A stretch of 64,000 nt of DNA, from NCBI GenBank assembly GCA_004376295.1, contig SOJZ01000028.1:1-64000 (forward strand), given 5' to 3'. The stretch's first letter is position 1. Each line of letters starts with the position of its first letter. The notes below the pieces were generated by a model. The model worked only from the letters and a program-made list of their open reading frames with translations, had not been told where the DNA came from and searched no databases. A program made the position numbers and the translations under genes. Source of the DNA: Candidatus Bathyarchaeota archaeon. GTDB taxonomy: Archaea; Thermoproteota; Bathyarchaeia; Bathyarchaeales; Bathyarchaeaceae. Below, one piece after another: positions 1 through 64,000 of the stretch.

Positions 1-289
1 ATCCGTTTTCTATTAGTTGTGTAGCGTCTTTGATGTTGTTGGCTGTTCTGCATGTCCATTCATCATCGTTTAGGTTTAGTAGTTGTGTATAGATTAACGT
101 GGTTTCGATTTTTCGGTGTCCCATTTGTTGCTTGACTAGGAGTATATCTCTGGTTTTTGAGTAGAGCATTGTAGCGAAATAGTGTCTAAAGTCGTAGAGC
201 CTTATGGTTCTTAGTTCGGGTTTGTGTAGTCTTTTTGCTAGTTTGTTACGGTGTAGTCGGTAATGTTTTCCGTAGTTGTTGGAGTGCAT
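1..289 (-). pseudogene. C-terminal fragment of a tyrosine recombinase, running off the left edge
   Basis: Read on the minus strand, this stretch encodes the catalytic C-terminal part of an XerC/D-like tyrosine recombinase. Visible motifs are YDFRHYFAT (the box-II H-x-x-R region, with Y in place of the usual first His), QQMGHRKIETT (the Gly-His box) and LIYTQ with the nucleophilic Tyr. The N-terminal core-binding domain and the first catalytic Arg are absent. The reading frame continues upstream past position 289 to an ATG at 404-406 through sequence unlike a recombinase. The TGCA repeat at 285-300 lies exactly at this junction. The 3' end is outside the window. I read it as a truncated gene joined to foreign sequence. 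The family call is secure; whether it is dead is inferred. Confidence 0.7.
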
Positions 290-300
290 GCATGCATGCA
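285..300. repeat. TGCA-tetramer repeat, site 1 (16 nt)
   Basis: TGCATGCATGCATGCA is the longest copy of the motif in the window: four TGCA units, fully palindromic. It sits where the recombinase C-terminal fragment begins and joins upstream sequence of unknown origin. Confidence 0.85.
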
Positions 301-567
301 GATCGATTTTTGATTTCGCACCAACCGATAAGCTATCAGAAATTGGGTCAACAGACTTCAGTATCCCGTGTTGTACTTCCTTGAGCAAAATACCATTGTT
401 TACCATGAAAACGGCTGATGGAACTTCTTCTTTGGGAACTTTGATGGTCTTTTGTGTTTGGGAAGTTTTTTTTGGGAATTTTCCTCTGTCGGAAGATTTT
501 TTTGGGAAGTGGGAAAAATAAGGATAGAAAAAGTGGTGGTGGAATAGTGCTAATCTGCTTCTTTGTT

Positions 568-1833
568 TTATCTCTGCGTTTGTTTTATCTCTTCTCCAAC
601 TTTTTGTCCCAGTTTTCTCATCGGTCTTCTTATTAAAGGCTGAACTATTTTTGACAGATGGGATACTCTTGTTCTTTCTTCTTTCAGCTCCATTTCCAAT
701 TCTTGCATGCCTTGTTGATACACTTGTTTAAGCTTCTCGATCTCCTTCAATGTCTCACAATCTAATTTTCGCATTTCTATTATCTGCTCTTCAAGACCTT
801 GATTCTTTTCGGTTATGGTTTCAGCGATTGTCCTGTAACTATTAACATCTTCTTGCAACTTCGTTACCGCTTTGCTCAACTCTCCAATTTTTTCACGGGT
901 TTCAGGCTGAACTAATTGTTTTATCGTCAAGAACTTCTTTAACTGGATGAATTTTCCTCCGAGTCGCATAGTTGTCAAGTATGTATCATCGCTTGTCGGT
1001 ATGGCTTTTCCACACAGTTTCTTGCCGGCCGTCAACCCAATCCCCGAATCTATTGCAGTGCTCAAAAACATTTTACGGAAACAATGAAACGTCAAGCTTT
1101 TCCCATTTAGTTCTATTTGAGCTTTGTCAACGAGCTTCTGGAGCAAACGGTTAAGCCACTCGTCACTTATGTGCCTTCTAGCGTTGGAAGGAAACAAGTA
1201 AAGGTTATCTTTCTTCAAAGTGGGTACATATATCTTCAATAGTTCAACCGTTTCGCTGCTCAAGAAACCATGAGCCACAATCTCTTCTTTATTCGTCATG
1301 ACATCAAACATTATTGGTGGTTCTTGATCTAAAGAAGGCAAGTCTCCTTTCTTGATCTTGATGAAATCCGAAATTCTAAGTCCCAAATCTGTTGCCATGC
1401 TTAGGATTACTCTTTCTCTGAGGTCTGCAACCTCAAACATTTTACGAACATGATCTATACATAAAGGGAAGCTTCTACTGGTTTTAACAGTCTTAGTGAC
1501 TTTGCTTCCAGACCTCATATGAACAGGCATTTGGTAAAATCTAAAAAGCTGTCTTATTCCCAATGTAAAATTTCGCGCAGTATTAGTCTTATATCCTTGC
1601 TCTAAAAGATAACTGTGAAACTTTTCAATTTCCTTTACAAATCTTGCCGCTCTGTTACGGTATTCAATGAGATTTTCGCTCTCTCTTTGTGTCAAATCGC
1701 TTTTTCTGATTTCAAGAACTTCTCTAGGAGACTTGTCAAACCATTCGCAAAACTTCTTGATTCCAATTCGATACGATTTCTTAGTGTTAGGGTTCGCAAC
1801 TGAGTCTAAGTATTCTTTTACGCTCAACTCCAT
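568..1833 (-). CDS. Tyrosine recombinase / integrase with C-terminal coiled coil
   Basis: Site-specific recombinase of the phage-integrase family, about 421 aa. An N-terminal SAM-like core-binding region is followed by the catalytic domain with Arg in GLRISD, FHCFRK (H-x-x-R), and the nucleophile in DDTYLTT. A roughly 90-residue acidic/basic coiled coil follows (EKNQGLEEQIIEMRKL and onward), as in several archaeal integrases. I prefer the ATG at 1833 because GGAG lies 9 nt upstream; a TTG at 1869 would add 12 residues. It lies next to the truncated recombinase at the window edge, and no neighbouring viral genes are seen on this side. It could be the integrase of an element extending leftwards, or in principle of the viral module 35 kb away. 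No attachment site was found beside it. Confidence 0.85.
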   Translation of the reverse strand: MELSVKEYLDSVANPNTKKSYRIGIKKFCEWFDKSPREVLEIRKSDLTQRESENLIEYRNRAARFVKEIEKFHSYLLEQGYKTNTARNFTLGIRQLFRFYQMPVHMRSGSKVTKTVKTSRSFPLCIDHVRKMFEVADLRERVILSMATDLGLRISDFIKIKKGDLPSLDQEPPIMFDVMTNKEEIVAHGFLSSETVELLKIYVPTLKKDNLYLFPSNARRHISDEWLNRLLQKLVDKAQIELNGKSLTFHCFRKMFLSTAIDSGIGLTAGKKLCGKAIPTSDDTYLTTMRLGGKFIQLKKFLTIKQLVQPETREKIGELSKAVTKLQEDVNSYRTIAETITEKNQGLEEQIIEMRKLDCETLKEIEKLKQVYQQGMQELEMELKEERTRVSHLSKIVQPLIRRPMRKLGQKVGEEIKQTQR

Positions 1834-2017
1834 TCGACCACACTCCATTATTGGCTTTCCGTATATCAAGATGTCGGTTTTGCCAACTATGAGTATGGTC
1901 TTCCCCCGAAGTAGCCCTATCTAAGGTGTTACTTCCACAATCAAGAATGGTTTTTGGCGTCTATGAATATTCACTGATACGTCAAATGAGAAATAGATGA
2001 TGCGCACACAACATTAG

Positions 2018-3838
2018 CTAACTGGGTGTTATTATTCCGTCTTTCATCATTATTTTTCTTTCTGCATAGTCGGCAATGTCTTGTTCATGGGTGATAACAA
2101 TGATTGTAGTTTTTGTTTCTTCATGGAATTTTTTGAGTAAATCCATGACTTGTTTTCCAGTTACAGAGTCCAAATCACCGGTTGGTTCATCGGCAAATAT
2201 CACGGCAGGACGATTGGTTAATGCCCGGGCGATGACTACACGTTGCATTTGCCCACCGCTCAATGTGGCGGGATACTGTTTAGCTTGCTGATCAAGCCCA
2301 ACTCCCTCTAGAAGATTTTCTATACGATCTTTCAAATCCTTGCTTAATCCAGCCAGATCTGCTGGCAACGCTACATTCTCTCGGGTGTCGAAATGAGGCA
2401 ACAATGTATAGGTTTGGAATATGAAACCCATCTCTAACAGTCTAGACTTGGATTTTGCAGAATCACCTAATTCATGAAGATTTTTTCCGCGAAACAGCAC
2501 AACTCCATAATCGGGTGTATCGAGACCTGCAATGCAATTTAAGAGAGTTGTTTTTCCTGCTCCAGAATTTCCTAAAATCGCAACAAATTCTCCCTCTTTA
2601 ATATCAAGATTCACTCCACGAAGAGCGTATACAGTTGTCTTTCCAAGATTGTAGTTCTTGGTTAATCCTCTCACAGCGAGAATAATGTCATCAGCCACGT
2701 CAAATGCGTCAGAATCCTTGTGGTCGAAAAGTTGTCTGTCAAAGCTGAAATAGGGAATATCGGATCCAAAGAGGTCTGTCCACGTTTTTAGAAGTTCAGC
2801 TTCAACAAACAAGTCAATACTTAATTCTGCTATGGACAGTAGCCGGGTCTGGAAGTCATTAACGGAATCGATGGTTTTTACTCCATTTTTCTGTTCATCC
2901 AGATAATCACGAAGGTGAATTTGACATTCTTGAAGTTTGTCTTGTACTTCGATTAGTAACGCTTTTCCATACTCGATTTCTGACGCCATTTCCGCAAGTG
3001 CCGCATTAAGGTTCACGGCATCGTTCTTTAAGTGATATGAGGGAAGTACCGTGCGGGGAACTTGGAATAGGTCAAAAATTCGAGAGATTACACTGCCTAT
3101 GTCATCTAAGGCACTGAGTTTTGCTGTTAAAATCCGGAGGAACAGTTCCAGTTTGGTCTGTAGTTTCTGGTTTTTGCTCCGATAGTGAGTTCCTTCCACT
3201 CCCAATTTCAGTCTTTCAAGCACACGATCCATTTCTTGTAGACGAGTAACCGTTGGTTTCAGAAATATCCTAAAGAAATTTGAAAAGAGTAATTTGTCAA
3301 CCAATTTGTCTATGTTCATTTTAGTTTCACTGTTTGAACTCTTGAAGATTGGAGAGTCAAATCCGGAGAGGAAAAACCGATGTTCTCGGTTCTCTACGAT
3401 GTCCCATGAAATCACAATACTTCTCGATTGAATCTCGCAGTGCATGTTTGGTATATCTTTGCTGATCTTCTCTAATCGGCTATCAAAGATCTTTGCAAGA
3501 TTGGGGTCGACCTCTTTGACAAAATCTTTGACGATTCTGGATGTTTCTCGTAATTCTTGGTTGTTTTTCAGTTCTTGTTCGAATTTGGACTTGTTGCCAA
3601 TGTAATACTTTGTGAAACTGTCAAGAGTTCTTTTTTCAAATTTCTCCATAGTTTTGCTGTCAATATTTCCGTCATCTTTTTGTCCAGATAAGACGATGAA
3701 TGTGTTGAGTTCTTGACTGTTAATGGCTGAAGCGGGAATTCCCAGACTCTTTCGATAATGTGACAAAAGCCGCTTTTGCAAGGTTACATTGTTGGATTGT
3801 GATGATTTGTCTATTAATCCTGCCGTGTAGATTCTCAT
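2018..3838 (-). CDS. ABC transporter ATPase with a 380-residue N-terminal extension
   Basis: The last ~226 residues are a LolD/MacB-type ABC ATPase: Walker A GNSGAGKT (about 423-430), Q-loop in FIFQTYTLL, signature LSGGQMQR (about 526) and Walker B VIFADEPTGDLDS. The first ~380 residues form a mostly helical, charged domain with no transmembrane segment and no family I recognise. The start overlaps the preceding ATPase stop by 4 nt, so this is the last gene of the operon PadR - FtsX permease - ATPase - ATPase, or at least translationally coupled to the upstream ATPase. It probably energises the large FtsX permease, possibly as one half of an ATPase heterodimer, with the extension sensing or recruiting a partner. 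ATPase call certain; the extension's role is unknown. Confidence 0.85.
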   Translation of the reverse strand: MRIYTAGLIDKSSQSNNVTLQKRLLSHYRKSLGIPASAINSQELNTFIVLSGQKDDGNIDSKTMEKFEKRTLDSFTKYYIGNKSKFEQELKNNQELRETSRIVKDFVKEVDPNLAKIFDSRLEKISKDIPNMHCEIQSRSIVISWDIVENREHRFFLSGFDSPIFKSSNSETKMNIDKLVDKLLFSNFFRIFLKPTVTRLQEMDRVLERLKLGVEGTHYRSKNQKLQTKLELFLRILTAKLSALDDIGSVISRIFDLFQVPRTVLPSYHLKNDAVNLNAALAEMASEIEYGKALLIEVQDKLQECQIHLRDYLDEQKNGVKTIDSVNDFQTRLLSIAELSIDLFVEAELLKTWTDLFGSDIPYFSFDRQLFDHKDSDAFDVADDIILAVRGLTKNYNLGKTTVYALRGVNLDIKEGEFVAILGNSGAGKTTLLNCIAGLDTPDYGVVLFRGKNLHELGDSAKSKSRLLEMGFIFQTYTLLPHFDTRENVALPADLAGLSKDLKDRIENLLEGVGLDQQAKQYPATLSGGQMQRVVIARALTNRPAVIFADEPTGDLDSVTGKQVMDLLKKFHEETKTTIIVITHEQDIADYAERKIMMKDGIITPS

Positions 3839-4605
3839 TTGGAGGACTCCTCCTTTTTGAATGGCCCATGTTCAATGCTGGACACTCTTCCGTCAGTCAT
3901 ATGGACTATGTAGTCGCACTGTTCGGCGATCCATCTGTTGTGGGTGACGAGAACTAGGGTTTGTTTGTTAATTTCGTTTATTCGGCGAAAGAGGGCCATA
4001 ACATCGGCGCTTGTTGTAGAATCCAGATCACCGGTGGGTTCATCTCCGAGAATGATTGCGGGTTGGTTAATGAGAGCTCGGGCTACAGCTACTCGTTGTT
4101 GTTGGCCCCCTGAAAGTTCTGAGGGAAGATGGTATAATCTATCTCCCATTCCTAATTCTCTCAAGAGCATTTTTGCCTGTTCTCGGGCTACGCCAGCTTT
4201 TAAGCCTCTTAGCAACAGAGGAGTTTCCACGTTTTCTACAGCTGACAAGAAGGGGAAAAGGTTGAATAACTGGAAAATGAAGCTAATATTATCCAGACGG
4301 AAGGCGGTCATTTGGCTATCTGAGAGTGTAGTTGTATCTATGCCGTCTATGCCGATTTTGCCGCTTGAACGTTTATCCAGATGTCCTATCATGTTCAGGA
4401 GAGTTGTCTTTCCACATCCGGAGGGCCCCATAATGGCCATCATGTCCCCTTTTTGGACAGTGAGGTCTAGTCCTCGAAGGGCATGCACCTCATTGGGCTT
4501 TCCTTCATCATAGCGTTTATGCAAATCAGAAATCACGAGGATAGATTTCTGGTTCTTCTCAACTTGGTTTTTGTCGACTGAAACTCTTTCTTCATTCAGT
4601 ATCAT
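3835..4605 (-). CDS. ABC transporter ATPase, LolD/MacB type
   Basis: Standard 256-aa ATPase of the MacB/LolD/FtsE class that drives mechanotransmission by FtsX-like permeases. Walker A is GPSGCGKT near residue 60, the Q-loop is FIFQLFNLFPF, the signature is LSGGQQQR, Walker B is IILGDEPTGDLDS and the H-loop is VTHN. It lies 14 bp downstream of the permease and overlaps the second ATPase by 4 nt, so the three are co-transcribed. The start is ATG with a modest upstream purine tract. Substrate cannot be deduced; PadR-controlled systems of this type often export hydrophobic compounds, antimicrobial peptides or lipids. Confidence 0.92.
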   Translation of the reverse strand: MILNEERVSVDKNQVEKNQKSILVISDLHKRYDEGKPNEVHALRGLDLTVQKGDMMAIMGPSGCGKTTLLNMIGHLDKRSSGKIGIDGIDTTTLSDSQMTAFRLDNISFIFQLFNLFPFLSAVENVETPLLLRGLKAGVAREQAKMLLRELGMGDRLYHLPSELSGGQQQRVAVARALINQPAIILGDEPTGDLDSTTSADVMALFRRINEINKQTLVLVTHNRWIAEQCDYIVHMTDGRVSSIEHGPFKKEESSK

Positions 4606-4619
4606 GGTTCATTTCCTCT

Positions 4620-7600
4620 TTACCCTACATACCTCAAAGCCTCAGCCGGGGGGATTCTTGAGGCAATCCATCCTGGGATGGCTCCTACGCTTAAGGCGAT
4701 GATGGTGATGAAGCCTAAGTACAGGCCGATGTCGTTCCATGGGATTATCAATGTAGCATTTTGCATGTTTGCAAAGCCCACGCTGATTAGCAGGCCATTG
4801 GCAACTCCAATGAATAGCCCAATTAATCCGAGCACTACTAGCTCAAGCAACACTGAGAGCATCACTTGTTTTCTTGGAAACCCGATTGCTCGCATCATTC
4901 CGATTTCTCTTTTTCTTTCCGCGACATTTCGAACGGAGATTACACCCATACCCACGGACCCTATAACCAAACCAAACGTAACGTAGATTTGCAAGAAAGA
5001 GACAATTCTTTCAGACATCTCTAGAAAAGCCTCGATCTTTGAGTAGAGAACTGTTGCATCAGCGACAAAGAAGTTGTCACCAACTAACTGTCGATATCCC
5101 TGGTCTTTGGTGTTGGTGAATTCTTCGATGGTTTGTGCAACTTCTTCGATCTGGTCATCATCAATTGGGTAAGTGGTCTTGATGAGGAAATAGTCGAATT
5201 GATTTGGAGCTCGCGATATAAATGTTACGCCATCGGCTTCTCCTAAAAAGTTGGTTTGGTTTGCCCAGCGTTCGGGAAGGTAGAGTCTTCCTAGGGCTTC
5301 TGAGAATTCGAAGTGGCCTCCTCCAAGTTGGAATGAGGTTAATGGAAAACCGCCTGCACGCTGGGAGTCCAGCCGCCCCCCAATTGTAAAGGGTTGATAG
5401 ATGGGTACTCCATAGGCAGATGTGTTCATGGGGATCCAGAGTTGCAATCCTAGAGGAAGAAGGAAAGAGTCGGTGAAGACGATTGGGTTTTTGATAATCG
5501 AGCCATTCTTGTCTCGCAGAACATCTACGTCTTCTAGGTCTGAGCCACCAAGTTCCCCCATGGACTCCAGATCGATGTCGCTTAGACCACCCTCCCCTGA
5601 AAGTATTGATGGTAGTGATACGTTGTAGACTGCCATTTTGTAGGTGAAGTCAAAGAACAAATCCCATGCTGTTCTTGACATGTCTAAGAGTTCTTTGTCT
5701 GTTGTGTCTGGATCAAATGATTTTGAAACAACATCTGGAAAACCACTTAGATAGAAATCGTAACGCCAATTAGGGTCAGAAGCATTTGGGGCATCCCCTC
5801 TTATTTGTTCTGGGCGGAGTTCTCCATATCCGAGAGGTAACATATCTGTTTGGGAGTTGAATTCGGGTGAGTATGGGTCTTCTAAGGCTACGAATTTCTG
5901 GAAGTCCGTGGTTGGACGATAGGTTTTGAATCCGATGACGTCTGTTATGTGTCCATCGAGTTTGTACAGTTCTTCCGTGTACGAAATTCCAGTTGATATC
6001 GCCTCTGGCTTATTTAGGTGTACAATGAGATCTACTCCTCGAGAGTCTTCCTCTGTTTGAACAACGGAACTCAAATTTGTGGGGACCAAGGTAGCAACTG
6101 TTACATTCAAGGTCAGGATTACTGCGAAAATTGCGAATGTCAGGGTGGAGCGTGTTATATGAGATGAGATTAATGCGGGGGCTATTTGTGCTACTCCTTT
6201 TACTCCTCTGACTTTTATGAGAAGCCTCCTCAACGCTCTCATTACTATGGGAAGATTGAGTGCCACAAACAGGATTGACCCGATTAGAATTTCCATAATT
6301 CCTATTATCAAAACATCAGGCGCCAAGCCAGAGCTAGTGGGCATCCACTCACCCATTGCGATAGCGAATAAAACGAAGGGTGTGGCCCAAAGAGTGACCG
6401 CAGTAAAGGTCAGCGCTTTTGCGCGATCGATGAAGTGTGACAGGATTATGCCAACGCCAAAGAAGAGTAAACCCGCTCCGATTAGAATATTTCTCCATTC
6501 ATTCAGCGAATCCCAGCCTTGGCTTGCCCAGATGACTTGAGAACTATCATCAAGGACCCCATTAATTAACAGGAAATATGATCCGCCAAGGGCAGCCACT
6601 ATTCCTAACAGAACCAAGTTTCGACTGGATTTTTCTTTGAAGGAAACTTTGATTCCTCGGAGTGCCTCCACAATGTTAACCCGTGATGCTCTCAGAGCCG
6701 GTAATATACCAGTTACGATGCCTAAAGTTACTCCTACTATTACTGACAAGAGTATTACTTGTTGGGAGATAACCGGTTGAACACTTAACTCTCCTGTCCC
6801 AAATAGACTTACGAGATAGAGTGCAACAGCTTGACCAAAGGCTAGACCGCCTACTAAACCCAAGATCCCTCCGATTATTCCTTGAAATAAATTCTCAATC
6901 AATATGGATAGAAAGATGCCTCGGCGATTCTCGCCAACCGCTCTTAGAACGCCTGTCTGAAATTCTCGGTCTTCAACGCTCATGAGTTGAACGTTTGCTA
7001 TCAGTAGGACACCAGTTATCATAATGAGGAGACCCAACGCAGTCAACATCGTGGACATCAAGGTCATAATCAATTCTGCAATACTGAAAAAAATCAATCG
7101 GGGAGATTCAACCCTGTAGATCTTATAGGAATTTCCTGTAAAGGGGTCTATTTGTTCAGGGATAGCTGCTTCTAACTCATCCACTTGTTCTTGAAGATAC
7201 TCTTCGTCAATTTCTGAGGCAAAATGATTGGTTTTAAGAGCCAAGAGATAAGCGGTAACACGATTCTTTTCGCGTATTGGATCCTGTAAACTTACCCAAT
7301 CCTGGAGATGCTCCAGAGTAAACAGTGCTCCACTATATTGGGACCCAATCCCAGGACGTTTTGAATCAAAAACACCAACAATATTGAGTTCAACACTCTC
7401 AATGGCGTAGGTTGGTGTTACGATTGGTAACCCCGTAGTTGAATTGATCGACACAGTTAGAGTAACATTTGTAACCTCTGTATCCAATGAAACTGGAAAG
7501 ATTGTATCCGGATTTAACCCCAAACTTTCTGCTTGACGACTTGACAACAAAATACTTGAATTATCAGTCAAAATAGTGCTGATGTCCATTTTTTCTCCTG

Positions 7601-8006
7601 ATTTCCAATCATAAAAAGAGCCAAATGCCTCTGAGAAATTACTGGGAATTCCAGCTATTTTAACAGAGGGATCAAACTGAGACCCTACCATCATTGGCAA
7701 CTGCGTAGATAATTCTGGCATGATTCCAACCGCAGCGGGAACCAAAGCTCTGATCTTTTCTTGATCAGCCGCCTTTAGATAGCCACCAACGGCAGCATTC
7801 AATACGCGAATGTCAACTTCTCCCTCACTTTGAAGCAGGCTTGTGAGAAACGCATTTTCCAAGGTATCTGTGGTAATTTGAATACCTACCAACAAAGAAA
7901 CTCCAAGTGTTACTGCGAGGATAGCGCTCAGATTCTTTGTCTTTCTTCTCATCAAAGATCTTTTGGCTATCATAAAACTGGCTTTCAATCCCACAGGAAA
8001 CACCAA
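4620..8006 (-). CDS. Large FtsX/MacB-like ABC permease with two FtsX domains
   Basis: An 1128-aa integral membrane protein. An N-terminal TM anchor (about 25-45) precedes a first extracytoplasmic MacB-type periplasmic core domain (about 50-300) and a three-helix FtsX block (about 310-440, with VEDREFQTGVLRAVG as the coupling-helix motif). Further TM helices (about 460-590) follow, then a second, larger extracytoplasmic domain (about 640-960) and a C-terminal FtsX block with AERKREIGMMRAIG (about 1000-1128). This is a fused duplication equivalent to two permease subunits, typical of archaeal and Gram-positive systems. Several in-frame starts (TTG 8006, GTG 8003) exist close together. It is expected to work with the two downstream ATPases. 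Confidence 0.92.
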   Translation of the reverse strand: MVFPVGLKASFMIAKRSLMRRKTKNLSAILAVTLGVSLLVGIQITTDTLENAFLTSLLQSEGEVDIRVLNAAVGGYLKAADQEKIRALVPAAVGIMPELSTQLPMMVGSQFDPSVKIAGIPSNFSEAFGSFYDWKSGEKMDISTILTDNSSILLSSRQAESLGLNPDTIFPVSLDTEVTNVTLTVSINSTTGLPIVTPTYAIESVELNIVGVFDSKRPGIGSQYSGALFTLEHLQDWVSLQDPIREKNRVTAYLLALKTNHFASEIDEEYLQEQVDELEAAIPEQIDPFTGNSYKIYRVESPRLIFFSIAELIMTLMSTMLTALGLLIMITGVLLIANVQLMSVEDREFQTGVLRAVGENRRGIFLSILIENLFQGIIGGILGLVGGLAFGQAVALYLVSLFGTGELSVQPVISQQVILLSVIVGVTLGIVTGILPALRASRVNIVEALRGIKVSFKEKSSRNLVLLGIVAALGGSYFLLINGVLDDSSQVIWASQGWDSLNEWRNILIGAGLLFFGVGIILSHFIDRAKALTFTAVTLWATPFVLFAIAMGEWMPTSSGLAPDVLIIGIMEILIGSILFVALNLPIVMRALRRLLIKVRGVKGVAQIAPALISSHITRSTLTFAIFAVILTLNVTVATLVPTNLSSVVQTEEDSRGVDLIVHLNKPEAISTGISYTEELYKLDGHITDVIGFKTYRPTTDFQKFVALEDPYSPEFNSQTDMLPLGYGELRPEQIRGDAPNASDPNWRYDFYLSGFPDVVSKSFDPDTTDKELLDMSRTAWDLFFDFTYKMAVYNVSLPSILSGEGGLSDIDLESMGELGGSDLEDVDVLRDKNGSIIKNPIVFTDSFLLPLGLQLWIPMNTSAYGVPIYQPFTIGGRLDSQRAGGFPLTSFQLGGGHFEFSEALGRLYLPERWANQTNFLGEADGVTFISRAPNQFDYFLIKTTYPIDDDQIEEVAQTIEEFTNTKDQGYRQLVGDNFFVADATVLYSKIEAFLEMSERIVSFLQIYVTFGLVIGSVGMGVISVRNVAERKREIGMMRAIGFPRKQVMLSVLLELVVLGLIGLFIGVANGLLISVGFANMQNATLIIPWNDIGLYLGFITIIALSVGAIPGWIASRIPPAEALRYVG

Positions 8007-8085
8007 ATTTGATCAAATTCTTTTTTGCTGTCATGCATCTAAAGTTGTGTTGGTGTTATATCACAGTCACATAGGCTCAAATTGC

Positions 8086-8640
8086 TTAGAGAATCTTGGC
8101 GGGTTCATTCTCTTTGATTCTTCGCGCAATCTTCTCAAGCTTCTTAGAACAATCATTCAAAATTTCGGCTATTTCTTCGGCATCTTGCTTTGTCAAGTTG
8201 TCTTTCATGGCAGCTCGGAGGTCTATAAATGTCTTTACAACTCTTTTCGCAGATCCTCTGACATCACACAAGTTTTCATGGTTGATGCAAAACTGAAATC
8301 CTCCAACGAGCATTGGTGCAAGAAATTCCAGTTTTTTCAAAAACTTTTGTCCAAACTTTGCCTGTTCTTCAAAGAATGTTTTTCCTTCATCTGTAAGCAC
8401 ATACTGTTTCATTCCACTTTCTCCGGTGGGTGACTCGTTGGTGTAGCCCTTATCTTGAAGCGAAGCCAGAAGTGGATAGATTGATCCTGGACTTGGTTTC
8501 CACCTTCCACCTGTTTCCCGTTCAATTTCCTCGACAATCTCTGCACCGGACATAGGCTTCTCCGTTAGCAATTTTAAAACTAAGAATCGGAGAAGGCCTC
8601 TTGGGACACCTGCGGTTCGCCTCATCCATCGATCAACCAT
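8086..8640 (-). CDS. PadR-family transcriptional regulator
   Basis: A 184-aa PadR repressor. The N-terminal winged helix has the family pattern LRFLVLKLLTEKPMSGAEI ... PSPGSIYPLLASLQDKGY ... YVLTDEGK (residues ~15-100). The C-terminal dimerisation helices are long, as in subfamily s1. It is the first gene of the minus-strand operon with the FtsX permease and two ATPases, 79 bp upstream of the permease. A strong inverted repeat overlaps its own promoter (8641-8684), so autoregulation is likely. Ligand unknown; PadR proteins often respond to phenolics or drugs that the controlled transporter exports. Confidence 0.93.
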   Translation of the reverse strand: MVDRWMRRTAGVPRGLLRFLVLKLLTEKPMSGAEIVEEIERETGGRWKPSPGSIYPLLASLQDKGYTNESPTGESGMKQYVLTDEGKTFFEEQAKFGQKFLKKLEFLAPMLVGGFQFCINHENLCDVRGSAKRVVKTFIDLRAAMKDNLTKQDAEEIAEILNDCSKKLEKIARRIKENEPAKIL

Positions 8641-8684
8641 TATATCACCAACGATATCAGCAAAGATATCACTGGTGACATATA
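8641..8684 (-). promoter_or_regulatory. PadR operator overlapping the core promoter
   Basis: TATATCACCA at 8641-8650 pairs with TGGTGACATATA at 8673-8684 (one unpaired base), and two GATATC hexamers sit inside at 8653-8658 and 8665-8670. On the minus strand the distal arm contains a TATA-like TTTATATG about 40 nt upstream of the PadR ATG, so the dyad covers TATA box and start site. This would suit a repressor site; binding by this PadR is inferred. Confidence 0.7.
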
Positions 8685-8804
8685 AACATTATGAATTCAG
8701 GTTCTGTTAAGTCTTAGGGTGATAAATCAACCTGTTAACTTTCGGGGGATATAGGTTCCATTCAAAAGTTTATCTGATCCTAAGTGCTTATGGAGTATCT
8801 GAAC

Positions 8805-9137
8805 ATGGATTCTATTCTCGGCTTCATTGGTGTAATCCTCGTTCTTGGTGGTCTCGTTATGTATTATGTTGGCTTGGGAAAATCAGTGAATCATATTGTA
8901 GGTTTTAGGGTACCTCCAACTATGAGAAACCCCGAAATATGGAAGACTGTAAACATTCGCATGGCGAAAATCATGTTCGTACACGGAGTTATCACAACAA
9001 TCGCAGGTTTAACTATATCCGAAACGAGCACGCTCGTGCCAGCAATCCTCGCTGTTGGCATTCTGCCTTTGCTCGGTTATATGGTTTATGGTACATGGTA
9101 TGCTTATGAGCTAGAAAAACGCTGGCTATCTAGCTGA
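8805..9137 (+). CDS. SdpI-like small membrane protein
   Basis: About 110 aa with three to four hydrophobic segments. The motif GFRVPPTMRNPEIWKTVN followed by a TM pair matches the SdpI family (named for the B. subtilis toxin-immunity protein; a general small-membrane-protein family in archaea). I chose ATG 8805 because GGAG lies 9 nt upstream and a TATA-like element at about 8769-8775 would place the transcript start near 8797; GTG 8784 and ATG 8790 are alternatives. It is divergent from the PadR operon and may share that control region. Function in archaea unknown. Confidence 0.75.
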   Translation: MDSILGFIGVILVLGGLVMYYVGLGKSVNHIVGFRVPPTMRNPEIWKTVNIRMAKIMFVHGVITTIAGLTISETSTLVPAILAVGILPLLGYMVYGTWYAYELEKRWLSS

Positions 9138-9155
9138 GCCGACGCGATTAAGTAT

Positions 9156-9341
9156 ATGCATAATTCAAACCGTCCATTACATCAAGTCACTCTTTCAGGG
9201 GAAACTTTGCTAGAATACAAGTTCTACGTTATAGGATTTGTAACTCCTGATGTTGTGCGTCTAAAAGGAGACGTTTGGTTTAGCAAATTGAGTTCTGAGC
9301 AAATATCTTCTGTTGAGCAGTTTCTTTCAGAATATGCATGA
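9156..9341 (+). CDS. Hypothetical small protein (61 aa)
   Basis: A short frame beginning 18 bp after the SdpI-like gene. Residue composition looks protein-like (a beta-rich middle, LEYKFYVIGFVTPDVVRLKG, then an amphipathic helix at the end), with no Cys and no TM segment. No good ribosome-binding site precedes the ATG; a later TTG at 9207 has AGGGGAAA just upstream. I do not recognise the family. It may be a real gene co-transcribed with 8805-9137, or spurious. Confidence 0.4.
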   Translation: MHNSNRPLHQVTLSGETLLEYKFYVIGFVTPDVVRLKGDVWFSKLSSEQISSVEQFLSEYA

Positions 9342-9402
9342 ACGATTAAGCAAAAAAGATAAAACGTATTGGTTCTTTAAGGTTAACCTAGAGGATGCTC
9401 TA

Positions 9403-10287
9403 ATGAGTGAGGCAGTTCTTCAAATTCTGCTTGTCCTTGCATATCTGGCAATTGGTTTGATTGCAATCACCTTCCCTATTTATGCAATCTCTGTAAACTA
9501 CCTGCCGCAGGAGAAAACTGAGAGTGAAAAGGAACGTAAGAAGCGAATTGAGAAACTAAGAAAGAATATTGCGAAGCTGACAGATGAGCTATCAGGGGAG
9601 AAGGAAGATGCTGAACGTGTTTCCAAAATAAGAGTACAAATTGAAAGATATAAAACTGAACTAGAAGGTACTGAACTGAGAGCTGATTATTTGACAGCGA
9701 AAGGTGCTGTTAGAAACCCCATTATCAAGCTAGTCTTGGCATTATTGACCGCAGGAATAGGAATACATTTTTGGACCGTCGATGAGCTGTCATTGGTGAT
9801 CACTTTCGGATTTGTTTCTGGTGGGCTTTCTGTCGCAGCCCTCCATAATTTGTACAAGACAGTTACGGCCGTTGAATACGCAGCGCTCAGACCAGCTCGA
9901 ACTGTTGATTTTATTGTGGAATTCTCGTTGCCCAAAGGCAAAGATAAAATAAAAGTCAACAAAGCATCTGAATTGAAAATGGTTTTCGGCACAAGTGAAG
10001 CTGACGTCGAAAACTTGACTATGATTGCAGAATTTCCTTCAGAATTAGAGATTCCAGTGGAGGAGGAGCCAACTGCAGGATCTACATTAGAATGTGTGAC
10101 GACATCACGTTTTCCAGAAAAAACTGTAATTCTATACGAAAGACCTTTCTTTCCTAGGAATATTAACACTACCCTGAACCAGGTTATTCTCCCAAAGAAA
10201 GTCGGGCAGCATACTATTGAATTTCGTATTTCGGGGAAAGGAATCCGTGAAATCATAGAAGAATTTGTTGTCACTGTCGTTAAATGA
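9403..10287 (+). CDS. Membrane protein with internal coiled coil and C-terminal beta domain
   Basis: About 294 aa from ATG 9403, chosen because GAGG lies 8 nt upstream (a TTG at 9313 would add 30 residues). Order: one N-terminal TM helix (EAVLQILLVLAYLAIGLIAI), a ~60-residue charged coiled coil rich in K/E, two further hydrophobic segments (about residues 105-165), and a soluble C-terminal ~125 residues that look like an immunoglobulin-like beta sandwich ending in a hydrophobic strand. No catalytic motif seen and no family recognised. Plausibly a membrane-anchored sensor or scaffold. Confidence 0.75.
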   Translation: MSEAVLQILLVLAYLAIGLIAITFPIYAISVNYLPQEKTESEKERKKRIEKLRKNIAKLTDELSGEKEDAERVSKIRVQIERYKTELEGTELRADYLTAKGAVRNPIIKLVLALLTAGIGIHFWTVDELSLVITFGFVSGGLSVAALHNLYKTVTAVEYAALRPARTVDFIVEFSLPKGKDKIKVNKASELKMVFGTSEADVENLTMIAEFPSELEIPVEEEPTAGSTLECVTTSRFPEKTVILYERPFFPRNINTTLNQVILPKKVGQHTIEFRISGKGIREIIEEFVVTVVK

Positions 10288-10395
10288 ATGGAAGCGTGCG
10301 CAGAGAGTGGAGATTCTTTAATCAGTTTTTTCATCACCTTTCAATCTTGTAGTATCTTGCGTGTTTAGACTGTTCATTGTGGGTGGGGGAAAGAG

Positions 10396-10478
10396 TTGCA
10401 AGGGGAAACTGCGCTTCGGGGGGTTTCCCCTCGGGGGCAAGTTGGGGCTACATGCTCATTCCCGAGTCTCTTTCGGGA
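10396..10478 (+). other. Strong hairpins upstream of the RelA/SpoT-domain gene (possible structured RNA)
   Basis: Two perfect stems are visible. AGGGGAAAC (10401-10409) pairs with GTTTCCCCT (10423-10431), extended by TTGC (10396-10399) with GCAA (10437-10440) around a G-rich loop. Further on, TCCCGA (10460-10465) pairs with TCGGGA (10473-10478). This G/C-rich block stands out from the surrounding AT-rich DNA. It lies upstream of the TATA-like TTTATATATATC near 10530, so it is probably not the leader of the next gene but a separate small RNA, or a 3' element of the preceding gene. No known RNA family was recognised. Confidence 0.4.
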
Positions 10479-10594
10479 GAAAAACTGAATCACCTAAATG
10501 ATGAAGAAGAGAGAATGCATGTGTTATACGTAGTTTATATATATCTGCAAATGGGATACTGGGCAAATGAGAAAGCTTGGCTGGGACTCAAGCC

Positions 10595-11677
10595 ATGAGT
10601 GTGAAGTTCTTTACGTCTAGACGTTTCAAGACTCGATTGTCGAAAAAGTACGAAGAATTAAAGGGCTTGTACAATAGACTTGTGGATGAAGTCATGTACA
10701 TCCTAAGAGACGCCATAGAAAAAGACAAGGTAAAGATCCATAGCTTAAATCCCAGAGAAACCAAAATCAAGACTTTCAAGAGCTTCTACGATAAAGTGGT
10801 CAGTAGACAAATTAGGAAGAGCCAGTTCGAGGCTATTGAAGACATTGCTGGAGTTCGTGTCATATGCCTCTATCGGTCAGATTTGGCGAAAATAGGTGGA
10901 ATTATCTCAAAGAGTTTCGAGCTCATCAAAGCTGAAACCTCGACAACTCGGACAGAAGCACCATTTGGATATTCAAGTGACCACTACGTCGTTAAACTTC
11001 CCAAGGAGTGCAAAGGACCAAGGTATGACAACATAAAGAAGCTGAAATGTGAGGTTCAGGTTCGCACAATACCGATGGATGCATGGGCTTCTGTGTCGCA
11101 CCATTTGGATTACAAGCAAGAAGTAGACATCCCGAGAGAGTTGCGAACCACCTTTAATGCACTTGCTGGTCTTTTCTATGTTGCTGATACTGTTTTCGAA
11201 TTCTTTAGAAAGGGAATCGAGGAGTCGCGAGCCAATCTTATGAAAGCCGTTCGCGAAGACGCTTTTGACGTTAATCAAGAAATAAACTTGGATAGCCTAC
11301 AAGCATACATGAGATGGAAATATCCAGAAAGAACTATCTCGGCGTCTTCTGAAGTTTCATTGTTGGTCAAAGAACTCGGGGCATTTGGTCATAGGAACTT
11401 GCGCCAACTAGATGACAAAATCAACACCGCGTCATCGGTGCTAACACAATTCGAGAAGGAGTTTTTTGAGGCGCTAACACAAGCTGAAAAGGAGTTTGTT
11501 GGTGGAGACTTGGGTCGATATACTGCAGTAGGTGCAATTAGACATTCTCTGGATCTTACTGACGATGACTACTTCAATAGCCGGCATCCTGGAAAACCCG
11601 TGGAAAAACTCGTGGATAGTCTTTGGCTGAAAACTGGCAAGTTGATAAAGAAGCATAGGTCGAAACTGCGTTCATAG
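10595..11677 (+). CDS. RelA/SpoT nucleotidyltransferase-domain protein
   Basis: A 360-aa protein whose first ~190 residues resemble the (p)ppGpp synthetase fold. Motifs include DIAGVRVICLYRSDL (metal-binding Asp region), GYSSDHYVVKLP and CEVQVRTIPMDAWASVSHHLDYK (the E-V-Q-[IV]-R-T signature). No HD hydrolase, TGS or ACT domain is present. The C-terminal ~170 residues are helical and unfamiliar. Start: ATG 10595 (TTG 10577 also in frame); TATA-like TTTATATATATC at about 10529-10541. Alarmone enzymes of this class are unusual in archaea and many stand-alone members act as toxins or make other pyrophosphorylated nucleotides, so synthetase activity should not be assumed. Confidence 0.82.
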   Translation: MSVKFFTSRRFKTRLSKKYEELKGLYNRLVDEVMYILRDAIEKDKVKIHSLNPRETKIKTFKSFYDKVVSRQIRKSQFEAIEDIAGVRVICLYRSDLAKIGGIISKSFELIKAETSTTRTEAPFGYSSDHYVVKLPKECKGPRYDNIKKLKCEVQVRTIPMDAWASVSHHLDYKQEVDIPRELRTTFNALAGLFYVADTVFEFFRKGIEESRANLMKAVREDAFDVNQEINLDSLQAYMRWKYPERTISASSEVSLLVKELGAFGHRNLRQLDDKINTASSVLTQFEKEFFEALTQAEKEFVGGDLGRYTAVGAIRHSLDLTDDDYFNSRHPGKPVEKLVDSLWLKTGKLIKKHRSKLRS

Positions 11678-11704
11678 TTTCCTCCCAGTTCCTAGCGTAA
11701 GCAT

Positions 11705-11781
11705 CAGAGGCTTTCCTCTGTCAGATTCTCCTGACGGTTTGGTCGTGGTGGGCTGGTGGGGGAGCAAGGCGAGAGCCTTGC
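11705..11781 (+). other. Three consecutive hairpins after the RelA/SpoT-domain gene
   Basis: CAGAGG-cttt-CCTCTG (11705-11720), GTCAG-attctc-CTGAC (11720-11735) and GCAAGGC-GAGA-GCCTTGC (11764-11781). The last is a perfect 7-bp stem closed by a GNRA-type tetraloop, which points to an RNA rather than DNA function. They lie between converging genes, within the 3' untranslated region or an independent small RNA. A TGCA repeat follows 11 nt later. Confidence 0.45.
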
Positions 11782-11791
11782 AGGTTCAGAG

Positions 11792-11805
11792 ATGCATGCA
11801 TGCAT
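11792..11805. repeat. TGCA-tetramer repeat, site 2 (14 nt)
   Basis: ATGCATGCATGCAT, palindromic, between the converging RelA/SpoT-domain gene and the small membrane gene at 11851-12162; it is the 3'-side partner of site 3. Confidence 0.85.
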
Positions 11806-11850
11806 TCGATGACAGATAAAGAGTAATGAACGTAAAGTTTGAAGAGTTCA

Positions 11851-12162
11851 CTACTCTTTTTTACTTTCAGCCTCTATGCCAAACAAATGCTTAGCCACCA
11901 CTACATGCGTATGACCAATTATGGCATTCAGACCAGCAACGATAGCCAGCAGAAACCAAGACATTGACTCCAAGCCAAGAGTGATATTCAAGGCATCACC
12001 AATGACTCCTAATATAGCGAATCCAAAGCAAGCATACTGAGAAATGCCACCAAACCGGTCACATGCACGAATTTCAGCCTTTACTTCTTCACGGTTCTTG
12101 AAAGGTTTATGATTCCATGTCGCGACCAATTCTTCTTTTATGATAGACATCTTCACCATCAC
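11851..12162 (-). CDS. Small two-TM membrane protein
   Basis: 103 aa: an N-terminal amphipathic, charged ~40 residues, then two hydrophobic helices (about 42-62 and 68-90) separated by a short loop, and a basic/acidic tail ending in SKKE. No motif recognised. The gene is isolated, with TGCA repeats on both sides (11792 and 12224), and is transcribed toward the RelA/SpoT-domain gene. Two closely spaced ATG codons (12162, 12159) and another at 12150 leave the exact start open. Confidence 0.65.
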   Translation of the reverse strand: MMVKMSIIKEELVATWNHKPFKNREEVKAEIRACDRFGGISQYACFGFAILGVIGDALNITLGLESMSWFLLAIVAGLNAIIGHTHVVVAKHLFGIEAESKKE

Positions 12163-12223
12163 TTCCTTTTTCTTTCTTACAACAGCATAATTTCAAGGTG
12201 TATTAAAGATTTTAGAAAGAACG

Positions 12224-12236
12224 TGCATGCATGCAT
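12224..12236. repeat. TGCA-tetramer repeat, site 3 (13 nt)
   Basis: TGCATGCATGCAT, 62 nt upstream of the small membrane gene and 45 nt beyond the stop of acr3. Confidence 0.85.
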
Positions 12237-12280
12237 CAACTTTGCCACTCAATTATAGCCCTCACGAGTTTTTACTCTTC

Positions 12281-13327
12281 CTATGCCTTAACTTTCCTAT
12301 GGCTGCGTGGAAATAGATGACGTGTTCTTAGACCAAATCTTACGAGAGACAGCATTAGTGGAACTTCTATCAGAGGTCCTATGACTGTGGCTAATGCTGC
12401 ACCCGAGCCGATGCCGAAAAGGGTTGTTGCGACGGCAATAGCAACCTCGAAGTGACTGCTAGAGCCAATGAGTGTATTACATATCGACGATTCATAGCTC
12501 CAATTGGCAAGCCATGAGACTGCATAGGTCAACGAAACCATTATTGCATAACCAAGCAGCAAGGGAACAGCAATCAAAGCCACGGTCAAAGGTTGATTAA
12601 TAATAATCTCTCCTTGAAACGAGAACATAACTATCAATGTAGTTAACAAGGCAACAATCGATATCTTTCCCCAAACAGGCACATAGTTTTCGTCAAACCA
12701 TTTTTGACCCTTGCGATTGATGACTGCCCAACGAGAAATCGATGCACTTATGACCGGGACTACTATGAAGAACAGGACGCTGAGGGCAATCAGATCCCAT
12801 GGCACTGGAATCGAGCTCACACGCAGATAGAAAGCTGCTAAGGGAGCATATAGGAATACCATCAAAAGGGCATTGACCGCTGTGTTTACGAGTCCTTGCC
12901 CCAAATCTCCACGAGCAAGCATAATCCACCACATGACCATCGCCGTACATGGTGATATTCCAAGCAGGATGATGCCCGCAATGAATTCGGGGTTTCCTGG
13001 TAAAAGAGTGTTTGCCAAAAACGTCGCTAGTGGTGGGTTGATGACCCAATTTGCGATTATGGTAAGAAGTAATGGTTTCGGATTCCTTGTGGCTTTAACG
13101 ATGTCTCCAAACCTTATTTTAACAACTGTGGGATACATCATGAAGAAAAGGCAAACGCCTATTGGGATGGATAGCTGACCAAACTTCATCGAGTCTAGGT
13201 ACTGTCCGAAAACTGGAAGAAAACGCCCTAACAGCAGTCCCAAGATTATACATATTGCAATCCATAATGTTAGGTACTTCTCGAAGACTCCTAGTTTTGT
13301 TTCCTTATCTTCGGTCATGTTTGTCAT
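12281..13327 (-). CDS. acr3: ACR3-family arsenite efflux permease
   Basis: A ~348-aa, ten-helix transporter that expels As(III) (possibly Sb(III)) across the cytoplasmic membrane. The family signature GISPCTAMVMWW contains the essential Cys in TM4, and the second conserved helix ICNTLIGSSSHFEVAIAVA is present near residue 280. I prefer the ATG at 13327: the TATA-like TTTAAATC at about 13367-13373 would start transcription near 13343, downstream of the ATG at 13354. It lies downstream of arsR on the same strand with its own inverted repeat in front, so it can respond to arsenic independently. Confidence 0.94.
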   Translation of the reverse strand: MTNMTEDKETKLGVFEKYLTLWIAICIILGLLLGRFLPVFGQYLDSMKFGQLSIPIGVCLFFMMYPTVVKIRFGDIVKATRNPKPLLLTIIANWVINPPLATFLANTLLPGNPEFIAGIILLGISPCTAMVMWWIMLARGDLGQGLVNTAVNALLMVFLYAPLAAFYLRVSSIPVPWDLIALSVLFFIVVPVISASISRWAVINRKGQKWFDENYVPVWGKISIVALLTTLIVMFSFQGEIIINQPLTVALIAVPLLLGYAIMVSLTYAVSWLANWSYESSICNTLIGSSSHFEVAIAVATTLFGIGSGAALATVIGPLIEVPLMLSLVRFGLRTRHLFPRSHRKVKA

Positions 13328-13361
13328 CTCGTTGAATCGACAAGTGCAGCACATTGGATTA

Positions 13362-13391
13362 AAAGATTTAAATCTATCAATTTAAATCTTT
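13362..13391 (-). promoter_or_regulatory. Inverted repeat in the acr3 promoter, probable ArsR operator
   Basis: AAAGATTTAAA (13362-13372) and TTTAAATCTTT (13381-13391) form a perfect 11-bp dyad with an 8-nt centre. It includes the likely TATA box of acr3. A related but imperfect dyad, AGATTTAAAT/ATTTTTATCT, lies at 13883-13902 in front of arsR. Position and symmetry fit an ArsR/SmtB repressor site; binding is inferred. Confidence 0.7.
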
Positions 13392-13426
13392 CTTTTGCAG
13401 TATGGTCTTCACAATATATCTGTGGT

Positions 13427-13825
13427 TTAGCTAGGGAATTCGAGGAACGCAAAAAGATTTCTGGTTAGTACTGGTTTTGCAAGGTTATAGAAGACCCACT
13501 TTCCTTCCTTTCTATCCTTCACAAGCCCGACGTTTTGCAGGATATTTAAGTGATGAGACGCAGTTGGTTGAGTCAAATCGAGGGCAACTGTAACCTCGCA
13601 GACGCACATCTCTCTAACGCTGAGAAGCTTTAGCATCTTTAGCCTCGTCCCATTGGCAAGAGCTTTCAGTAAACGACTTTTTCTACGAAGAAGATCGGGG
13701 TCTGCCAACTGATTGGCAAGCTTTCTTAGTCTCTTCGCATAATCTTCTAGGTCTTCCGATGGACGAAGGCCTGAGCAGAGCAATCTTTCAAGCCTTTTGC
13801 TGGATTTTTCGACTCGGTTTATCAT
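13427..13825 (-). CDS. arsR: ArsR/SmtB-family arsenic-responsive repressor
   Basis: 132 aa. A ~45-residue N-terminal helical extension precedes a winged helix (residues ~48-125) with DLTQPTASHHLNILQNVGLV as recognition region and WVFYNLA in the wing. The metalloid sensor motif EMCVCEV (Cys74, Cys76) in the alpha-3 helix matches the classical ELCVCDL As(III) site. It is divergent from the thiol/redox operon at 13990 and upstream of acr3, so one repressor can control both directions. The extension is longer than in most ArsR proteins. Confidence 0.93.
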   Translation of the reverse strand: MINRVEKSSKRLERLLCSGLRPSEDLEDYAKRLRKLANQLADPDLLRRKSRLLKALANGTRLKMLKLLSVREMCVCEVTVALDLTQPTASHHLNILQNVGLVKDRKEGKWVFYNLAKPVLTRNLFAFLEFPS

Positions 13826-13989
13826 TTATACCACCTTTAGACACACAGTGTAAGGTTTTCCAATGAAATAAACTTTGAAAACAGATTTAAATATTTTTAT
13901 CTATGGTGGAAAGCTTTATTTCAATACTTTTAAATATGTCGATTTATAAACATCCTAGCAAGCCGCATGAGATTAAGAGGCTGAAATAA
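13826..13989. promoter_or_regulatory. Divergent promoter region between arsR and the redox operon
   Basis: This 164-bp AT-rich spacer carries TATA-like TTTAAATAT near 13885-13893 and TTTTAAATATG near 13929-13939. It also has the imperfect dyad AGATTTAAATATTTTTATCT (13883-13902), resembling the acr3 operator half-sites. GAGG at about 13977 gives the downstream zinc-ribbon gene a ribosome-binding site. Confidence 0.6.
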
Positions 13990-14184
13990 ATGGTTAAGGA
14001 TGACGCTACGAAAAAATCATGTGTGTGTACTCAGAGGCTCACGGATATGCTTCGTGCTGCTCAGCCGGTCAAAAAACCTTCTTTGATGAAAGTAACTTGT
14101 GCCCATTGCGGGAAGGTGTTCCGGACAGACTCCGAAAGGGAATACTGCTTCGACTGTGAAGAGAAAATGAGGAGACAGAGATAG
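13990..14184 (+). CDS. Small zinc-ribbon protein
   Basis: 64 aa, first gene of the plus-strand operon. Cys pairs CxC at residues ~11-13, CAHC near 37-40 and CFDC near 54-57 suggest one zinc ribbon plus an extra N-terminal thiol pair; the C terminus is basic (EEKMRRQR). No enzyme motif. It is 12 bp ahead of the HdrA-like gene. Could be a metal-sensing accessory or small DNA/RNA-binding protein; not recognised as a named family. Confidence 0.75.
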   Translation: MVKDDATKKSCVCTQRLTDMLRAAQPVKKPSLMKVTCAHCGKVFRTDSEREYCFDCEEKMRRQR

Positions 14185-14196
14185 GAGGGACACCTT

Positions 14197-14568
14197 ATGG
14201 AGAGCAAGAAAATAGGCTTTATATTTTGCGTTTGCACTGGGAAATGTGCTGGCTTCGCTCAGCTGGACATCTGGGATTTCATTAACATCATCAGAACCGA
14301 GTACCCTGTGGAGTACGGCTTCATCCATCCTATGCTGTGTGATGAGGATGGCGAACGATTTTTGGAAGATTTCCTCAAGAAGGAAAGCAGGTATATTGTG
14401 GCCGGGTGTGCTCCTATAATGCAGAAGAAACTCTTCAGGGACGCCTTCAAGAAGGCAGGTTTAGACATCAACAAGGATTTGATCCCTCTAGATGTGAGAA
14501 ACATGAAACTAGAGGACGCGTTGAGCATTGTAAAGGATGCTCTGAAGGAGGCAGGTAAAGATGTCTGA
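14197..14568 (+). CDS. HdrA N-terminal-domain-like iron-sulfur protein
   Basis: 123 aa resembling only the N-terminal domain of heterodisulfide reductase subunit A. Cys11, Cys13 and Cys17 (FCVCTGKC), Cys48 (MLCDEDG) and Cys71 (VAGCAP) match the Cys set of that domain, and the alternating alpha/beta pattern (IVAGCAPIMQKKLFRDAFKKAG) fits. The FAD domain and ferredoxin inserts of full HdrA are missing. It overlaps the following dicluster ferredoxin by 8 nt, so the two probably form an electron-transfer pair. Location in an ars-linked operon suggests thiol/disulfide or metalloid redox chemistry; this is inference. Confidence 0.75.
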   Translation: MESKKIGFIFCVCTGKCAGFAQLDIWDFINIIRTEYPVEYGFIHPMLCDEDGERFLEDFLKKESRYIVAGCAPIMQKKLFRDAFKKAGLDINKDLIPLDVRNMKLEDALSIVKDALKEAGKDV

Positions 14569-14845
14569 GGAAACATACATGGGTGTACCGCGCAACGAAA
14601 TATCTTGGACTCCAAGAATAGACTATCAAAAATGTGATCTTTGCGACGGTGACCCTCAATGCCTTAAGTTTTGTCCCCATCAGGTATATGCTGTAGCTGG
14701 GCAACCAAGAAAATTGATTATAGAGAATCCAAATAACTGTGTGGTTTTCTGTCGTTCTTGCAGAAGAGTATGTGCTCCAGACGCTCTAAGTTTTCCAGAA
14801 AAGAAGAAGGTGCTAGCTTCAATTAAGAAGCTTAGAGGTTATTGA
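14561..14845 (+). CDS. Dicluster ferredoxin-like protein
   Basis: 94 aa with two Cys clusters: C25-x2-C28-x5-C34-x3-CP39 and C60-x3-C64-x2-C67-x3-C71. The spacings depart slightly from the canonical CxxCxxCxxxCP, having an insertion after the second Cys and CxxxC in the second set. Two [4Fe-4S] clusters are likely. Start ATG 14561 lies inside the end of the HdrA-like gene, with GGAGGCAG upstream. Probably the electron carrier between a cytoplasmic donor and the HdrA-like protein. Confidence 0.8.
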   Translation: MSEETYMGVPRNEISWTPRIDYQKCDLCDGDPQCLKFCPHQVYAVAGQPRKLIIENPNNCVVFCRSCRRVCAPDALSFPEKKKVLASIKKLRGY

Positions 14846-14857
14846 AACGGTGATTCT

Positions 14858-15265
14858 ATGTCAAAAAAAGGAAGGATATTTGTAATTCCTTGCAGCGGAA
14901 TCGGAAAAGCCTTGGGAACAGTAAGCAGGACTGCCATGTATGAAGTTATAGAGAAAATGCGACCAGAAGAGACTGCTACGGTTTGCCTTCCATTGTTGAC
15001 AATTGGTGACGAAGCAATCTTAAAACTTGTAAGAAACAACCTTTGCATATCAATTGATGGCTGTCCTTCTCAATGTGCACGCAGGAACATTGAAGCTTCC
15101 AGAGGCAAGCTAGCAGCTAACTTCATGGTAACTGACATTCTAAGAGAAAACAAGAAATTGAAGCCAGAAGCCGTCACCAAGCTAGGTCCAAAAGGCCTAG
15201 AACTTTCAAGTATACTGGCTCAAAAAATCGCAAGAAAAATTGACGAAATAAACAGTAGGGAATAA
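14858..15265 (+). CDS. DGC-domain putative zinc-binding protein 1
   Basis: 135 aa of the DGC family (named for its Asp-Gly-Cys motif). Features: PCSGIGKALGTVSR (Cys12), TVCLPLL (Cys43), Cys63 and SIDGCPSQC (Cys69, Cys73), followed by a C-terminal helix pair. These Cys are proposed to bind a metal. The first of three tandem paralogues, 2 bp before the next. Such proteins are often found near arsenic-resistance or thioredoxin genes in anaerobes, but the molecular function is unknown to me. Confidence 0.8.
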   Translation: MSKKGRIFVIPCSGIGKALGTVSRTAMYEVIEKMRPEETATVCLPLLTIGDEAILKLVRNNLCISIDGCPSQCARRNIEASRGKLAANFMVTDILRENKKLKPEAVTKLGPKGLELSSILAQKIARKIDEINSRE

Positions 15266-15266
15266 A

Positions 15267-15689
15267 ATGGCTATAGTAAAAAACAAAGTTGGAGTCGTCT
15301 CATGCAGCGGCGAAGACCTACCTGAAGGCACAATCTCCCGCCTTGCCACTCGCATTGTACTGGAAAAACTAAGGGCAAGCGACACAGTAACAATATGCCT
15401 TCCCCTGTTTCTCGCAGGAAGTGAAAATGAAAGAGCCTTCGCAAGAGTGTTTCCAACAATTGCCGTCGATGGGTGCAACAAAAAATGTGCAGAAATTGGA
15501 ACCCGAAAATATAGTGGCAAGCCAGTTGCAACAATTGTCGTCTCCGAAATCATGAAAGAACACCCTCACTTAAAAGCGAAATCCAGAGACAAGCTTGGCA
15601 ATGACGAAAAAGAACTTATCAATATAGTAGCTGAAAAAATCGCGGAGAAAGTTGATGAAGTTCTAAGAAAAAACAGAAAAAAGGTGTAA
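15267..15689 (+). CDS. DGC-domain putative zinc-binding protein 2
   Basis: 140 aa; second paralogue. VSCSGEDLPEGTISR (Cys13) replaces the CSGIGKALG form, so this copy has lost the Gly/Lys loop seen in copies 1 and 3. ICLPLF (Cys44) and VDGCNKKC (Cys70, Cys74) are retained. The C-terminal half ends in a long basic helix (RKNRKKV). It is probably translationally coupled to copy 1. Divergence among the three suggests distinct subunits of one complex rather than gene dosage. Confidence 0.8.
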   Translation: MAIVKNKVGVVSCSGEDLPEGTISRLATRIVLEKLRASDTVTICLPLFLAGSENERAFARVFPTIAVDGCNKKCAEIGTRKYSGKPVATIVVSEIMKEHPHLKAKSRDKLGNDEKELINIVAEKIAEKVDEVLRKNRKKV

Positions 15690-15693
15690 ACAT

Positions 15694-16095
15694 TTGAGTG
15701 AAGAAGAAAAGGTTGCAATAGTTGCTTGTGCAGGAATCGACAAAGCACTAGGTTCTGTAACTCGTGCATGCGCATTCAAGATCATGGAGAAATCGGAGCC
15801 GGAAGATTCTGTTCTAGTGTCCATCCCCCCTCTGGTTATTGATGCAACCCCCCATTCTGAATGGATAAAGAAATACCCTGCCATTACGATTGATGGATGC
15901 GCTGAACGTTGTGCCACAAAAATCGCCGTAAAAAAGGGGGGCAGAATAAGAGGAAGAGTGTTCATTCCACAAAGCATCCAAAAACATGGGTTGAAACCGA
16001 AGTCGTCTGCAGAGATTGGTCCTGAAGGAGAAAAACTTGCTGAAAAGATCGCTGAAGAAACAGTTCTACTAATCAACAAAATCTTGGGGAAGTGA
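15694..16095 (+). CDS. DGC-domain putative zinc-binding protein 3
   Basis: 133 aa; third paralogue, starting at TTG 15694 with GGTG upstream. ACAGIDKALGSVTR (Cys12) and TIDGCAERC (Cys69, Cys73) are present, and Cys26 is extra. The middle Cys of copies 1 and 2 is replaced by Ser (VSIPPL). If the four Cys form one metal site, this copy should bind differently or share a site with a partner. It is 4 bp before the lipoyl-protein gene. Confidence 0.8.
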   Translation: MSEEEKVAIVACAGIDKALGSVTRACAFKIMEKSEPEDSVLVSIPPLVIDATPHSEWIKKYPAITIDGCAERCATKIAVKKGGRIRGRVFIPQSIQKHGLKPKSSAEIGPEGEKLAEKIAEETVLLINKILGK

Positions 16096-16099
16096 GTGT

Positions 16100-16567
16100 T
16101 TGAAACATGAAGAAAATTTCCAGCTTAAAGTCTTAAAGTGGACTTTCCAAGTCCCAAAAGGCTTGTTTTATAACGAGAATGATTGTTGGGTGAAAATAGA
16201 GGGGCACAAAGCACGAGTCGGAATTACCGATTTCCTCCAAAGCATGGCCACAGACATTCTATTTGTTGAGTTCAAGGATGTTGGAACAGAGATTGAACAA
16301 TTGGATGAAGTGGCTTCTTTTGAATCGGTAAAGACTGTACTTGATTTGATATCGCCTGTGAGTGGCATCATAGTTGAAGTTAATGAGAAGTTATCGGAAA
16401 GACCTGAGCTTGTAAACCAGGACCCGTATGGAGAAGGGTGGTTCACTGTTTTGAAACTTAAGGACTTTGAAAGCGATCGAGAAAACCTTCTAGATGCTCA
16501 AAAGTACTTCGAAGTATTGAAAAGAAAGGTTGAATTGGAAAAAGAGAAACTAGGAAAACAGGGGTAA
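16100..16567 (+). CDS. Glycine-cleavage H-like lipoyl carrier protein
   Basis: 155 aa with the H-protein fold: Gly-Ile-Thr-Asp strand (RVGITDFLQ), FVEFKDVGTEI, the lipoylation motif ASFESVKTV (Lys78), ISPVSGIIVEVNEKL and DPYGEGWFTVLKL. It ends in a ~30-residue charged helix. TTG start at 16100. No glycine-cleavage P or T genes are nearby; instead it lies with HdrA-like, ferredoxin and DGC genes. That context recalls the lipoate-binding protein of the sulfur-oxidising sHdr system, where lipoate carries sulfur intermediates. A role in arsenic- or sulfur-linked thiol chemistry is inference. Confidence 0.85.
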   Translation: MKHEENFQLKVLKWTFQVPKGLFYNENDCWVKIEGHKARVGITDFLQSMATDILFVEFKDVGTEIEQLDEVASFESVKTVLDLISPVSGIIVEVNEKLSERPELVNQDPYGEGWFTVLKLKDFESDRENLLDAQKYFEVLKRKVELEKEKLGKQG

Positions 16568-16571
16568 TTGA

Positions 16572-16818
16572 ATGAAAAGAGCGCGTTTTGAAAGGATACG
16601 TAAGAAATACCGAAATACCAAGCGTGAAGAGACCAACGTCGACATTTTATCCCTGAAATTGGAGATCGAGTCCTGTAAGGAACTTTCAAGCTACAGGTGA
16701 AAACAATGAGGATTTGATAGCCGAAGCACAAGACATGTTGGTTGATTTGATAAAGATCATTGATGAGGGTCATTGTCATCCATTCAGACCCAAAGAAACT
16801 TTAACTGCAGCATGGTGA
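16572..16818 (+). pseudogene. Small gene split by a frameshift (or sequencing error)
   Basis: An ATG at 16572 opens 42 codons (KRARFERIRKKYRNTKREE, then TNVDILSLKLEIESCKE) before TGA 16698-16700. From about 16681 the neighbouring frame continues with a coherent acidic segment (NFQATGENNEDL, then IAEAQDMLVDLIKIIDEGHC) to TGA 16816-16818. Joined, they would make a ~80-aa protein with no TM, filling the gap between the lipoyl gene and the thioredoxin gene. Either a decayed gene, a base-calling error, or recoding. Family unknown. Confidence 0.55.
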
Positions 16819-16828
16819 GGGCGAAGAA

Positions 16829-17530
16829 TTGCCAAAAAAGAATAAGAAGAGCTGGAAGGAAAGACAGCAAGAGAAACAGATAAGGCGGCAGAGGGCTCAA
16901 GAGGCCTATCGGATACATAAGGAAAGAGAAGCTGAAAGAAAGCCTCGGCAATGGCCTAAAGGCAAAATAGTTGTCGGAATTTGTCTGGTTGCCCTGGTAC
17001 TAGGAGCCTATGGAGCATGGCAGTACTACATTCAACTCCCTCCAGCAATCGGTGATGGAACAAATGGCAAGCCCCCACCAACAGGCTCAGCTCCAGACTT
17101 CTCTCTGAAAGACATAGACGGAACTCAATTCTCACTCAAGGGACATAGTGGAGAGGTAATTGCTATTCATTTTATGGCTGTAGGCTGCGGTGGACAAATC
17201 TATCCTATAAACGACTATCAACTTAAGCAACTAAAAATCATGTGTAACAACTATTGCAGCAACAAACCTGTTACTGCAGTCACCGTTGCTGTAGCAACCT
17301 GCGCAAACAGCGACCTCGCACGAATCCGAACAAACTACGGTATCACTTGGGCTTTAGGAAACGACTATGATGATGGAATAATGGATATAGTCAACGCCTA
17401 CACAGCATATTCTATAAAAGATGGAACAATCGTTCTCATAGACAAAACATTCAATGTGGCCAAAATATACACCGAAACTATGACTGCCGACACACTGTTG
17501 TCAGAAATCAATCAACTTCTAGGAGCCTGA
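16829..17530 (+). CDS. Membrane-anchored thioredoxin-fold (TlpA/peroxiredoxin-like) protein
   Basis: 233 aa. A very basic cytoplasmic N terminus (residues 1-46) and one TM helix (~47-64) are followed by a Pro-rich linker and an extracytoplasmic thioredoxin-fold domain beginning APDFSLKDIDGTQFSL. The active-site region reads HFMAVGCGGQ (Cys120), without a CxxC; Cys139/Cys143 (CNNYC) and Cys158 may supply the partner thiol. Followed 8 bp later by ccdA, the usual supplier of electrons to such proteins. It likely reduces or traps a substrate outside the membrane; start TTG 16829. Confidence 0.82.
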   Translation: MPKKNKKSWKERQQEKQIRRQRAQEAYRIHKEREAERKPRQWPKGKIVVGICLVALVLGAYGAWQYYIQLPPAIGDGTNGKPPPTGSAPDFSLKDIDGTQFSLKGHSGEVIAIHFMAVGCGGQIYPINDYQLKQLKIMCNNYCSNKPVTAVTVAVATCANSDLARIRTNYGITWALGNDYDDGIMDIVNAYTAYSIKDGTIVLIDKTFNVAKIYTETMTADTLLSEINQLLGA

Positions 17531-17538
17531 AAAAAAGG

Positions 17539-18234
17539 ATGCTTGAGGAATCTATTGGCCTGTTCTTCTTAGGGATTGCAACCTTTCTTTCCCCTTGTTC
17601 CATTGCACTCATTTCGGTCTATCTAACCTACGCTGTAGGCATCAGCAAGAACATACGAAAGGGATTTGTAATTGGTTGCAGCTTCGCTGTAGCCATGTGT
17701 CTAATTTTCTTCTTTCTCGGATACGCTGTATCCTCTCTTATTCCGGTAGATCCGGCTAGCTATCGATTTTTCTTCGGCATTTCTGGCATTCTTCTTATAT
17801 TCTTCGGAATCAACAACTTGGGTCTGTTTAAGAAAATCCACTTCACAAGCAACGCTAGCAGTTCTTTTGCTGAACGAATTAATGCTTTGAAGTTGACTGC
17901 TTTGACGCGTTTTTCAAAATATAATTATGCCGTGGGGTCATTTCTGTTTGGAGTAGTCATTTCTTTAGCTTTAGGTCCGTGTTCGTTATCTTTGGTTTTG
18001 CCTGCGATACTGCTAACCATTTTCAGTGCACCGACACCTTATCACGGTGGCCTTTTACTTTCAACTTTTGGTCTGGGCCACGCTTTGCCAGTAATTCTTT
18101 TAAGTGTGCTGTTAGCGACAGCGCGCAAGGCGGTAACAGAAAAAACTGCTACAGCAAGTAAATGGCTAACAAAGATTTTTGGAATAGCCTTTGTTGTAAT
18201 TGGAATAGTCATGGTTGGTGTGTTGGGAGGATGA
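17539..18234 (+). CDS. ccdA: CcdA/DsbD-type thiol electron transporter
   Basis: 231 aa, six TM helices in two three-helix repeats. Each repeat carries a Pro-Cys motif: FLSPCSIALISVY (Cys20) and LALGPCSLSLVLP (Cys near 148), the redox pair that carries electrons from cytoplasmic thioredoxin to extracytoplasmic acceptors. It lies between the membrane-anchored thioredoxin-fold protein and a small cytoplasmic thioredoxin-like protein, so donor, transporter and acceptor are encoded together. Confidence 0.9.
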   Translation: MLEESIGLFFLGIATFLSPCSIALISVYLTYAVGISKNIRKGFVIGCSFAVAMCLIFFFLGYAVSSLIPVDPASYRFFFGISGILLIFFGINNLGLFKKIHFTSNASSSFAERINALKLTALTRFSKYNYAVGSFLFGVVISLALGPCSLSLVLPAILLTIFSAPTPYHGGLLLSTFGLGHALPVILLSVLLATARKAVTEKTATASKWLTKIFGIAFVVIGIVMVGVLGG

Positions 18235-18239
18235 TAAAA

Positions 18240-18500
18240 ATGAAGAAAAACAAAGTGAAAGTCGAAGTCTTTGTGTCTCTAGGCTCCTGTGTCTGCAATT
18301 TCGCGCCACTTATGGAGAAAGTGGGATATGTAACATCAAAGTTCAAAGATTTGGTAGAAGTTCAAATGAAGTCAACCAAGTCATCAGAAGCATCTAAATA
18401 TGGAGTCCAAGACATGTGCATAGTAGTAAATGGAAAAATTAAGCTTCCCTCAGACTTTGACGAAGAAGAGCTTGAGGATACAATTTTAAAAAGTAGTTAA
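18240..18500 (+). CDS. Small thioredoxin/glutaredoxin-like protein
   Basis: 86 aa from ATG 18240, chosen because GGGAGG sits 9 nt upstream; an ATG at 18231 overlapping the ccdA stop is too close to it. The sequence VEVFVSLGSCVCNFAPLMEKV is a thioredoxin-like beta-alpha start with a CxC (Cys17, Cys19) in place of CxxC. A conserved-looking DMCIVVNGKI, followed by strand and helix, fits the small archaeal thioredoxin fold (MTH895-like). Last gene of the operon; likely the cytoplasmic electron donor to CcdA. Confidence 0.78.
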   Translation: MKKNKVKVEVFVSLGSCVCNFAPLMEKVGYVTSKFKDLVEVQMKSTKSSEASKYGVQDMCIVVNGKIKLPSDFDEEELEDTILKSS

Positions 18501-18530
18501 ACAACTAGCCACGCACGCCCATAACCCTCT

Positions 18531-18680
18531 CTATGATTCACGCCTTCTTGTTTTGTATCGTAGGGTGTGCATGTCGATGAGGGCTCCGGTTGCGATTGCG
18601 TTTATTCCTGTTGAAAAAGCTACAAGTACGAGGAGGATGTCATGCAGGTTCTCTGTCCAACCATCCGACCAATTAATCAT
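18531..18680 (-). CDS. Very small membrane protein (49 aa)
   Basis: A minus-strand frame from ATG 18680 to TAG 18531. A short polar start (MINWSDGWTENLHD) leads into one long hydrophobic helix (ILLVLVAFSTGINAIATGALI) and a basic tail ending RYKTRRRES. No clear ribosome-binding site; a TGCA repeat lies immediately upstream of the ATG. The last third is repeated, as DNA, at 58449-58490, where the rest of the gene is missing. That conservation argues it is a real coding sequence, perhaps holin-like. Function unknown. Confidence 0.5.
   Translation of the reverse strand: MINWSDGWTENLHDILLVLVAFSTGINAIATGALIDMHTLRYKTRRRES
18558..18599. repeat. 42-bp repeat, copy A
   Basis: Matches 58449-58490 at 41 of 42 positions in the same orientation (core GTCGATGAGGGCTCCGGTTG). 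Here it forms the 3' part of the 49-aa membrane-protein gene. Confidence 0.9.
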
Positions 18681-18682
18681 GT

Positions 18683-18693
18683 ATGCATGCATG
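18683..18693. repeat. TGCA-tetramer repeat, site 4 (11 nt)
   Basis: ATGCATGCATG, two nucleotides upstream of the ATG of the 49-aa membrane protein and 179 nt before the secreted-protein gene on the other strand. Confidence 0.8.
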
Positions 18694-18794
18694 TGATAGC
18701 AGCCCATCTATCCGGAATGTAATCCACGAAATGTTCTGAATCTTACATGAGGAACTCCGAGTTCTTGTAGTCCGATAAACAAGTTGAAATGAGT

Positions 18795-18811
18795 GTTTCA
18801 CTTGTTGAAAC
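18795..18811 (+). promoter_or_regulatory. Inverted repeat upstream of the secreted helical protein
   Basis: GTTTCACTTGTTGAAAC is a perfect 6-bp dyad with a 5-nt centre. A third half-site (TTGAAA) lies 6 nt before it at 18784-18789, giving regularly spaced TTGAAA/TTTCA elements. Location 60-90 nt upstream of the TTG at 18872 suits an operator. Regulator unknown. Confidence 0.45.
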
Positions 18812-18871
18812 GCTTTTTCCACAGTGTTCCTTAAAGCACGCTTTCACCATTAATTTCGGTGGTGATCAAAA

Positions 18872-19819
18872 GTGTTGAGAAACAAAAACGTTGTAAGTTT
18901 GATTCTCATGGCAACGTTGCTAGTAACGCTATCACCATTTTTAATGGTGATTTATGCCCAACCAAATAGCCAAGAACAGCAAAACGTAAAGGAGCAAATG
19001 TTCATGGAGATAGCTATACAAGCTAGAGAAAGAGCATATGAACTAAGAGACATCGTAATAGAGGAAATTGGAAACATAACAAATGAAATTGAAGACCTTC
19101 TGAATGAGGCAGACACATTATTAGCTGAAGGGAGCATTCAGAAAGCCATACAAGCAATGAACAAGTACAGGAACGCCTACAGACACTTACACCGTTATTT
19201 GGAACAACATGGAGTAGACATAGAAGCACCAGAAAAAGCAAGAGGCATACTGGTAGCAATAAACCGAACATATACAAGAATGGAGAGACTTAACAACACC
19301 ATAAACGCAGTCAACAGCACCCTAGGCGAAACAGACCCCAACTATGGCCAAGTCAAAACATATTTAGAATGGGGATGGGGAAACCTGACGGAAGCTGCAG
19401 ACAACCTAAAACTCGCAAACCAATCCATGTACCTAGAACCACCAAACATAACATGGGCAGCACACAACCTAACAGAAGCAAACAAAAACATCCAAGAAGC
19501 TCACGCAGCTCTTAAACTAATAGCCTGTTGGACAAACCATTGGAGAATTAGAAACTTCCTAGGAGCACTCAATAGAACCAGAGAAAGAATCAGAGTAAGA
19601 ATACAAGAAAGACTCCAACAAGAAGGATTCAACCTCACAGCCGTCCTAGAGAAACTGGGGTACACAAGCCTAGAAGACTTCCACCAAGAAATAGACGCGC
19701 TCATGGAAAACGCCAAACAAAAAATGGAAATCAGAGAAGCAGTTCAAGACATGTGGACAATCAGAGAGAAGCTGAGAGAAATGGACCTGGAGTTACAAAA
19801 CAGATGGCAGGGTAGTTAA
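18872..19819 (+). CDS. Secreted helical protein
   Basis: 315 aa with a signal peptide (basic start, VSLILMATLLVTLSPFLMVIYA) and an almost wholly alpha-helical mature part. The latter has heptad-like stretches (IEEIGNITNEIEDLLNEADTL and others) and many N-x-S/T sequons (for example NITN, NRTY, NNTI, NSTL, NLTE). No C-terminal anchor. It probably lies outside the membrane as a glycosylated coiled-coil protein. TTG start preceded by GGTGGTGATC. The next gene, 34 bp downstream, also encodes an exported protein. Family not recognised. Confidence 0.75.
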   Translation: MLRNKNVVSLILMATLLVTLSPFLMVIYAQPNSQEQQNVKEQMFMEIAIQARERAYELRDIVIEEIGNITNEIEDLLNEADTLLAEGSIQKAIQAMNKYRNAYRHLHRYLEQHGVDIEAPEKARGILVAINRTYTRMERLNNTINAVNSTLGETDPNYGQVKTYLEWGWGNLTEAADNLKLANQSMYLEPPNITWAAHNLTEANKNIQEAHAALKLIACWTNHWRIRNFLGALNRTRERIRVRIQERLQQEGFNLTAVLEKLGYTSLEDFHQEIDALMENAKQKMEIREAVQDMWTIREKLREMDLELQNRWQGS

Positions 19820-19853
19820 CAACAGCAAAAGAGCTCCAATGGAGGTGTAAGTC

Positions 19854-20420
19854 TTGAAAAATAAAGTGGTGGTAGCAATTTCTATAGTGTTGGCAGCTTC
19901 GATACTATCTGTATTGGTTTGGAATTTTTACAGGTATGAGACAACTGTCTTTGCATTCAGCTACGAAGCTAATCCAATTACATCATCACCATTATCTGGT
20001 GCAAATTATTCTTGGGAAGTAAAAGCATATAGTGCACGAATCTTTGGCAATTCTCCCTTCGATGGAGAAGGATATGTTCATAGAGAAAGAATAATGTCTG
20101 AAAACAGATTCCGAAACACAGAGTTTCACAACCTAAACGTTACGCTAAGGTTGAGATTTCAAATAACTAACGCAACAGGCTACATGCTATGCAACAGAAC
20201 CTTGGACAATAAAGATGGCGGTGATAGGCAGGTTATCTTTGAATTCAAGCCCGAGGTAACAAAGGCAGGTGATACGCTGCAAATCAGAATAAGGCTTAGT
20301 CTCAACGTTAACTATAACTACGGTGTTGGTGGAGAGCTTAAGCAATTCACTCTACAAAAAGAGTGGACAAAAACTATACAGGTTCAACAAACAGAGCCCG
20401 TGACAGGAGTAATCTTCTAA
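19854..20420 (+). CDS. Membrane-anchored extracellular beta protein
   Basis: 188 aa. An N-terminal hydrophobic anchor (VVVAISIVLAASILSVLVW) is followed by a beta-rich domain with N-x-S/T sites (NYS, NVT, NAT, NRT). TTG start is well supported by GGAGGTG 6 nt upstream. Pattern resembles an immunoglobulin-like or jelly-roll adhesion domain; I do not recognise it. Probably co-transcribed with the secreted helical protein. A TGCA repeat starts 5 nt after its stop. Confidence 0.7.
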   Translation: MKNKVVVAISIVLAASILSVLVWNFYRYETTVFAFSYEANPITSSPLSGANYSWEVKAYSARIFGNSPFDGEGYVHRERIMSENRFRNTEFHNLNVTLRLRFQITNATGYMLCNRTLDNKDGGDRQVIFEFKPEVTKAGDTLQIRIRLSLNVNYNYGVGGELKQFTLQKEWTKTIQVQQTEPVTGVIF

Positions 20421-20424
20421 AAAC

Positions 20425-20436
20425 GCATGCATGCAT
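20425..20436. repeat. TGCA-tetramer repeat, site 5 (12 nt)
   Basis: GCATGCATGCAT, 4 nt beyond the stop of the exported beta protein and on the 3' side of the membrane-bound winged-helix gene; pairs with site 6 around that gene. Confidence 0.85.
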
Positions 20437-20619
20437 TTACGGCTCCGAGTGGATTTGGGGTTTCTCTAAAGCTATAGGTGAATTACGTTTTACGGTTTGT
20501 TCATATGAGGAGGATCAATGCGTGCTACTACATATTATCTCACGCAAATATTTCAAACATCACAGATTATGTCTTTGAAGCTCTCTCTCAGAAAACTTAG
20601 GCTATTACACACACAAAAC

Positions 20620-21759
20620 TCACTTATTTTTCAATTTTATCTGGTTTTGAAGCCCTATCCTTTTAACAGACACGATCTCCATCCTTTCTAATCTCTTAAC
20701 CAATCTCCAAAGACTCGTCCGCGGCATATCCGGATATCTATCCCTAATCTCAGACTCGAAAGCTTTGCCTCCACTATCCTCTAAGAAGCGTATTACTTCT
20801 TTGTCCTCTTGTCTCAGAGAAATGTGTTCTTTGATTATTTTTTCTGCACTGGGTGCTTTTATCCACCTTAATACCAGAAGACTTCCGATGATCACCACTG
20901 CTACAGTTACAATCAAATAGATTGCGAAAATTGGGATTAACGGAGCCTCTTTGACATTGAACCCACCGCTCAGTTCACCTATCTCAACATCATAAGTTCC
21001 CGCTTCTTCTTTAGTGACTTTAAACTGAACTGCTGTTGAAGCTCCCGCATCCAATGTTATTGTTTTAGTATCCTCTACTACTTGGTTAACCTTCAATGCA
21101 AGGGTGTAAGAGCCTTCTTCTTCGCCAATATTAGTTAAAACAAGAGAGACTGTTACTTCGTTGCCTACTTCAACCTCAGCTGGATTAACTGTAAGGTCAC
21201 TAACTCTAAAAAGTGCTGGACCAATTATAGGCAGTACATAGCTTATCTCCCACTCATCAGGATACAATGAGAGAGTTATTGTCCCATCTTCTGTATCTAT
21301 TGAAGTGGGCATCTCGTTTAGATACACTATTGCTGATTCCTCTGGCAAGTACACAGTAAGGTTGTAAGGGTTCTGAACTAATAGAGTCCATACGCCAGAT
21401 TCCTTCTCAGTCAATTCAACAGTGTCGTATTCGAGTAGAACCCTACTAGCTCCTAGACTAAATATAGTCATATTTGATCCAACTACATCATAGTCTAAGA
21501 CGGTCTGATTCTCATCATCAACAACTACATTCTCAACCAAAGAAGAGAGAAGCTCCAATGATATAGAAGGAAAGGTTTCATTTACAAAAAGAACTTGACT
21601 TACATGAACCAATCCATCTCTATAAACAGTTAATTCTACAGATTCAATCTGGTATCCTATTTCGCCAGCTGAAATGGTTGGAGTAATTCCTAGCATGAGG
21701 AGAAATATTACTCCAAACAAACACATCGTGAGATTAGTGCTTCTCTTCATTAAAGCCAC
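20620..21759 (-). CDS. Membrane-bound one-component regulator (extracellular domain, CARDB-like, TM, winged helix)
   Basis: 379 aa. Signal/anchor at residues ~8-30; an extracellular beta-rich domain to about 195; a CARDB-like domain (VNPAEVEVGNEVTVSLVLTN, residues ~200-280); one TM helix (IPIFAIYLIVTVAVVIIGSLL); and a cytoplasmic winged helix (AFESEIRDRYPDMPRTSLWRLVKRLERM). The C-terminal part resembles archaeal membrane-associated transcription regulators (COG2512-like). It could couple a surface signal directly to gene control. Flanked by TGCA repeats at 20425 and 21870, and convergent with the surface-protein genes. Confidence 0.8.
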   Translation of the reverse strand: MALMKRSTNLTMCLFGVIFLLMLGITPTISAGEIGYQIESVELTVYRDGLVHVSQVLFVNETFPSISLELLSSLVENVVVDDENQTVLDYDVVGSNMTIFSLGASRVLLEYDTVELTEKESGVWTLLVQNPYNLTVYLPEESAIVYLNEMPTSIDTEDGTITLSLYPDEWEISYVLPIIGPALFRVSDLTVNPAEVEVGNEVTVSLVLTNIGEEEGSYTLALKVNQVVEDTKTITLDAGASTAVQFKVTKEEAGTYDVEIGELSGGFNVKEAPLIPIFAIYLIVTVAVVIIGSLLVLRWIKAPSAEKIIKEHISLRQEDKEVIRFLEDSGGKAFESEIRDRYPDMPRTSLWRLVKRLERMEIVSVKRIGLQNQIKLKNK

Positions 21760-21869
21760 ACTCTAGCGTAAATGTAAGTCATGTTTAAAAAGAAATTGCT
21801 TATGAATCTCTAATACATAGCTGGCTACCTTCAATAAGCATAAAACCGCTGAGATCCATGCACAGCTAC

Positions 21870-21881
21870 TGCATGCATGCA
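21870..21881. repeat. TGCA-tetramer repeat, site 6 (12 nt)
   Basis: TGCATGCATGCA inside a 16-nt perfect palindrome ACTGCATGCATGCAGT (21868-21883), 10 nt beyond the 3' end of taw1 and upstream of the winged-helix regulator. Confidence 0.85.
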
Positions 21882-21890
21882 GTTAAGGGG

Positions 21891-22862
21891 TTACCCCGAA
21901 AGCTTAATGGGTTTTTCTAAACGGCTCAATAAAACAACTCGGCTTTGTGGAGATTCGTCGAGAATGTTGTAGTCCATTTCCTTGGTCAGCTGACCGGCGA
22001 ACTTTTGAATCTCCCGGTGAGTTGGCATGTTTTCGAATCCTAAACGCAGTCGTGAAAACCCTACGTGCATGTAAGCTTTTGGTTCCACGTACGTCGGATT
22101 AGCCTTTCTAATCAGTTGAGCGTACAGTTCTGGGTGTTCTAGATTCAAGTTTCGTGCCAACGTTATCCGAATTACGGTGGGGCATTTAAAACTAGGCAGC
22201 AAGGATAGAGTTTCGTTGAGTTTTTCCCAAGCCGCTGAGATTTGCGGGCGACACGTTTTCAAAAATGTTTTTTTATCAAATGCAGAAACCGAGATGTATA
22301 GTTGGGTGGGCTCCTCACTTAATCGAGACAAAACTTCTGGAACTGTTCCATTAGAAACCACAAACGTGGTGAACCCTCGTTTATGAAAGCCTTGAATTAG
22401 CCTGTCTAGTGGAGAGTATAGCGTTGGTTCACCGGTCAAACTTATGGCCACATGCTTAGGCGTTAAGGCCTCCTTATACTTCTCCTGATTTGCTTTCGGA
22501 TTTCCCTTGTATCCGCTCAAAATCTTAAGCTGCTCTTGAATGGCCTCCTCAATTATGTCTTCCGGGTCATCCCATTCTGGTAGTTGCGTTTCACTCCATT
22601 TTAACCCGTGGTCTCCGCTTTGAGCACGCCAACAAAAACGGCAATGCATTGTGCAGTAAAAAAGCGTGGGTGTCATCTGAAGGCATTGATGGCTCTTTAT
22701 GCCGTAGAATCTTTGCTTATAACAGACTCTGTTGTGAACAAGAGATTCGTAAAGCCATCTGCAGCGTTTGACGGCGGAGTGTCTTCCAACAAGATGGTAC
22801 TTCTGTTTTTTCAAGAGTTGGATGAGTTTGTTGGAAACCAGAGACTGCAGTGAAATCACCAA
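21891..22862 (-). CDS. taw1: tRNA 4-demethylwyosine synthase (Taw1/TYW1)
   Basis: 323-aa radical-SAM enzyme that converts m1G37 of tRNA-Phe to the tricyclic imG-14 with pyruvate. Second-cluster cysteines are in the N-terminal region (Cys34, Cys47, Cys60 in SHQCLQMTP). The radical-SAM motif is YCTMHCRFCWR (Cys70, Cys74, Cys77). Other hallmarks are VAISLTGEPTLY (GGE-like) and VSNGTVPEVL. Length is normal for archaea. GTG start. Its substrate is made by the Trm5-type methyltransferase found at 62179-63030 in the same window. Confidence 0.95.
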   Translation of the reverse strand: MVISLQSLVSNKLIQLLKKQKYHLVGRHSAVKRCRWLYESLVHNRVCYKQRFYGIKSHQCLQMTPTLFYCTMHCRFCWRAQSGDHGLKWSETQLPEWDDPEDIIEEAIQEQLKILSGYKGNPKANQEKYKEALTPKHVAISLTGEPTLYSPLDRLIQGFHKRGFTTFVVSNGTVPEVLSRLSEEPTQLYISVSAFDKKTFLKTCRPQISAAWEKLNETLSLLPSFKCPTVIRITLARNLNLEHPELYAQLIRKANPTYVEPKAYMHVGFSRLRLGFENMPTHREIQKFAGQLTKEMDYNILDESPQSRVVLLSRLEKPIKLSG

Positions 22863-23056
22863 CGCGCCTTAAAGACGCAGTTTTCTCTTATTAACTAGAT
22901 GGAATTCGACGAGTAACGACTTCAGCATGACTTTTATCCTAGGGAATAGCAATAGTGAAAAAGACAAAGTTTAAAATGTTTGTCGTTAAGAAATGTTCAC
23001 ATCTCTAGGAACACAAAGTTAAACATCAGAGGAATAAAGAGCGCGAGGGAAAAAAC

Positions 23057-24598
23057 GTGTATAAGAATCTGCCGAAGAAAGGAAAAATCACAATAGTTTT
23101 TGTAACATTTCTGCTTTTAACAACGCTCATCTCATCACTGTTGCCTAACGCAACAGCAACCCCTGTGGAAATCGTGTCTGTTACTCCAGAAAGCGGGCAG
23201 GTCGGAGACGTCGTACGAGTTATTGGACAAATCGATACGACAAACGGACCATATGCAATTTTCTTTGATGAGGAAAAAGTGAAGAACGGAACCGCGGTGG
23301 AGACGATGGTCAATGACACATTTAACGTTCCTTCTCGCCAGACGGGTAGCTATGACATAACATTACATGATATGACTACGACGAACAACGCCACGGCTGA
23401 ATTCACAGTCATCGAAATCATCGTCTACTGTCAAACACGAAACAAATACGACCAAAAACCCCTAGCCAACGTATCTGTCGACGTTTACGTCAACACTACG
23501 TATATCACCAGTGGAAAGACCAACGAAACCGGATGGACCAACTTCAGGCTTGACCGCGGCAACTATACTTTTAAGGCATTCTGGAACGAAGAACTAGTTG
23601 GCAGCATAAACGGAAGCGTTACAGGAAATGTTACAGACTATATGCTACAGAGAACGTTCTACATAGAATCCGAGCTTGCCCACATTACAATAGCAGTAAA
23701 TGATGAGGCAGGCAATCCACTACCCTTCATCAACGTAGACTTGACGTCTAGCAAACCAGAAACTCTTCTGTTTGAAACGAATAGCACGGGCATCATAGCC
23801 ACCAACGCGTTCACCAATGTTAGTTACACAATTGAGTCTCGACGTTATGGCTATCTATTCGACACAACACTGATTGAAAACCTAACATACACACATGATG
23901 GAAAAGATAGAATCAACATTACTTGTCCAACGTACAATCTGTTTGTCTACGTACTGGATTCGAAAGAACACGCGCTCAAAAACGTTGAAGTAACAGTTTA
24001 TGAATGGAGCAGCGAACGCATTGCGGGATCAAAGTTTACAGACTCTGACTTTGGAAGCGTCGCTTTCAATTGCACGTTTGGAAGATACAAGATTAAGGTA
24101 TATAACACGGAGTGGGGACATAAAGTTGTTCTCAACGAAACAGAATTAGATTTAATTGAAGACCCATTCTTCTTCGCAGTTCACAGCAGGATTTCCAACC
24201 TAGACCCCTCCGTAAAGGTTGTTGACTATTTTGGGCAACCCATTCCAAATGCTCAAGTGAAGCTTGAACGAAAATTCGACGAAGAATATGTGAATGTTGC
24301 TAACTTAACAACCGAATCCGATGGAACGGCGTCACTACCCAAAATTGGTGGCGATTATCGAATTTCAGTTCAGGTGATGGGAGAATACTGTGAAGTCAGA
24401 CCTATATACCTCAGCGAGTCAAACGTAATCGAGTTTAAGATAAACAAATATGTCACTGTTGGTGGATACCCGCTTCAAATCGCCCAGTTAATCACGTACA
24501 CCTCACTAGCTCTACTAATCACCACATTTGCTTTAGCCATAGCATATAGAAAACTTTCGAAAACAATCAAGAAAGAAAAAACCGCACCAAAAGATTAA
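23057..24598 (+). CDS. Surface protein with repeated beta domains and C-terminal anchor
   Basis: 513 aa. Signal peptide (ITIVFVTFLLLTTLISSLL), then a TIG/IPT-like first domain (VSVTPESGQVGDVVRVIGQI). Several carboxypeptidase-regulatory or Ig-like beta modules follow, each opening with a 'plus-L-x-N-V-x-V-x-V' pattern (KPLANVSVDVYVN, NPLPFINVDLTS, HALKNVEVTVYEW, QPIPNAQVKLER). One TM helix lies near residue 475, with a basic cytoplasmic tail. Many N-x-S/T sites. GTG start with GAGGG upstream. Likely a glycosylated cell-surface protein. Confidence 0.82.
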   Translation: MYKNLPKKGKITIVFVTFLLLTTLISSLLPNATATPVEIVSVTPESGQVGDVVRVIGQIDTTNGPYAIFFDEEKVKNGTAVETMVNDTFNVPSRQTGSYDITLHDMTTTNNATAEFTVIEIIVYCQTRNKYDQKPLANVSVDVYVNTTYITSGKTNETGWTNFRLDRGNYTFKAFWNEELVGSINGSVTGNVTDYMLQRTFYIESELAHITIAVNDEAGNPLPFINVDLTSSKPETLLFETNSTGIIATNAFTNVSYTIESRRYGYLFDTTLIENLTYTHDGKDRINITCPTYNLFVYVLDSKEHALKNVEVTVYEWSSERIAGSKFTDSDFGSVAFNCTFGRYKIKVYNTEWGHKVVLNETELDLIEDPFFFAVHSRISNLDPSVKVVDYFGQPIPNAQVKLERKFDEEYVNVANLTTESDGTASLPKIGGDYRISVQVMGEYCEVRPIYLSESNVIEFKINKYVTVGGYPLQIAQLITYTSLALLITTFALAIAYRKLSKTIKKEKTAPKD

Positions 24599-24700
24599 CG
24601 CCTTAGCAAAAAAGTTTTATAACACTCTTTGCTTAAACATAGATTTGATCAGCGACACTCACTGCAAAGAAATTTTCGTTTTCAAAATAGGATTGTGTTC

Positions 24701-24991
24701 GTGTTGTCTGAAACAAAAAAATGTTATCCACAATGTGAAGTGTTTCGATGCGCAAAAAAAGCCCTCGGATATCATGGAAACACGGCTTGGTGCAAATGGA
24801 CAGAAGAAGAATGCAACGTCTCAAATTGCAGCTACGCGACATGCATAAAAAGACGGTTGTTACCTGAAGGTATCTGCGGAGAAACACTGAAACGGAAAAC
24901 CGTTGAGATAGAACCAGAAGAAGCTGTAGGTCCACCGGTAAAGCTTAAGGGAAAGGCTTTGCGAAGAGTAGGCGAAAAAGAAATCTTCTAA
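24701..24991 (+). CDS. Small cysteine-rich protein
   Basis: About 97 aa from GTG 24701 (or TTG 24704); an upstream TTG at 24629 is also in frame but adds low-complexity sequence. Eight Cys are closely spaced: KKCYPQCEVFRC, AWCKWTEEEC, NVSNCSYATCIKRR and GICGE. This suggests a metal-binding or disulfide fold of ~65 residues. The tail is basic and without TM. It lies between a surface protein and rpo12. I have no named family for it. Confidence 0.7.
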   Translation: MLSETKKCYPQCEVFRCAKKALGYHGNTAWCKWTEEECNVSNCSYATCIKRRLLPEGICGETLKRKTVEIEPEEAVGPPVKLKGKALRRVGEKEIF

Positions 24992-25020
24992 ACAAATAAA
25001 CCTTAGCACTCTAACGAAAA

Positions 25021-25218
25021 CTATCTGGCATGTACACGTTTCACTACAGGCGGTCTTATCTTCTTAAGAACACGGTAGCCACAGATAGTGCATTTTACTC
25101 CGCCACCACGTAGCTCAAGTTCGTCTGTTGCTACCATGGCGCCACACCTTACACATTCATAAACAAGTCCTTGACCTTTCTTTTCAGACAACGCCGTGTC
25201 TCCGAACTTGGTAACCAT
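25021..25218 (-). CDS. rpo12: RNA polymerase subunit Rpo12 (RpoP)
   Basis: Small zinc-binding subunit of archaeal RNA polymerase. YECVRCGAMV and VKCTICGYRVLKKIRPPVVKRV reproduce the family pattern of two CxxC pairs followed by the R-P-P-x-V-K-R tail. Family members are usually about 50 aa. The ATG at 25218 gives 65 aa, and a TTG at 25191 (LSEKKGQG) is a better length match. A TATA-like TTTAAAT near 25233 (minus strand) would start transcription near 25208, which favours the later start. Confidence 0.92.
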   Translation of the reverse strand: MVTKFGDTALSEKKGQGLVYECVRCGAMVATDELELRGGGVKCTICGYRVLKKIRPPVVKRVHAR

Positions 25219-25300
25219 GAGTTATATGGATTTAAATGTTTCTCAAAAAAGACAACTATATAACTCTTTGAACAAGAGACACATTAGTGGAGAGGTGCAT

Positions 25301-26272
25301 GTGCCTGGGCGCGTACTGATTCTAGCTGGCGGTGGAGGACATACAGGCTTTGCATACGCCTTGGCTCAAGTACTTCACAAAAATTTCTCTTTGTCCTTCC
25401 TTGTACCAAAAGGAGACTACTTAAGCGAGAGAAGACTGCGTAAATTTGGTGAAGTTAGGTTTCTAATCAAGCCTCGAGACCCAAAGACACCATTTCAAAA
25501 TTTTACAATCCGCCTCACCAAAGCCTTCATAGAATCTATAAGACAAACTTTCCACGGCTTTGACTTTGTCATTAGCACGGGCAGCAACTTTTGCATTCCA
25601 CCAGCAATAATAGCTTGGACAAAAGGAGTCCCATTAATCAACATCGAAAGCGCAATTCGGTTCATAAAGCCGTCTAAAACAGCTCAGATATTGCAGCCTT
25701 TTTCAACGATAACAGCACTACAGTGGAAGGAACAGACAAGAATGCTAAAGGGCGTAGTAGTTGGTCCCATATTTTTCAAGCCTGAAATTGAGCCATGGAA
25801 TGGAGACTATATACTCGTTACTGGAGGCACTTATGGACACAAGCCTTTATTTGACGAATTGGTGAAGAGCAACCTGCATAACATAGTTTTGCAAACAGGC
25901 AAAATCGACCCTACCCCTTACATTAAGGAACATCCTGAATGGAAGGTAATCACCATAACGGAACGTTTTCAAGAACTTTTAGCAGGCGCCGAACTTGTCA
26001 TAACGCACAACGGCTCGACGATATTAGAGGCTGTGGCATACGGAAAGCCCACTTTGCTGGTTCCAAATCCTGAGTGGACGAGAACTGCAGGAGTGAAAGA
26101 TGCAGAATATTTCGCGAGAAAAGTAAACGCCGTGCTGGTTTCTGACATAAAATTAGAAAACTTGTTAGATGCCATAGATGAAGCAAGAAAAAGACGAGTT
26201 CCAAAGCTACCGAATGGAGCTGAAAATCTCGCGAATGAAATAATGAAGTTAACAAAAAAGGGAAGTGACTAA
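25301..26272 (+). CDS. Alg13/Alg14-like UDP-GlcNAc transferase (fused halves)
   Basis: About 323 aa from GTG 25301 (GGAGAGG just upstream; ATG 25217 would add 28 residues and overlap rpo12). The N-terminal half has the Alg14/MurG lipid-acceptor pattern LILAGGGGHTGFAYAL and STGSNFCIPPAIIAW. The C-terminal half has the Alg13/MurG donor site VTGGTYGHKPLFDEL and VITHNGSTILEAVAYGKPTLLVPN. In eukaryotes these are two proteins that add the second GlcNAc to dolichol-PP-GlcNAc; here they are one chain. With the GPT-like gene at the window end and aglB this marks an N-glycan pathway. Confidence 0.85.
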   Translation: MPGRVLILAGGGGHTGFAYALAQVLHKNFSLSFLVPKGDYLSERRLRKFGEVRFLIKPRDPKTPFQNFTIRLTKAFIESIRQTFHGFDFVISTGSNFCIPPAIIAWTKGVPLINIESAIRFIKPSKTAQILQPFSTITALQWKEQTRMLKGVVVGPIFFKPEIEPWNGDYILVTGGTYGHKPLFDELVKSNLHNIVLQTGKIDPTPYIKEHPEWKVITITERFQELLAGAELVITHNGSTILEAVAYGKPTLLVPNPEWTRTAGVKDAEYFARKVNAVLVSDIKLENLLDAIDEARKRRVPKLPNGAENLANEIMKLTKKGSD

Positions 26273-26304
26273 ACTTTTCAACATAGCATGGGGGATGGAA
26301 CAGC

Positions 26305-27399
26305 TTGAAAATTCTTTTTGTTCATCCTAGATTAAGCGTGTTCGGCGGTGCAGAGCGTGTATTAATTCATATGTTAAAGGCGTTGCGAGAAAATGAGCTA
26401 AGCCTTGTAACTGATTGTTGGAACCCGAAAGACGTTAAGAAGATGTTTGATACGGAGCTACCTGACGTAAAATGGGTAAGATGCCCAAGTTTTCATCCGA
26501 TACATCAACACTTTGTAGCGTTTCAATGGCTGGTCTACACCAGAAAATTAAATCGTTTAATTCGGCAAGTATGTGGAGACTACGATCTCTTAATTGAAAC
26601 ACAACAGGTCTATTCGGATCCTTCTCCAAGCACACCCTTAATCAATTACATTCACTACCCGACTTTAGCAGCCCCTCCCCCTGAAGAAAGGCAGCACCTC
26701 ACTTCATCTATTTACTATGCAATGTCAAGATTCTTCATCCGTCAAAGGGTCAAGAAGATAAGCTTGGCTCTTACAAATTCTCGATTTACGGCTAAGAAAA
26801 TTGTGGAGTATTTAAATATCAAACCTCTAGTGGTTCATCCTCCCGTTGACGTTAAGAAATTCTATTCAGAACAAACATGGTCAGATCGTGAAGACAAAGT
26901 AGTAAGCATTGGAATGTTTGTTCCTTGGAAACGTCTTCACCTGCTTTTGGAGGTCGCCCGAAGATTGCCAAACGTTCAGTTTGTAATTATCGGAAAGATA
27001 AGTGAAGATCATAGAGGTTATTATGAAAAACTGTGCATGCAAAGTCCAGATAATCTTACAATAAAAAGTGGAGAGACGCCTTTTTATAAGGAACTTGCCT
27101 CGGCGAAAGCATACGTTCATCTCTGTGCAGAGCCCTTTGGAATTTCAGTAGTTGAAGCAGCCGCGGCTGGTTGCGTCCCAATCGTTTATCACATAGGCGG
27201 TCCAGCAGAGTGTTTAGGTGACGCCGCTCTTACATGGAAAGACATGAAGCAGTTATCTACGCTCATCAGCGAGTTGATTAAAGACAAGGATTTATGGTCT
27301 GAAGCGAGTGAAAAAGCCAAAAAGAAGGCCTTCGAGTTTGCCGCTTCAATCTTTGAAAAACGAATCAGAAATATAATCGAAGAGCGATTATGGAAGTAG
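26305..27399 (+). CDS. GT4-family glycosyltransferase
   Basis: 364 aa, GT-B fold: N-terminal acceptor half (VHPRLSVFGGAERVLIHML) and C-terminal donor half with the E-x7-E-type site AEPFGISVVEAAAAGCVPIVY and GGPAEC. TTG start preceded by GGGGATGG. Likely a retaining hexosyl- or mannosyltransferase (ALG2/ALG11-like arrangement) acting on a lipid-linked oligosaccharide in the cytoplasm. First gene in a tight plus-strand run of glycan genes ending at 32086. Confidence 0.88.
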   Translation: MKILFVHPRLSVFGGAERVLIHMLKALRENELSLVTDCWNPKDVKKMFDTELPDVKWVRCPSFHPIHQHFVAFQWLVYTRKLNRLIRQVCGDYDLLIETQQVYSDPSPSTPLINYIHYPTLAAPPPEERQHLTSSIYYAMSRFFIRQRVKKISLALTNSRFTAKKIVEYLNIKPLVVHPPVDVKKFYSEQTWSDREDKVVSIGMFVPWKRLHLLLEVARRLPNVQFVIIGKISEDHRGYYEKLCMQSPDNLTIKSGETPFYKELASAKAYVHLCAEPFGISVVEAAAAGCVPIVYHIGGPAECLGDAALTWKDMKQLSTLISELIKDKDLWSEASEKAKKKAFEFAASIFEKRIRNIIEERLWK

Positions 27400-27417
27400 A
27401 TAATTGGAAGATTTACT

Positions 27418-28227
27418 ATGGAAAAGCCAAGCATTTCCGTAATTATTCCAGCGAAAAACTCGGAGAGAACGATTGGTAAATGCTTGAGAAGCGTGTTTAA
27501 TCAAGAATACGTTCCGCAAGAAGTGATTGTAGTTGACGGAGGCTCGACCGACAGAACTAGAAGCATTGCAAACAAGTATGGAGCGCGAGTTGTCATTGAA
27601 CCGCCTCATAAAAGAAGTGCCCCGGGTATCGGAAGGAATCACGGGGCAAAAAGCGCTCAGGGAGATATACTCGCTTTTCTAGACTCTGACTGTTATCCTG
27701 AAAAAAAGTGGTTGAACCGGGTCGTAGAGGTGTTTAGAGATCCGAAAACTGGCGTGTGCAGCATAGTTGTCAGCGATGGAACAGGTGAAATTGTAAGTCG
27801 TGCATTTCACTATCTTCATATGGGGATAAGCTACGATTTTGCACCGTCAAGATGTATGGCCATTAGAAGAAATGTTTTCATGCAGGTGAATGGATTTGAC
27901 GAGACGCTGACCACAGGGGAGGACAATGACTTATCTTACAGAGTTCGACAACTAGGATACGAGATCATAGTGGATAAGGAAAGCAAAGTTTATCATGATG
28001 ACGATCACATGACGGATATAAGAGGAATATGGCGTCAACAAATATGGTATAGGGAAAGCGAGGCTGAGATGAGACGAAGATACCCAAACAAATTTAGAAA
28101 ATTTAAAACAGCGTATCCATTAAAGGAGCACTTGGTGCCCTTAGCTAAATCTATCAGATTCGGAGTTAGATTTGCCGTAACCTGTCTGATAATTAAGCTT
28201 CTATCTCTACGGAGGCATATCGGATGA
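27418..28227 (+). CDS. GT2-family glycosyltransferase
   Basis: 269 aa, GT-A fold: SVIIPAKNSERTIGKCLRS, VVDGGSTDRT, LAFLDSDCYP (the DxD metal site) and TGEDNDLSYRVRQLGY near residue 165. A single hydrophobic stretch at the C terminus may tether it to the membrane. Its stop overlaps the next ATG (ATGA), showing coupling to the HPr-kinase-like gene. Sugar specificity cannot be read. Confidence 0.9.
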   Translation: MEKPSISVIIPAKNSERTIGKCLRSVFNQEYVPQEVIVVDGGSTDRTRSIANKYGARVVIEPPHKRSAPGIGRNHGAKSAQGDILAFLDSDCYPEKKWLNRVVEVFRDPKTGVCSIVVSDGTGEIVSRAFHYLHMGISYDFAPSRCMAIRRNVFMQVNGFDETLTTGEDNDLSYRVRQLGYEIIVDKESKVYHDDDHMTDIRGIWRQQIWYRESEAEMRRRYPNKFRKFKTAYPLKEHLVPLAKSIRFGVRFAVTCLIIKLLSLRRHIG

Positions 28228-29201
28228 AATTCTACAACATCCATAACCTTCTTAAAATAAGAGTGGAAAACCTAGAATTGGATCATATGCTTCCATATTT
28301 CTCAACAAACGGAATAAGCGGAGATTTAGACCTGACAATAAAGGTAGGTAGATTTGACGTACGTCCCACTCATAATAGACTGGGAAGATTCTATTTAGGA
28401 GAAAATGAGATTATTGAAAAAAGAAAGTTTGGTTCAATACAATTGAAAAACATGCTTGGGAAAACTGAACTAAACGCCACAAGCGGCTACGTTAGGCTGC
28501 GCCCATTCATAACGCTCATAGAAGCCATCATAGGGTTCAAGCTCTTAGCAAAAAACCACGCTTTGGTCCACTCATCATGCATCAGCAAAGATGGAGAAGG
28601 ATACTTAATCTGCGCATGGCATGGAACTGGAAAAACAATGGTCACCCTCAAGCTTGTTAACGAGATGGGTCTAGACTTTCTATCCGACGATATGACGATA
28701 ATCAATGATTCCGGTCAGGCATACTGCTTCCCAAAGGATGTTAAGTTATCCCTGCCGCACGCTGAGGAATTCGAGCTTGGTAAGAAAGTGAAGCTCAAGC
28801 TTTTATTAGGTAAATTAGTCACGCATATCCCTGTGATTAGGCGGCGCTTAGAAATCACTCATATAACACCTATAACGAAAGTAATCAGGAATAGCAAGAT
28901 AGAGAAGCAATGTAAGATCTGTAAGATAGTAATGCTTCAACAAGCAAGGAGTGAAGGGGTAACTGAAATTGACGCCGCTGAAGTTGTTAGACGCCTTACG
29001 CTGTTAGATGAGTGGGAGAAAATCTTTTGGGTTGATCATCTTTTCATACCATACGCCTTCAGTGACCAAAAATTTGAGACACAAAGACTTGAGGAAAAAG
29101 AACGGGATATCCTGCAGAGCGCATTGAAGAACGTGCCATGCTATGAGGTAAGGTTCCGTAAATACGCATATGATCACGTTAAGAAGCTGTTAATGGATTG
29201 A
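28224..29201 (+). CDS. HPr-kinase-like P-loop ATPase
   Basis: 325 aa. Central P-loop AWHGTGKTMVTLKLV, preceded by ALVHSSCIS and followed by LDFLSDDMTII, matches the HPr kinase/phosphorylase-like fold used outside the PTS in gene clusters for peptides and exopolysaccharide. No HPr or PTS gene is near. The N-terminal ~110 residues are a beta-rich domain of unknown role. Next to it, 9 bp away, is a nucleotidyltransferase-like gene, a pairing seen with PqqD-like clusters. It likely phosphorylates or activates a sugar or protein within the surface-glycan pathway. Confidence 0.72.
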   Translation: MKFYNIHNLLKIRVENLELDHMLPYFSTNGISGDLDLTIKVGRFDVRPTHNRLGRFYLGENEIIEKRKFGSIQLKNMLGKTELNATSGYVRLRPFITLIEAIIGFKLLAKNHALVHSSCISKDGEGYLICAWHGTGKTMVTLKLVNEMGLDFLSDDMTIINDSGQAYCFPKDVKLSLPHAEEFELGKKVKLKLLLGKLVTHIPVIRRRLEITHITPITKVIRNSKIEKQCKICKIVMLQQARSEGVTEIDAAEVVRRLTLLDEWEKIFWVDHLFIPYAFSDQKFETQRLEEKERDILQSALKNVPCYEVRFRKYAYDHVKKLLMD

Positions 29202-29210
29202 GAAGAGAAA

Positions 29211-30065
29211 ATGGATAAATTGGTTGCTATTATTCTTCACGATTCTAAAGCAACAGATAAGGAACTCTTAAGAGATTTAGTCAATCGAGCAGAGGAAAAC
29301 AGGGTCCCACTGATATATTTGAGAACAGTGTCAAGGTTTTATAGCGACCCCTACATTTCGTCTAAACTGGAAACGTGGGAGCGAAACAAGAGACGATATG
29401 ACTTGGGGTTTCTAAAACTCCTCCAGCGATTGATAAGCGATGACATTGAATTTACGTTGGTTAAACAAGCTTTGTACCCCAGAGCATCTTATGATGCTGA
29501 TTTACTGTTTAGAACCACTGAAGAGTTCGAAAGAGTGTACCCAATTTTACAAGAAACAGCAAGACTTGGACTTATACGTCCAGATCCGCACGCTGGAGGC
29601 ATTCGACATATGAGAGGCTGCACAATAGAAATACCAACCGAAGAGTTGTGGTCTAGGAGGCAAAAAAAGAGTTTCAACGGCACCGAAGTTTATGTTCCAT
29701 CAATTGAAGATCAAATCATCTTGTTCCATCTCCACATGCTCAAGCACAGAGAGATATTTCTTGGAGATTTCATTTCAATCCTACATCTCTACAACACAAA
29801 TCACAATTCGGTTTTACTTTCTCGTTTAGCAAACAAATACAGTCTTTCACCCATTTTCCATTTTGTTTCCTACCTTTTTCATTACTTAAAACTTAGAGAA
29901 CCAGAAATAAAGTTGAATATGCCAGCGCTGTCTCAGTTCATCAAATTTCTAGCATGCAAGAAGAGCCAAGAACTTTTTCCAGTAAGGCTTCCAAAGGTTA
30001 TTCTAGGTTTAAGTGTTTTGCACTTTCGGTTGAGGGAAGAATGTGCGAGTTCTCAGTTTTATTAA
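29211..30065 (+). CDS. Nucleotidyltransferase-like protein (NTP_transf_5-type)
   Basis: 284 aa. The segment FTLVKQALYPRASYDADLLFRTTEEFERVYPIL has the nucleotidyltransferase strand with the D-x-D (SYDADLLF) and preceding Lys, as in uncharacterised nucleotidyltransferases paired with HprK-like proteins. A helical C-terminal half follows (SIEDQIILFHLHMLKHREIF). No G-S motif of classical Pol-beta enzymes is evident. The 3' end overlaps the next glycosyltransferase by 23 nt. Function unknown; probably works with the upstream ATPase. Confidence 0.6.
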   Translation: MDKLVAIILHDSKATDKELLRDLVNRAEENRVPLIYLRTVSRFYSDPYISSKLETWERNKRRYDLGFLKLLQRLISDDIEFTLVKQALYPRASYDADLLFRTTEEFERVYPILQETARLGLIRPDPHAGGIRHMRGCTIEIPTEELWSRRQKKSFNGTEVYVPSIEDQIILFHLHMLKHREIFLGDFISILHLYNTNHNSVLLSRLANKYSLSPIFHFVSYLFHYLKLREPEIKLNMPALSQFIKFLACKKSQELFPVRLPKVILGLSVLHFRLREECASSQFY

Positions 30066-31110
30066 AGATCTTAATTTGCTTAGCCGTTATCCACCTTACC
30101 TTCCAATGATAGCTAGAGAAGTTGAAGAGTTTCATCTCTGTCATGTTAAAGGAAAATTGGAAGAGAAATCCATCATCTTTCATCGCCTCAGAACTCCAAG
30201 AATCATTCATTTTTCGTCACTTCTCCTTGCCTTACCTACGGCTTTGAAGGCGTTCAAGATTTGCCGAAAACATGGGATAGATGTAATTTACGTACTAGAC
30301 GGGATATATTATGAATTAAGCGGCCTACTAACATCTAAGCTTTCAAGAACCCCCTTGGTAATCAGGTTACGAACCAACGAAGTCAAACTTCGCCCACTCC
30401 TCCGCTATAACATTATCAAAAGGATTCTAGGCGATTTTCTAACGAGGCTTGTTGTGACCAAAGCAAAACGTGTAGTATGTATTTCGCATGAGTTACAGAA
30501 CCTCGTCTTGGGGTGGAATGTTGATCCAACAAAAGTTGTGATTGTCCACCATGGTGTAAACACCAAAAACTTTAGACCTATGAAAGTGGAAAAGCCGTTT
30601 CCCAGAGTTGCTTTATTCATTGGCGGCTTTGGGCCTGAAAAGGGCGCATCCACGTTACTTAAGGCAGCCAAGGATTTAGAGAGCATTCATTTCTTCATAA
30701 TAGGACCCCAACCCTCTGATGTGCAGGTCTCAAGTATGCCAAAGAATGTTCATTATATGGGGACCGTTAAACGTGATCGCATGCCACATTACTACAACAT
30801 GTCCGACGTGTTGGTTTTACCTTCGCTTACGGAGGGGTTGCCTGATGTCGTACTAGAAGCGTTTGCCTGTGGTAAACCGGTTATCGCTAGTAGGGTTGGT
30901 GACATACCTTGGATTGTTCCGTCTGAATTTGGGTGGCTTGTTGAACCAGGTGACGCTGAGCAGCTTAAAGAGGCGGTTGTAAACGCGTTTTCATATGAGA
31001 AGCGCCTTAGAGCCATGGGAGAAGCCGCGAGAGAATATGTTGTTAAGAACTTTAAATGGAGCTCCTATGCTAAAGAAATGATTAAAACCTTAAGTGAATC
31101 TATCGATTAA
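30043..31110 (+). CDS. GT4-family glycosyltransferase
   Basis: 355 aa, GT-B. LFIGGFGPEKGASTLLKAA (donor-domain entry), LPSLTEGLPDVVLEAFACGKPVIAS (E-x7-E region) and GEAAREYVVKNFKW near the end are typical of GT4. GTG start inside the end of the nucleotidyltransferase gene (GAGGGAAGAAT upstream). Cytoplasmic, presumably adds a hexose to the same lipid-linked glycan as its neighbours. Confidence 0.9.
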   Translation: MRVLSFIKDLNLLSRYPPYLPMIAREVEEFHLCHVKGKLEEKSIIFHRLRTPRIIHFSSLLLALPTALKAFKICRKHGIDVIYVLDGIYYELSGLLTSKLSRTPLVIRLRTNEVKLRPLLRYNIIKRILGDFLTRLVVTKAKRVVCISHELQNLVLGWNVDPTKVVIVHHGVNTKNFRPMKVEKPFPRVALFIGGFGPEKGASTLLKAAKDLESIHFFIIGPQPSDVQVSSMPKNVHYMGTVKRDRMPHYYNMSDVLVLPSLTEGLPDVVLEAFACGKPVIASRVGDIPWIVPSEFGWLVEPGDAEQLKEAVVNAFSYEKRLRAMGEAAREYVVKNFKWSSYAKEMIKTLSESID

Positions 31111-31141
31111 ATCAAGACGTTAGGCTTCAAATGAGTGTGGT

Positions 31142-32086
31142 ATGTTGCGTCGGTATTCAAGTGTTCTTGTGACTGGTGGAGCAGGATTTATAGGTAGTCA
31201 CATTGTTGATAGACTGCTAAGCGATGGCTTCGAAGTTACGGTAATAGACAACCTCAGCACAGGTCAACTGGAAAACGTGGCCCATCATCAAGGTAAAAAT
31301 GGGTTCCATTTCATTAAAGGTGACATTCGAAACTTTGATCTGGTTAAAAACACATTGCAGGATGTAGACGCTGTTTTCCATGAGGCCGCTCTAGTAGGCA
31401 TGACTTGCTCTGTGGAGGATCCTCTTCTGGCGAATGACGTGAATGTCACAGGAACCTTGAATCTACTCAAAGCCTGCGTAGATTCTGATGTCAAGCGTTT
31501 CATCTATGCCTCCTCTGCCGCTGTCTACGGAAAAACAGAGACTCTGCCTCATCATGAGAGACTGACTCCTCAGCCAATCTCTCCATATGGAGCTTCTAAA
31601 CTGGCTGCTGAAAACTATGTTAAAGTCTTCTACGAAACTTATGGTCTCGAAACTGTTTGTCTGCGCTACTTCAACGTTTACGGTCCAAGGCAGACGTATG
31701 GCCCCTATAGCGGGGTCATAACCATTTTCATAAATCGGTTGCTAAGTAACCAGCCGCCTATAATTTATGGAGACGGAGAGCAAACGAGAGACTTCATAGA
31801 TGCCCAAGACGTTGTGGATGCCAGCATACTCGCCTTAATAAAAAAGGGTGTGGTTGGTCAAGTTTTTAACGTCGCCACGGGAGTCGCTACCACGGTGAAT
31901 CGACTGGCGAGTGTACTTCAGGAAATCATGGGTAAGACACGCCTTAAACCCGTGTACATGAATCCGAGAATGGGCGAAATCCGACACAGTTACGCTGACA
32001 TATCTAAGGCTAGAAGAATCTTGGGAAATAATCCAAAGGTTTCCCTTGAAGATGGCCTAGCCGAACTCGTCAAATGGTATGCATAA
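31142..32086 (+). CDS. NAD-dependent sugar epimerase (GalE-like)
   Basis: 314-aa extended short-chain dehydrogenase. Rossmann motif VTGGAGFIGSHIVDRL; catalytic SPYGASKLAAENY (YxxxK); RYFNVYGPRQTYGPYSGVI substrate loop; DFIDAQDVVDA. Probably converts UDP-glucose/galactose or the N-acetyl forms. Last gene of the plus-strand glycan run. A second enzyme of the same family (43080-44054) lies inside the viral module. Confidence 0.9.
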   Translation: MLRRYSSVLVTGGAGFIGSHIVDRLLSDGFEVTVIDNLSTGQLENVAHHQGKNGFHFIKGDIRNFDLVKNTLQDVDAVFHEAALVGMTCSVEDPLLANDVNVTGTLNLLKACVDSDVKRFIYASSAAVYGKTETLPHHERLTPQPISPYGASKLAAENYVKVFYETYGLETVCLRYFNVYGPRQTYGPYSGVITIFINRLLSNQPPIIYGDGEQTRDFIDAQDVVDASILALIKKGVVGQVFNVATGVATTVNRLASVLQEIMGKTRLKPVYMNPRMGEIRHSYADISKARRILGNNPKVSLEDGLAELVKWYA

Positions 32087-32211
32087 AAGGAATGGAAAAG
32101 TAAAAAAAAATATTTCAAAATCGTGGTAACTTTGTTTAGCCCAGAGCTAAAAGGTTTTGGAGCATACTTCTCTCCACCATGTTAACGATAATAACGCAAA
32201 CCAGGGTGCTT

Positions 32212-32709
32212 TCAATTCCTAATGGCCTCAACATAAATTTCATACGTAAACAAAGCACTAATAAGACGCCCGATTTTTTTAGGTAAGAAACCAACAAGAA
32301 CAAAAGGCAAACGAATAAACACTCTAAAACCTCTGTCCCTAAATAAACTTTTCAAAGAATAATAATTGAAAACATGTTTATGAGAAGGATCATATTCTCT
32401 ACAAGTAAAATTTGGAACCCAAACGTGCAATCTACCACCTCTAACCAAAACCCTTCGCGCATCCCACAAAAATTTTAATGGCTCATCTAAATGTTCTAGA
32501 ACATGGCTAGCATAGATCTCCTCAAAGGAATTACCCCTGAACGGAAGATTCTGGGCATCACCTCTAATAAAGTTCTTAATCCTCAATTTTGGAATGCTAA
32601 TGTCAAGAAAAGTTGCTTCTGGCCCAGCACGAATCGGGCAAAATTTATACTCGGTAAAATAAATAGTATCTGTTTCCTTTGAAGTCCCACAGCCAACGTC
32701 GAGAATCAC
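32212..32709 (-). CDS. Class I SAM-dependent methyltransferase (short)
   Basis: 165 aa. Motif I LDVGCGTSK opens the protein, with the UbiE-like RGDAQNLPFRGNSFEEIYASHVLEHL and LVRGGRLHVWVPN following. The usual N-terminal helix before motif I is missing, and a conserved-looking C-terminal amphipathic helix ends in SALFTYEIYVEAIRN. GTG start. It is the last gene of a minus-strand trio with a pyruvyltransferase-like protein and a GT2. Probably methylates a sugar. Confidence 0.8.
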   Translation of the reverse strand: MILDVGCGTSKETDTIYFTEYKFCPIRAGPEATFLDISIPKLRIKNFIRGDAQNLPFRGNSFEEIYASHVLEHLDEPLKFLWDARRVLVRGGRLHVWVPNFTCREYDPSHKHVFNYYSLKSLFRDRGFRVFIRLPFVLVGFLPKKIGRLISALFTYEIYVEAIRN

Positions 32710-32723
32710 GTCATTTTGCTCCT

Positions 32724-33764
32724 TTAATTTGCTAATATTTTAGACAAGAATCTTATTTGCTTATCTTTTTCTTTCTCTATTCTTTTTGTGTTCGGATACG
32801 TTAGCTTCTCTTTTATTGTAGCTGCGCCTACCTTATCAAGTAACGATGCTCTTGGTTCGTCTACATCATCTACATAAAGTTTACAAGGGCGTCCGAATGA
32901 TAAGGTGGCAACACATGCATGTACTCTATCAGAGTGAAGCTCCTCAGTGTTGGCATATAGATTTAAGTAATCGCCTGGCAAGTCTGATATTAACGTATTA
33001 GATTTATTGAAATGCCCTCTGGAGAGCCAGGTAGGCCAACAAGAATGATGTGTTCTTATTATTAGTTTATCAGTATTCAATCTAGGCTCAGGATGTTTAT
33101 CAAAATTTAAAGTAACATATTTGGGTAGTCTGAGTTTTGCGGGAGTGAAGTAGTCACTTATGAAAAAACCACAATCAATGCCGTCATGAGAGAATTGAGC
33201 CGCATCTTTATAATTCTCAAACGACTGCTCATCTCTTGAGATAAGAGCATAAGGATTTATTGTTTTCAAAAACTTTGTAACCTCGGTAATTTCAGTATCA
33301 GAATACGTTTTTCCTCCAGCACCGATGATGATGATCTTGACTTTATTCTTTTTCAATTTCATAAATATTGGCTCATATAATCTGATGAATCGTTCGTGTA
33401 GTGCATTACCTAAGAACACGGCATAATGTGATTCAATTACGTTCATCAAGTCAAAGCAATATTTTAGATCTGAACTCACTTTTTTTAATAATCTTTCTTT
33501 TTTGCTTCTTTTCGGGATCCTCAACATCCATTTAGGTAAGATGCGAGCGGAACGGATTAACAATTTGTCCTTAGTGCTTCTGCTTGAGATTCCGAATAGC
33601 CATCTAGGTAGCCCACTCACGACGTGGATTTTACTATGTGGTGCTACGGTTTTCAATAAATGAATCGAGCCTAACTCGATGAAGCTATTTCCAATGTTGG
33701 TCGGCCAACCACCTCCGAGAATAGAAATTGTAATTTTCTTGTTTTCAACGGTTGCCATTTTCAC
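32724..33764 (-). CDS. Polysaccharide pyruvyl transferase-family protein
   Basis: 346 aa. ILGGGWPTNIGNSFIELG (N-terminal nucleotide/acceptor loop), IIIIGAGGKTYSD, ALISRDEQSFENYKDA and SDRVHACVATLSFGRPCKLY match the family that transfers pyruvate from PEP to sugars, or that acts on related glycans. Overlaps the GT2 gene start by 4 nt. Cytoplasmic. Substrate not deducible. Confidence 0.75.
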   Translation of the reverse strand: MKMATVENKKITISILGGGWPTNIGNSFIELGSIHLLKTVAPHSKIHVVSGLPRWLFGISSRSTKDKLLIRSARILPKWMLRIPKRSKKERLLKKVSSDLKYCFDLMNVIESHYAVFLGNALHERFIRLYEPIFMKLKKNKVKIIIIGAGGKTYSDTEITEVTKFLKTINPYALISRDEQSFENYKDAAQFSHDGIDCGFFISDYFTPAKLRLPKYVTLNFDKHPEPRLNTDKLIIRTHHSCWPTWLSRGHFNKSNTLISDLPGDYLNLYANTEELHSDRVHACVATLSFGRPCKLYVDDVDEPRASLLDKVGAATIKEKLTYPNTKRIEKEKDKQIRFLSKILAN

Positions 33765-34612
33765 CGTCTCAGCAATGCGTATTTAGTCCATCCAACGTAC
33801 CCTGATAAGGAGAATAGCCTATTAAAAAAGATATGAGGAATTATTCTGGGTTCACCTGTCTTTAAAGCTCCTAATATGGCTAACAGTAATCCTGTTATTG
33901 TTCTCCTCAGCAGTGTTTTGATATTGTGATTACTGAACTTTATCATTCTTGAACATGCCGAATCCCACCTAACTTTCTTCAGTCGTGATATAAACTTCCC
34001 ATAATGATTCACGTATAGCCTTGGGAGCATTCTCCATTTATACCCCTTATTTACGACATGTCTGAGCATGTGATGGTCCTCGAAGCCAGGCAGGTAGCTG
34101 GGCGCGTTCCAGTCCTCTACAGCCTTTCTAAGTAGAAGTGTTGCATCTGTCAATCCCCTAGCCTTGTCCGGATTGCTGGAATCAATGTCGATTAGCTTGG
34201 GTACCCCACTGAAAGAGTATATGAAATCGTTCCATTTACGGCTAACGTGCGAAACCGGCAAAGCATACCCATGCACTACGGCGACTCCCTCACTAAGATT
34301 TGAAAGAATCTTTTTAAACCATCCTTTGGGGATCTCGACATCCGAGTCGATAAATAGAAACCAATCTGTATGAACAAGCTTTATGCCTGCAGCCCTTGCA
34401 CGTGCAAGATTCTCGGTTAATTGAACTATGATCGCGCTAGGAAAAACCTCCTTAATAACATTAACAGTGCCATCAGATGAGAATCTGTCCACAACTATAA
34501 TATTGTCATAAGTTATTCTTTTAATCGACTCTAAACATTTTCTGAACCAAGGCTTGTTCGAATTCCATGTGCATATAACTACATCTATCGGTCGTTCCCA
34601 CATCTTGATCAT
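33761..34612 (-). CDS. GT2-family glycosyltransferase
   Basis: 283 aa, GT-A. VVICTWNSNKPWFRKCLES, IVVDRFSSDGTV, WFLFIDSDVEIP (DxD) and a helix-rich C-terminal part with two hydrophobic segments (LLRRTITGLLLAILGAL). First gene of the minus-strand trio. The intergenic space to the flippase gene on the other strand (34613-34866) is a divergent promoter. Confidence 0.88.
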   Translation of the reverse strand: MIKMWERPIDVVICTWNSNKPWFRKCLESIKRITYDNIIVVDRFSSDGTVNVIKEVFPSAIIVQLTENLARARAAGIKLVHTDWFLFIDSDVEIPKGWFKKILSNLSEGVAVVHGYALPVSHVSRKWNDFIYSFSGVPKLIDIDSSNPDKARGLTDATLLLRKAVEDWNAPSYLPGFEDHHMLRHVVNKGYKWRMLPRLYVNHYGKFISRLKKVRWDSACSRMIKFSNHNIKTLLRRTITGLLLAILGALKTGEPRIIPHIFFNRLFSLSGYVGWTKYALLRR

Positions 34613-34817
34613 CCCTTTTCATTGCCATCTTTAATGTTCCGGCGGATGAAAGTCGATTTTCTCAGCGTCTATCATGCTGGAGAACTCCAAACCCTCCAAT
34701 CTTTCGCCTTTTATTCACTGTACATATCTATTAGAACACTACACATTACTTAAACCTAGTTTCGCTTAGGAAACAGTGATTATGTCAACTATCTTCACCC
34801 TCGCACCCTCGCACCTC

Positions 34818-34824
34818 TTATATA
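34818..34824 (+). promoter_or_regulatory. TATA box of the flippase gene
   Basis: TTATATA centred 46 nt before the GTG at 34867, placing the transcript start near 34845 and leaving a leader of about 22 nt. Confidence 0.6.
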
Positions 34825-34866
34825 CCTTCCCTACAAAAATCGATTAGGAAATCATTTCAAAGGCCC

Positions 34867-36357
34867 GTGGATTGGATGGTCAAGAGTGAAATCAGGCTAA
34901 AATACTCAGGACTCATCCTATTTACATCTAAGCTTCTCAGCGTCGCAACTGGACTTGCCTTCGTTCTCATGATCACCAGAAGCGTCTCCAAAGAGCAGTT
35001 TGGAATCTGGGGAAACCTCAGCGACGTTTTGACCTACTTCGTCCTACTCGCAACAGTCCTCCCGTTCTGGACAACCCGCTTCGTAGCCAGAGACCACGCT
35101 GGATCAGCCAAAACAGGACTCATCGCCAACATATTCATATCCATCACATCAGCTTCCATCTACCTCGCATTACTCCCAACCATTCTATCAGCCCTACAAA
35201 TTGGCGCTGACTACGCAATGCTATACACCATCATATCAATCCAAATAATTGAATTCTACACAATATCCGCCCTAGAAGCAGTCTTACGCGCCAAGCAGCC
35301 ACAAACCATCGGATACGGCATACTCATATATGAAATCTGCAGGGTCGCTCTCGGCTTCACCTTGATCATACACCTTAAACTAGGCTTGCTAGGAGCGATC
35401 TACAGCATGATCAGCTCGTACATCATCCAAATTGCATTCTACGTAAAACTCACCGCCAAAGAGCTCAAGGAAAGCGTCAGGTGGAGCTACCTGAAAGAAT
35501 GGCTAAAAGCCTCGCCAATCAACCTCTACAGCATAGTTGGCAACAGAATCGCCGCATTCACCTTCATCTTCCTATTCATGTACGGAAAGTTAGCTCGCTC
35601 GTATTATGGAGCAGCCCTCACCATAGCCAACGTCATCGCCTATTCAACATTCCTAGCATACGCCCTATACCCGAAACTCCTCTCTAAGACAGATTCCAAA
35701 GACATATCGACGAGCCTCAAAATGGTCCTCATGCCCGCCGTTCCCATGACTATTGGAGCCATAATTTTATCTGACTCTTATCTAACTATCCTAAGCCCAG
35801 ACTACACTGAGGCGAAACTCGTCTTATCCGTCTTAGCAATATACATTTTCAGTTTGAGCCTATCACAAGTCTTCAGCACAGTCGTAATGGGTACAGAAAA
35901 AATCGATGCCAAAGCCAAGATCCCATTCAAACAACTCATAAAAACCCGACTATTCCAAATCTTTACCCTGCCTTACGTTCAATCAGCCGTAACCCTACCG
36001 ACAACGTTTTTCGCCTTGTTCTACATTGCAGAAACCCAATTGGAAGCAGCCACTTACCTCGCTCTGATCAGTCTAATCGTAGGCTTAGCCATGCTTCTGT
36101 GCACATATATTATTGCACGCAAATGCTTAACGTTTGACTTCCCTTGGAAAGGCGCCACCAAATATGTAATAGCCTCGGCAGTTATGGCAGCCCTGCTTTA
36201 CGTAATTCCAAATCCTACTAGACTATTGTTGACGGTGGGACTCACTGTTCTAGGAGGGATCGTATACTTCGCCATACTAGCTGTAATCGACTGGGAGACC
36301 CGAGGGCTAATAAGATCGGTTATAAACGAGGTCAAGTCCAAGCTAGGCAGAACATAA
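34867..36357 (+). CDS. Oligosaccharide flippase (MOP/Wzx-type)
   Basis: 496 aa with about 13-14 TM helices; polysaccharide-biosynthesis family fold beginning LFTSKLLSVATGLAFVLMITRSV and SKEQFGIWGNLSDV. Expected to flip the lipid-linked glycan across the membrane for AglB. GTG 34867 or ATG 34876. A degraded partial copy of the C-terminal third lies at 59160-59670 beside aglB, beyond the viral module, so this gene now stands at the module's left edge. Codon use is unlike the viral genes (many C-ending codons). Confidence 0.9.
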   Translation: MDWMVKSEIRLKYSGLILFTSKLLSVATGLAFVLMITRSVSKEQFGIWGNLSDVLTYFVLLATVLPFWTTRFVARDHAGSAKTGLIANIFISITSASIYLALLPTILSALQIGADYAMLYTIISIQIIEFYTISALEAVLRAKQPQTIGYGILIYEICRVALGFTLIIHLKLGLLGAIYSMISSYIIQIAFYVKLTAKELKESVRWSYLKEWLKASPINLYSIVGNRIAAFTFIFLFMYGKLARSYYGAALTIANVIAYSTFLAYALYPKLLSKTDSKDISTSLKMVLMPAVPMTIGAIILSDSYLTILSPDYTEAKLVLSVLAIYIFSLSLSQVFSTVVMGTEKIDAKAKIPFKQLIKTRLFQIFTLPYVQSAVTLPTTFFALFYIAETQLEAATYLALISLIVGLAMLLCTYIIARKCLTFDFPWKGATKYVIASAVMAALLYVIPNPTRLLLTVGLTVLGGIVYFAILAVIDWETRGLIRSVINEVKSKLGRT

Positions 36358-36410
36358 TCCATGTGCAGTGGAGACGTTCAAACGTTGCGCATGTGTGCGA
36401 GAATTGGATG

Positions 36411-36581
36411 CTATTGTTTTTCTCTGTAATGGCTTAACCCAGCCGTGATCCCTGTAACCAACGCCTCAACAATGACTACCGTTGTCAAGTTGCCTTGTGT
36501 AACAATGTATGTGCAGCTGATTGATAAGCCGTGTAGCAAGGCGAGAACCACACAGAGCTTGGGCTTAAACTGAAACACCAT
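36411..36581 (-). CDS. Small two-TM membrane protein (holin-like?)
   Basis: 56 aa, ATG 36581 to TAG 36411, with a strong ribosome-binding site GGGAGGTG upstream. Two hydrophobic helices (LCVVLALLHGLSISCTYIV and LTTVVIVEALVTGITAGL) are joined by a short turn, with a charged C-terminal end (HYREKQ). It begins 23 bp after the portal stop on the same strand, so it is the next gene of that operon. Size, topology and place fit a holin or small virion membrane protein, but no homologue is recognised. Confidence 0.65.
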   Translation of the reverse strand: MVFQFKPKLCVVLALLHGLSISCTYIVTQGNLTTVVIVEALVTGITAGLSHYREKQ

Positions 36582-36604
36582 GGCCAGTTTTCACCTCCCT
36601 TTGA

Positions 36605-37807
36605 TTATTTCTTCTCAACACTGGGAGCCCCAACTTCTTCTGGTTCCCACAGCTCCCATCCCTGCTTGACTAACATCCTACGCAGTTCATCACGTCGTAT
36701 GACACTAAGCTCAAACGCCTTCAACTGATCCGAGACGAGAAGCTCAGGCACCTCTGGAGCCCCCCAAATCAGACGGCAATCCGCCTTTCTAGGGTCCAAA
36801 CCAGCTTGCTGAATCACGGACCAGAAGATATCTTGCTCACAAATTCTCTTTATGAAACGTTGAAGGGACATAACTTTGCGTTCAGCAGTTTCTAAGGCAG
36901 CCCTCGCGCTTGCTTCGGTAAACCCCGGCGTAGTGAAAAGCTTCGGTAAGGGAGTCTGCCCACCTAAATACACCTGATTTAAAACATGTTCAACAATGTA
37001 GGCAAATCTCATCCGCGGGTCAATCTGAACCGTCTTGATGTCCGCAGGCTTGTTATACACCCAGCGAGCACCAGCCTTAGGCATGGTCTTTATCAGCCGC
37101 TGATACTCAGCAATCTTTTCTTCACTCGCGCCCTCAAAAATGTAAATAGCTTCGGGACCAACATATTTCTCAAAAACATCAGGCATAACATTTTCAATAC
37201 GTGCCTTCATCTCCAAGAAGCTGATGCGGGTTTCACCATCAAAACTCATCCTCTCTAAGAGCACCCGCAAGACTCCCGTACCGAAAGGCTCTCCATTCAC
37301 CGGGTTCCAGCAAAAATGAATAATGCGTTCAGGATCTAACACTTTGCCGCCGTACATAGCCGTTTGCTTATACCCTTGGACCTCACCCGTCTTAGTTCGG
37401 ATGATCTTTTCCACGCTGGTGATCGGCAAAATCTTTAATGTTTCAAGCCTTTCTGGCTCGATCTTCTCCCAGAAACTGTTGCCACACGCAACGATTTCTC
37501 GAGTACTTATCTGCAATAAACCGTCAAGATTTACGCTCTCATTGAATTCGTCTACCGCTCGCTTAGCTTCCTCAGACCTCGCATACTCTTCATTTACTAC
37601 GGTATAGAAGCCCATTCCAACTGCTTGATCCGCAAGAAAATCTATGAACGCTTTGCAGCTTGGATCCTTCAAGTAAGCGTCGATTAAATCAGTGAAACTC
37701 ACAGAGGGAACTTCGCCATAGACCTCACGCCAAGCTGGTAACAGAACTCCTTTCCCCTTTCGCAGCCTCCCATAGAATTCCCTAATCTTTCTCAAGGCTA
37801 CGCTCAA
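36605..37807 (-). CDS. Portal protein
   Basis: 400 aa, HK97/SPP1-like portal fold: an N-terminal clip/wing region (CKAFIDFLADQAVGMGFYTVVN), GNSFWEKIEP, the stem region PITSVEKIIRTKTGEVQGYKQ, the conserved ERIIHFCWNPVNGEPFGTGVLR and a long C-terminal helix. It forms the dodecameric vertex through which DNA enters. Unusually it lies on the strand opposite the other structural genes and 17 kb from the terminase. A palindrome resembling the one ahead of the capsid operon lies 57 nt upstream (37864-37879). Confidence 0.85.
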   Translation of the reverse strand: MSVALRKIREFYGRLRKGKGVLLPAWREVYGEVPSVSFTDLIDAYLKDPSCKAFIDFLADQAVGMGFYTVVNEEYARSEEAKRAVDEFNESVNLDGLLQISTREIVACGNSFWEKIEPERLETLKILPITSVEKIIRTKTGEVQGYKQTAMYGGKVLDPERIIHFCWNPVNGEPFGTGVLRVLLERMSFDGETRISFLEMKARIENVMPDVFEKYVGPEAIYIFEGASEEKIAEYQRLIKTMPKAGARWVYNKPADIKTVQIDPRMRFAYIVEHVLNQVYLGGQTPLPKLFTTPGFTEASARAALETAERKVMSLQRFIKRICEQDIFWSVIQQAGLDPRKADCRLIWGAPEVPELLVSDQLKAFELSVIRRDELRRMLVKQGWELWEPEEVGAPSVEKK

Positions 37808-37863
37808 GTTTCACGCCGATATGAAAATCGTTGAGAAGCTGATTTAAACGAGAATTAGCGTAA

Positions 37864-37879
37864 AAACCAAATATGGTTT
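37864..37879. promoter_or_regulatory. ACCAA-type palindrome upstream of the portal gene
   Basis: AAACCAAATATGGTTT: a 6-bp dyad (AAACCA/TGGTTT) with a 4-nt centre. Similar in sequence and position to 39542-39561, and it overlaps the end of the winged-helix gene. Candidate binding site for that protein. Confidence 0.5.
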
Positions 37880-38171
37880 ATCTGCCAATGGGTGTATCGA
37901 TGTCTTTGAAGACTTTGATAAGAGCGTTTCCTCTTTCTGTCAGTCGATAATACTTTGCTGGTAGGAATCCGTTTTCTTCGATGTGGTCGATTTCGATGAG
38001 GTTTATGTTAACGCAGTATCGCAAGTATCGGTACACCTTCTTAGAATCAAAACGAAGGGTGCTGTGATAGATTTGGTAAATGTTTTTCGCTTTCCCTCGG
38101 AAAAGATTGAGGAATCTAAGAACTTCTAGTAAATCGCAGTGTTTAGATCCCTTTGGACGCCCTCGACTCAA
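37878..38171 (-). CDS. Winged-helix DNA-binding protein with AT-hook-like start
   Basis: 97 aa. An N-terminal SRGRPKGSK resembles an AT-hook, followed by a winged-helix domain (LLEVLRFLNLFRGKAKNIYQ, VYRYLRYCVNINLI, then wing and YYRLTERGNALI). TTG start with GAGGGTG upstream. Situated between the portal promoter and the cargo/capsid promoters, it is the only transcription factor-like gene in the module apart from a ribbon-helix-helix candidate, and likely controls both operons. Confidence 0.75.
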   Translation of the reverse strand: MSRGRPKGSKHCDLLEVLRFLNLFRGKAKNIYQIYHSTLRFDSKKVYRYLRYCVNINLIEIDHIEENGFLPAKYYRLTERGNALIKVFKDIDTPIGR

Positions 38172-38326
38172 TCACAACACCCTCAATCTCTACATGTATC
38201 TTTTTCGCCACGACTGTTCCCTATTAGAAAATAGGTAATACTTTCTAATCGCCTTTTTAGGCATAGAAATGTCTTCAAAAACCCTCGCAAAAACTCAAAA
38301 ATTCGGTTTTGACTGCTCGCAAAATT

Positions 38327-38341
38327 TATCGCACTGCGATA
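38327..38341. promoter_or_regulatory. Perfect palindrome upstream of the winged-helix gene
   Basis: TATCGCACTGCGATA: 7-bp arms around one base, next to TTTAAG. Lies 156 nt upstream of the winged-helix start on its own strand. Possibly an operator; unlike the ACCAA-type palindromes. Confidence 0.45.
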
Positions 38342-38365
38342 TTTAAGCGGAAAACAAACTTTCAT

Positions 38366-38408
38366 GTAAAAATCTAAGGACCACGCCCCTAGGACGCGGT
38401 ATTTTTAC
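38366..38408. repeat. Inverted repeat GTAAAAAT / ATTTTTAC
   Basis: 8-bp perfect arms at 38366-38373 and 38401-38408 around a 27-nt G/C-rich centre. It sits just before the cargo methyltransferase, close to the direct repeats at 38426 and 39212. Could be a terminator, operator or recombination site. Confidence 0.45.
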
Positions 38409-38425
38409 GAGGGTGATTCTTCAGC

Positions 38426-38440
38426 AAAAAGATTTTACGA
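38426..38440. repeat. 15-bp direct repeat, left copy, flanking the methyltransferase
   Basis: AAAAAGATTTTACGA, identical to 39212-39226, 48 bp before the methyltransferase start. A partial third copy (TTTTTACGAGGG) lies at 38402-38413. Confidence 0.7.
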
Positions 38441-38444
38441 CGGG

Positions 38445-38457
38445 TGCATGCATGCAT
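38445..38457. repeat. TGCA-tetramer repeat, site 7 (13 nt)
   Basis: TGCATGCATGCAT, 30 nt upstream of the cargo methyltransferase and just after the left 15-bp direct repeat. Confidence 0.85.
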
Positions 38458-38487
38458 ATGTTGGGTAAAAGATAACGGAGGCTGATT

Positions 38488-39246
38488 GTGAAAAGAGAAA
38501 ACGCTATCGCTTGGAAGCGTGAGCAAAGGGCAAAGGAAGCTGTTTCATGTTTAGGGCTGACGGGGCACGATTTATGGTCAGGACTGTTGCTTGACTTGGG
38601 ATGTGGGGAGGGTTTTCTCACCGGTTACTTCTTAAAACTTGGAATGGATGTCGTAGGGCTGGATCGAGTGAGGATACGTGTGAAATTGTCAAAGGAGAGA
38701 GCGAAAGGCGGAAACTTCGTGTTGGCTGACGGTACGAAGACCCCGTTCAAAGCGGAAATATTCAAAACTGTGATATTGAACGATGTTTTAGAACATGTAA
38801 CATATGACCTCGCGAAGCCTCTCCTAAATGAAATAAAACGAATCATGAAAGTGAATGGTAAGTTATACATCAGCGTCGCGAATAGGTATCAGATTCGCGA
38901 ACCCCATACCCTGATTCCGTTCTTAACATGGTTACCCAAACCATGCTGGAACGTAATTTGCAAATTAATCAAAAAACGTCCATACACCAATTATTATCCT
39001 TATACGATTAAAAAGTTAAGAAAACTTTGCAGGGAGGTAGGTCTCATTTATAGGAATTATACATGGTTTTATGCTTGGAATAAAATTTCAAACATCGAGC
39101 ATATAGGCGACCCAGCACTTAAGAAGCTGGTCAACACAATCAGGAAATTTAAGCTTTCCAAACTAGCTTATCCTATTGCGGAAAAGGTTAGTATAATATT
39201 GTTTATCTGCGAAAAAGATTTTACGAGGGGCCATAGACACCAATAG
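38488..39246 (+). CDS. SAM-dependent methyltransferase (cargo gene)
   Basis: 252 aa. Motif I LLDLGCGEGFLTGYFLKLG, VVGLDRVRIRVKLSKERA (motif II region), FVLADGTKTPFKAE, ILNDVLEHVTYD and GKLYISVANRYQ are typical of UbiE/COQ5-like class I enzymes acting on small molecules or glycans rather than DNA. GTG start with ACGGAGG upstream. It stands alone between minus-strand regulatory genes and the capsid operon and is bracketed by a 15-bp direct repeat, so it may be an acquired cargo gene. Confidence 0.82.
   Translation: MKRENAIAWKREQRAKEAVSCLGLTGHDLWSGLLLDLGCGEGFLTGYFLKLGMDVVGLDRVRIRVKLSKERAKGGNFVLADGTKTPFKAEIFKTVILNDVLEHVTYDLAKPLLNEIKRIMKVNGKLYISVANRYQIREPHTLIPFLTWLPKPCWNVICKLIKKRPYTNYYPYTIKKLRKLCREVGLIYRNYTWFYAWNKISNIEHIGDPALKKLVNTIRKFKLSKLAYPIAEKVSIILFICEKDFTRGHRHQ
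39212..39226. repeat. 15-bp direct repeat, right copy
   Basis: AAAAAGATTTTACGA within the last codons of the methyltransferase gene (it encodes part of EKDFTRG). Confidence 0.7.
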
Positions 39247-39328
39247 AGTGACTAAATCCTTATTCAACCCTAGAAATGTGCCAAATTTTAATTAGTTTCA
39301 AAATCAAAACTAAAAGGGGTAGTTAACT

Positions 39329-39505
39329 ATGAAAGACGCCGAAATTAAGAAGTGGCTAGGCAACATTCTCGAAGCATGGGAAGACTTCAAAGAGGTTGAA
39401 AAAGAAGTAGCCCCCGACAAGATAGTAGGAGAAATTTGCAGATTATATACAAAGAAGAAACTTGCCCAAGCCTTGCTAATCCTAAAACCCTTAGAAAAGC
39501 CATAA
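39329..39505 (+). CDS. Small helical protein (58 aa)
   Basis: ATG 39329 to TAA 39503-39505, with AAAGGGG about 11 nt upstream. Sequence is amphipathic and helical (KDAEIKKWLGNILEAWEDFK, ICRLYTKKKLAQALLILKPL), without TM or Cys. Lies between the methyltransferase and the capsid operon. Possibly a small regulator; not recognised. Confidence 0.6.
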   Translation: MKDAEIKKWLGNILEAWEDFKEVEKEVAPDKIVGEICRLYTKKKLAQALLILKPLEKP

Positions 39506-39541
39506 TACAAACTCAACGAGCAACTTTCTTGTATATGGCTT

Positions 39542-39561
39542 AAAAACCAAGCTTGGTTTTT
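39542..39561. promoter_or_regulatory. Perfect 20-bp palindrome upstream of the capsid operon
   Basis: AAAAACCAAGCTTGGTTTTT, fully symmetric, about 59 nt before the TTG of the protease/scaffold gene. It shares the ACCAA/TTGGT arms with the portal-side element and a third weaker version (CCAAGATTGCCTTGG, 39614-39628) at the gene start. It follows the small helical gene, so a hairpin terminator role is also possible. Confidence 0.6.
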
Positions 39562-39619
39562 CTGATAATTCCCTCTTTTAAAGAAAATGCTCCTTAGATT
39601 TTTCCGGTGAAAACCAAGA

Positions 39620-41098
39620 TTGCCTTGGGAAGAGGGAGCAAACTACATTCGTAGCGGTCATCGAAATCCAGATGAATTCGAGAAAGACAGCCTCCGAACT
39701 ATCACGCTTTCCGAGGAAGAAGGAATAAAAGCCGTTATTGGCAAGCCCAAGGGCCAGGACACTACGGAAGTGCAGAGCTATCTTTTTGATAAGGATGAGT
39801 GGACGCTTGAGAAGGCGAAGGCATGGTTCAAAGAACATGAGGTCCAACGAGTCCGTGAACACGTTAGCGTGTTATTGCCCTTCCAGATTATGCAGAAGAT
39901 CACGGATAAACCGTTGAAGATTCGTGGGGTAGCAACGACATCTGGTATCGACCGTAACTTTTACATCTTGACGCCGGAGGAGTTGCAGAAATTCGCTGAG
40001 AAACTTGTTGCAGCCCCTGTTTATCTTGAACATGTTTCGGCGATGAACGCTGTTGGAAAAGTCATCAGAACCGAGTGGGACCCTGAATCTAACACGCTTT
40101 TCTACGAAGCTGAGATATACGACGAGGAGACACAGCGAAAGATCCGTAAAGGCCTAATTAACCATGTCTCTATTGCTGCTAACTATGAAACAATCGACAT
40201 TTTGGACGGAAAGGTTCCACATGACTTGTATGATGCCGAGTTAAGCCTAGTTGCTGTGCCAGCTATTTCCGGCACCAGCATCCAGGTTATGCAGAAACTT
40301 CAGCAGCAAATGGATCAAGAGTTTATTTTATTGCCAATCCGTGACGTTCACGGCTTTTTGCCAGACTTCTTCACTTTAGGTTGGCGTGACCTCGCAGCTG
40401 GGATCCAGACGATTAAGGGTCGTCTTCGGGAAAAACCTGAGGCAGAGGAAGATTTTGCATTTCTGTTTTTGAAAGCGAAAGGCTGGACCCGTGAACAAGC
40501 TGACATTTGGGTTAAAGAACATGCTCAAACCGGGCCGATTGGCGTACAGGTAAGTCCTGCGCCGTCGAATGCTACGGAGAGTAGCAGTATGGAAGAAAAG
40601 GAAATAAAGGAAAAATTCGAGAAATTCGAGGAGAAACTTGAGCGAATAAGCCAACATCTCAAAGTTCCAAAGCCACAAACAATTCCACAAATTTTGCAAA
40701 GCATTGATTCTAAGTTGACTAGTCTGGACAAGCGACTAAGCAAGATTGAACGTGCAAATGAAGAAACTGAAGCAGCAGTCGATTTAACGGTCGAAGAGAT
40801 AAAACAGAAAATTGCCGATCTGACATCTCAGAAGGCCTCTTTGACTGAGAAGCTGGAAGACGCGACAGAAGAAGAGAAAACTCAACTTCAACAGCAAATT
40901 GACGCGCTTGATTTAGAAATTCAAGCATTAGAGAAAGCTTTGGCGGCGAAAACAGCGGCGCCTACTGGTGAAGGCGCAGAAGGCGGGGTAGAGCAGAAAC
41001 TTGGCCGAGCCATTATTGTGCCTCAAGAACCCGAAGGCGACCAGGGATTAGCATTGAAGGATCTATCGCTTCGTGAAGTGATGGAGGGTCAGCAGTGA
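39620..41098 (+). CDS. Prohead protease and scaffold protein
   Basis: 492 aa; three parts. Residues ~1-75 (IRSGHRNPDEFEKDS, KAWFKEHE) form a small domain common at the start of archaeal virus morphogenesis proteins. Residues ~85-235 carry the XkdF/prohead-protease-like core (IRGVATTSGIDRNFY, APVYLEHVSAMNAVGKV, LINHVSIAANYE, LYDAELSLVAVPAI), with His and Ser of the HK97 serine-protease type in plausible places (YLEH; HVSIAA). A second KAKGWTREQADIWVKEH unit repeats the first domain near residue 290. The C-terminal ~180 residues are a coiled-coil scaffold. TTG start with GGTGA upstream. Directly precedes decoration and capsid genes. Confidence 0.8.
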   Translation: MPWEEGANYIRSGHRNPDEFEKDSLRTITLSEEEGIKAVIGKPKGQDTTEVQSYLFDKDEWTLEKAKAWFKEHEVQRVREHVSVLLPFQIMQKITDKPLKIRGVATTSGIDRNFYILTPEELQKFAEKLVAAPVYLEHVSAMNAVGKVIRTEWDPESNTLFYEAEIYDEETQRKIRKGLINHVSIAANYETIDILDGKVPHDLYDAELSLVAVPAISGTSIQVMQKLQQQMDQEFILLPIRDVHGFLPDFFTLGWRDLAAGIQTIKGRLREKPEAEEDFAFLFLKAKGWTREQADIWVKEHAQTGPIGVQVSPAPSNATESSSMEEKEIKEKFEKFEEKLERISQHLKVPKPQTIPQILQSIDSKLTSLDKRLSKIERANEETEAAVDLTVEEIKQKIADLTSQKASLTEKLEDATEEEKTQLQQQIDALDLEIQALEKALAAKTAAPTGEGAEGGVEQKLGRAIIVPQEPEGDQGLALKDLSLREVMEGQQ

Positions 41099-41511
41099 CT
41101 GATAACTGGCCTGACGAGGAAGGCTTCATAAGTGAAGGCGAGATCGTCTCGCTTTTGAAAGCAACAGCAACCATAACCAAAGGCACCTACGTGCGACTAA
41201 CAGGAGACTTGGAAGTTCAGCCAGCAGTACTCGATAGTGATCCGATCGGCGTGGCTTTAAAGGACGCTTCTAGCGGTGAAAAAGTGTCAGTCTGCCTTCA
41301 CGGAGTCTGCAAGGTTAAGGCTGGTGCAGCGATCACTCGGGGAAAGGCTGTGAAGAGCGACGCCAGCGGCAGAGCCATCGAGTTGAGCGATCAGGCTGTG
41401 GATGAGGCTGGAGTAGCGACGTACACGATTTACTATGGCAGAAAGGCGGGGATAGCGTTGCAGGCAGCAGCGGCAGCGGACGACTGGATATTGATTTTCG
41501 TATGTAAGTAA
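41095..41511 (+). CDS. Head decoration protein (DUF2190-like)
   Basis: 138 aa, small beta-rich protein. ATATITKGTYVRLTGDLEVQ, PIGVALKDASSGEKVSVCLHGVCKVKAG and a repeated all-beta pattern resemble DUF2190-type capsid decoration proteins found just before major capsid genes. GTG start overlapping the scaffold stop by 4 nt. An alternative is a capsid-stabilising spike. Confidence 0.75.
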   Translation: MTDNWPDEEGFISEGEIVSLLKATATITKGTYVRLTGDLEVQPAVLDSDPIGVALKDASSGEKVSVCLHGVCKVKAGAAITRGKAVKSDASGRAIELSDQAVDEAGVATYTIYYGRKAGIALQAAAAADDWILIFVCK

Positions 41512-41521
41512 GGTGATCATG

Positions 41522-42496
41522 ATGAGTCCAAGAAGAATCGGAAGAGTTTTTGTTCCAAGCGGGAAGAGAACCAATTTAGCGGTTGAACGTCTTGAACAAC
41601 ATCTCCACACAAGTTTCAGCGGTAAAACTGTGGATCAGCTTTATCGAGAGCTACAGCAGAAGATGATTCCTGTATTGACGGGTCGAGACCCACATCTCAG
41701 ACGAACCTTACTCAGCGACAGTAGCCAAGCAGTTGCAAAAGTCTTAGATATTGTGTGGGAAGCTGCAAAGCCTAACTTAATCGGCAGAGAGCTTGTCACG
41801 GTGATGGCTAAGGATGAGCCTAGCATAAAGATTCCAAGAGCTAAACTAAGCAAAGCCTACGAGGTTGCTGAAGGTGCCGAGATTCCGATTGGCACAGAAG
41901 ACTATGACAGCGTGACTTTGACGCCTAAGAAATACGGGGTTCGCCCCTTGATCAGCCGTGAAATGGTGGAGGATGCTGAATGGGACGTTATCCAATATCA
42001 GCTTGCGGAAGCAGGCCGTGCCATGGCAGACCTTGAAACCGAGAAAATCATAACCAAGATGATCAGTGACGCGGGAAACAGTGCTGCAGCAGCAACATCG
42101 GGGACCCTTGCGTATGCTGATATTGTCGACATGATTAACCTGATCATGACAGACGATTTCGCCCCAGATGTCATGGCAGTTCACCCCAGTGAGTTTGCAG
42201 ATCTGTTGAAGGACACGGCTATTCAGAAAGCGATGGAGTGGGGCGGTCCAGCAGTTGCTCCGACAGGAAAAATCGCAGGTCTGCTTGGCATGCGCGTCTT
42301 AATCTCAACAAAAGTCACAAGTGGCACAGTGTTGGTTGTTGACAGCAAACATGCCAGTGTCCTATTCATAAGAAGGGACATCACAGCTGAGGAATATGAG
42401 GATCCGGTAAAAGACTTGGCTGGCGTTGCCATCACAGCTCGATGGATCTACAATACAATGCGGGCTAACGCTATCGGTAAAATCACCGGTGCCTAG
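41522..42496 (+). CDS. HK97-fold major capsid protein
   Basis: About 324 aa from ATG 41522 (AGGTGA upstream; ATG 41519 and GTG 41513 are also in frame). The N-terminal helical ~70 residues act as N-arm/delta domain. Then the E-loop region (GRELVTVMAKDEPSIKIPRAKLS), P-domain (VRPLISREMVEDAEWDVIQYQL with long helix AEAGRAMADLETEKIITKMI) and A-domain (FAPDVMAVHPSEFADLLKD, LGMRVLISTKV, ARWIYNTMRAN). All are hallmarks of phage capsid-family proteins. Followed by a T-rich terminator. Confidence 0.9.
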   Translation: MSPRRIGRVFVPSGKRTNLAVERLEQHLHTSFSGKTVDQLYRELQQKMIPVLTGRDPHLRRTLLSDSSQAVAKVLDIVWEAAKPNLIGRELVTVMAKDEPSIKIPRAKLSKAYEVAEGAEIPIGTEDYDSVTLTPKKYGVRPLISREMVEDAEWDVIQYQLAEAGRAMADLETEKIITKMISDAGNSAAAATSGTLAYADIVDMINLIMTDDFAPDVMAVHPSEFADLLKDTAIQKAMEWGGPAVAPTGKIAGLLGMRVLISTKVTSGTVLVVDSKHASVLFIRRDITAEEYEDPVKDLAGVAITARWIYNTMRANAIGKITGA

Positions 42497-42516
42497 CCTT
42501 CTTTCTCCCTTTTTTA
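42497..42516 (+). terminator. Pyrimidine-rich terminator after the capsid gene
   Basis: CCTTCTTTCTCCCTTTTTT begins right after the capsid stop and ends in six T, as archaeal intrinsic terminators do. It may limit read-through from the abundant capsid message into the tail genes. Confidence 0.6.
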
Positions 42517-42534
42517 TGTAGAGGTGAACTAAAG

Positions 42535-42633
42535 TTGCCTAAAAAGAAAGTCTTGGACAACCTTGAGCTGATGGCTGAAATCGACAAAATCAAAGAGCGC
42601 CTCGCTAAACTTGAGAAAAAAGCCAAACCTTAA
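42535..42633 (+). CDS. Small coiled-coil peptide (32 aa)
   Basis: TTG 42535 with GAGGTGA 8 nt upstream, TAA 42631-42633. Encodes a highly charged helix (PKKKVLDNLELMAEIDKIKE and RLAKLEKKAKP). Short, but with a clear start signal and position just after the capsid gene. Unknown role. Confidence 0.5.
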   Translation: MPKKKVLDNLELMAEIDKIKERLAKLEKKAKP

Positions 42634-42737
42634 CACTGTCAACATATCAGGCTGGCGAAATGCACATTCTTTACGTTTGCCACGGCCATTTGCCGCCCCT
42701 GCTATAGCAAATAGAAGCCAGTCGAGGTTAGTTTAGA

Positions 42738-42950
42738 ATGAGCATCGACGAAGAGAAGAGACAACTACAGACAAGAATTAAGATCGAGGGAACGGTTGAC
42801 AGGAAAGTTTTTGAAAACTTTAAGCACGTATTAATGTTGGAAACTGAGAAGGCAGAAGCCGAGGACAGAGCTGAGCCTAGTGTCAGCCACGTATTAGAAA
42901 TGCTGTTAAGAAAAGGCATCAAAACATACTATAACAGTAGGAAAACTTGA
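42738..42950 (+). CDS. Ribbon-helix-helix-like small protein
   Basis: 70 aa. RIKIEGTVDRKVFENFKHV followed by helix and SVSHVLEMLLRKGIKTYY has the strand-helix-helix pattern of Arc/CopG-like DNA-binding proteins, with a ~15-residue acidic insertion (TEKAEAEDRAEP) between helices. Could regulate late genes. Resemblance is by pattern only. Confidence 0.55.
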   Translation: MSIDEEKRQLQTRIKIEGTVDRKVFENFKHVLMLETEKAEAEDRAEPSVSHVLEMLLRKGIKTYYNSRKT

Positions 42951-43079
42951 ATTTACCATCATCAGGAGAAGTAAAACGTCTTGTCATGTTATGTATGCTT
43001 GCGTACACATTAGGCTCATTTCAAAGTTTTTCATCGATTTGCGAGCATCTAGCTAGACAATTTCAGTAAAAACAAGAGC

Positions 43080-44054
43080 TTATTTCTCCTTCATGATTGT
43101 TTGTACTGCTAGTCTTACTGCCTGTTCGCTGTTGAATTTTGGCTTCCACCCAGCCTCCAACAGCTTCTCTATCGAAAGATGCATTATTTTCACGTCTCCT
43201 CGCCAGCCACGACCACCATCAACCCCACCCGTGAAAACAAACTTCACGTCACGAAGACCCATCTCTTCAACCACAATTTCGCCAATTCTGCCAACGGTAA
43301 CTTGATCGTCAGAACCCACATTGAAAATCTCAACTCGTTCCTTACTCTCCAAGAATCTAAGAGTCAAACGAAGAACAGCCTCTATGCAGTCATCAATCCA
43401 CAGATAAGACTTCTTCTGAGTCCCATCTCCCAAAATCTCCAACCACATGGGATCAGCACGAAGCTTCTCGATGAAGTCCACTATGACGCCGCGACCACTA
43501 CGAGGACCAACCACGTTGGCAAACCGCAAAATCAAAGCCCGAAGCCCAAAGGTCCACGCGTAACTACAAGCCAAACCCTCACACCCAAGCTTGGAAGCAC
43601 CGTACGTAGAAATGGGAACCAAAGGCCCATAGCTCTCAGGCGTAGGCAAAACAGACGCCTCACCGTAAACAGTAGAAGTAGAAGCAAACACCAGAGTCTT
43701 AGCAGTTTCACTCCTTCTCATAGCCCCCAAAACATTAAACGAACAAACCAAGTTCTCCTGAAAATGAACGGAAGGATCTGTCGCGCCCACACGAACCTCA
43801 GGATTCGCAGCAAAATGAAAAACAACCCCAACCCCTGCAACCGCATCATCAGCAACCCCAGCGTCCTTCAAATCACCTTGAATAAACTTGAAACGTGTGT
43901 TATCTAACCATCGCCTGATATTATTCAGGCTACCGACAGTCAAGTTGTCAATAACTGCTACGTCCCACCCTTCTCTCATTAGACGATCTACAAGATGGCT
44001 TCCAATGAACCCTGTGCCACCAGTAACCAAAGCCTTACGATGCACAGAATTCAT
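43080..44054 (-). CDS. NAD-dependent sugar epimerase/dehydratase (cargo gene)
   Basis: 324-aa extended [19 protein letters not shown] (Rossmann), [31 protein letters not shown] (YxxxK), [14 protein letters not shown] and [13 protein letters not shown]. Similar in type to the host gene 31142-32086 but clearly diverged. It is on the minus strand between the capsid gene and the head-tail connector, a place where structural genes are normally contiguous. With the adjacent glycosyltransferase it could alter virion or host surface glycans. Codon use (many C-ending codons) resembles the flippase gene more than the capsid genes. Confidence 0.88.
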
Positions 44055-44155
44055 GATGTCACCGTCAACTTAGGGTTTTTCCCTTACTTTTATGTCATTA
44101 TCCTCTTAACCTGTTTCGTTATATTCGTTTGTGTTTCTGGGACTCCTCGGCAAGA

Positions 44156-44166
44156 CATGCATGCAT
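44156..44166. repeat. TGCA-tetramer repeat, site 8 (11 nt)
   Basis: CATGCATGCAT in the divergent space between the epimerase and the glycosyltransferase, 90 nt before the latter's start. Confidence 0.85.
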
Positions 44167-44256
44167 TTTGTCCACGTTCCGTTTCCCCAATAATTCGGAA
44201 CCGCAAAAACAATTTAAACTTTGACCTTTATAACATCTAAGGTCAAGGTTATCAAA

Positions 44257-45237
44257 TTGCCTGAAATAATCCCGATTGTGATAGTAAACTGGAATGCGGC
44301 TCGCCTTTTGAAGGAAGTCTGTCTGAAATCAATCGTCGGCATGGATGAACCCTTAAGGGTGAACGGAATCAAGGCTCGAGTTATTGTAATTGATAATGGA
44401 TCTTCTGACAATTCGTTCAGGGTAATCAACAACTTTACGAAAAGGCGTGACTCGAACATCAAATTTGAGGCAATATGGCAAGCTGATGATCTAGGATTTG
44501 TCAGGTCAACCAATTTAGGAATTAAGCTTGCATTTGAGGACCCCGCAGTCAATTTTGTTGCTACCCTAAATCCTGACACAAAGGTTCATCCAGATTGGTT
44601 AGTGAATCTTGTTCAACGTACAAAAGAAACCAAAAAGAAAGAGAAAATCGGGATGTTCGCTTCAGAGATCGACATCTTGGAAGTTCCCAAACATGGAATC
44701 CCCAAAACTACAGATGAACCTTTCAATTATGGGCATTCCTATCATCAAGATGGAGCTTGTTACGATGTCGGGTTCGGTGGGTTTAAGGTTGATCAAGAAA
44801 AAAGGTTTTGTCATTGCCACGCTGGAGCCTTACTCAAAAGAGAGATGCTTGAAGAATGCGGACTCATAGACGAAGTCTATTTTGGATGGTACGATTGCCC
44901 GAATCTAGGATGGAAGGCTCGACTGAAAGGGTGGAAATTTGAGTTAGTTGAAGGAGCTAAAATGTGGCACAGAAAGTCAGAAGCGAGGCGACGCCCAGAA
45001 ATTAGAGGAATTGTTGAAAGAAATCGAATACTGACTATTTTAAGATTTATGCCTCTTGATAAACAGCCGTTGGCCATAGGAGAATATTTGAATGGATTCA
45101 GACGTGATGGTACAAACTATAATGAGAAAATGCATGCAATCAAGGAAGCCAAAAAGCTCTTTAGAGGTCAGTATCCAGCAGATCCTATTGTACGCAGTAA
45201 CATTTATGATACTTACTGCCGTCCTCCAAGGGAATGA
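44257..45237 (+). CDS. GT2-family glycosyltransferase (cargo gene)
   Basis: About 326 aa from TTG 44257 (AAGGTTATC upstream; TATA-like TTTAAAC near 44212 gives a start of transcription around 44240; a TTG at 44221 is an alternative). GT-A motifs: PIVIVNWNAARLLKE, VIVIDNGSSDNSF, FVATLNPDTKV (DxD equivalent), AGALLKREMLEECGLID and YFGWYDCPNLGWKARLKGWK (acceptor/ED-like region). Rhamnosyltransferase-like. Flanked by TGCA repeats (44156 and 45240), the second starting 3 nt after its stop codon. Confidence 0.85.
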   Translation: MPEIIPIVIVNWNAARLLKEVCLKSIVGMDEPLRVNGIKARVIVIDNGSSDNSFRVINNFTKRRDSNIKFEAIWQADDLGFVRSTNLGIKLAFEDPAVNFVATLNPDTKVHPDWLVNLVQRTKETKKKEKIGMFASEIDILEVPKHGIPKTTDEPFNYGHSYHQDGACYDVGFGGFKVDQEKRFCHCHAGALLKREMLEECGLIDEVYFGWYDCPNLGWKARLKGWKFELVEGAKMWHRKSEARRRPEIRGIVERNRILTILRFMPLDKQPLAIGEYLNGFRRDGTNYNEKMHAIKEAKKLFRGQYPADPIVRSNIYDTYCRPPRE

Positions 45238-45239
45238 AA

Positions 45240-45250
45240 ATGCATGCATG
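45240..45250. repeat. TGCA-tetramer repeat, site 9 (11 nt)
   Basis: ATGCATGCATG directly after the glycosyltransferase stop (TGA 45235-45237). Confidence 0.85.
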
Positions 45251-45323
45251 GACTATAATGAAACTTCAATTCCAAAAAACAAGATTGCCCTTAGCTACAA
45301 AAACCTTATTAAGTAAACTAGTC

Positions 45324-45333
45324 TGCATGCATG
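45324..45333. repeat. TGCA-tetramer repeat, site 10 (10 nt)
   Basis: TGCATGCATG, 74 nt after site 9 in the same gene-free stretch. Confidence 0.8.
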
Positions 45334-45796
45334 GCAAAATGAATCGACCTGTAATCAATGAGCACATATTTGTGGTAGATGCACGCAGACAAAACAGCCA
45401 AACCTGTCATGAGCACGCTGGATTTCCCCAGAATAGGTAGACTTTTGTTTGGTTGAGCTGAGCAAGACGTTTGAGCACTAGACTTGAGTGGTTTATGGAT
45501 GCTTCCTTGAGCCATTTTTTATAGTCCTTTCTGGTGAAGTGAGTGTGCTCCCCAACGATTCTTCAGCTGTAAAGAAAGGAAAAATTTGCAAGAATTGACT
45601 TCACTTTATCGACTTTTCCTTTCAGCATCCGTTTGTTATATTCTGGAACAGAAAGCATAAACAGAATGTGTGCACGCGAAAACACGATGAAATGAAACTA
45701 CTAGGCACCTTTTTTATCTATTTTATATATTTTCTCTATTTTATCCGACATGGTTTAAATTCCTGCTTATCGCACGCTTGTTTAGAGCGTGGCTGA
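45334..45796. other. Gene-free stretch before the connector operon
   Basis: No convincing gene. A minus-strand frame of about 40 codons near 45553-45675 (LSVPEYNKRMLKGKVDKVKS) looks protein-like but has no start signal, possibly a gene remnant. The last ~90 nt are T/A-rich (TTTTTTATCTATTTTATATATTTTC near 45709-45733) and contain the probable TATA region for the connector and tail operon. Confidence 0.5.
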
Positions 45797-46162
45797 ATGG
45801 CAAGTGTAACGCCTGAAGGTGTCCGCAACCGCATAAATCTCTCAAGTTCAGACATTGACGATCCGACAGTCACAGAATTTATCGTGGATGCTTGTGCCGA
45901 AGTTGAGATTGAAACGGGTCGGACCATTAATTATTCAAGTTGTCTGCAAGCTGAGGCCGCTGCTATCACTAATCTTGCGGCGATCTATTGCTTGGTTTAC
46001 ATAAGCGGTGGAGTTGCTTCTGGTCTAAGCTATAAAATTGGTTCTCTAAGTGTTTCTGAAGCAGGCAGTGGGCCCTCTCTGAGTGGAAAGGCTGATACCC
46101 TTTACCGAGAAGCTCAACGGTTGATTGAGAGGTTGCGCAAGCCATATCTCGGGAGGGTTTAA
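45797..46162 (+). CDS. Head-tail connector (gp6-like)
   Basis: 121 aa, mostly helical: TPEGVRNRINLSSSDIDDPTV opening, CAEVEIETGRTINYSSCLQA, then a beta hairpin and C-terminal helix TLYREAQRLIERLRKP. This layout matches phage adaptor proteins that bind under the portal. First of a chain of tail/neck genes with overlaps or gaps of only a few bases. Confidence 0.7.
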   Translation: MASVTPEGVRNRINLSSSDIDDPTVTEFIVDACAEVEIETGRTINYSSCLQAEAAAITNLAAIYCLVYISGGVASGLSYKIGSLSVSEAGSGPSLSGKADTLYREAQRLIERLRKPYLGRV

Positions 46163-46163
46163 T

Positions 46164-46502
46164 ATGGGCTATTTTCCGCAGATTCTAAACCAAGAAGGGG
46201 TAACGGTTACTTGGAAGAAAAGGCAGGAAGGAGCAGCTGACCCTGATACTGGAGATTTAGCTATAACTTGGGCGAACCAAGACATTAAGGCCATTGTGCA
46301 GCCAGCTCGAGCAGAAGAAATATTGTTTGAACCCGGTTATTCTGTGGCTGATTACATTCGCATTTTTGTGACTGCAAACATTCAGCATAAAGACCGTGTG
46401 GTTTGGCAGAATGATGAATGGGAGATTCTGCCTCCAGAATCGTATCATTTTCGTGGCAACTTGGAGTATCGGACAGCCTTGTGTAGGCGAGTGATAATAT
46501 GA
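46164..46502 (+). CDS. Head-tail joining/stopper protein
   Basis: About 112 aa from ATG 46164, with GGGAGG 6 nt upstream (an earlier in-frame start at 46125 overlaps the connector). Beta-rich: VTVTWKKRQEG, DIKAIVQPARAEEILFEPGY, DYIRIFVTANIQHKDRVVWQNDEWEIL. This resembles the small beta-barrel stopper or SPP1 gp16-like proteins that seal DNA in the head. Overlaps the next gene by 4 nt. Confidence 0.65.
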   Translation: MGYFPQILNQEGVTVTWKKRQEGAADPDTGDLAITWANQDIKAIVQPARAEEILFEPGYSVADYIRIFVTANIQHKDRVVWQNDEWEILPPESYHFRGNLEYRTALCRRVII

Positions 46503-46960
46503 GCATAGAGAACCCTAAAACTACACTTCTCACTCTAATCAAAGACAATATTTCCCTCAAGAAAGATGACAATGTTACGGCTGCAACTTGCCACGTCAGC
46601 CAAGAAGGTTTCAACTCTAAAGCATTCAAGAATTTTGATACTCAAGTTACTATCGATTTTGAGCCTGCTCGGAGCACTGTCCGACAGTTGGCCATTGGTG
46701 CTGGAAAAGTTCTGTATCAAGATTGTTATCGCATTACCAGTTGGGCAATTGACAAAACTGGAATAACAGGCAAAAAGATGCGGTGGAAACTTCGCCGAGA
46801 AATAGAGCGCATCATAAGGTCTAATTGTAAGTCTCCTGGCGGAAACCTCAGTTATGTTGATTTAATTTCTCCATCTGAAAGTGAGGACCTGCAGTTTAGG
46901 CCTCCTTGGTGGGCTATCACTTGGTTTGTTATTACGCATCGGTTTGGAGGAACAACATAG
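46499..46960 (+). CDS. Probable tail terminator / tail completion protein
   Basis: 153 aa. N-terminal helix (KTTLLTLIKDNISL) followed by alternating strands (AATCHVSQEGFN, TQVTIDFEPA) and a helix-strand ending (WWAITWFVITHRF). Position between stopper and tail tube, size and alpha/beta pattern fit the tail terminator of siphoviruses. No motif proves it. Confidence 0.55.
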   Translation: MSIENPKTTLLTLIKDNISLKKDDNVTAATCHVSQEGFNSKAFKNFDTQVTIDFEPARSTVRQLAIGAGKVLYQDCYRITSWAIDKTGITGKKMRWKLRREIERIIRSNCKSPGGNLSYVDLISPSESEDLQFRPPWWAITWFVITHRFGGTT

Positions 46961-46980
46961 AAAGGAGTTGAAAAAATAGA

Positions 46981-47811
46981 ATGTCAACATCAGTATATGG
47001 CGCACATGAAGCAAAGCTATACTACATTGAAGAGACAACCTACGGTGAGACGCCGGCCCTGCCTGATATGCATGGAGTAGGATCTGTTATAAGCGTTGAC
47101 CCAGCGGTGAACCCAAGTAACGTTAAAGTGCGGGGAATAGGGTCCAGAGACCTACAGTTTATCAAGAAAGGCCTGAGACAAGTCAATCTGAGAATCCAAT
47201 ACAACCCATATGGCATAACCTTCCTAGATTACGTAATGACCCTCAAATCACTCAGCATAGAAGTTTACTATGAGAAAACAACTGGTATTATCGATCTGCT
47301 GCACAAGGGCTGCAGGATAGATAGACTAACCGTGGAATGCTCAGTCGAAGACCTGCTGAAAGTGACTGCTGAACTTATAGGACAAAACGTGACCGTTGGA
47401 ACCGCAAAGATCGGGAACACATACACTGATCACGAAGCAGCTGTGCTATTCTACGAAAGCTACGTGAAGAAGGGAGTAACGACGCTGGAACGTGTGACTG
47501 ACTTCAAGTTTGTTATCGCGAACAACTTGAAACGTGTTCCGGTGATCAGAAGTACAAATGGTTATCTGCTGAAGTATTTGCCTGAGAGACATCGAATGCT
47601 TTCAGGTGAAGTAACCTTTGACTTTGAGAGCAAGGAAGAGTTCGATGACATCATAAATGACACAGAGTTCAGCTTAGAGTTTGGCCTTGGAAGCACCAAC
47701 AAAGCCGTATTTAGTAACTGCAAATGGGAGAACGTCAGCACACCAACACGCATCGAGGATCTAGTAGCTCTGAAAGCACCGTTTATTGCCAAAACCGTGG
47801 CGATCAGCTGA
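46981..47811 (+). CDS. Major tail (tube) protein
   Basis: 276 aa, beta-rich with pattern SVYGAHEAKLYYIEETTYGE at the N terminus (common in tail-tube proteins), VNLRIQYNPYGITFLDYV, two similar halves (VECSVEDLLKVTAELIGQNV; VTFDFESKEEFDDIINDTEF) and a C-terminal strand. Directly upstream of the tail-assembly chaperone pair, as in siphoviruses. ATG start after GAAAGGAG. Confidence 0.8.
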   Translation: MSTSVYGAHEAKLYYIEETTYGETPALPDMHGVGSVISVDPAVNPSNVKVRGIGSRDLQFIKKGLRQVNLRIQYNPYGITFLDYVMTLKSLSIEVYYEKTTGIIDLLHKGCRIDRLTVECSVEDLLKVTAELIGQNVTVGTAKIGNTYTDHEAAVLFYESYVKKGVTTLERVTDFKFVIANNLKRVPVIRSTNGYLLKYLPERHRMLSGEVTFDFESKEEFDDIINDTEFSLEFGLGSTNKAVFSNCKWENVSTPTRIEDLVALKAPFIAKTVAIS

Positions 47812-47824
47812 GAGGTGGTTGAAA

Positions 47825-48160
47825 GTGAGAACAGAAACTATTGAGGTTGACGATCGATTCGGAGAGGAATACGCAGGGAAATATCGCCTTAAAGAAATTA
47901 GCTGGGCAAAGCGTTCGAGGATAATCCAGAAGCATACGAAGTATCATCCGATAACAGGGAATGTACTTCGCAGCGATTATGTGGCTATTCAAGCAGAGAC
48001 GGTTATCGCGAGTTTGAAGGAGCAACCTAAGTCTAACCCGATTACATTGGAGAAGTTGCTGAGCGACGAAGACGGGATCCCAGTAGGTCTTGGCGAATTG
48101 TTGAGTAAGGCTGCTAATCGAGTCTGCGGCTTAACCGTGGAAGAGCAAAAAAACTGTTAA
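47825..48160 (+). CDS. Tail assembly chaperone (G-like)
   Basis: About 111 aa from GTG 47825 (GAGAGGTGG upstream; TTG 47819 also possible). Mixed alpha/beta start (TETIEVDDRFGEEYAGKYRL) and helical tail. The gene ends GAG CAA AAA AAC TGT TAA, containing the slippery heptamer A AAA AAC at 48148-48154 in the correct phase. A -1 slip would join it to the next gene and give a longer chaperone, as lambda gpG/gpGT. Chaperones of this kind bind the tape measure during tail assembly. Confidence 0.75.
   Translation: MRTETIEVDDRFGEEYAGKYRLKEISWAKRSRIIQKHTKYHPITGNVLRSDYVAIQAETVIASLKEQPKSNPITLEKLLSDEDGIPVGLGELLSKAANRVCGLTVEEQKNC
48148..48154 (+). promoter_or_regulatory. Programmed -1 frameshift site
   Basis: A AAA AAC: zero-frame codons AAA (48149-48151) and AAC (48152-48154). 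Slippage by -1 continues CTG TTA AGG GCG ATG directly into the frame of 48166-48363 without a stop, and the zero-frame stop TAA is 3 nt further. Matches the canonical X XXY YYZ design. Confidence 0.75.
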
Positions 48161-48165
48161 GGGCG

Positions 48166-48363
48166 ATGAGACGTGAAACTCCACATTCGAGCCTCACGAA
48201 ATTCCGTTTATGCAAAGAGTTCGGCTGGACCCTGGAAGAACTTGAGCGTCAACCAGCTAAGACCATTGAGGAATTTCTTGTTATCCTTAACGAGGTGGAC
48301 CGGCAAACTAGGGAAGAGGTGGAGAAGGCTAAGCGTCAAAGCCCTCATGGAAGGAGATTCTAA
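48166..48363 (+). CDS. Tail assembly chaperone extension (T-like part)
   Basis: 65 codons in the -1 frame, beginning with ATG 48166 but open back to the slippery site. Helical (FRLCKEFGWTLEELERQPAK, TIEEFLVILNEVDRQTREEV) with a basic end. Probably made mostly as a fusion with the preceding protein (about 178 residues in total). Independent start is possible (GGGCG before ATG is too close for a good site). Overlaps the next gene by 1 nt. Confidence 0.7.
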   Translation: MRRETPHSSLTKFRLCKEFGWTLEELERQPAKTIEEFLVILNEVDRQTREEVEKAKRQSPHGRRF

Positions 48364-48734
48364 TGCCCTTCGCTGAATTGAACGTGCATATTGATGGAAT
48401 ACCCGAGTTGCGTTCAAGACTCAATCAGTTAGATGAGGCCATGAAGGAGCATGTGCATTATGGCCTAGCTTTCGAAGGCGAGAAGATCGCAAATGTAGCC
48501 AGGGCATTATGCCCTGTTAAAACAGGATATCTGCGAAGCACAATTTTCGCCAAGATAGAAGACTGGATCCTAAAGGTGGGGGCTTCTGCTCATTACGCTG
48601 GTTACGTGGAGTTTGGAACCCGGTACATGAAAGCCCGTCGCTTCTTGAGTCGAGCTGTAGAATTGAGAATGCAGAGTCTAGTGAAGGTTGTTCATCGTGC
48701 TATTAGTTGGGCGATAAGGGAGGCTTCTGGATGA
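48363..48734 (+). CDS. HK97 gp10-like neck/tail protein
   Basis: 123 aa. Pattern ANVARALCPVKTGYLRSTI ... ASAHYAGYVEFGTRYMKARRFL is the hallmark of the HK97-gp10 family (tail-completion/neck). In most siphoviruses this gene precedes the tail tube; here it follows the chaperone and overlaps the tape-measure start by 4 nt. So the gene order is rearranged, or this member has another tail role. Confidence 0.82.
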   Translation: MPFAELNVHIDGIPELRSRLNQLDEAMKEHVHYGLAFEGEKIANVARALCPVKTGYLRSTIFAKIEDWILKVGASAHYAGYVEFGTRYMKARRFLSRAVELRMQSLVKVVHRAISWAIREASG

Positions 48735-49426
48735 GTTTTCACGAAGTAGCCATATCTATTCGTGCAATCAATGAGGCTAGCCCTGAATTTCACAGAATCA
48801 GCGCCGACGTCTCGACGATGGCTGCTGAGGTCAGAGCTTCCGGTGCGGTGATGACTTCAAGTTTTGAAGCTGCAAGCGTTGAAGCGAGAAGTATGGGTGC
48901 TGAGGTCGTAGTGGCTGCAGAAGAGGTTTCCTTTAGTCTCAGTCATGCAGGTGAAGAAGCCGAAGAGATGGCTTCAAAAATCGAGCTTTCTGGAGCAGCT
49001 ATGCGCGAGGCTACTCGGGACCTTACAACGTTGGGGATGGGTACAGTTGCTATTGGCCGTCTCGGTGAACAATTTGGCATTCTTAATAAGGAACAGTCAA
49101 ATTGGATGACAACTCTGGGCATGTCGTTAACCGCTATAGGCGGCGTTGTCCGTGCAATCCAAGTTCTCAGCTCGGTTACATCCGTCGCTACCGCAATTCA
49201 AAACGCCCTCAACATCAGCCATGCAACATTCCTCGCTCTAACCGGTGTTGGAATAGGTGTGATTATAGCGGCTGCAGCTGCTATGGCATATTTTGCTTCT
49301 CAAATGAATGCTGCAACATCTTCTGTAGAGAGATATAACGCGGCTGCAGCGGAGACGCCTAGTTATACTCGGTCAATTCGGCGGGCTGGTGAGGAAGAGG
49401 AACTTAGAAGGCGGGGAATTGAATGA
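48731..49426 (+). CDS. Short tape measure-like protein
   Basis: 231 aa from ATG 48731 (GGGAGG upstream). Helical, rich in Ala/Ser/Gly, with VSTMAAEVRASGAVMTSSFE coiled-coil-like repeats and a hydrophobic stretch LTGVGIGVIIAAAAAMAYFA near residue 180. Composition and place after the chaperone pair suggest the tape measure. It is very short: at 0.15 nm per residue the tail would be about 35 nm. It may be truncated, or the particle has a stubby tail. Confidence 0.65.
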   Translation: MSFHEVAISIRAINEASPEFHRISADVSTMAAEVRASGAVMTSSFEAASVEARSMGAEVVVAAEEVSFSLSHAGEEAEEMASKIELSGAAMREATRDLTTLGMGTVAIGRLGEQFGILNKEQSNWMTTLGMSLTAIGGVVRAIQVLSSVTSVATAIQNALNISHATFLALTGVGIGVIIAAAAAMAYFASQMNAATSSVERYNAAAAETPSYTRSIRRAGEEEELRRRGIE

Positions 49427-50025
49427 GCATAAACATAGACAAAAAGAAATTACGCAAAGAGTTATTTGATGAGCTTGAAGGTTCAAAATCGCTTCCTCTC
49501 TGGTATACCATAGGCACGGGATGCACAATCACTTATGATGGTGAATACTTAAAAGTGCACAATCTGGCAGGTCAATATTCAGCTATTGGAACAGGATTTG
49601 GAAGCCCAGCCTATCAAGCTACAAGAGATACTTATTCCCTTCTCGTAGCAGCAAAAATAAAAGCGCCAAGTGGTGATACAAGTATCTACTTCTTTTTCCT
49701 TGAACCCAGAAAAGGCAACTACGATAATTTTCAAGGCTTTCGTCATGATGGCGCAAACCATTGCTTTGAATTTCGGGATACTGGCGCCGAAGAACAAGAT
49801 AATATCGCAGGTCAAGATTGGACAACTGAACACGCGTTTATGATAAAACACAAAAAAGACGGAACCTTATGTCAAGGATACATTGACGGTGCACTCAAAG
49901 CGGAAAGCACGGATGCCCTAAAAATTTCTGACCAACCATTTTGTGTGTATGTTGCTGAACCAGATGGTGTCGCAAGAGATGTGTATCTGAAATATCCTCC
50001 AGGAATCTACATGGAGTCGGGATGA
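49423..50025 (+). CDS. Concanavalin/LamG-like tail protein
   Basis: 200 aa, beta-sandwich pattern: WYTIGTGCTITYDGEYLKVHN, TRDTYSLLVAAKIKAP, IYFFFLEPRKGNY, HAFMIKHKKDGTLCQGYIDGAL, DQPFCVYVAEPDGVARDVYL. This is the regular strand order of LamG/jelly-roll lectin domains. Likely a sugar-binding tail-tip protein. Overlaps the tape measure by 4 nt. Confidence 0.6.
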   Translation: MSINIDKKKLRKELFDELEGSKSLPLWYTIGTGCTITYDGEYLKVHNLAGQYSAIGTGFGSPAYQATRDTYSLLVAAKIKAPSGDTSIYFFFLEPRKGNYDNFQGFRHDGANHCFEFRDTGAEEQDNIAGQDWTTEHAFMIKHKKDGTLCQGYIDGALKAESTDALKISDQPFCVYVAEPDGVARDVYLKYPPGIYMESG

Positions 50026-50031
50026 AGAGAT

Positions 50032-50469
50032 ATGATATACAGAAAAATTTTCAAAGTAAGAACCGTTGGAAGCAGGGAAACTTCAGATTTGAGGCCTGAA
50101 TGGGCTGATGAAATGCCTAACATTATGCCAGGAGTGAGCTTCGTAGTCCATGAATATGATGAGATAGAAGGTTGGTGTATCTGTGAATGCTGGGTTTCTG
50201 ACCACCCCATAAGAAACGTAGCCAGAAACATGAGTGACTTGGAAGCCTTAGCTACAGAGCCATGTGTAATTGAAGTGTTACCAAGTCATCTAATAAGTCC
50301 TCCAATTCTGGGCATATTAAGTCTTTCAGGAGGCCATTCTCCCGAATCCGTTGACTTGAAAAAGAAAACTCTGGTGTTCAAAGGTAAAACAATGGCCTTC
50401 AAACGCGTGGAGAAAAACAGAAGAACAAGTGGTGAAGAGGAAGACCTTTACATTTTGGATGAAGGTTAA
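50032..50469 (+). CDS. Hypothetical tail-module protein
   Basis: 145 aa, no motif recognised. N-terminal half alpha/beta with paired Cys (GWCICECWVSDH); C-terminal half beta strands then a charged tail (KKKTLVFKGKTMAFKRVEKN). No TM. It sits 6 bp after the lectin-like gene and 1 bp before the hub protein, so is probably a baseplate component. Confidence 0.6.
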   Translation: MIYRKIFKVRTVGSRETSDLRPEWADEMPNIMPGVSFVVHEYDEIEGWCICECWVSDHPIRNVARNMSDLEALATEPCVIEVLPSHLISPPILGILSLSGGHSPESVDLKKKTLVFKGKTMAFKRVEKNRRTSGEEEDLYILDEG

Positions 50470-50470
50470 C

Positions 50471-52438
50471 ATGGGCAAAGTTTGGCTCGACGACACAGAA
50501 ATCGGCACATTCGACCCTCAAAAAAAGGGCACATCAGGTAATATTTTAGTGAATGCAACAAATGTTGGCACGTTTACACTTGGCGGTGACGGGTACGTCT
50601 ACGCAAATTCAACGGTGGTTGGCACTTACGTAGCTAGTGATTTCGTCGGTTTGCCTGTTATCGCCTTAGCTTTCGGCTCAGTAACACCTCCGCAGGGTGA
50701 TGTTCTCGAGTTGAGAGTTCATTTAGGATGTTCGAAAGAGGTCTCAAGCTTCGAGTGTCTACTGCAGAACTTTGATAAGAAGTATAGCCCGGGCGGGACT
50801 TATCCAATCAACGTAGGTGATGATTGCCATTTTGACATTGGCAGGGGAGTGAATTGCCCTCTCATTCTAACGGGTCGGGTTGAAGAGATTGAGCCACAAT
50901 CCACACCTATTGAAAATTATATTCGAGTGCGAGGGAGATGCTGCGGCGAGAAGATTTTCCGACGGGTAGTGACCAAAACTTATGAGAATCAAAAAGGAGA
51001 GGCCATCGTCAAAGACCTTATTGACAATTATGTGGGTTTAAGCCATGTCCGCAACTCAACCGAGTTGATTGAAGATACGGATACGACTTATACGCTCTTG
51101 GAATATGAAAACACACCAGTTTTCGATATTCTAAAGTATATTGCGGCAACCGCTGACAAAGCTGGTGTAATCGGATTTGATTTTCGTGTTGAACCGGATG
51201 GTAAATTCGCGTTTTTCCCGAAAAACAGTAAAACTTCACCTGTCAGCCTTTCAGAACGGATCGAGGTTAGCAGTTACCGCAAGGATATTCACCGCATAAG
51301 AAATAAGATCATCGTGTATGGAGCCGCTGAAAAGCCGAATGATTCATCAAAAGATTTTGGTACAGACATGGCAACTCCGCATAAAGGGTCAAAGGTAGAC
51401 CAAGCAAGTGCCTCTGGGCAAAAGAATCTCTATGTTACAAGTACCACAGACTTTGCAGTGGGAGATAAAATTTGGATCTACATGTATCCCGATTACGAAG
51501 AGAATGAAGTGGAAAGCATAGTTGCTGGCGATCATTTAGTTTGCGTAAATAATCTTCAGCATACATACGGAATTAACACAGGGGTTATTGTTTATCCCGG
51601 CTGGGGACCCACATCGGCAGGCACGACTATTACAGCTGATGCAGCTAACAAGGAAGTTGGGAGCCGTAGCGTAAAAATAGCTGTAAATGATGGTGGAGGC
51701 TGGGGTGGCGCATTATATCATTGGGATTCACCCATAGACATGAACAAATATGTCAGCCTCAACTTTTTGATTTGCTCAAGTGTTGGCATAAGTGGAGTCA
51801 TTTCTCTAAGAGACGCTAATTTCAAACAGGCCTCTTCATCTAATCTAGGTGTTAGTAATGACGAGAATTTTCATTTTGTTTCTGTTAGAGGAGGACGAAA
51901 AAATGCTGATGGGTGGGGAGCAGAATCAGGCTTTGATTGGACCACAATCATAGAAGTAGAAATTCGGATGAACGCCAGTGTCTTAGATTACTGGATAGAT
52001 GGAATGTTTTTTGGTCATAAACGCTGGGAGACCACGCAAGAGGATTCGGGTAGCCAGGCAAGCTATGGACTGCGCGAGCTTGTGGAAGTAGATGAAGAGC
52101 TACACAGTGATAATGAATGTGAGTTGCGGGCTAAGGCTTTACTTGCACAACTGAAAGACCCTGCTGAACATTTGACGTTGCGAAGCACAGTAATTGACTA
52201 TTACGTTAATCCGCTTTTGCCAGCTGACAAAATCCCTGTTAAGCTTCCCAATGAAAACATCGACTCGGACTATCGGATCATAAACGGTGAATACCATGTG
52301 ATCGCGAGAGACCAAACCTTAGACATCACTTTGGAGCTTGGGAAAGAGGAGCCTCTGCTCGCCGACTACTTGTATGGCCTCAGATCTGGAGCAGTCACGC
52401 TGGAGAGATTATCGAGGACAAAAGCGGGAGTGAGATAG
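50471..52438 (+). CDS. Baseplate hub-like tail protein with inserted lectin-like domain
   Basis: About 655 aa from ATG 50471. N-terminal beta prism-like strands (VWLDDTEIGTFDP, ILVNATNVGTFTLGGDGYVY: two similar 'x-V-G-T-F' repeats). Then a hub/gpD-like region (LELRVHLGCSKEVSSFECLLQNF, GRCCGEKIFRRVV) and a phage late-control-like portion (DILKYIAATADKAG, HRIRNKIIVYGAAEKP). An inserted beta-sandwich (residues ~360-520, VGSRSVKIAVNDGGGWGGAL) is followed by the hub C-terminal part (LTLRSTVIDYYVNPLLPADK). It would cap the tail tube. Confidence 0.7.
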   Translation: MGKVWLDDTEIGTFDPQKKGTSGNILVNATNVGTFTLGGDGYVYANSTVVGTYVASDFVGLPVIALAFGSVTPPQGDVLELRVHLGCSKEVSSFECLLQNFDKKYSPGGTYPINVGDDCHFDIGRGVNCPLILTGRVEEIEPQSTPIENYIRVRGRCCGEKIFRRVVTKTYENQKGEAIVKDLIDNYVGLSHVRNSTELIEDTDTTYTLLEYENTPVFDILKYIAATADKAGVIGFDFRVEPDGKFAFFPKNSKTSPVSLSERIEVSSYRKDIHRIRNKIIVYGAAEKPNDSSKDFGTDMATPHKGSKVDQASASGQKNLYVTSTTDFAVGDKIWIYMYPDYEENEVESIVAGDHLVCVNNLQHTYGINTGVIVYPGWGPTSAGTTITADAANKEVGSRSVKIAVNDGGGWGGALYHWDSPIDMNKYVSLNFLICSSVGISGVISLRDANFKQASSSNLGVSNDENFHFVSVRGGRKNADGWGAESGFDWTTIIEVEIRMNASVLDYWIDGMFFGHKRWETTQEDSGSQASYGLRELVEVDEELHSDNECELRAKALLAQLKDPAEHLTLRSTVIDYYVNPLLPADKIPVKLPNENIDSDYRIINGEYHVIARDQTLDITLELGKEEPLLADYLYGLRSGAVTLERLSRTKAGVR

Positions 52439-52681
52439 ATGGCTGAGGTTCCTTGGGGTCAAAGTCCAGAAGCTTTCAAAACCATTGCTCAAGGCTTATT
52501 GTGGGCCGCGATGATCGGTGGTGCCATAACGAAAGTTACGCGTGAATGGGAAGGAACGGGTAGCTCAAAGGTTTTGAAACGTGTAAAATTGTGGCATGGA
52601 ACAACTGAGATTTTACGGTTGCGTTATGATTACGACAGCGATGGAGATAATGTAACAATCGAAGCGGAGGAGATCAGTTAA
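52439..52681 (+). CDS. Small tail-module protein (80 aa)
   Basis: 80 aa: a short hydrophobic helix (GLLWAAMIGGAIT) then a beta-rich half (VLKRVKLWHGTTEILRLRYD) with an acidic end. Start and stop overlap or abut the neighbours (TAGATG; TAATG). No family recognised; likely part of the baseplate/fibre assembly. Confidence 0.65.
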   Translation: MAEVPWGQSPEAFKTIAQGLLWAAMIGGAITKVTREWEGTGSSKVLKRVKLWHGTTEILRLRYDYDSDGDNVTIEAEEIS

Positions 52682-53682
52682 TGGCTTTTGCAGAGGACAT
52701 CCACAAACATAAACATAGTAAACTCAAGAATGTAGGACCAGATGATCATCATCGTAAATGGGGGCTCTTCGATGAACCTTCATGGATTCGCACGTTATAT
52801 TCGCCATTGGGGACGTTTACAAAAGTAGGAGTTACTCTTTTAGGAGTCGGGGGATGGCATCCAGATTGGGTTAGTCATCCAAGACCCATTTACAATGAGG
52901 CTGATGGTAAGTATTGGGTCTATTTTGCTGGGGGCAACACAAATAGAAGCATAGGGCTCGCAATTGGAACAAGCCTGAAATCTGCTTTAACAGAAATCAC
53001 GGATGGTATTGGAGGAACAAGTAGAGTATTAAATCCAAGTGGCACGGCTGGAGCCTTCGATGAAACTGGTGTAAGTTTTCCAACCGTTATCTACGATCCA
53101 TTGGATGTTGCCGCTAAGCGGTGGAAAATGCTTTTCAATGGGAGAAATGGAGCCGGAGTTTATGAGAAGATAGGTTATGCTTACAGTGCTGATGGCAAAT
53201 CTTGGACAAAATATGCGAATAACCCCGTCTTCGAAATAGCTGACAGGCGAGTGGATAGCGCTGCACTTTTTAGGCTTGGAAACAAATTTTATTTGCTGTA
53301 TAGACAGACACTCGTTGACCCACAACAGATAGGTCTGGCTTACTCAGACGACTGTATCACATGGACGCAATACCCTAACAACCCTGTTTTACAGCTGGGT
53401 TCAGCTGGAGAGTGGGATGACAATGTCGTAGCCTACGTAACACTCTATTTTGACCAAGGTACTTTCTATATGGTTTATTCCGGGAAACAGGCAACAGGAC
53501 TCTATAAAATGGGCTTGGCTTTGAGTACAAACTGTTTCAGCTGGACCAAACTGCCTTTCAATCCTGTCTTAACGGACACTGTTTCAGTGTCAACAGGCTG
53601 TTTGATTCGCATAGAAGATGAGTTCATTCTGGTTTATGAACAAAACATCCCAAAAAGCATCCGTTCGGCAACAATTCCATAG
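52681..53682 (+). CDS. Five-bladed propeller (glycosidase-like) tail adhesin
   Basis: 333 aa. N-terminal virion-attachment segment (AEDIHKHKHSKLKNVGPDDHH), then repeated propeller blades: PRPIYNEADGKYWVYFAGG, IGYAYSADGKSWTKYANNPV, IGLAYSDDCITWTQYPNNPV, MGLALSTNCFSWTKLPFNPV. The recurring S-D-D/x-W-T-K-Y-x-N-N-P-V motif is typical of GH43/GH130-type propellers. Could bind or cleave host surface glycan as a receptor-recognition protein. No catalytic acid was assigned. Confidence 0.72.
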   Translation: MAFAEDIHKHKHSKLKNVGPDDHHRKWGLFDEPSWIRTLYSPLGTFTKVGVTLLGVGGWHPDWVSHPRPIYNEADGKYWVYFAGGNTNRSIGLAIGTSLKSALTEITDGIGGTSRVLNPSGTAGAFDETGVSFPTVIYDPLDVAAKRWKMLFNGRNGAGVYEKIGYAYSADGKSWTKYANNPVFEIADRRVDSAALFRLGNKFYLLYRQTLVDPQQIGLAYSDDCITWTQYPNNPVLQLGSAGEWDDNVVAYVTLYFDQGTFYMVYSGKQATGLYKMGLALSTNCFSWTKLPFNPVLTDTVSVSTGCLIRIEDEFILVYEQNIPKSIRSATIP

Positions 53683-53696
53683 GAGACGATTTTCTC

Positions 53697-53819
53697 TTGA
53701 TTGAGTTTTGGAATGTTGTTATCGCGCTTATCGTGGGATTGATTGGAGGAGCCGCTATTCAGAGCGCATGGTTGCACAGCAAGAAAAGAAAGGAGTTTGA
53801 CAAAAAGTATGGTGAGTAA
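53697..53819 (+). CDS. Small single-TM protein (40 aa)
   Basis: TTG 53697 (AGGAGA upstream) to TAA 53817-53819. One helix (FWNVVIALIVGLIGGAAIQ) followed by a basic tail (HSKKRKEFDKKYGE). Overlaps the next gene's start by 11 nt. Holin-like by size only. Confidence 0.55.
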   Translation: MIEFWNVVIALIVGLIGGAAIQSAWLHSKKRKEFDKKYGE

Positions 53820-54204
53820 GACTTTACGACTCGACGATGTTCTCCAAGTTACTTCCAGCTTAAATTTCGGCGATCTCATTGAGATTCATTGGTTGGACGC
53901 CTCGGAGGCTACAGGTCAGCTTGAGCATGACAGGTTTGACACGCCAGTGCAGAGTGTAGGCTATTTCCTCGCGGTTAAGGGGCGAAAGACGAAGCATATT
54001 GTTATAGCAAAGGAAATTGTAGACAATAGAAGCTATCACTACAATGTTATTCCAGTTGGCATGATTCAAAACCTCAGGATTGTTCAACGCAACGGTTTGA
54101 AACCTTATGTTAAGCGTGTTCTGAAAAAGTTTGCTGCTGCCACTGTGCCTAGGCTTCGTAAAAAGGATGGATGGGTGTATGCGACTAAAAAACATAATTC
54201 GTAA
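53809..54204 (+). CDS. Hypothetical protein of the viral module
   Basis: 131 aa from ATG 53809. Beta-rich N-terminal half (LNFGDLIEIHWLDASEATG; VGYFLAVKGRKTKHIVIAKE) and strongly basic C-terminal third (LKPYVKRVLKKFAAATVPRLRKK). Soluble, no Cys. The SH3-like barrel pattern suggests nucleic-acid or capsid-interior binding; not recognised. Overlaps the next gene by 26 nt. Confidence 0.6.
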   Translation: MVSKTLRLDDVLQVTSSLNFGDLIEIHWLDASEATGQLEHDRFDTPVQSVGYFLAVKGRKTKHIVIAKEIVDNRSYHYNVIPVGMIQNLRIVQRNGLKPYVKRVLKKFAAATVPRLRKKDGWVYATKKHNS

Positions 54205-54445
54205 GGCCTTAACAAAAACAGTTGTTGTTCAGGTGGGAGCTCGTAAGAAGCAGAAGCGAGTTCAAGTGCTGCCTAGCGAACAGATTGTTTACCTGGTCTA
54301 TTTTGCAATTGTAGCGTTCGTAGGCTTAACCGCCTTGGAAATTGTTCACATGGTATTCTTCGGTGTTTGGAACAGTGAGATTTTCTCAGCAATTACTTGC
54401 CTCATCGGGACCATCTCAGGTATCTTCATCAGTCAAAATGCGTGA
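54179..54445 (+). CDS. Small membrane protein with basic N terminus (holin-like?)
   Basis: 88 aa from ATG 54179. Basic, helical first 35 residues (MRLKNIIRKALTKTVVVQV, ARKKQKRV), then two TM helices (QIVYLVYFAIVAFVGLTALEIV; IFSAITCLIGTISGIFI) and no tail. Candidate holin or internal membrane component. Lies just upstream of the terminase genes. Confidence 0.6.
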   Translation: MRLKNIIRKALTKTVVVQVGARKKQKRVQVLPSEQIVYLVYFAIVAFVGLTALEIVHMVFFGVWNSEIFSAITCLIGTISGIFISQNA

Positions 54446-54470
54446 TCAAGATTGAGAGAGGTAATCATAT

Positions 54471-54848
54471 TTGAATCCTAATAGCAACCAAATTTTAAAA
54501 ACAACCGTTTTTCCGCAAATAAAAAAGATAGCGAAAAAATACAAGAAGGTCGATACTCAGAGAGAACGTGCTGAACTCATTTTTGATTTGAAAGTTATCC
54601 TTGAGACTTACAAAAAATACGCTTCTAAGCTGAACAAGCCTGGGCGTCCTGGAAAGTTTGAAATGAAATGTGCACAGCTTGCGGCGTACATTGCGAGAAG
54701 CATCAACATTATCGCAACGAAATATGACGCTGTCAAAATTAAAGAAATTTTGGATGAAATGGCGGAGAGGGTTTCTAAACTTGAGCAGCTTCGAAAGACA
54801 GATAAAAAGCCTAGACGAAAGAGTTGGAGATCTAGAAAGAGCCGCTGA
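54471..54848 (+). CDS. Candidate small terminase subunit
   Basis: 125 aa, TTG start with GAGAGG upstream. Basic, helical; KVILETYKKYASKLNKPGRPGKFEMK and AAYIARSINIIATKYDAVKI, ending in an Arg/Lys-rich tail. The place immediately before (and overlapping) the large terminase, plus size and charge, suggest TerS. A helix-turn-helix is not obvious, so this rests on context. Confidence 0.5.
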   Translation: MNPNSNQILKTTVFPQIKKIAKKYKKVDTQRERAELIFDLKVILETYKKYASKLNKPGRPGKFEMKCAQLAAYIARSINIIATKYDAVKIKEILDEMAERVSKLEQLRKTDKKPRRKSWRSRKSR

Positions 54849-56244
54849 ACCGCCGAAGATACCCAAGGACTCTGTGCGGTTTTTCAAAAAGGTTCTGCGT
54901 ATCAAACCTTATTCATATCAGGCCAAGTTTCTACAGGATGAAAAACCGTTAAGGGTTATCCGTTGGCCTCGGCGAGCTGGCAAAACCACGTGCATGTCAG
55001 GGGACGACATTCGCTTCGCTGCTAGCAATCCGAATTCAACAATTCTAGTTATAATGCCTAAATTCCAGCAAACAAAGGAAATCTATTTTCAGGGCGAGGG
55101 TGGCCTGTATGACCATTTAGCACGGATGAACCCAGAAGACTTTGAGGACATTATAAAAGAGCAGTTACGAACTACCATCCGTTTCAGAAATGGTTCCCGG
55201 ATCCTAGCGGAGGTACCTGAACCCTTTACGATTCGCGGGCATGGGCCCAGGAAAATATCGATTGACGAAATGAACTTCATTCGCAAAGACGCTGATTTGT
55301 GGTTGAGCGCCCTGTTACCTATGACTTTGACGCGGAAAGTTTACATCAACGTGGCCTCTACGCCTTGGAACAAGGACTCCATATATTGGAAAATGTGCTT
55401 TGACAAAGCCTTCAAAATATTCTCGGGCAACGCTCATGAACACGATCCGCCTCGTTATTTCCTAACCTATGAAGACGTGTTGAAACCTAAAGGTCCGTTA
55501 GAGCCTAAGCAAGTTGAGATAATGCGTGAGCAATATGCTGGTAATCCTTGGCGTTGGAAACGTGAAATGGAATGTGCTTTTGTAGATGATGAAACTGCCT
55601 TTCTTCCATCGAGCTTAATCATTAAGTGCCAAAACGAGGACTTGGAATTTGCGAAGTTTGAGGACAACATAGCTGGCAGATTCTACGTTGGGTGGGACCT
55701 TGGGCGTGAACGAGATCCTGGCGCCGTCGCCATTATAGACCTCAATGTTCACAGTGATGTGTGCCACTTGGTTCATTGTATATCCTTCAAATTGGGAACT
55801 CCTTACGTTAGTCAGATGGCTTACATAAAAAGCATCTGCGACCGGTGGAAGGGCGTCAACAATGTTTACTATGATCACACAGGCACTAAAGGAATTGACG
55901 AAGAAATTGAGCGCACAGGATTTCCAGGATTAGAGGGCATCGATTTCACTAAGCCCAATAAACATGGTATGGCCCTGACATTAAAGCAGCTTATGATGAC
56001 TCCACGGAAAGCTGATAAAGGCTTGGCGCCGCAGGATGCACGCCGCAGATTTGAGCTTCCCTACGATCAAGATGTGCAGACTGAGCTAAATGTTGTTCAA
56101 TGGGAACAGACTAAGGGTAGCGAGCTCTATACATTCTCTCATCCTGAAGGTTCTCATGATGATCGTTTCTGGGCTATTGCCTTAAGCGTTTATGCAGCTA
56201 TTGCAGGAGGGCCAGAGCCATATTTAGGTATGATTCCACGATGA
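54781..56244 (+). CDS. Terminase large subunit
   Basis: 487 aa from TTG 54781 (GAGAGGG 9 nt upstream; an earlier in-frame ATG at 54670 would overlap the previous gene deeply). ATPase: Walker A WPRRAGKT, Walker B KISIDEMNF. RNase H-like nuclease: VGWDLGRERDPGA, YYDHTGTKGIDEE and SHDDRFWAIALS (acidic triad). A coiled coil (SFERQIKSLDERVGDLERA) opens the protein. It packages DNA into proheads with the portal, which lies 17 kb away on the other strand. Confidence 0.92.
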   Translation: MSSFERQIKSLDERVGDLERAAEPPKIPKDSVRFFKKVLRIKPYSYQAKFLQDEKPLRVIRWPRRAGKTTCMSGDDIRFAASNPNSTILVIMPKFQQTKEIYFQGEGGLYDHLARMNPEDFEDIIKEQLRTTIRFRNGSRILAEVPEPFTIRGHGPRKISIDEMNFIRKDADLWLSALLPMTLTRKVYINVASTPWNKDSIYWKMCFDKAFKIFSGNAHEHDPPRYFLTYEDVLKPKGPLEPKQVEIMREQYAGNPWRWKREMECAFVDDETAFLPSSLIIKCQNEDLEFAKFEDNIAGRFYVGWDLGRERDPGAVAIIDLNVHSDVCHLVHCISFKLGTPYVSQMAYIKSICDRWKGVNNVYYDHTGTKGIDEEIERTGFPGLEGIDFTKPNKHGMALTLKQLMMTPRKADKGLAPQDARRRFELPYDQDVQTELNVVQWEQTKGSELYTFSHPEGSHDDRFWAIALSVYAAIAGGPEPYLGMIPR

Positions 56245-57683
56245 GGCGCCGAGAGTTTTTCAAGGTCACTAAGATAACGCGGAAGTTTGATCGACGCACT
56301 GGCAAATTCACCATTAATATTCGTTATAAGACTAGGACTGAGGTTACTCCTCGAACCGTGGCGGTTTCTGAAGCTTTCGGCTTGGGCGTGGACGAGTTTC
56401 AGGAGCATGTAGTCTATGATAATGTTGAGCTAAAGATAGGGCCCAAGGATATTGTCTATATTACTGGCGATTCTGGGTCCGGGAAAAGCGTGCTGCTACG
56501 AGCATTGGAGAAGGACCTAGCCGGAGAAACCGTTAATATTGCCGATGTAAAAGTTGTTTCGTCACTGCCACTCATTGATACCATTGGTCAAACAATAGAA
56601 AAGGGTCTCGAGCTGCTCTCTCGAGTAGGCTTAAACGATGCTTTCCTTTTTGTACGTCGCTACGATCAGCTCTCAGATGGTCAGAAATACAGGTATCGAA
56701 TTGCCAAGATGATTGAAGCTGGAAAGCAATACTGGATTTTAGATGAGTTCTGCAGCCTGCTGGACCGAGACACTGCTAAGATTGTGGCGCATAACATTCG
56801 GAAGTTGGCTAGGCAGGAAGGAAAAGCGGTTTTAGCTGCTACAACGCACACCGATTTATACGAGGATCTCAGACCGATGGTGCACATTCATAAGCGGTTT
56901 GGCAAAGAAATTACGGTTAAGTATCATACTGATAGGTATACATCGCAGTGTACACTGGTCAAGGAAATGCAGATCCAAGAAGGCACGCGTGAAGATTATG
57001 AGGAGTTAGCTGTTTTTCATTACCGTGACAGCCGAAGACTTGTGTGCCCTCAGAAAATCTTCGTTTTGAAACGTGAAGGTGAGCTCTGCGGGGTCATTGT
57101 TTACAAGTCTCCTGCGGTGCGTACGGCTGGGAGAAAAAAGGCTTTTGGGAGAGTGTTAACGATTTATGAAGTGAATCAAGTTTTAACATGCATCGCTCGG
57201 GTTGTAGTTCATCCAAAATATCGTACGATCGGGCTTGGCGTGAAGCTCGTGCGTGAAACGCTTCCTTTAGCCGACAAACCTTACGTGGAAACAACCGCAG
57301 TTATGGCCCGCTACAATCCGTTTTTCGAACGTGCAGGAATGACAAAAATCGCTGAGAGCACGCCCCGCCCAGCGATCCTGGAAGGCGTAGAGAAGCTGAG
57401 GCGTCTTGGATTTAACCAAGTGCTGCTCGGCTCAACCAAGTATACAATTCAACGAATGCGTAAGAACCCCTGCCTTATCAAAAAAGTTAGAACGGTTTTC
57501 AAGCACGTCTCAAAGGCTGGAGGCGTTTACCGGAAGCGCATAGCATCCACGGGCCGCGCCTACATGAAACATAACGAGTTCTGTGAGTGTGTGGACCGTG
57601 CAGACATAGAGAAGCTGGCGCGAATGATCAAAATCCTTAGCTTTCTCATTCAGACAAAAGTCTACCTATTCTGGAAAAGATAA
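56241..57683 (+). CDS. ABC-type ATPase fused to a GNAT acetyltransferase (COG2401-like)
   Basis: 480 aa. Residues ~40-235 are an ABC ATPase without membrane domain: Walker A TGDSGSGKS, signature QLSDGQKYR and Walker B YWILDEF. Residues ~240-400 form a GNAT domain: CIARVVVHPKYRTIGLGVKLV is the acetyl-CoA-binding motif A. A basic helical C terminus follows. COG2401 is the family of ABC ATPases fused to a predicted acetyltransferase. Overlaps the terminase stop by 4 nt, so it is co-expressed with packaging genes. Role unknown; packaging motor accessory, or modification of capsid or host protein. Confidence 0.85.
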   Translation: MRRREFFKVTKITRKFDRRTGKFTINIRYKTRTEVTPRTVAVSEAFGLGVDEFQEHVVYDNVELKIGPKDIVYITGDSGSGKSVLLRALEKDLAGETVNIADVKVVSSLPLIDTIGQTIEKGLELLSRVGLNDAFLFVRRYDQLSDGQKYRYRIAKMIEAGKQYWILDEFCSLLDRDTAKIVAHNIRKLARQEGKAVLAATTHTDLYEDLRPMVHIHKRFGKEITVKYHTDRYTSQCTLVKEMQIQEGTREDYEELAVFHYRDSRRLVCPQKIFVLKREGELCGVIVYKSPAVRTAGRKKAFGRVLTIYEVNQVLTCIARVVVHPKYRTIGLGVKLVRETLPLADKPYVETTAVMARYNPFFERAGMTKIAESTPRPAILEGVEKLRRLGFNQVLLGSTKYTIQRMRKNPCLIKKVRTVFKHVSKAGGVYRKRIASTGRAYMKHNEFCECVDRADIEKLARMIKILSFLIQTKVYLFWKR

Positions 57684-57786
57684 ACCGGGCGGCTTTGTTG
57701 AAAGATGTATGTATGCTGTTTAGTTCTGTTTTTATTCTTCTAGCTTGTTTGGCGCGTTTTGATCCATTCTGTCACCTTCTCTTCTG

Positions 57787-58065
57787 TCATTTTGTTCCAA
57801 ACCACTTCACAATAGCATCGAGAGTTTTTATGAACTCTTCAGATACTTCATCATCTAAAACACTATGACCGCATTCTTTGATACTCCGCTTAATCGTCAT
57901 TTTTAATTCCTCCAAATCTTCCTTAAGCCATGAAGCAAAAGGAAATTCTTTCTTAGCTTCCTCAACAGTGCGTAGCATCATAACTAAATCGGTCATAGGA
58001 CGAATATTTTCAGGTAATCCTTTTGCTTTCCATTTTTTTATTCGTTTTTCAAATTCACCCTTCAA
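57787..58065 (-). CDS. Small helical protein (92 aa)
   Basis: Acidic/basic helical protein with no motif (KRIKKWKAKGLPENIRPM and IKECGHSVLDDEVSEEFIKT). TTG start preceded by GGATGTGG. Second gene of a minus-strand pair at the right edge of the viral module. Unknown function; pair arrangement recalls small toxin-antitoxin modules, but no toxin family is recognised. Confidence 0.6.
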   Translation of the reverse strand: MKGEFEKRIKKWKAKGLPENIRPMTDLVMMLRTVEEAKKEFPFASWLKEDLEELKMTIKRSIKECGHSVLDDEVSEEFIKTLDAIVKWFGTK

Positions 58066-58092
58066 TTTTCCACATCCTTTTTTGTGCGAGGA

Positions 58093-58320
58093 TTATTTAT
58101 TCTCAAAAGGTTCCCATCGATCATCTGTATCTTCCATGATTAGTATTTTCTGTGAGCCTATTGGTATGCCTGATGCTTTCTGTCCATGCGGATCAACAAT
58201 TCTACCCCAAGGACCATACCGACCACTTTTGGTTATATGGATTTCTAAGTATGCATTTTTGTTCCAATGGGGTAATCTAACTTTCTTGATTCCTTTTTTA
58301 GCCAATTCGCTTATTTTCAC
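58093..58320 (-). CDS. Small beta-rich protein (75 aa)
   Basis: GTG start with a strong AAGGAGG 7-8 nt upstream. KKVRLPHWNKNAYLEIHIT and RYGPWGRIVDPHGQKASGIP, with Gly and aromatic residues, suggest a small beta barrel. No Cys or TM. First gene of the minus-strand pair; 27 bp before the 92-aa gene. Not recognised. Confidence 0.65.
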   Translation of the reverse strand: MKISELAKKGIKKVRLPHWNKNAYLEIHITKSGRYGPWGRIVDPHGQKASGIPIGSQKILIMEDTDDRWEPFENK

Positions 58321-58448
58321 TTTGTTTCCTCCTTATTTTCTATTACAGTCTAAGATTTAAAAATTCTATTAGCCTCAATTTCTTCTTTGGTTGCGCCCCA
58401 TGCGCTATTCATGAAACTACTAGCTGTCTACTTTCCTTTCTGTCTTTG

Positions 58449-58490
58449 TCGTAGGGTGTGTATGTCGATGAGGGCTCCGGTTGCGATTGC
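58449..58490. repeat. 42-bp repeat, copy B (relic of the 49-aa gene)
   Basis: Same 42 bp as 18558-18599 with a single C-to-T change. On the minus strand it still encodes AIATGALIDIHTLR and then runs 6 codons to a stop. The upstream part of the gene is absent, with a sharp boundary at 58490/58491. Confidence 0.85.
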
Positions 58491-59159
58491 TTGATTTTAG
58501 TGCATCATTCATCATCTACCCCTTATAGTTTTCAACATACCTCGCCTATTAGGATCTAAATATGTCCGACAATGGCGACGCATATCTTGGTCCCAGTCTA
58601 AAAACTACGTTGCAACTATAACATTATTACCCGGCTAATAATGGAGAAAAAACCTGTAAGAGGGCCTATACTCGAAGAACCGCGTTTTACCTTAAGAGAG
58701 AATAATGACATAACCCTGTCTTTTTTGGTTAGTAATGTTTTGTGCTTCAAAGACAATAATTGAAGAAAGCTAGTTGTTCCTGTCGATCCATCTTGGAACT
58801 ATGTTTCAAAAAAGTCCCAATGTACACCGCAGATGAAACGCATGAACATATTTGGAACCTAATAGTAATAGAATGTTAAAAACAACCTTTTTTCTAAATT
58901 GAGAAGACTGAGTCGTTTGACAGCTAAATAAGACAGCCTGTTCGAGGAGTAGGTTCCGTCATTTTCGCCGTTGCGGCTATTGTTACTCAAAAGAAAAAAA
59001 TCATTGGCAACCAAAGGACAGGTGTTCCATTTCAGTTTTGAAAGTTAAAAGAGGGTGCCCCCTATGAATAGGGAGGTCATCTGCGAAGGCTTTTCTAGGC
59101 CAATACTAAAATTAGTCTCCCGCAACGCAACATCTGCTCTTTTCGATTTATTGGCAATA
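58491..59159. other. Gene-free stretch at the right edge of the viral module
   Basis: No supported gene in about 670 bp. A 40-codon frame at 58641-58763 (MEKKPVRGPILEEPRFTLRE) lacks a start signal. The sequence is AT-rich and looks like degraded coding DNA. The flippase relic begins at its end. Confidence 0.55.
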
Positions 59160-59670
59160 AATGCTCTATACTAAGTCTGTCAAAAGTCTTCAACACAGTT
59201 ATAATGGGAACCGAAAAGGCTGAACGCCAAAGCAAAGATTCCATTCAGATACCTCACAAACAGCCGACTATGCGAAATCTTCACCCCACCCTGTATTCAA
59301 TCTGCCATAACCCCCGACAATTTTTTTCCTCTGTTTTACATCGCAAAAACCCAGTTAGAGGCATCCGCATACTTCGCCCTGATCAGCCTAATCGTAGGCT
59401 TGACCATGCTTCTATACAGACAACACCATTACACGCAAATGCTTAGCCTTAAACTTCCCCTAGAAAAACATCACTAAATACGTAATAGCCTCTACAGTTA
59501 TGATGGCCGTGCTTTGTGTAATTCTACATCTCACAAGAATATCGTCAACACTAATTTTCACCGGCATAGGAGAAATCATATACTTCGCCATATTGTTCGC
59601 AATCGACCACAAGACTAGGTGGCTAATAAGGTCAATTATAATGAAGGCAAGTCCAAGCTGGGAATAACAT
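59160..59670 (+). pseudogene. Relic of a second flippase gene (C-terminal third)
   Basis: Nucleotide-level similarity to 35850-36357 of the intact flippase runs through the whole stretch. Examples: GTCTTCA..ACAGT..TAATGGG..., AAAACCCAGTTAGAGGCA against AAACCCAATTGGAAGCA, CTGATCAGCCTAATCGTAGG against CTGATCAGTCTAATCGTAGG, and the matching end GTCCAAGCTGGGAATAACATAATC. Several frameshifts and stops prevent translation. It lies beside aglB and the rest of the glycan cluster, across the viral module from the intact gene. Confidence 0.85.
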
Positions 59671-59760
59671 AATCTATAGACGCGCACAAGAGATAAAAAC
59701 AAAGATTTAACTCGTACATGCTACACAAACAAATGATTACCCCCTTGAAGAAAGAGTTAC

Positions 59761-62025
59761 CTATGTTTCATAATTGATCTTATATACGCACACAAGAGGT
59801 ATTGCTCCCCCATAAGATCTAGGAGAATCACCCGCTTGAGAGAAATACGCTTTCTCAAAATGGTCTAATGTAACGGACTGTGGCTCACCGAAAACCGTTA
59901 CTTCTTGTCCATACCTCATTAACTTGTAAATAACCGTGTTCAATCCACGCTCGTTCCACCCAACATCTTGAAGAGCACCTGTTTCTGGATCCTCTTCATA
60001 CCGTCTATACGCCGTGTCGTTTACACCAGTAAGCGGTTCAGAAATTCGAGCCATCCATCTCCACTTTCCCTCGTCAGCCCATCCCACTTCATTAATAAAC
60101 ACCTCTCCAGTATTCTCGTCTTGCTCAGGATAGAATGTTGTAAACACAACAACATGAGTTGCATCGTACTTCCTCAAGATTTCAATAGCTTCAGACTCGG
60201 TTGACATAAACATTAATGCAACTTGTCTTATCTGAGTTGAGTTGAATGTACCATTGTCAGTGAGAGTTGTTTTATTTCCAAGAGTTGTGATCCAATATCC
60301 ATAGTCCCACCAGCTTGCCACAACGGTTGGACCATATGGAGGGCTTAGCGGCAACTCGTCTCGCATCCATTTTAGAGTGTCAATCCAATCACTTACCGGT
60401 TCAGGCGGCTTGATTGGCATGCTTCCGGCGGCAATCGTCGTGGGCGCATACGCATGATCGAACACTCTTGGATATGGCGATAACTGGGTAGGCAACACGA
60501 AGGTAAGCGTGAGCAAAAGAAACATAATTATCAAGAAGACTCCACCGAACTCCTTCCCCACATAAGCTTCAAAACGCATTTTACGCCTCGGAATAATCGG
60601 GGCTTCCTTTAGGACGGTAGTGAAAGGTTTGATCAATCGAACTAACGCTAAGGCCCAAAGGAGGCAAAAAGCCGGAGCCATAAGCAAAACTAACCGCACC
60701 ATAGAACCAGCAAAGTAAATGGATGTCAAGCCGAAGATAACTAAGAAAACATTCCGATTCGTGGGAGTCCGCATAGCGAAGAACAAACCAACTGGTACAA
60801 AAAAAGCGCCTATCCCAAAGTCATAATAAAACGATCCCCAAGCAGCAGGCCTATGCTCTTGCACAGACTGCACAAGAGGATATAAAAGACGTTCAAAAGG
60901 ATTCAAGACAGCTTCAAACTTAGTTCCCAAGGGCATAACATATCCATAATGCGAAAGCAAAAGGATCGCAACGGCCAAAAAAGTGATGGAGCCGAGCACA
61001 AACAGCGTTTTCATCTTGAACGTTTTGATAAAACGAGAAACTTCGCAGAGGCACAACAACAGAAAGATTCCTGAAACGGCTAAAATGGTAGTTTCAGTCA
61101 AATATCTGAGTCCTATCTTAGGCACATTGACTGAGATGAAAAGGGCTATACCAAATGTCGTGCTGTAAGACAGAAGCAAACGAGATGAATATCGGCGGAG
61201 CAAAATCAAAATAAAAACGAAAAGAACAGCCATTCCAATAGGATATCGTGAAGCCCCCCAAGAAGCAGAAATATACCCGAGTGATAATCCCGTAGCAACT
61301 GCATAAACAAAAGTGTTTTTCAGTGACCTTTCAGGTTCGATGGATCTTAGAAAGAAAAGGATAAACAAAAGGATGGCGAAAATCCCCACCGACTCATCGT
61401 CAAAGAAGCCTAGAGAGGTACGCCCGATGAAGGAAGGGCTTAAGGCTAGAAAGAACGCGGAAAAAAGACCCGCTTGTTTACCACCGATGTCCTTGCCCAA
61501 AAAGTACATGACTAAACACGTTAACGTGCCCATTATAACTGGAAAGATCACGCAGAAATTGTAAACTGGATCTGAGATAAGCGGATTGGCGAAAAAGTTG
61601 AAAGACAAGCCGAGAGCGTTGGCTATTTGGTAGAAAACCGCGGCGGTGAGTGCCAGTCCTGGAAAAGAGGTAGCCGCAACATCACGTCCCCATGGATACC
61701 AGCTCATCATGTCACGCGAAGGATCCGCCATTGACCAGCCAGAGGTCCAAGTTAACAGTCCGTTATCAACCATATGCTTGGTTAGGCGATAGTGCCAGTG
61801 AGGGTCAAACTCCGAAAGGTAAAAGCCCCAACGGAGGGGAAGCAGTCGGACCATGAAGGCGAGGAAAAGGATGAGAGAAATTAATGAAGCATAAACTAGT
61901 GTGGAGTGGGATATTGGAAAGTGAAGGACCTTAAAGCTCTTTAAAATCTCAACAATTTTTTCTCTGCTAAACACTCTCCGGATTTTCAATATGGATGTCC
62001 TTCCTTCGTCAAACAATTCAAACAA
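59761..62025 (-). CDS. aglB: Oligosaccharyltransferase AglB (STT3-type)
   Basis: 754 aa; catalyses transfer of the lipid-linked glycan to Asn in N-x-S/T on the outer face of the membrane. About 13 TM helices in the N-terminal two-thirds; first extracellular loop SEFDPHWHYR (the DxD-type metal site); the STT3 signature ASWWDYGYW near residues 569-577 with GNKTTLTDNGTFN after it. The C-terminal globular domain is relatively short. TTG start. The substrates of the many N-x-S/T-rich surface proteins in this window fit its presence. Confidence 0.95.
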   Translation of the reverse strand: MFELFDEGRTSILKIRRVFSREKIVEILKSFKVLHFPISHSTLVYASLISLILFLAFMVRLLPLRWGFYLSEFDPHWHYRLTKHMVDNGLLTWTSGWSMADPSRDMMSWYPWGRDVAATSFPGLALTAAVFYQIANALGLSFNFFANPLISDPVYNFCVIFPVIMGTLTCLVMYFLGKDIGGKQAGLFSAFFLALSPSFIGRTSLGFFDDESVGIFAILLFILFFLRSIEPERSLKNTFVYAVATGLSLGYISASWGASRYPIGMAVLFVFILILLRRYSSRLLLSYSTTFGIALFISVNVPKIGLRYLTETTILAVSGIFLLLCLCEVSRFIKTFKMKTLFVLGSITFLAVAILLLSHYGYVMPLGTKFEAVLNPFERLLYPLVQSVQEHRPAAWGSFYYDFGIGAFFVPVGLFFAMRTPTNRNVFLVIFGLTSIYFAGSMVRLVLLMAPAFCLLWALALVRLIKPFTTVLKEAPIIPRRKMRFEAYVGKEFGGVFLIIMFLLLTLTFVLPTQLSPYPRVFDHAYAPTTIAAGSMPIKPPEPVSDWIDTLKWMRDELPLSPPYGPTVVASWWDYGYWITTLGNKTTLTDNGTFNSTQIRQVALMFMSTESEAIEILRKYDATHVVVFTTFYPEQDENTGEVFINEVGWADEGKWRWMARISEPLTGVNDTAYRRYEEDPETGALQDVGWNERGLNTVIYKLMRYGQEVTVFGEPQSVTLDHFEKAYFSQAGDSPRSYGGAIPLVCVYKINYET

Positions 62026-62178
62026 CCCGTTTATTTCTCTTACGGTTATGCATGTATCAATTTATTTGGCCCTTAGACGCATTGTTACAACAGCCATCAT
62101 TAGCATATACATGGAATCAGTTTATCTTAATATTGAACACCGGTGAAAGTCTTAGCAATCTGTTTGAGGGTTTTTAAG

Positions 62179-63030
62179 ATGAGAAAGAGTCTCAAAGCTG
62201 TTCTCGCAAATAGACTTGAACCCTCCGAGCTCAAGCTTCTCTACAGATCCTACGACATCGTCGGCGACATCGCTATCATCAGAGTTCCTGAAACTCAGGA
62301 ACAGTATAGTGACGATATTGCCGAAGCTATTATGCAAATTCATAAACGTATCAAAACAGTGTTATGCCAAGTTAGTCCAGTTACCAGCGATTATCGGCTA
62401 CGTGAGCTTGAGTGGGTTACTGGTGAAAGAAAAACCGAGACTATTCACAAAGAGCATGCCTGCATCTTTAAAATTGACTTGAAAAGATGCTATTTTTCGC
62501 CCAGACTCGTGTATGAGAGAATGCGAATTGCCCAACAGGTTCAACTAGACGAGACGGTTGTCAACATGTTCGCCGGCGTGGGATGTTACTCGATTCTAAT
62601 TGCTAAACATTCTAGGGCTGAAAGAATCTATTCCATAGATGTCAATCCAATAGCTGTCCGGTACATGAGAGAAAACATCAAGCTCAACAAGGTTGGTGAG
62701 CAAGTTGTCTCTTTTCAGGGAGACGCAAAAACTGTTGTAGAAGAAAAGTTGCGAAACATTGCTGACCGAGTTCTCATGCCCTTGCCTGAGAAGGCGTACG
62801 AATATCTGGACTATGCCGTGTTAACACTCAAATCAACTGGAGGATGGATTCACTACTACGATTTTGAACACGCTGAAAAAGGTGAAAATCCGATCGAAAA
62901 GGTAGAAGCAAGGGTAGCTAAGAAATTACAGAATTTTGGGGTTAGCTTTGAAACGCCATTTGGACGAGTTGTGAGAACTACAGGCCCTCGATGGTATCAA
63001 ATAGTTGTCGACATTAGGATACTACTGTAA
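62179..63030 (+). CDS. trm5: tRNA (guanine37-N1)-methyltransferase Trm5
   Basis: About 283 aa from ATG 62179 (earlier in-frame starts lie inside the promoter region). Met-10+ family: N-terminal D2 domain (YDIVGDIAIIRVPE), substrate loop YFSPRLVYERMRIAQQV, SAM motif VVNMFAGVGCYSILIAKH, IDVNPIAVRYMRENIKLN, and RVLMPLPEKAYEYL in place of NPPY. It makes m1G37, the first step of the wyosine pathway continued by the Taw1 at 21891. An activity on both m1G37 and imG-14 (Taw22-like) cannot be excluded. Confidence 0.9.
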   Translation: MRKSLKAVLANRLEPSELKLLYRSYDIVGDIAIIRVPETQEQYSDDIAEAIMQIHKRIKTVLCQVSPVTSDYRLRELEWVTGERKTETIHKEHACIFKIDLKRCYFSPRLVYERMRIAQQVQLDETVVNMFAGVGCYSILIAKHSRAERIYSIDVNPIAVRYMRENIKLNKVGEQVVSFQGDAKTVVEEKLRNIADRVLMPLPEKAYEYLDYAVLTLKSTGGWIHYYDFEHAEKGENPIEKVEARVAKKLQNFGVSFETPFGRVVRTTGPRWYQIVVDIRILL

Positions 63031-63185
63031 AGATTAACTATTGTCTTTGTTGAGAGAGAATATTTGATTGTTTTAGACGGGTTGTTCGGAACTTTAGGGT
63101 AATATATGTTGACCACAACAAATCTTTATAAACTTTATAATTAACAAATCATTTGCTTAACGATCACCGTAGGAGGATTAGGACA

Positions 63186-63479
63186 ATTAAAAGAAAGTTG
63201 ATGGACATTTTGGCTTGCCCTATTGACAAACATTATCCCCTTCAACTGCACGTCTTCGAAGAAAAGGAAGAAATTGTGGAAGGCATAATTATATGTCCAA
63301 AGTGTTTGCGTTGGTATCCCATTCGAGATGAGATTCCTGAAATGTTACCTGATGAACTACGAGAAGAAAAAGATGAACTGCCTTTCTTACGGAAATGGAA
63401 GGACAAAATTCCTCAGAAAATCATTTCAGAGGGCAAACCGTTCAATCTCAAGAAAGAAACTGAAAAGAAGAAAGGTTAA
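63186..63479 (+). CDS. Trm112-like zinc protein
   Basis: About 98 aa. KRKLMDILACPIDK opens the usual Trm112 N terminus, GIIICPKCLRWYPIRDEIPEMLPDEL the second zinc half and C-terminal motif; four Cys (ACP, CPKC) fewer than some homologues. Trm112 activates several SAM methyltransferases, and it follows trm5 on the same strand. The best match to family length starts at ATT 63186, 9 nt after a clear GGAGG; a TTG at 63153 near the predicted transcript start would be leaderless. TATA-like TTTATAAAC at 63125-63133. Confidence 0.82.
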   Translation: MKRKLMDILACPIDKHYPLQLHVFEEKEEIVEGIIICPKCLRWYPIRDEIPEMLPDELREEKDELPFLRKWKDKIPQKIISEGKPFNLKKETEKKKG

Positions 63480-63498
63480 CCAGTAATTCTGACTCTAC

Positions 63499-64000
63499 CT
63501 AAATCATTTCCAGAAAGGGAAGAATGGTAAAACCGAGTTGAACGAGGATCAGTAAAATTGTAACCTGCTTTTCCGTTAGCGGTCTTAGATTCATTACGAT
63601 GTGAGTCCAACTGTATATTCTTCTTCCGTAAGGTGGATCGAGTTTTCCATCATTCCTCAATTTTCCCAGACAACTTGCCTTAAATTTAGATCTTAGTTTC
63701 AAAAAGAATTCGATAATAAATGGTGACATTATTAGGATTCCACTTCTTTCCATGTTTCCAACGATCACTCCCGCCGCAACCATTGAGCCAAGTAGATAGG
63801 TTAGAGAATCCCCTGGCAAAATTTTAGCGGAATACCAGTTGTACTTGATAAAACCAACTAAAGCGGCGAATGTGATTAAGAATATGACTGTTCCAATACT
63901 TTTGTGCAATGCAGCATAGATCCCTAAACCTAAAAAATAAACGATGCCCATTCCAGCCTCCAATCCATTAAACCCTGCAAGCAAATTCACAGCGTTAGAC
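63499..64000 (-). CDS. UDP-GlcNAc-1-phosphate transferase-like protein (GPT/MraY family), partial
   Basis: C-terminal ~167 residues of a membrane enzyme; the start is beyond the right edge. SNAVNLLAGFNGLEAGMG matches the family's active-site loop (N-x-x-A-G-F-N-G-L-E-A-G), followed by several TM helices and FIKYNWYSAKILPGDSL (catalytic-side loop), PYGRRIYSW and RPLTEKQ. It would load GlcNAc-1-P onto dolichol phosphate (AglH-like), the first step for the Alg13/14-like and AglB enzymes in this window. Confidence 0.88.
   Translation of the reverse strand, partial: SNAVNLLAGFNGLEAGMGIVYFLGLGIYAALHKSIGTVIFLITFAALVGFIKYNWYSAKILPGDSLTYLLGSMVAAGVIVGNMERSGILIMSPFIIEFFLKLRSKFKASCLGKLRNDGKLDPPYGRRIYSWTHIVMNLRPLTEKQVTILLILVQLGFTILPFLEMI

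Follow-up and report, generated by a model that had tools for sequence, protein, structure and literature searches.

What could a lipoyl carrier, an iron-sulfur protein resembling HdrA and three proteins of the DGC family be doing beside arsenic resistance genes? The question is raised by a Bathyarchaeota locus within the stretch of DNA analysed here (the window, 64,000 nucleotides), in which ten plus-strand genes at positions 13990-18500 lie divergent from arsR, with acr3 behind arsR. The spacings between these genes are -8 to +12 bp, a 261-bp gap being the single exception. A preliminary description had placed arsR and acr3 on one strand and ten tightly spaced genes divergent from them, and every gene that it named was found. 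The most likely reading, with a probability of about 0.4, is that the core of this gene set serves anaerobes in arsenic detoxification, as a cytoplasmic redox module repressed by ArsR.

A conserved core and its bathyarchaeal additions

The core comprises six genes, encoding a stand-alone HdrA N-terminal domain protein (HdrA-N), a dicluster [4Fe-4S] ferredoxin, DGC1, DGC2, DGC3 and a GcvH-like lipoyl carrier. Among 79 usable neighbourhoods fetched from GTDB, 47 of them with long flanks, these genes recur together in about 70, the carriers including Bathyarchaeota, Asgard archaea, Clostridia, Bacteroidota, Actinomycetota and others. Because the gene order recurs across phyla, the gene set of the window is far beyond chance, and a chance neighbourhood was rejected on this ground. 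The co-occurrence of DGC, H-protein and HdrA-N genes with arsR, which the preliminary description had proposed as a check, is strongly positive, and the clusters in many phyla dispose of its reservation that the genes might never be clustered elsewhere. A search for plasmid spread of the module gave no match. In the openly searchable literature, no description was found of DGC proteins with arsenic or of GcvH or dihydrolipoyl dehydrogenase (Lpd) with ars operons; the module, an arsenic-linked set recurring in many oxygen-avoiding bacteria and archaea, appears to be undescribed there. Culturable carriers include Clostridium ljungdahlii and Acetobacterium.

Upstream of the core, a small zinc-ribbon protein (13990-14184), with weak zinc-ribbon matches and six cysteines invariant in 8 copies, is a bathyarchaeal addition. 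Downstream, the 261-bp gap contains an eleventh gene (16572-16818, plus strand), a frameshifted copy, requiring two frames in the window, of a conserved gene of 76-81 aa that is intact in loci L037, L041, L044 and L045. It is followed by a membrane-anchored TlpA/ResA-like protein (16829-17530; ResA model, 6e-6), also a bathyarchaeal addition, which shows a single cysteine (CGGQ) where CxxC is usual and five cysteines that are invariant in six copies. The last two genes encode a CcdA/DsbD-type transmembrane thiol carrier (17539-18234; PF02683, 43.6 bits) with invariant Cys20 and Cys148, and a small CxC thioredoxin-like protein (18231-18500) without a Pfam match, in which the conserved CVC and a third cysteine are invariant in six copies. 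An 'ArsG' reading of the CcdA protein, based on the HMM alone, was rejected (38.7 bits, cut-off 200). Some CcdA is found near the module in 31 of the 79 loci, and the full TlpA-CcdA-Trx set is mainly bathyarchaeal; the CcdA/TlpA/CxC relay, earlier taken as part of the module, lies outside the universal core.

Components of the core

The HdrA-N protein (14197-14568) has no match in a Pfam search, and is related to HdrA (7bkb) by phmmer with an E-value of 7e-5. The best PDB matches of its predicted fold are all HdrA (Foldseek E 4.4e-6, TM-score 0.64-0.73 on the query), and Cys 11, 13, 17, 48 and 71 are invariant in 32 sequences; sequence, fold and Fe-S cysteines all identify it as an HdrA N-domain. 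The adjacent ferredoxin (14561-14845) has Fer4-family matches under the Pfam cut-off and keeps each of its eight cysteines in 67-69 of 69 copies.

DGC1 (14858-15265), DGC2 (15267-15689) and DGC3 (15694-16095) score 58.2, 57.5 and 47.0 bits with PF08859, above the curated cut-off of 27 bits. We know of no established function for this family; a PDB sequence search yielded no solved DGC structure, and a PDB fold search no significant match. Alignments reveal four invariant cysteines both in DGC1 and in DGC2, for which 70 and 72 orthologues were counted. The DGC3 of the window has lost one of the four, its second cysteine being replaced by serine. Profile comparison did not support placing HdrA-N and DGC in a single homologous family. 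The cysteine spacing of the two is similar, and one fused DGC weakly matches HdrA-N (3e-4).

The lipoyl carrier (16100-16567; PF01597, 1.7e-38) scores above the gcvH model and has an ESVK site with Lys78 as the lipoyl residue. Within the E-S/A-x-K site, both glutamate and lysine are present in 73 of 73 module GcvH sequences, 56 of which also have an N-terminal cysteine. The module GcvH carries the signature NENDxW and groups, with modest support, apart from the other GcvH of the genome, where two further copies with a lipoyl lysine are encoded. DGC3 and GcvH, adjacent single genes in the window, are fused in 65 of 65 long GcvH open reading frames outside Bathyarchaeota.

We infer, with good support, that GcvH is lipoylated, as the search for lipoate ligase and synthase suggested in the preliminary description located LplA, together with LipS1 and LipS2 above their model cut-offs, in the window's own genome. 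LplA is encoded near the module in 14 of the 79 loci and Lpd in 27. The earlier gene set, although correct, had overlooked Lpd, a key partner elsewhere for which the window operon has no gene; the top-scoring homologue in the genome reaches 332.8 bits, short of the family cut-off of 408.8.

Arsenic linkage, candidate mechanism and alternatives

Both genes divergent from the operon lie on the minus strand. Acr3, an arsenite efflux permease (12281-13354), scores 340 bits with TIGR00832 (cut-off 282.8); its gene falls outside the range 13427-18500 covered by the preliminary description. The ArsR-family repressor (13427-13825), above the cut-off of NF033788, carries the CVC arsenite-site motif (REMCVCEV), its EMCVCEV stretch placing Cys-x-Cys in the DNA-recognition-helix region, as expected for arsenite sensing. 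Both cysteines are invariant in the 16 ArsR of a bathyarchaeal alignment, and a CxC arsenite-site motif occurs in 51 of 60 ArsR near modules. The divergent promoter region contains CAATACTTTTAAATATGTCG (13922-13941, assigned to no strand), which may tentatively be regarded as an operator or, equally, as an archaeal TATA box; the corresponding intergenic regions of L067, L071, L072 and L073 contain similar perfect AT-rich palindromes. The module is probably under ArsR control.

An ars-type gene is present in 44 of the 47 long-flank loci, and one other than ArsR (Acr3, ArsP, ArsA, ArsD or LMW-ArsC type) in 35. All 20 bathyarchaeal stand-alone HdrA-N loci have an ArsR gene within ~2.5 kb, and the 10 of 79 loci with no ars gene in reach are mostly short contigs. 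Among 121 other neighbours surveyed with Pfam, the leading families were LMWPc (ArsC type), thioredoxins, DsbD/CcdA and methyltransferases. Enrichment of Acr3 at genome level is not significant within the order of C. ljungdahlii (8 of 9 carriers versus 102 of 186, p = 0.08), and the arsenic argument therefore rests on physical linkage. The link of the module to arsenic genes is well supported.

On the most likely reading, the module hands electrons to a toxic arsenic compound, enabling the cell to expel it. Arsenite would release ArsR from the DNA, and the GcvH domain would be lipoylated by LplA/LipS1/LipS2. Electrons from NADH via Lpd, and from ferredoxin via the HdrA-N and dicluster proteins, would then reduce the lipoyl arm, which may swing to the four-cysteine sites of the DGC proteins. 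At these sites a pentavalent arsenic species could be reduced to the trivalent form; the substrate may be arsenate, but a form on which ArsC acts poorly, for instance a thio- or methylarsenate, is more likely. Acr3 or ArsP would export the reduced product, and in Bathyarchaeota the TlpA-CcdA-Trx genes may continue the thiol relay through the membrane. Substrate and direction of electron flow are proposed at somewhat under even odds. The As(V)/As(III) potential is positive. Lipoamide has an E0' of -0.29 V (PMC6067878), and electron flow should therefore favour arsenic reduction. At 12 of 79 loci, genes of the ArsC type adjoin the module, and the module carrier Fusibacter sp. 3D3 (L105), which shows arsenate-supported growth without ArrAB, has two working ArsC (PMC9751042); plain arsenate reduction is thus already provided for. 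It is possible, if doubtful, that the module represents a novel type of arsenic reductase which depends on lipoate and Fe-S and draws on ferredoxin or NADH. Such a reductase might explain growth on arsenate in organisms without ArrAB, Fusibacter sp. 3D3 being an example, and would join the 2-oxoacid dehydrogenases, glycine cleavage and sHdr as another system that depends on lipoate.

Dithiols bind As(III) tightly, and the lipoyl dithiol and the DGC cysteines might instead act as an arsenite chaperone or buffer that passes As(III) to Acr3 or ArsP, with Lpd and ferredoxin merely keeping the thiols reduced. The many invariant cysteines, the adjacent efflux pumps and the nearby ArsD, a known metallochaperone, are in line with such a role; however, it is unlikely, as the dicluster ferredoxin and HdrA-N, the most conserved parts, are unneeded for pure binding and the eight conserved ferredoxin cysteines point to electron transfer. 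Quite improbable is a function in regenerating ArsC, in which ferredoxin or NADH would feed thioredoxin-like proteins through the lipoyl arm, in place of NADPH-thioredoxin reductase. Among the other neighbours, thioredoxin-family and LMW ArsC-type genes occur most often, but ArsC is absent beside the window module and in most loci, and the three DGC proteins are left unexplained.

The lipoyl arm might also carry sulfane sulfur as in sHdr, stripping it from thioarsenates or persulfides, with ArsR sensing sulfur stress. In sHdr, Hdr-like sulfur oxidation cannot proceed without the GcvH-like LbpA (PMC6067878), and ArsR-type repressors exert control (PMC12423496); rhodanese is found in 8 of 79 loci and TusA/YeeE-like genes in few. 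We nevertheless consider a sulfur relay improbable, given the prevalent arsenite-site motif of the nearby ArsR and the minority of loci with sulfur-handling genes. Moreover, the C-terminal one of the two cysteines (N- and C-terminal) conserved in LbpA, some archaeal ones excepted (PMC6067878), is not present in the alignment of 73 module GcvH. The operon contains no HdrB, HdrC or full HdrA, nor does the module pair sHdrA/B/C subunits with its lipoyl carrier, the Hdr operons of the genome being separate. Of the thiol/lipoate relay originally envisaged, the lipoyl/Fe-S/thiol redox module is retained, while the sHdr-like pathway is not. Least probable by far is an ordinary glycine-cleavage H-protein or a chance neighbourhood. 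The genome does encode GcvPA/GcvPB and the H-protein passes the gcvH model, but the GcvPA/GcvPB genes are on contig C12 rather than on the window's contig, and the module GcvH groups apart, occurs as a DGC fusion and retains its neighbours from phylum to phylum. No glycine-cleavage genes adjoin the H-protein gene, contrary to the full system that the preliminary description had considered.

Comparison with known systems

As an arsenic-linked redox module, the six-part core, whose gene order is conserved in both archaea and bacteria and in many anaerobes, unites lipoic acid, Hdr-type iron-sulfur chemistry and the DGC family, for which it offers a testable role. It adds a candidate lipoate-dependent system and, beyond ArsC, a candidate route for dealing with arsenic species in anaerobes, including arsenate growth without ArrAB. 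With ars operons (ArsR, Acr3/ArsP, ArsA, ArsC, ArsD) it shares neighbourhood and regulator class, but the ars-operon literature searched does not list lipoyl, HdrA-N or DGC genes as components. The H-protein fold, the invariant lipoyl lysine and, in many loci, the Lpd partner are shared with glycine cleavage, whereas the NENDxW signature and the DGC fusion are distinct, and no P- or T-protein was seen in the module core of the loci examined.

Like sHdr of Hyphomicrobium and Sulfolobales, the module pairs a GcvH-like lipoyl carrier with Hdr-related Fe-S proteins. sHdr also has a dedicated lipoate ligase, LipS1/LipS2, an ArsR-type regulator and an archaeal Lpd link (PMC6067878, PMC10332631, PMC12423496). 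Unlike sHdr, the module has the HdrA N-domain alone in its core, adds three DGC proteins and the DGC-GcvH fusion, has arsenic genes as neighbours and occurs mainly in anaerobes. Compared with HdrA of methanogen heterodisulfide reductase, the 123-aa protein corresponds to the N-terminal Fe-S domain, with one extra invariant cysteine and without HdrBC. HdrA-N, the pyridine nucleotide-disulfide oxidoreductase Lpd and the dicluster ferredoxin, as separate small proteins, may together resemble an HdrA that is split into its parts.

Gene organization and component proteins

All genes named in the preliminary description were found in the window. The genes for Acr3 (12281-13354) and ArsR (13427-13825) lie on the minus strand, and divergent from them a plus-strand run of ten genes (13990-18500) encodes, in this order, a zinc ribbon protein, an HdrA N-terminal-like protein (HdrA-N), a ferredoxin, DGC1, DGC2 and DGC3, the lipoyl carrier GcvH, a TlpA-like protein, CcdA and a CxC thioredoxin-like protein. 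The intergenic spacing is −8 to +12 bp with a single exception of 261 bp, at which position four relatives carry an intact gene of 76–81 aa. In the window this conserved gene (16572-16818) is frameshifted and readable only across a frame change, reflecting either genuine decay or a mistake in the assembly. A RelA/SpoT-domain protein (PF04607; 10577-11677) is encoded in this archaeon upstream of the arsenic genes, and the product of a gene at 20620-21759 is a membrane protein that has a CARDB domain and, at the C-terminus, a DUF7343-like region.

Judged by sequence and predicted model, the 123-aa HdrA-N protein consists of the N-terminal domain of HdrA standing alone. It matches HdrA 7bkb with an E-value of 7e-5 (phmmer), and a PDB fold search with its confident model (pLDDT 87.6) gave seven significant matches, all to HdrA. 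Five cysteines are invariant among 32 HdrA-N sequences, the ferredoxin retains eight cysteines and GcvH carries the lipoyl lysine. The DGC proteins fall into three orthologous groups sharing a C-x30-C-x25-C-x3-C pattern, of which the second cysteine is replaced by serine in the window DGC3. The DGC1 fold is predicted confidently (pLDDT 94.3); a fold search in the PDB gave no significant match, and a sequence search found no relatives with a solved structure.

Distribution and linkage to arsenic genes

A stand-alone HdrA-N (E < 1e-30) is encoded in 20 of 257 genomes of the class Bathyarchaeia, in all 20 with an arsR gene at most about 2.5 kb away. A GTDB-wide scan revealed 173 stretches encoding relatives, of which the best 80 were fetched and 79 yielded a usable gene neighbourhood; being nearest to the query in sequence, these loci are not an even survey, and the locus counts that follow refer to them. 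Archaeal carriers include Bathyarchaeota, Loki-, Heimdall-, Thor-, Sigyn- and Jordarchaeia and Nezhaarchaeota; bacterial carriers include Desulfovibrio, Bacteroidota, Actinomycetota and Clostridia, the last with C. ljungdahlii and Acetobacterium. The commonest order is HdrA-N, ferredoxin, DGC3-GcvH, DGC1, DGC2. Outside Bathyarchaeota DGC3-GcvH is a single polypeptide (65 of 65 GcvH ORFs >250 aa); in the window the two are separate adjacent genes, in the same N-to-C order as in the fusion. In a concatenated tree most phyla stay together, which makes the module an old one with limited recent transfer among these loci; one 'Alphaproteobacteria' bin, placed within Bacteroidota, may be mis-binned.

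ArsR is encoded in 62 of the 79 loci, Acr3 in 40, Lpd in 27, a PF13192 thioredoxin in 22, ArsP in 16, LplA in 14, ArsC of the LMW type in 12, ArsA and rhodanese in 8 each, and ArsD in 2. The proposed co-occurrence with arsR holds across phyla for HdrA-N, DGC and GcvH; CcdA is encoded in 31 of the 79 loci. Flanks of 6 kb or more on each side are available for 47 loci; of these, 44 contain an ars-type gene of any kind and 35 one other than arsR. From genome sizes, a given single-copy gene is estimated to fall by chance within a 16-kb stretch in ~1% of cases or less. When 121 other neighbours were assigned to Pfam families, LMWPc, thioredoxin, DsbD/CcdA and methyltransferases headed the list. Cys-x-Cys occupies the known arsenite site in 51 of 60 ArsR proteins near modules. 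Acr3 occurs anywhere in the genome in 39 of 50 module carriers; in the order of C. ljungdahlii carriers (8/9) are not significantly richer in it than the baseline (110/195 genomes), so that the arsenic case rests on physical linkage.

Several variants were observed. A remnant operon (L056:7887-10526, genome G184) keeps ArsR, the zinc ribbon, a truncated HdrA-N frame and TlpA-CcdA-Trx, and lacks ferredoxin, DGC and GcvH; the membrane thiol relay seems separable from the core. In a distant bathyarchaeal variant (L048-L054) ArsR and HdrA-N are accompanied by one or two ferredoxins, with no adjoining GcvH or DGC. Another bathyarchaeal module (L040:570-3755; L070) has five consecutive DGC genes, not three, and in several Asgard modules (L080:10449-11171 and other Lokiarchaeota loci) a DUF166-family gene directly follows DGC2.

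Lipoylation genes and Hdr loci in the host genome

The 1.89-Mb Bathyarchaeota host genome encodes the lipoate ligase and synthase sought there, LplA and LipS1 plus LipS2 (both above model cut-offs), and lipoylation is therefore possible. It holds five GcvH-domain genes, two LMWPc-family genes outside the window, one Lpd-like gene scoring below the family cut-off, and no DGC genes beyond the window's three. GcvPA/GcvPB lie on a different contig, so the H-protein of the window is encoded apart from glycine cleavage. By membership tests the module could be assigned neither to glycine cleavage nor to the sHdr/LbpA pathway.

Pairing of GcvH with Hdr genes seems to be a general trait of this genome. 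An HdrA gene lies directly upstream of LplA (locus L057). On contig C29 (L058:305-14259) an HdrA/HdrB/HdrC-like cluster that includes a CoA-disulfide-reductase-like flavoprotein is bordered by two GcvH genes. On contig C16, just upstream of an Hdr operon, two tandem proteins (L059:2047-2778 and 2779-3396) have a GCV_H domain with the lipoyl lysine replaced (ETWW/ETWM) and an N-terminus that looks ribbon-helix-helix-like by eye, with no Pfam match; they may be regulators in which the lipoyl domain is dead.

Possible function and relation to HdrA

The single domains are already known; no paper on the lipoyl/HdrA-N/DGC/arsenic gene combination was found in the open literature, and neither the module nor the DGC-GcvH fusion nor the link to arsenic appears to have been described so far. 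The module may bear on the growth of Fusibacter sp. 3D3, which lacks ArrAB, on arsenate (PMC9751042). Its locus L105 encodes ArsR, Lpd, HdrA-N, ferredoxin, DGC-GcvH, DGC1, DGC2, a thioredoxin-type protein and CcdA. ArsR-1 (WP_069871038) and Fdx-3 (WP_069871041) of this strain have been listed, not connected to each other, with Fdx-3 matching best to Sedimentibacter saalensis (PMC9751042), which also carries the module (locus L130). Their accession numbers are three apart, in agreement with the L105 gene order, and from this numbering we infer that they are module genes. As two ArsC enzymes also work in this strain (PMC9751042), the module is one candidate among others for its growth on arsenate.

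From the directly established parts, conserved residues, fusion, linkage and lipoylation machinery we infer an electron route in which the lipoyl arm would be reduced by Lpd (NADH) and by HdrA-N with the dicluster ferredoxin, and would then serve the DGC sites, DGC3 in cis and DGC1 and DGC2 in trans. The potential of lipoamide, −0.29 V (PMC6067878), is well below that of As(V)/As(III), so that electron flow towards arsenic reduction is favoured. Rival explanations are that the module binds arsenite, transfers sulfur or recycles ArsC. In some species ArsC is encoded next to the module, for which reason an arsenic compound that ArsC handles poorly is the more likely substrate.

In HdrA an N-terminal Fe-S domain is combined with a flavin domain of the disulfide-reductase fold and with ferredoxin domains. 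The separate HdrA-N, Lpd and ferredoxin of the module resemble these domains of a single protein, and together look like HdrA in pieces.
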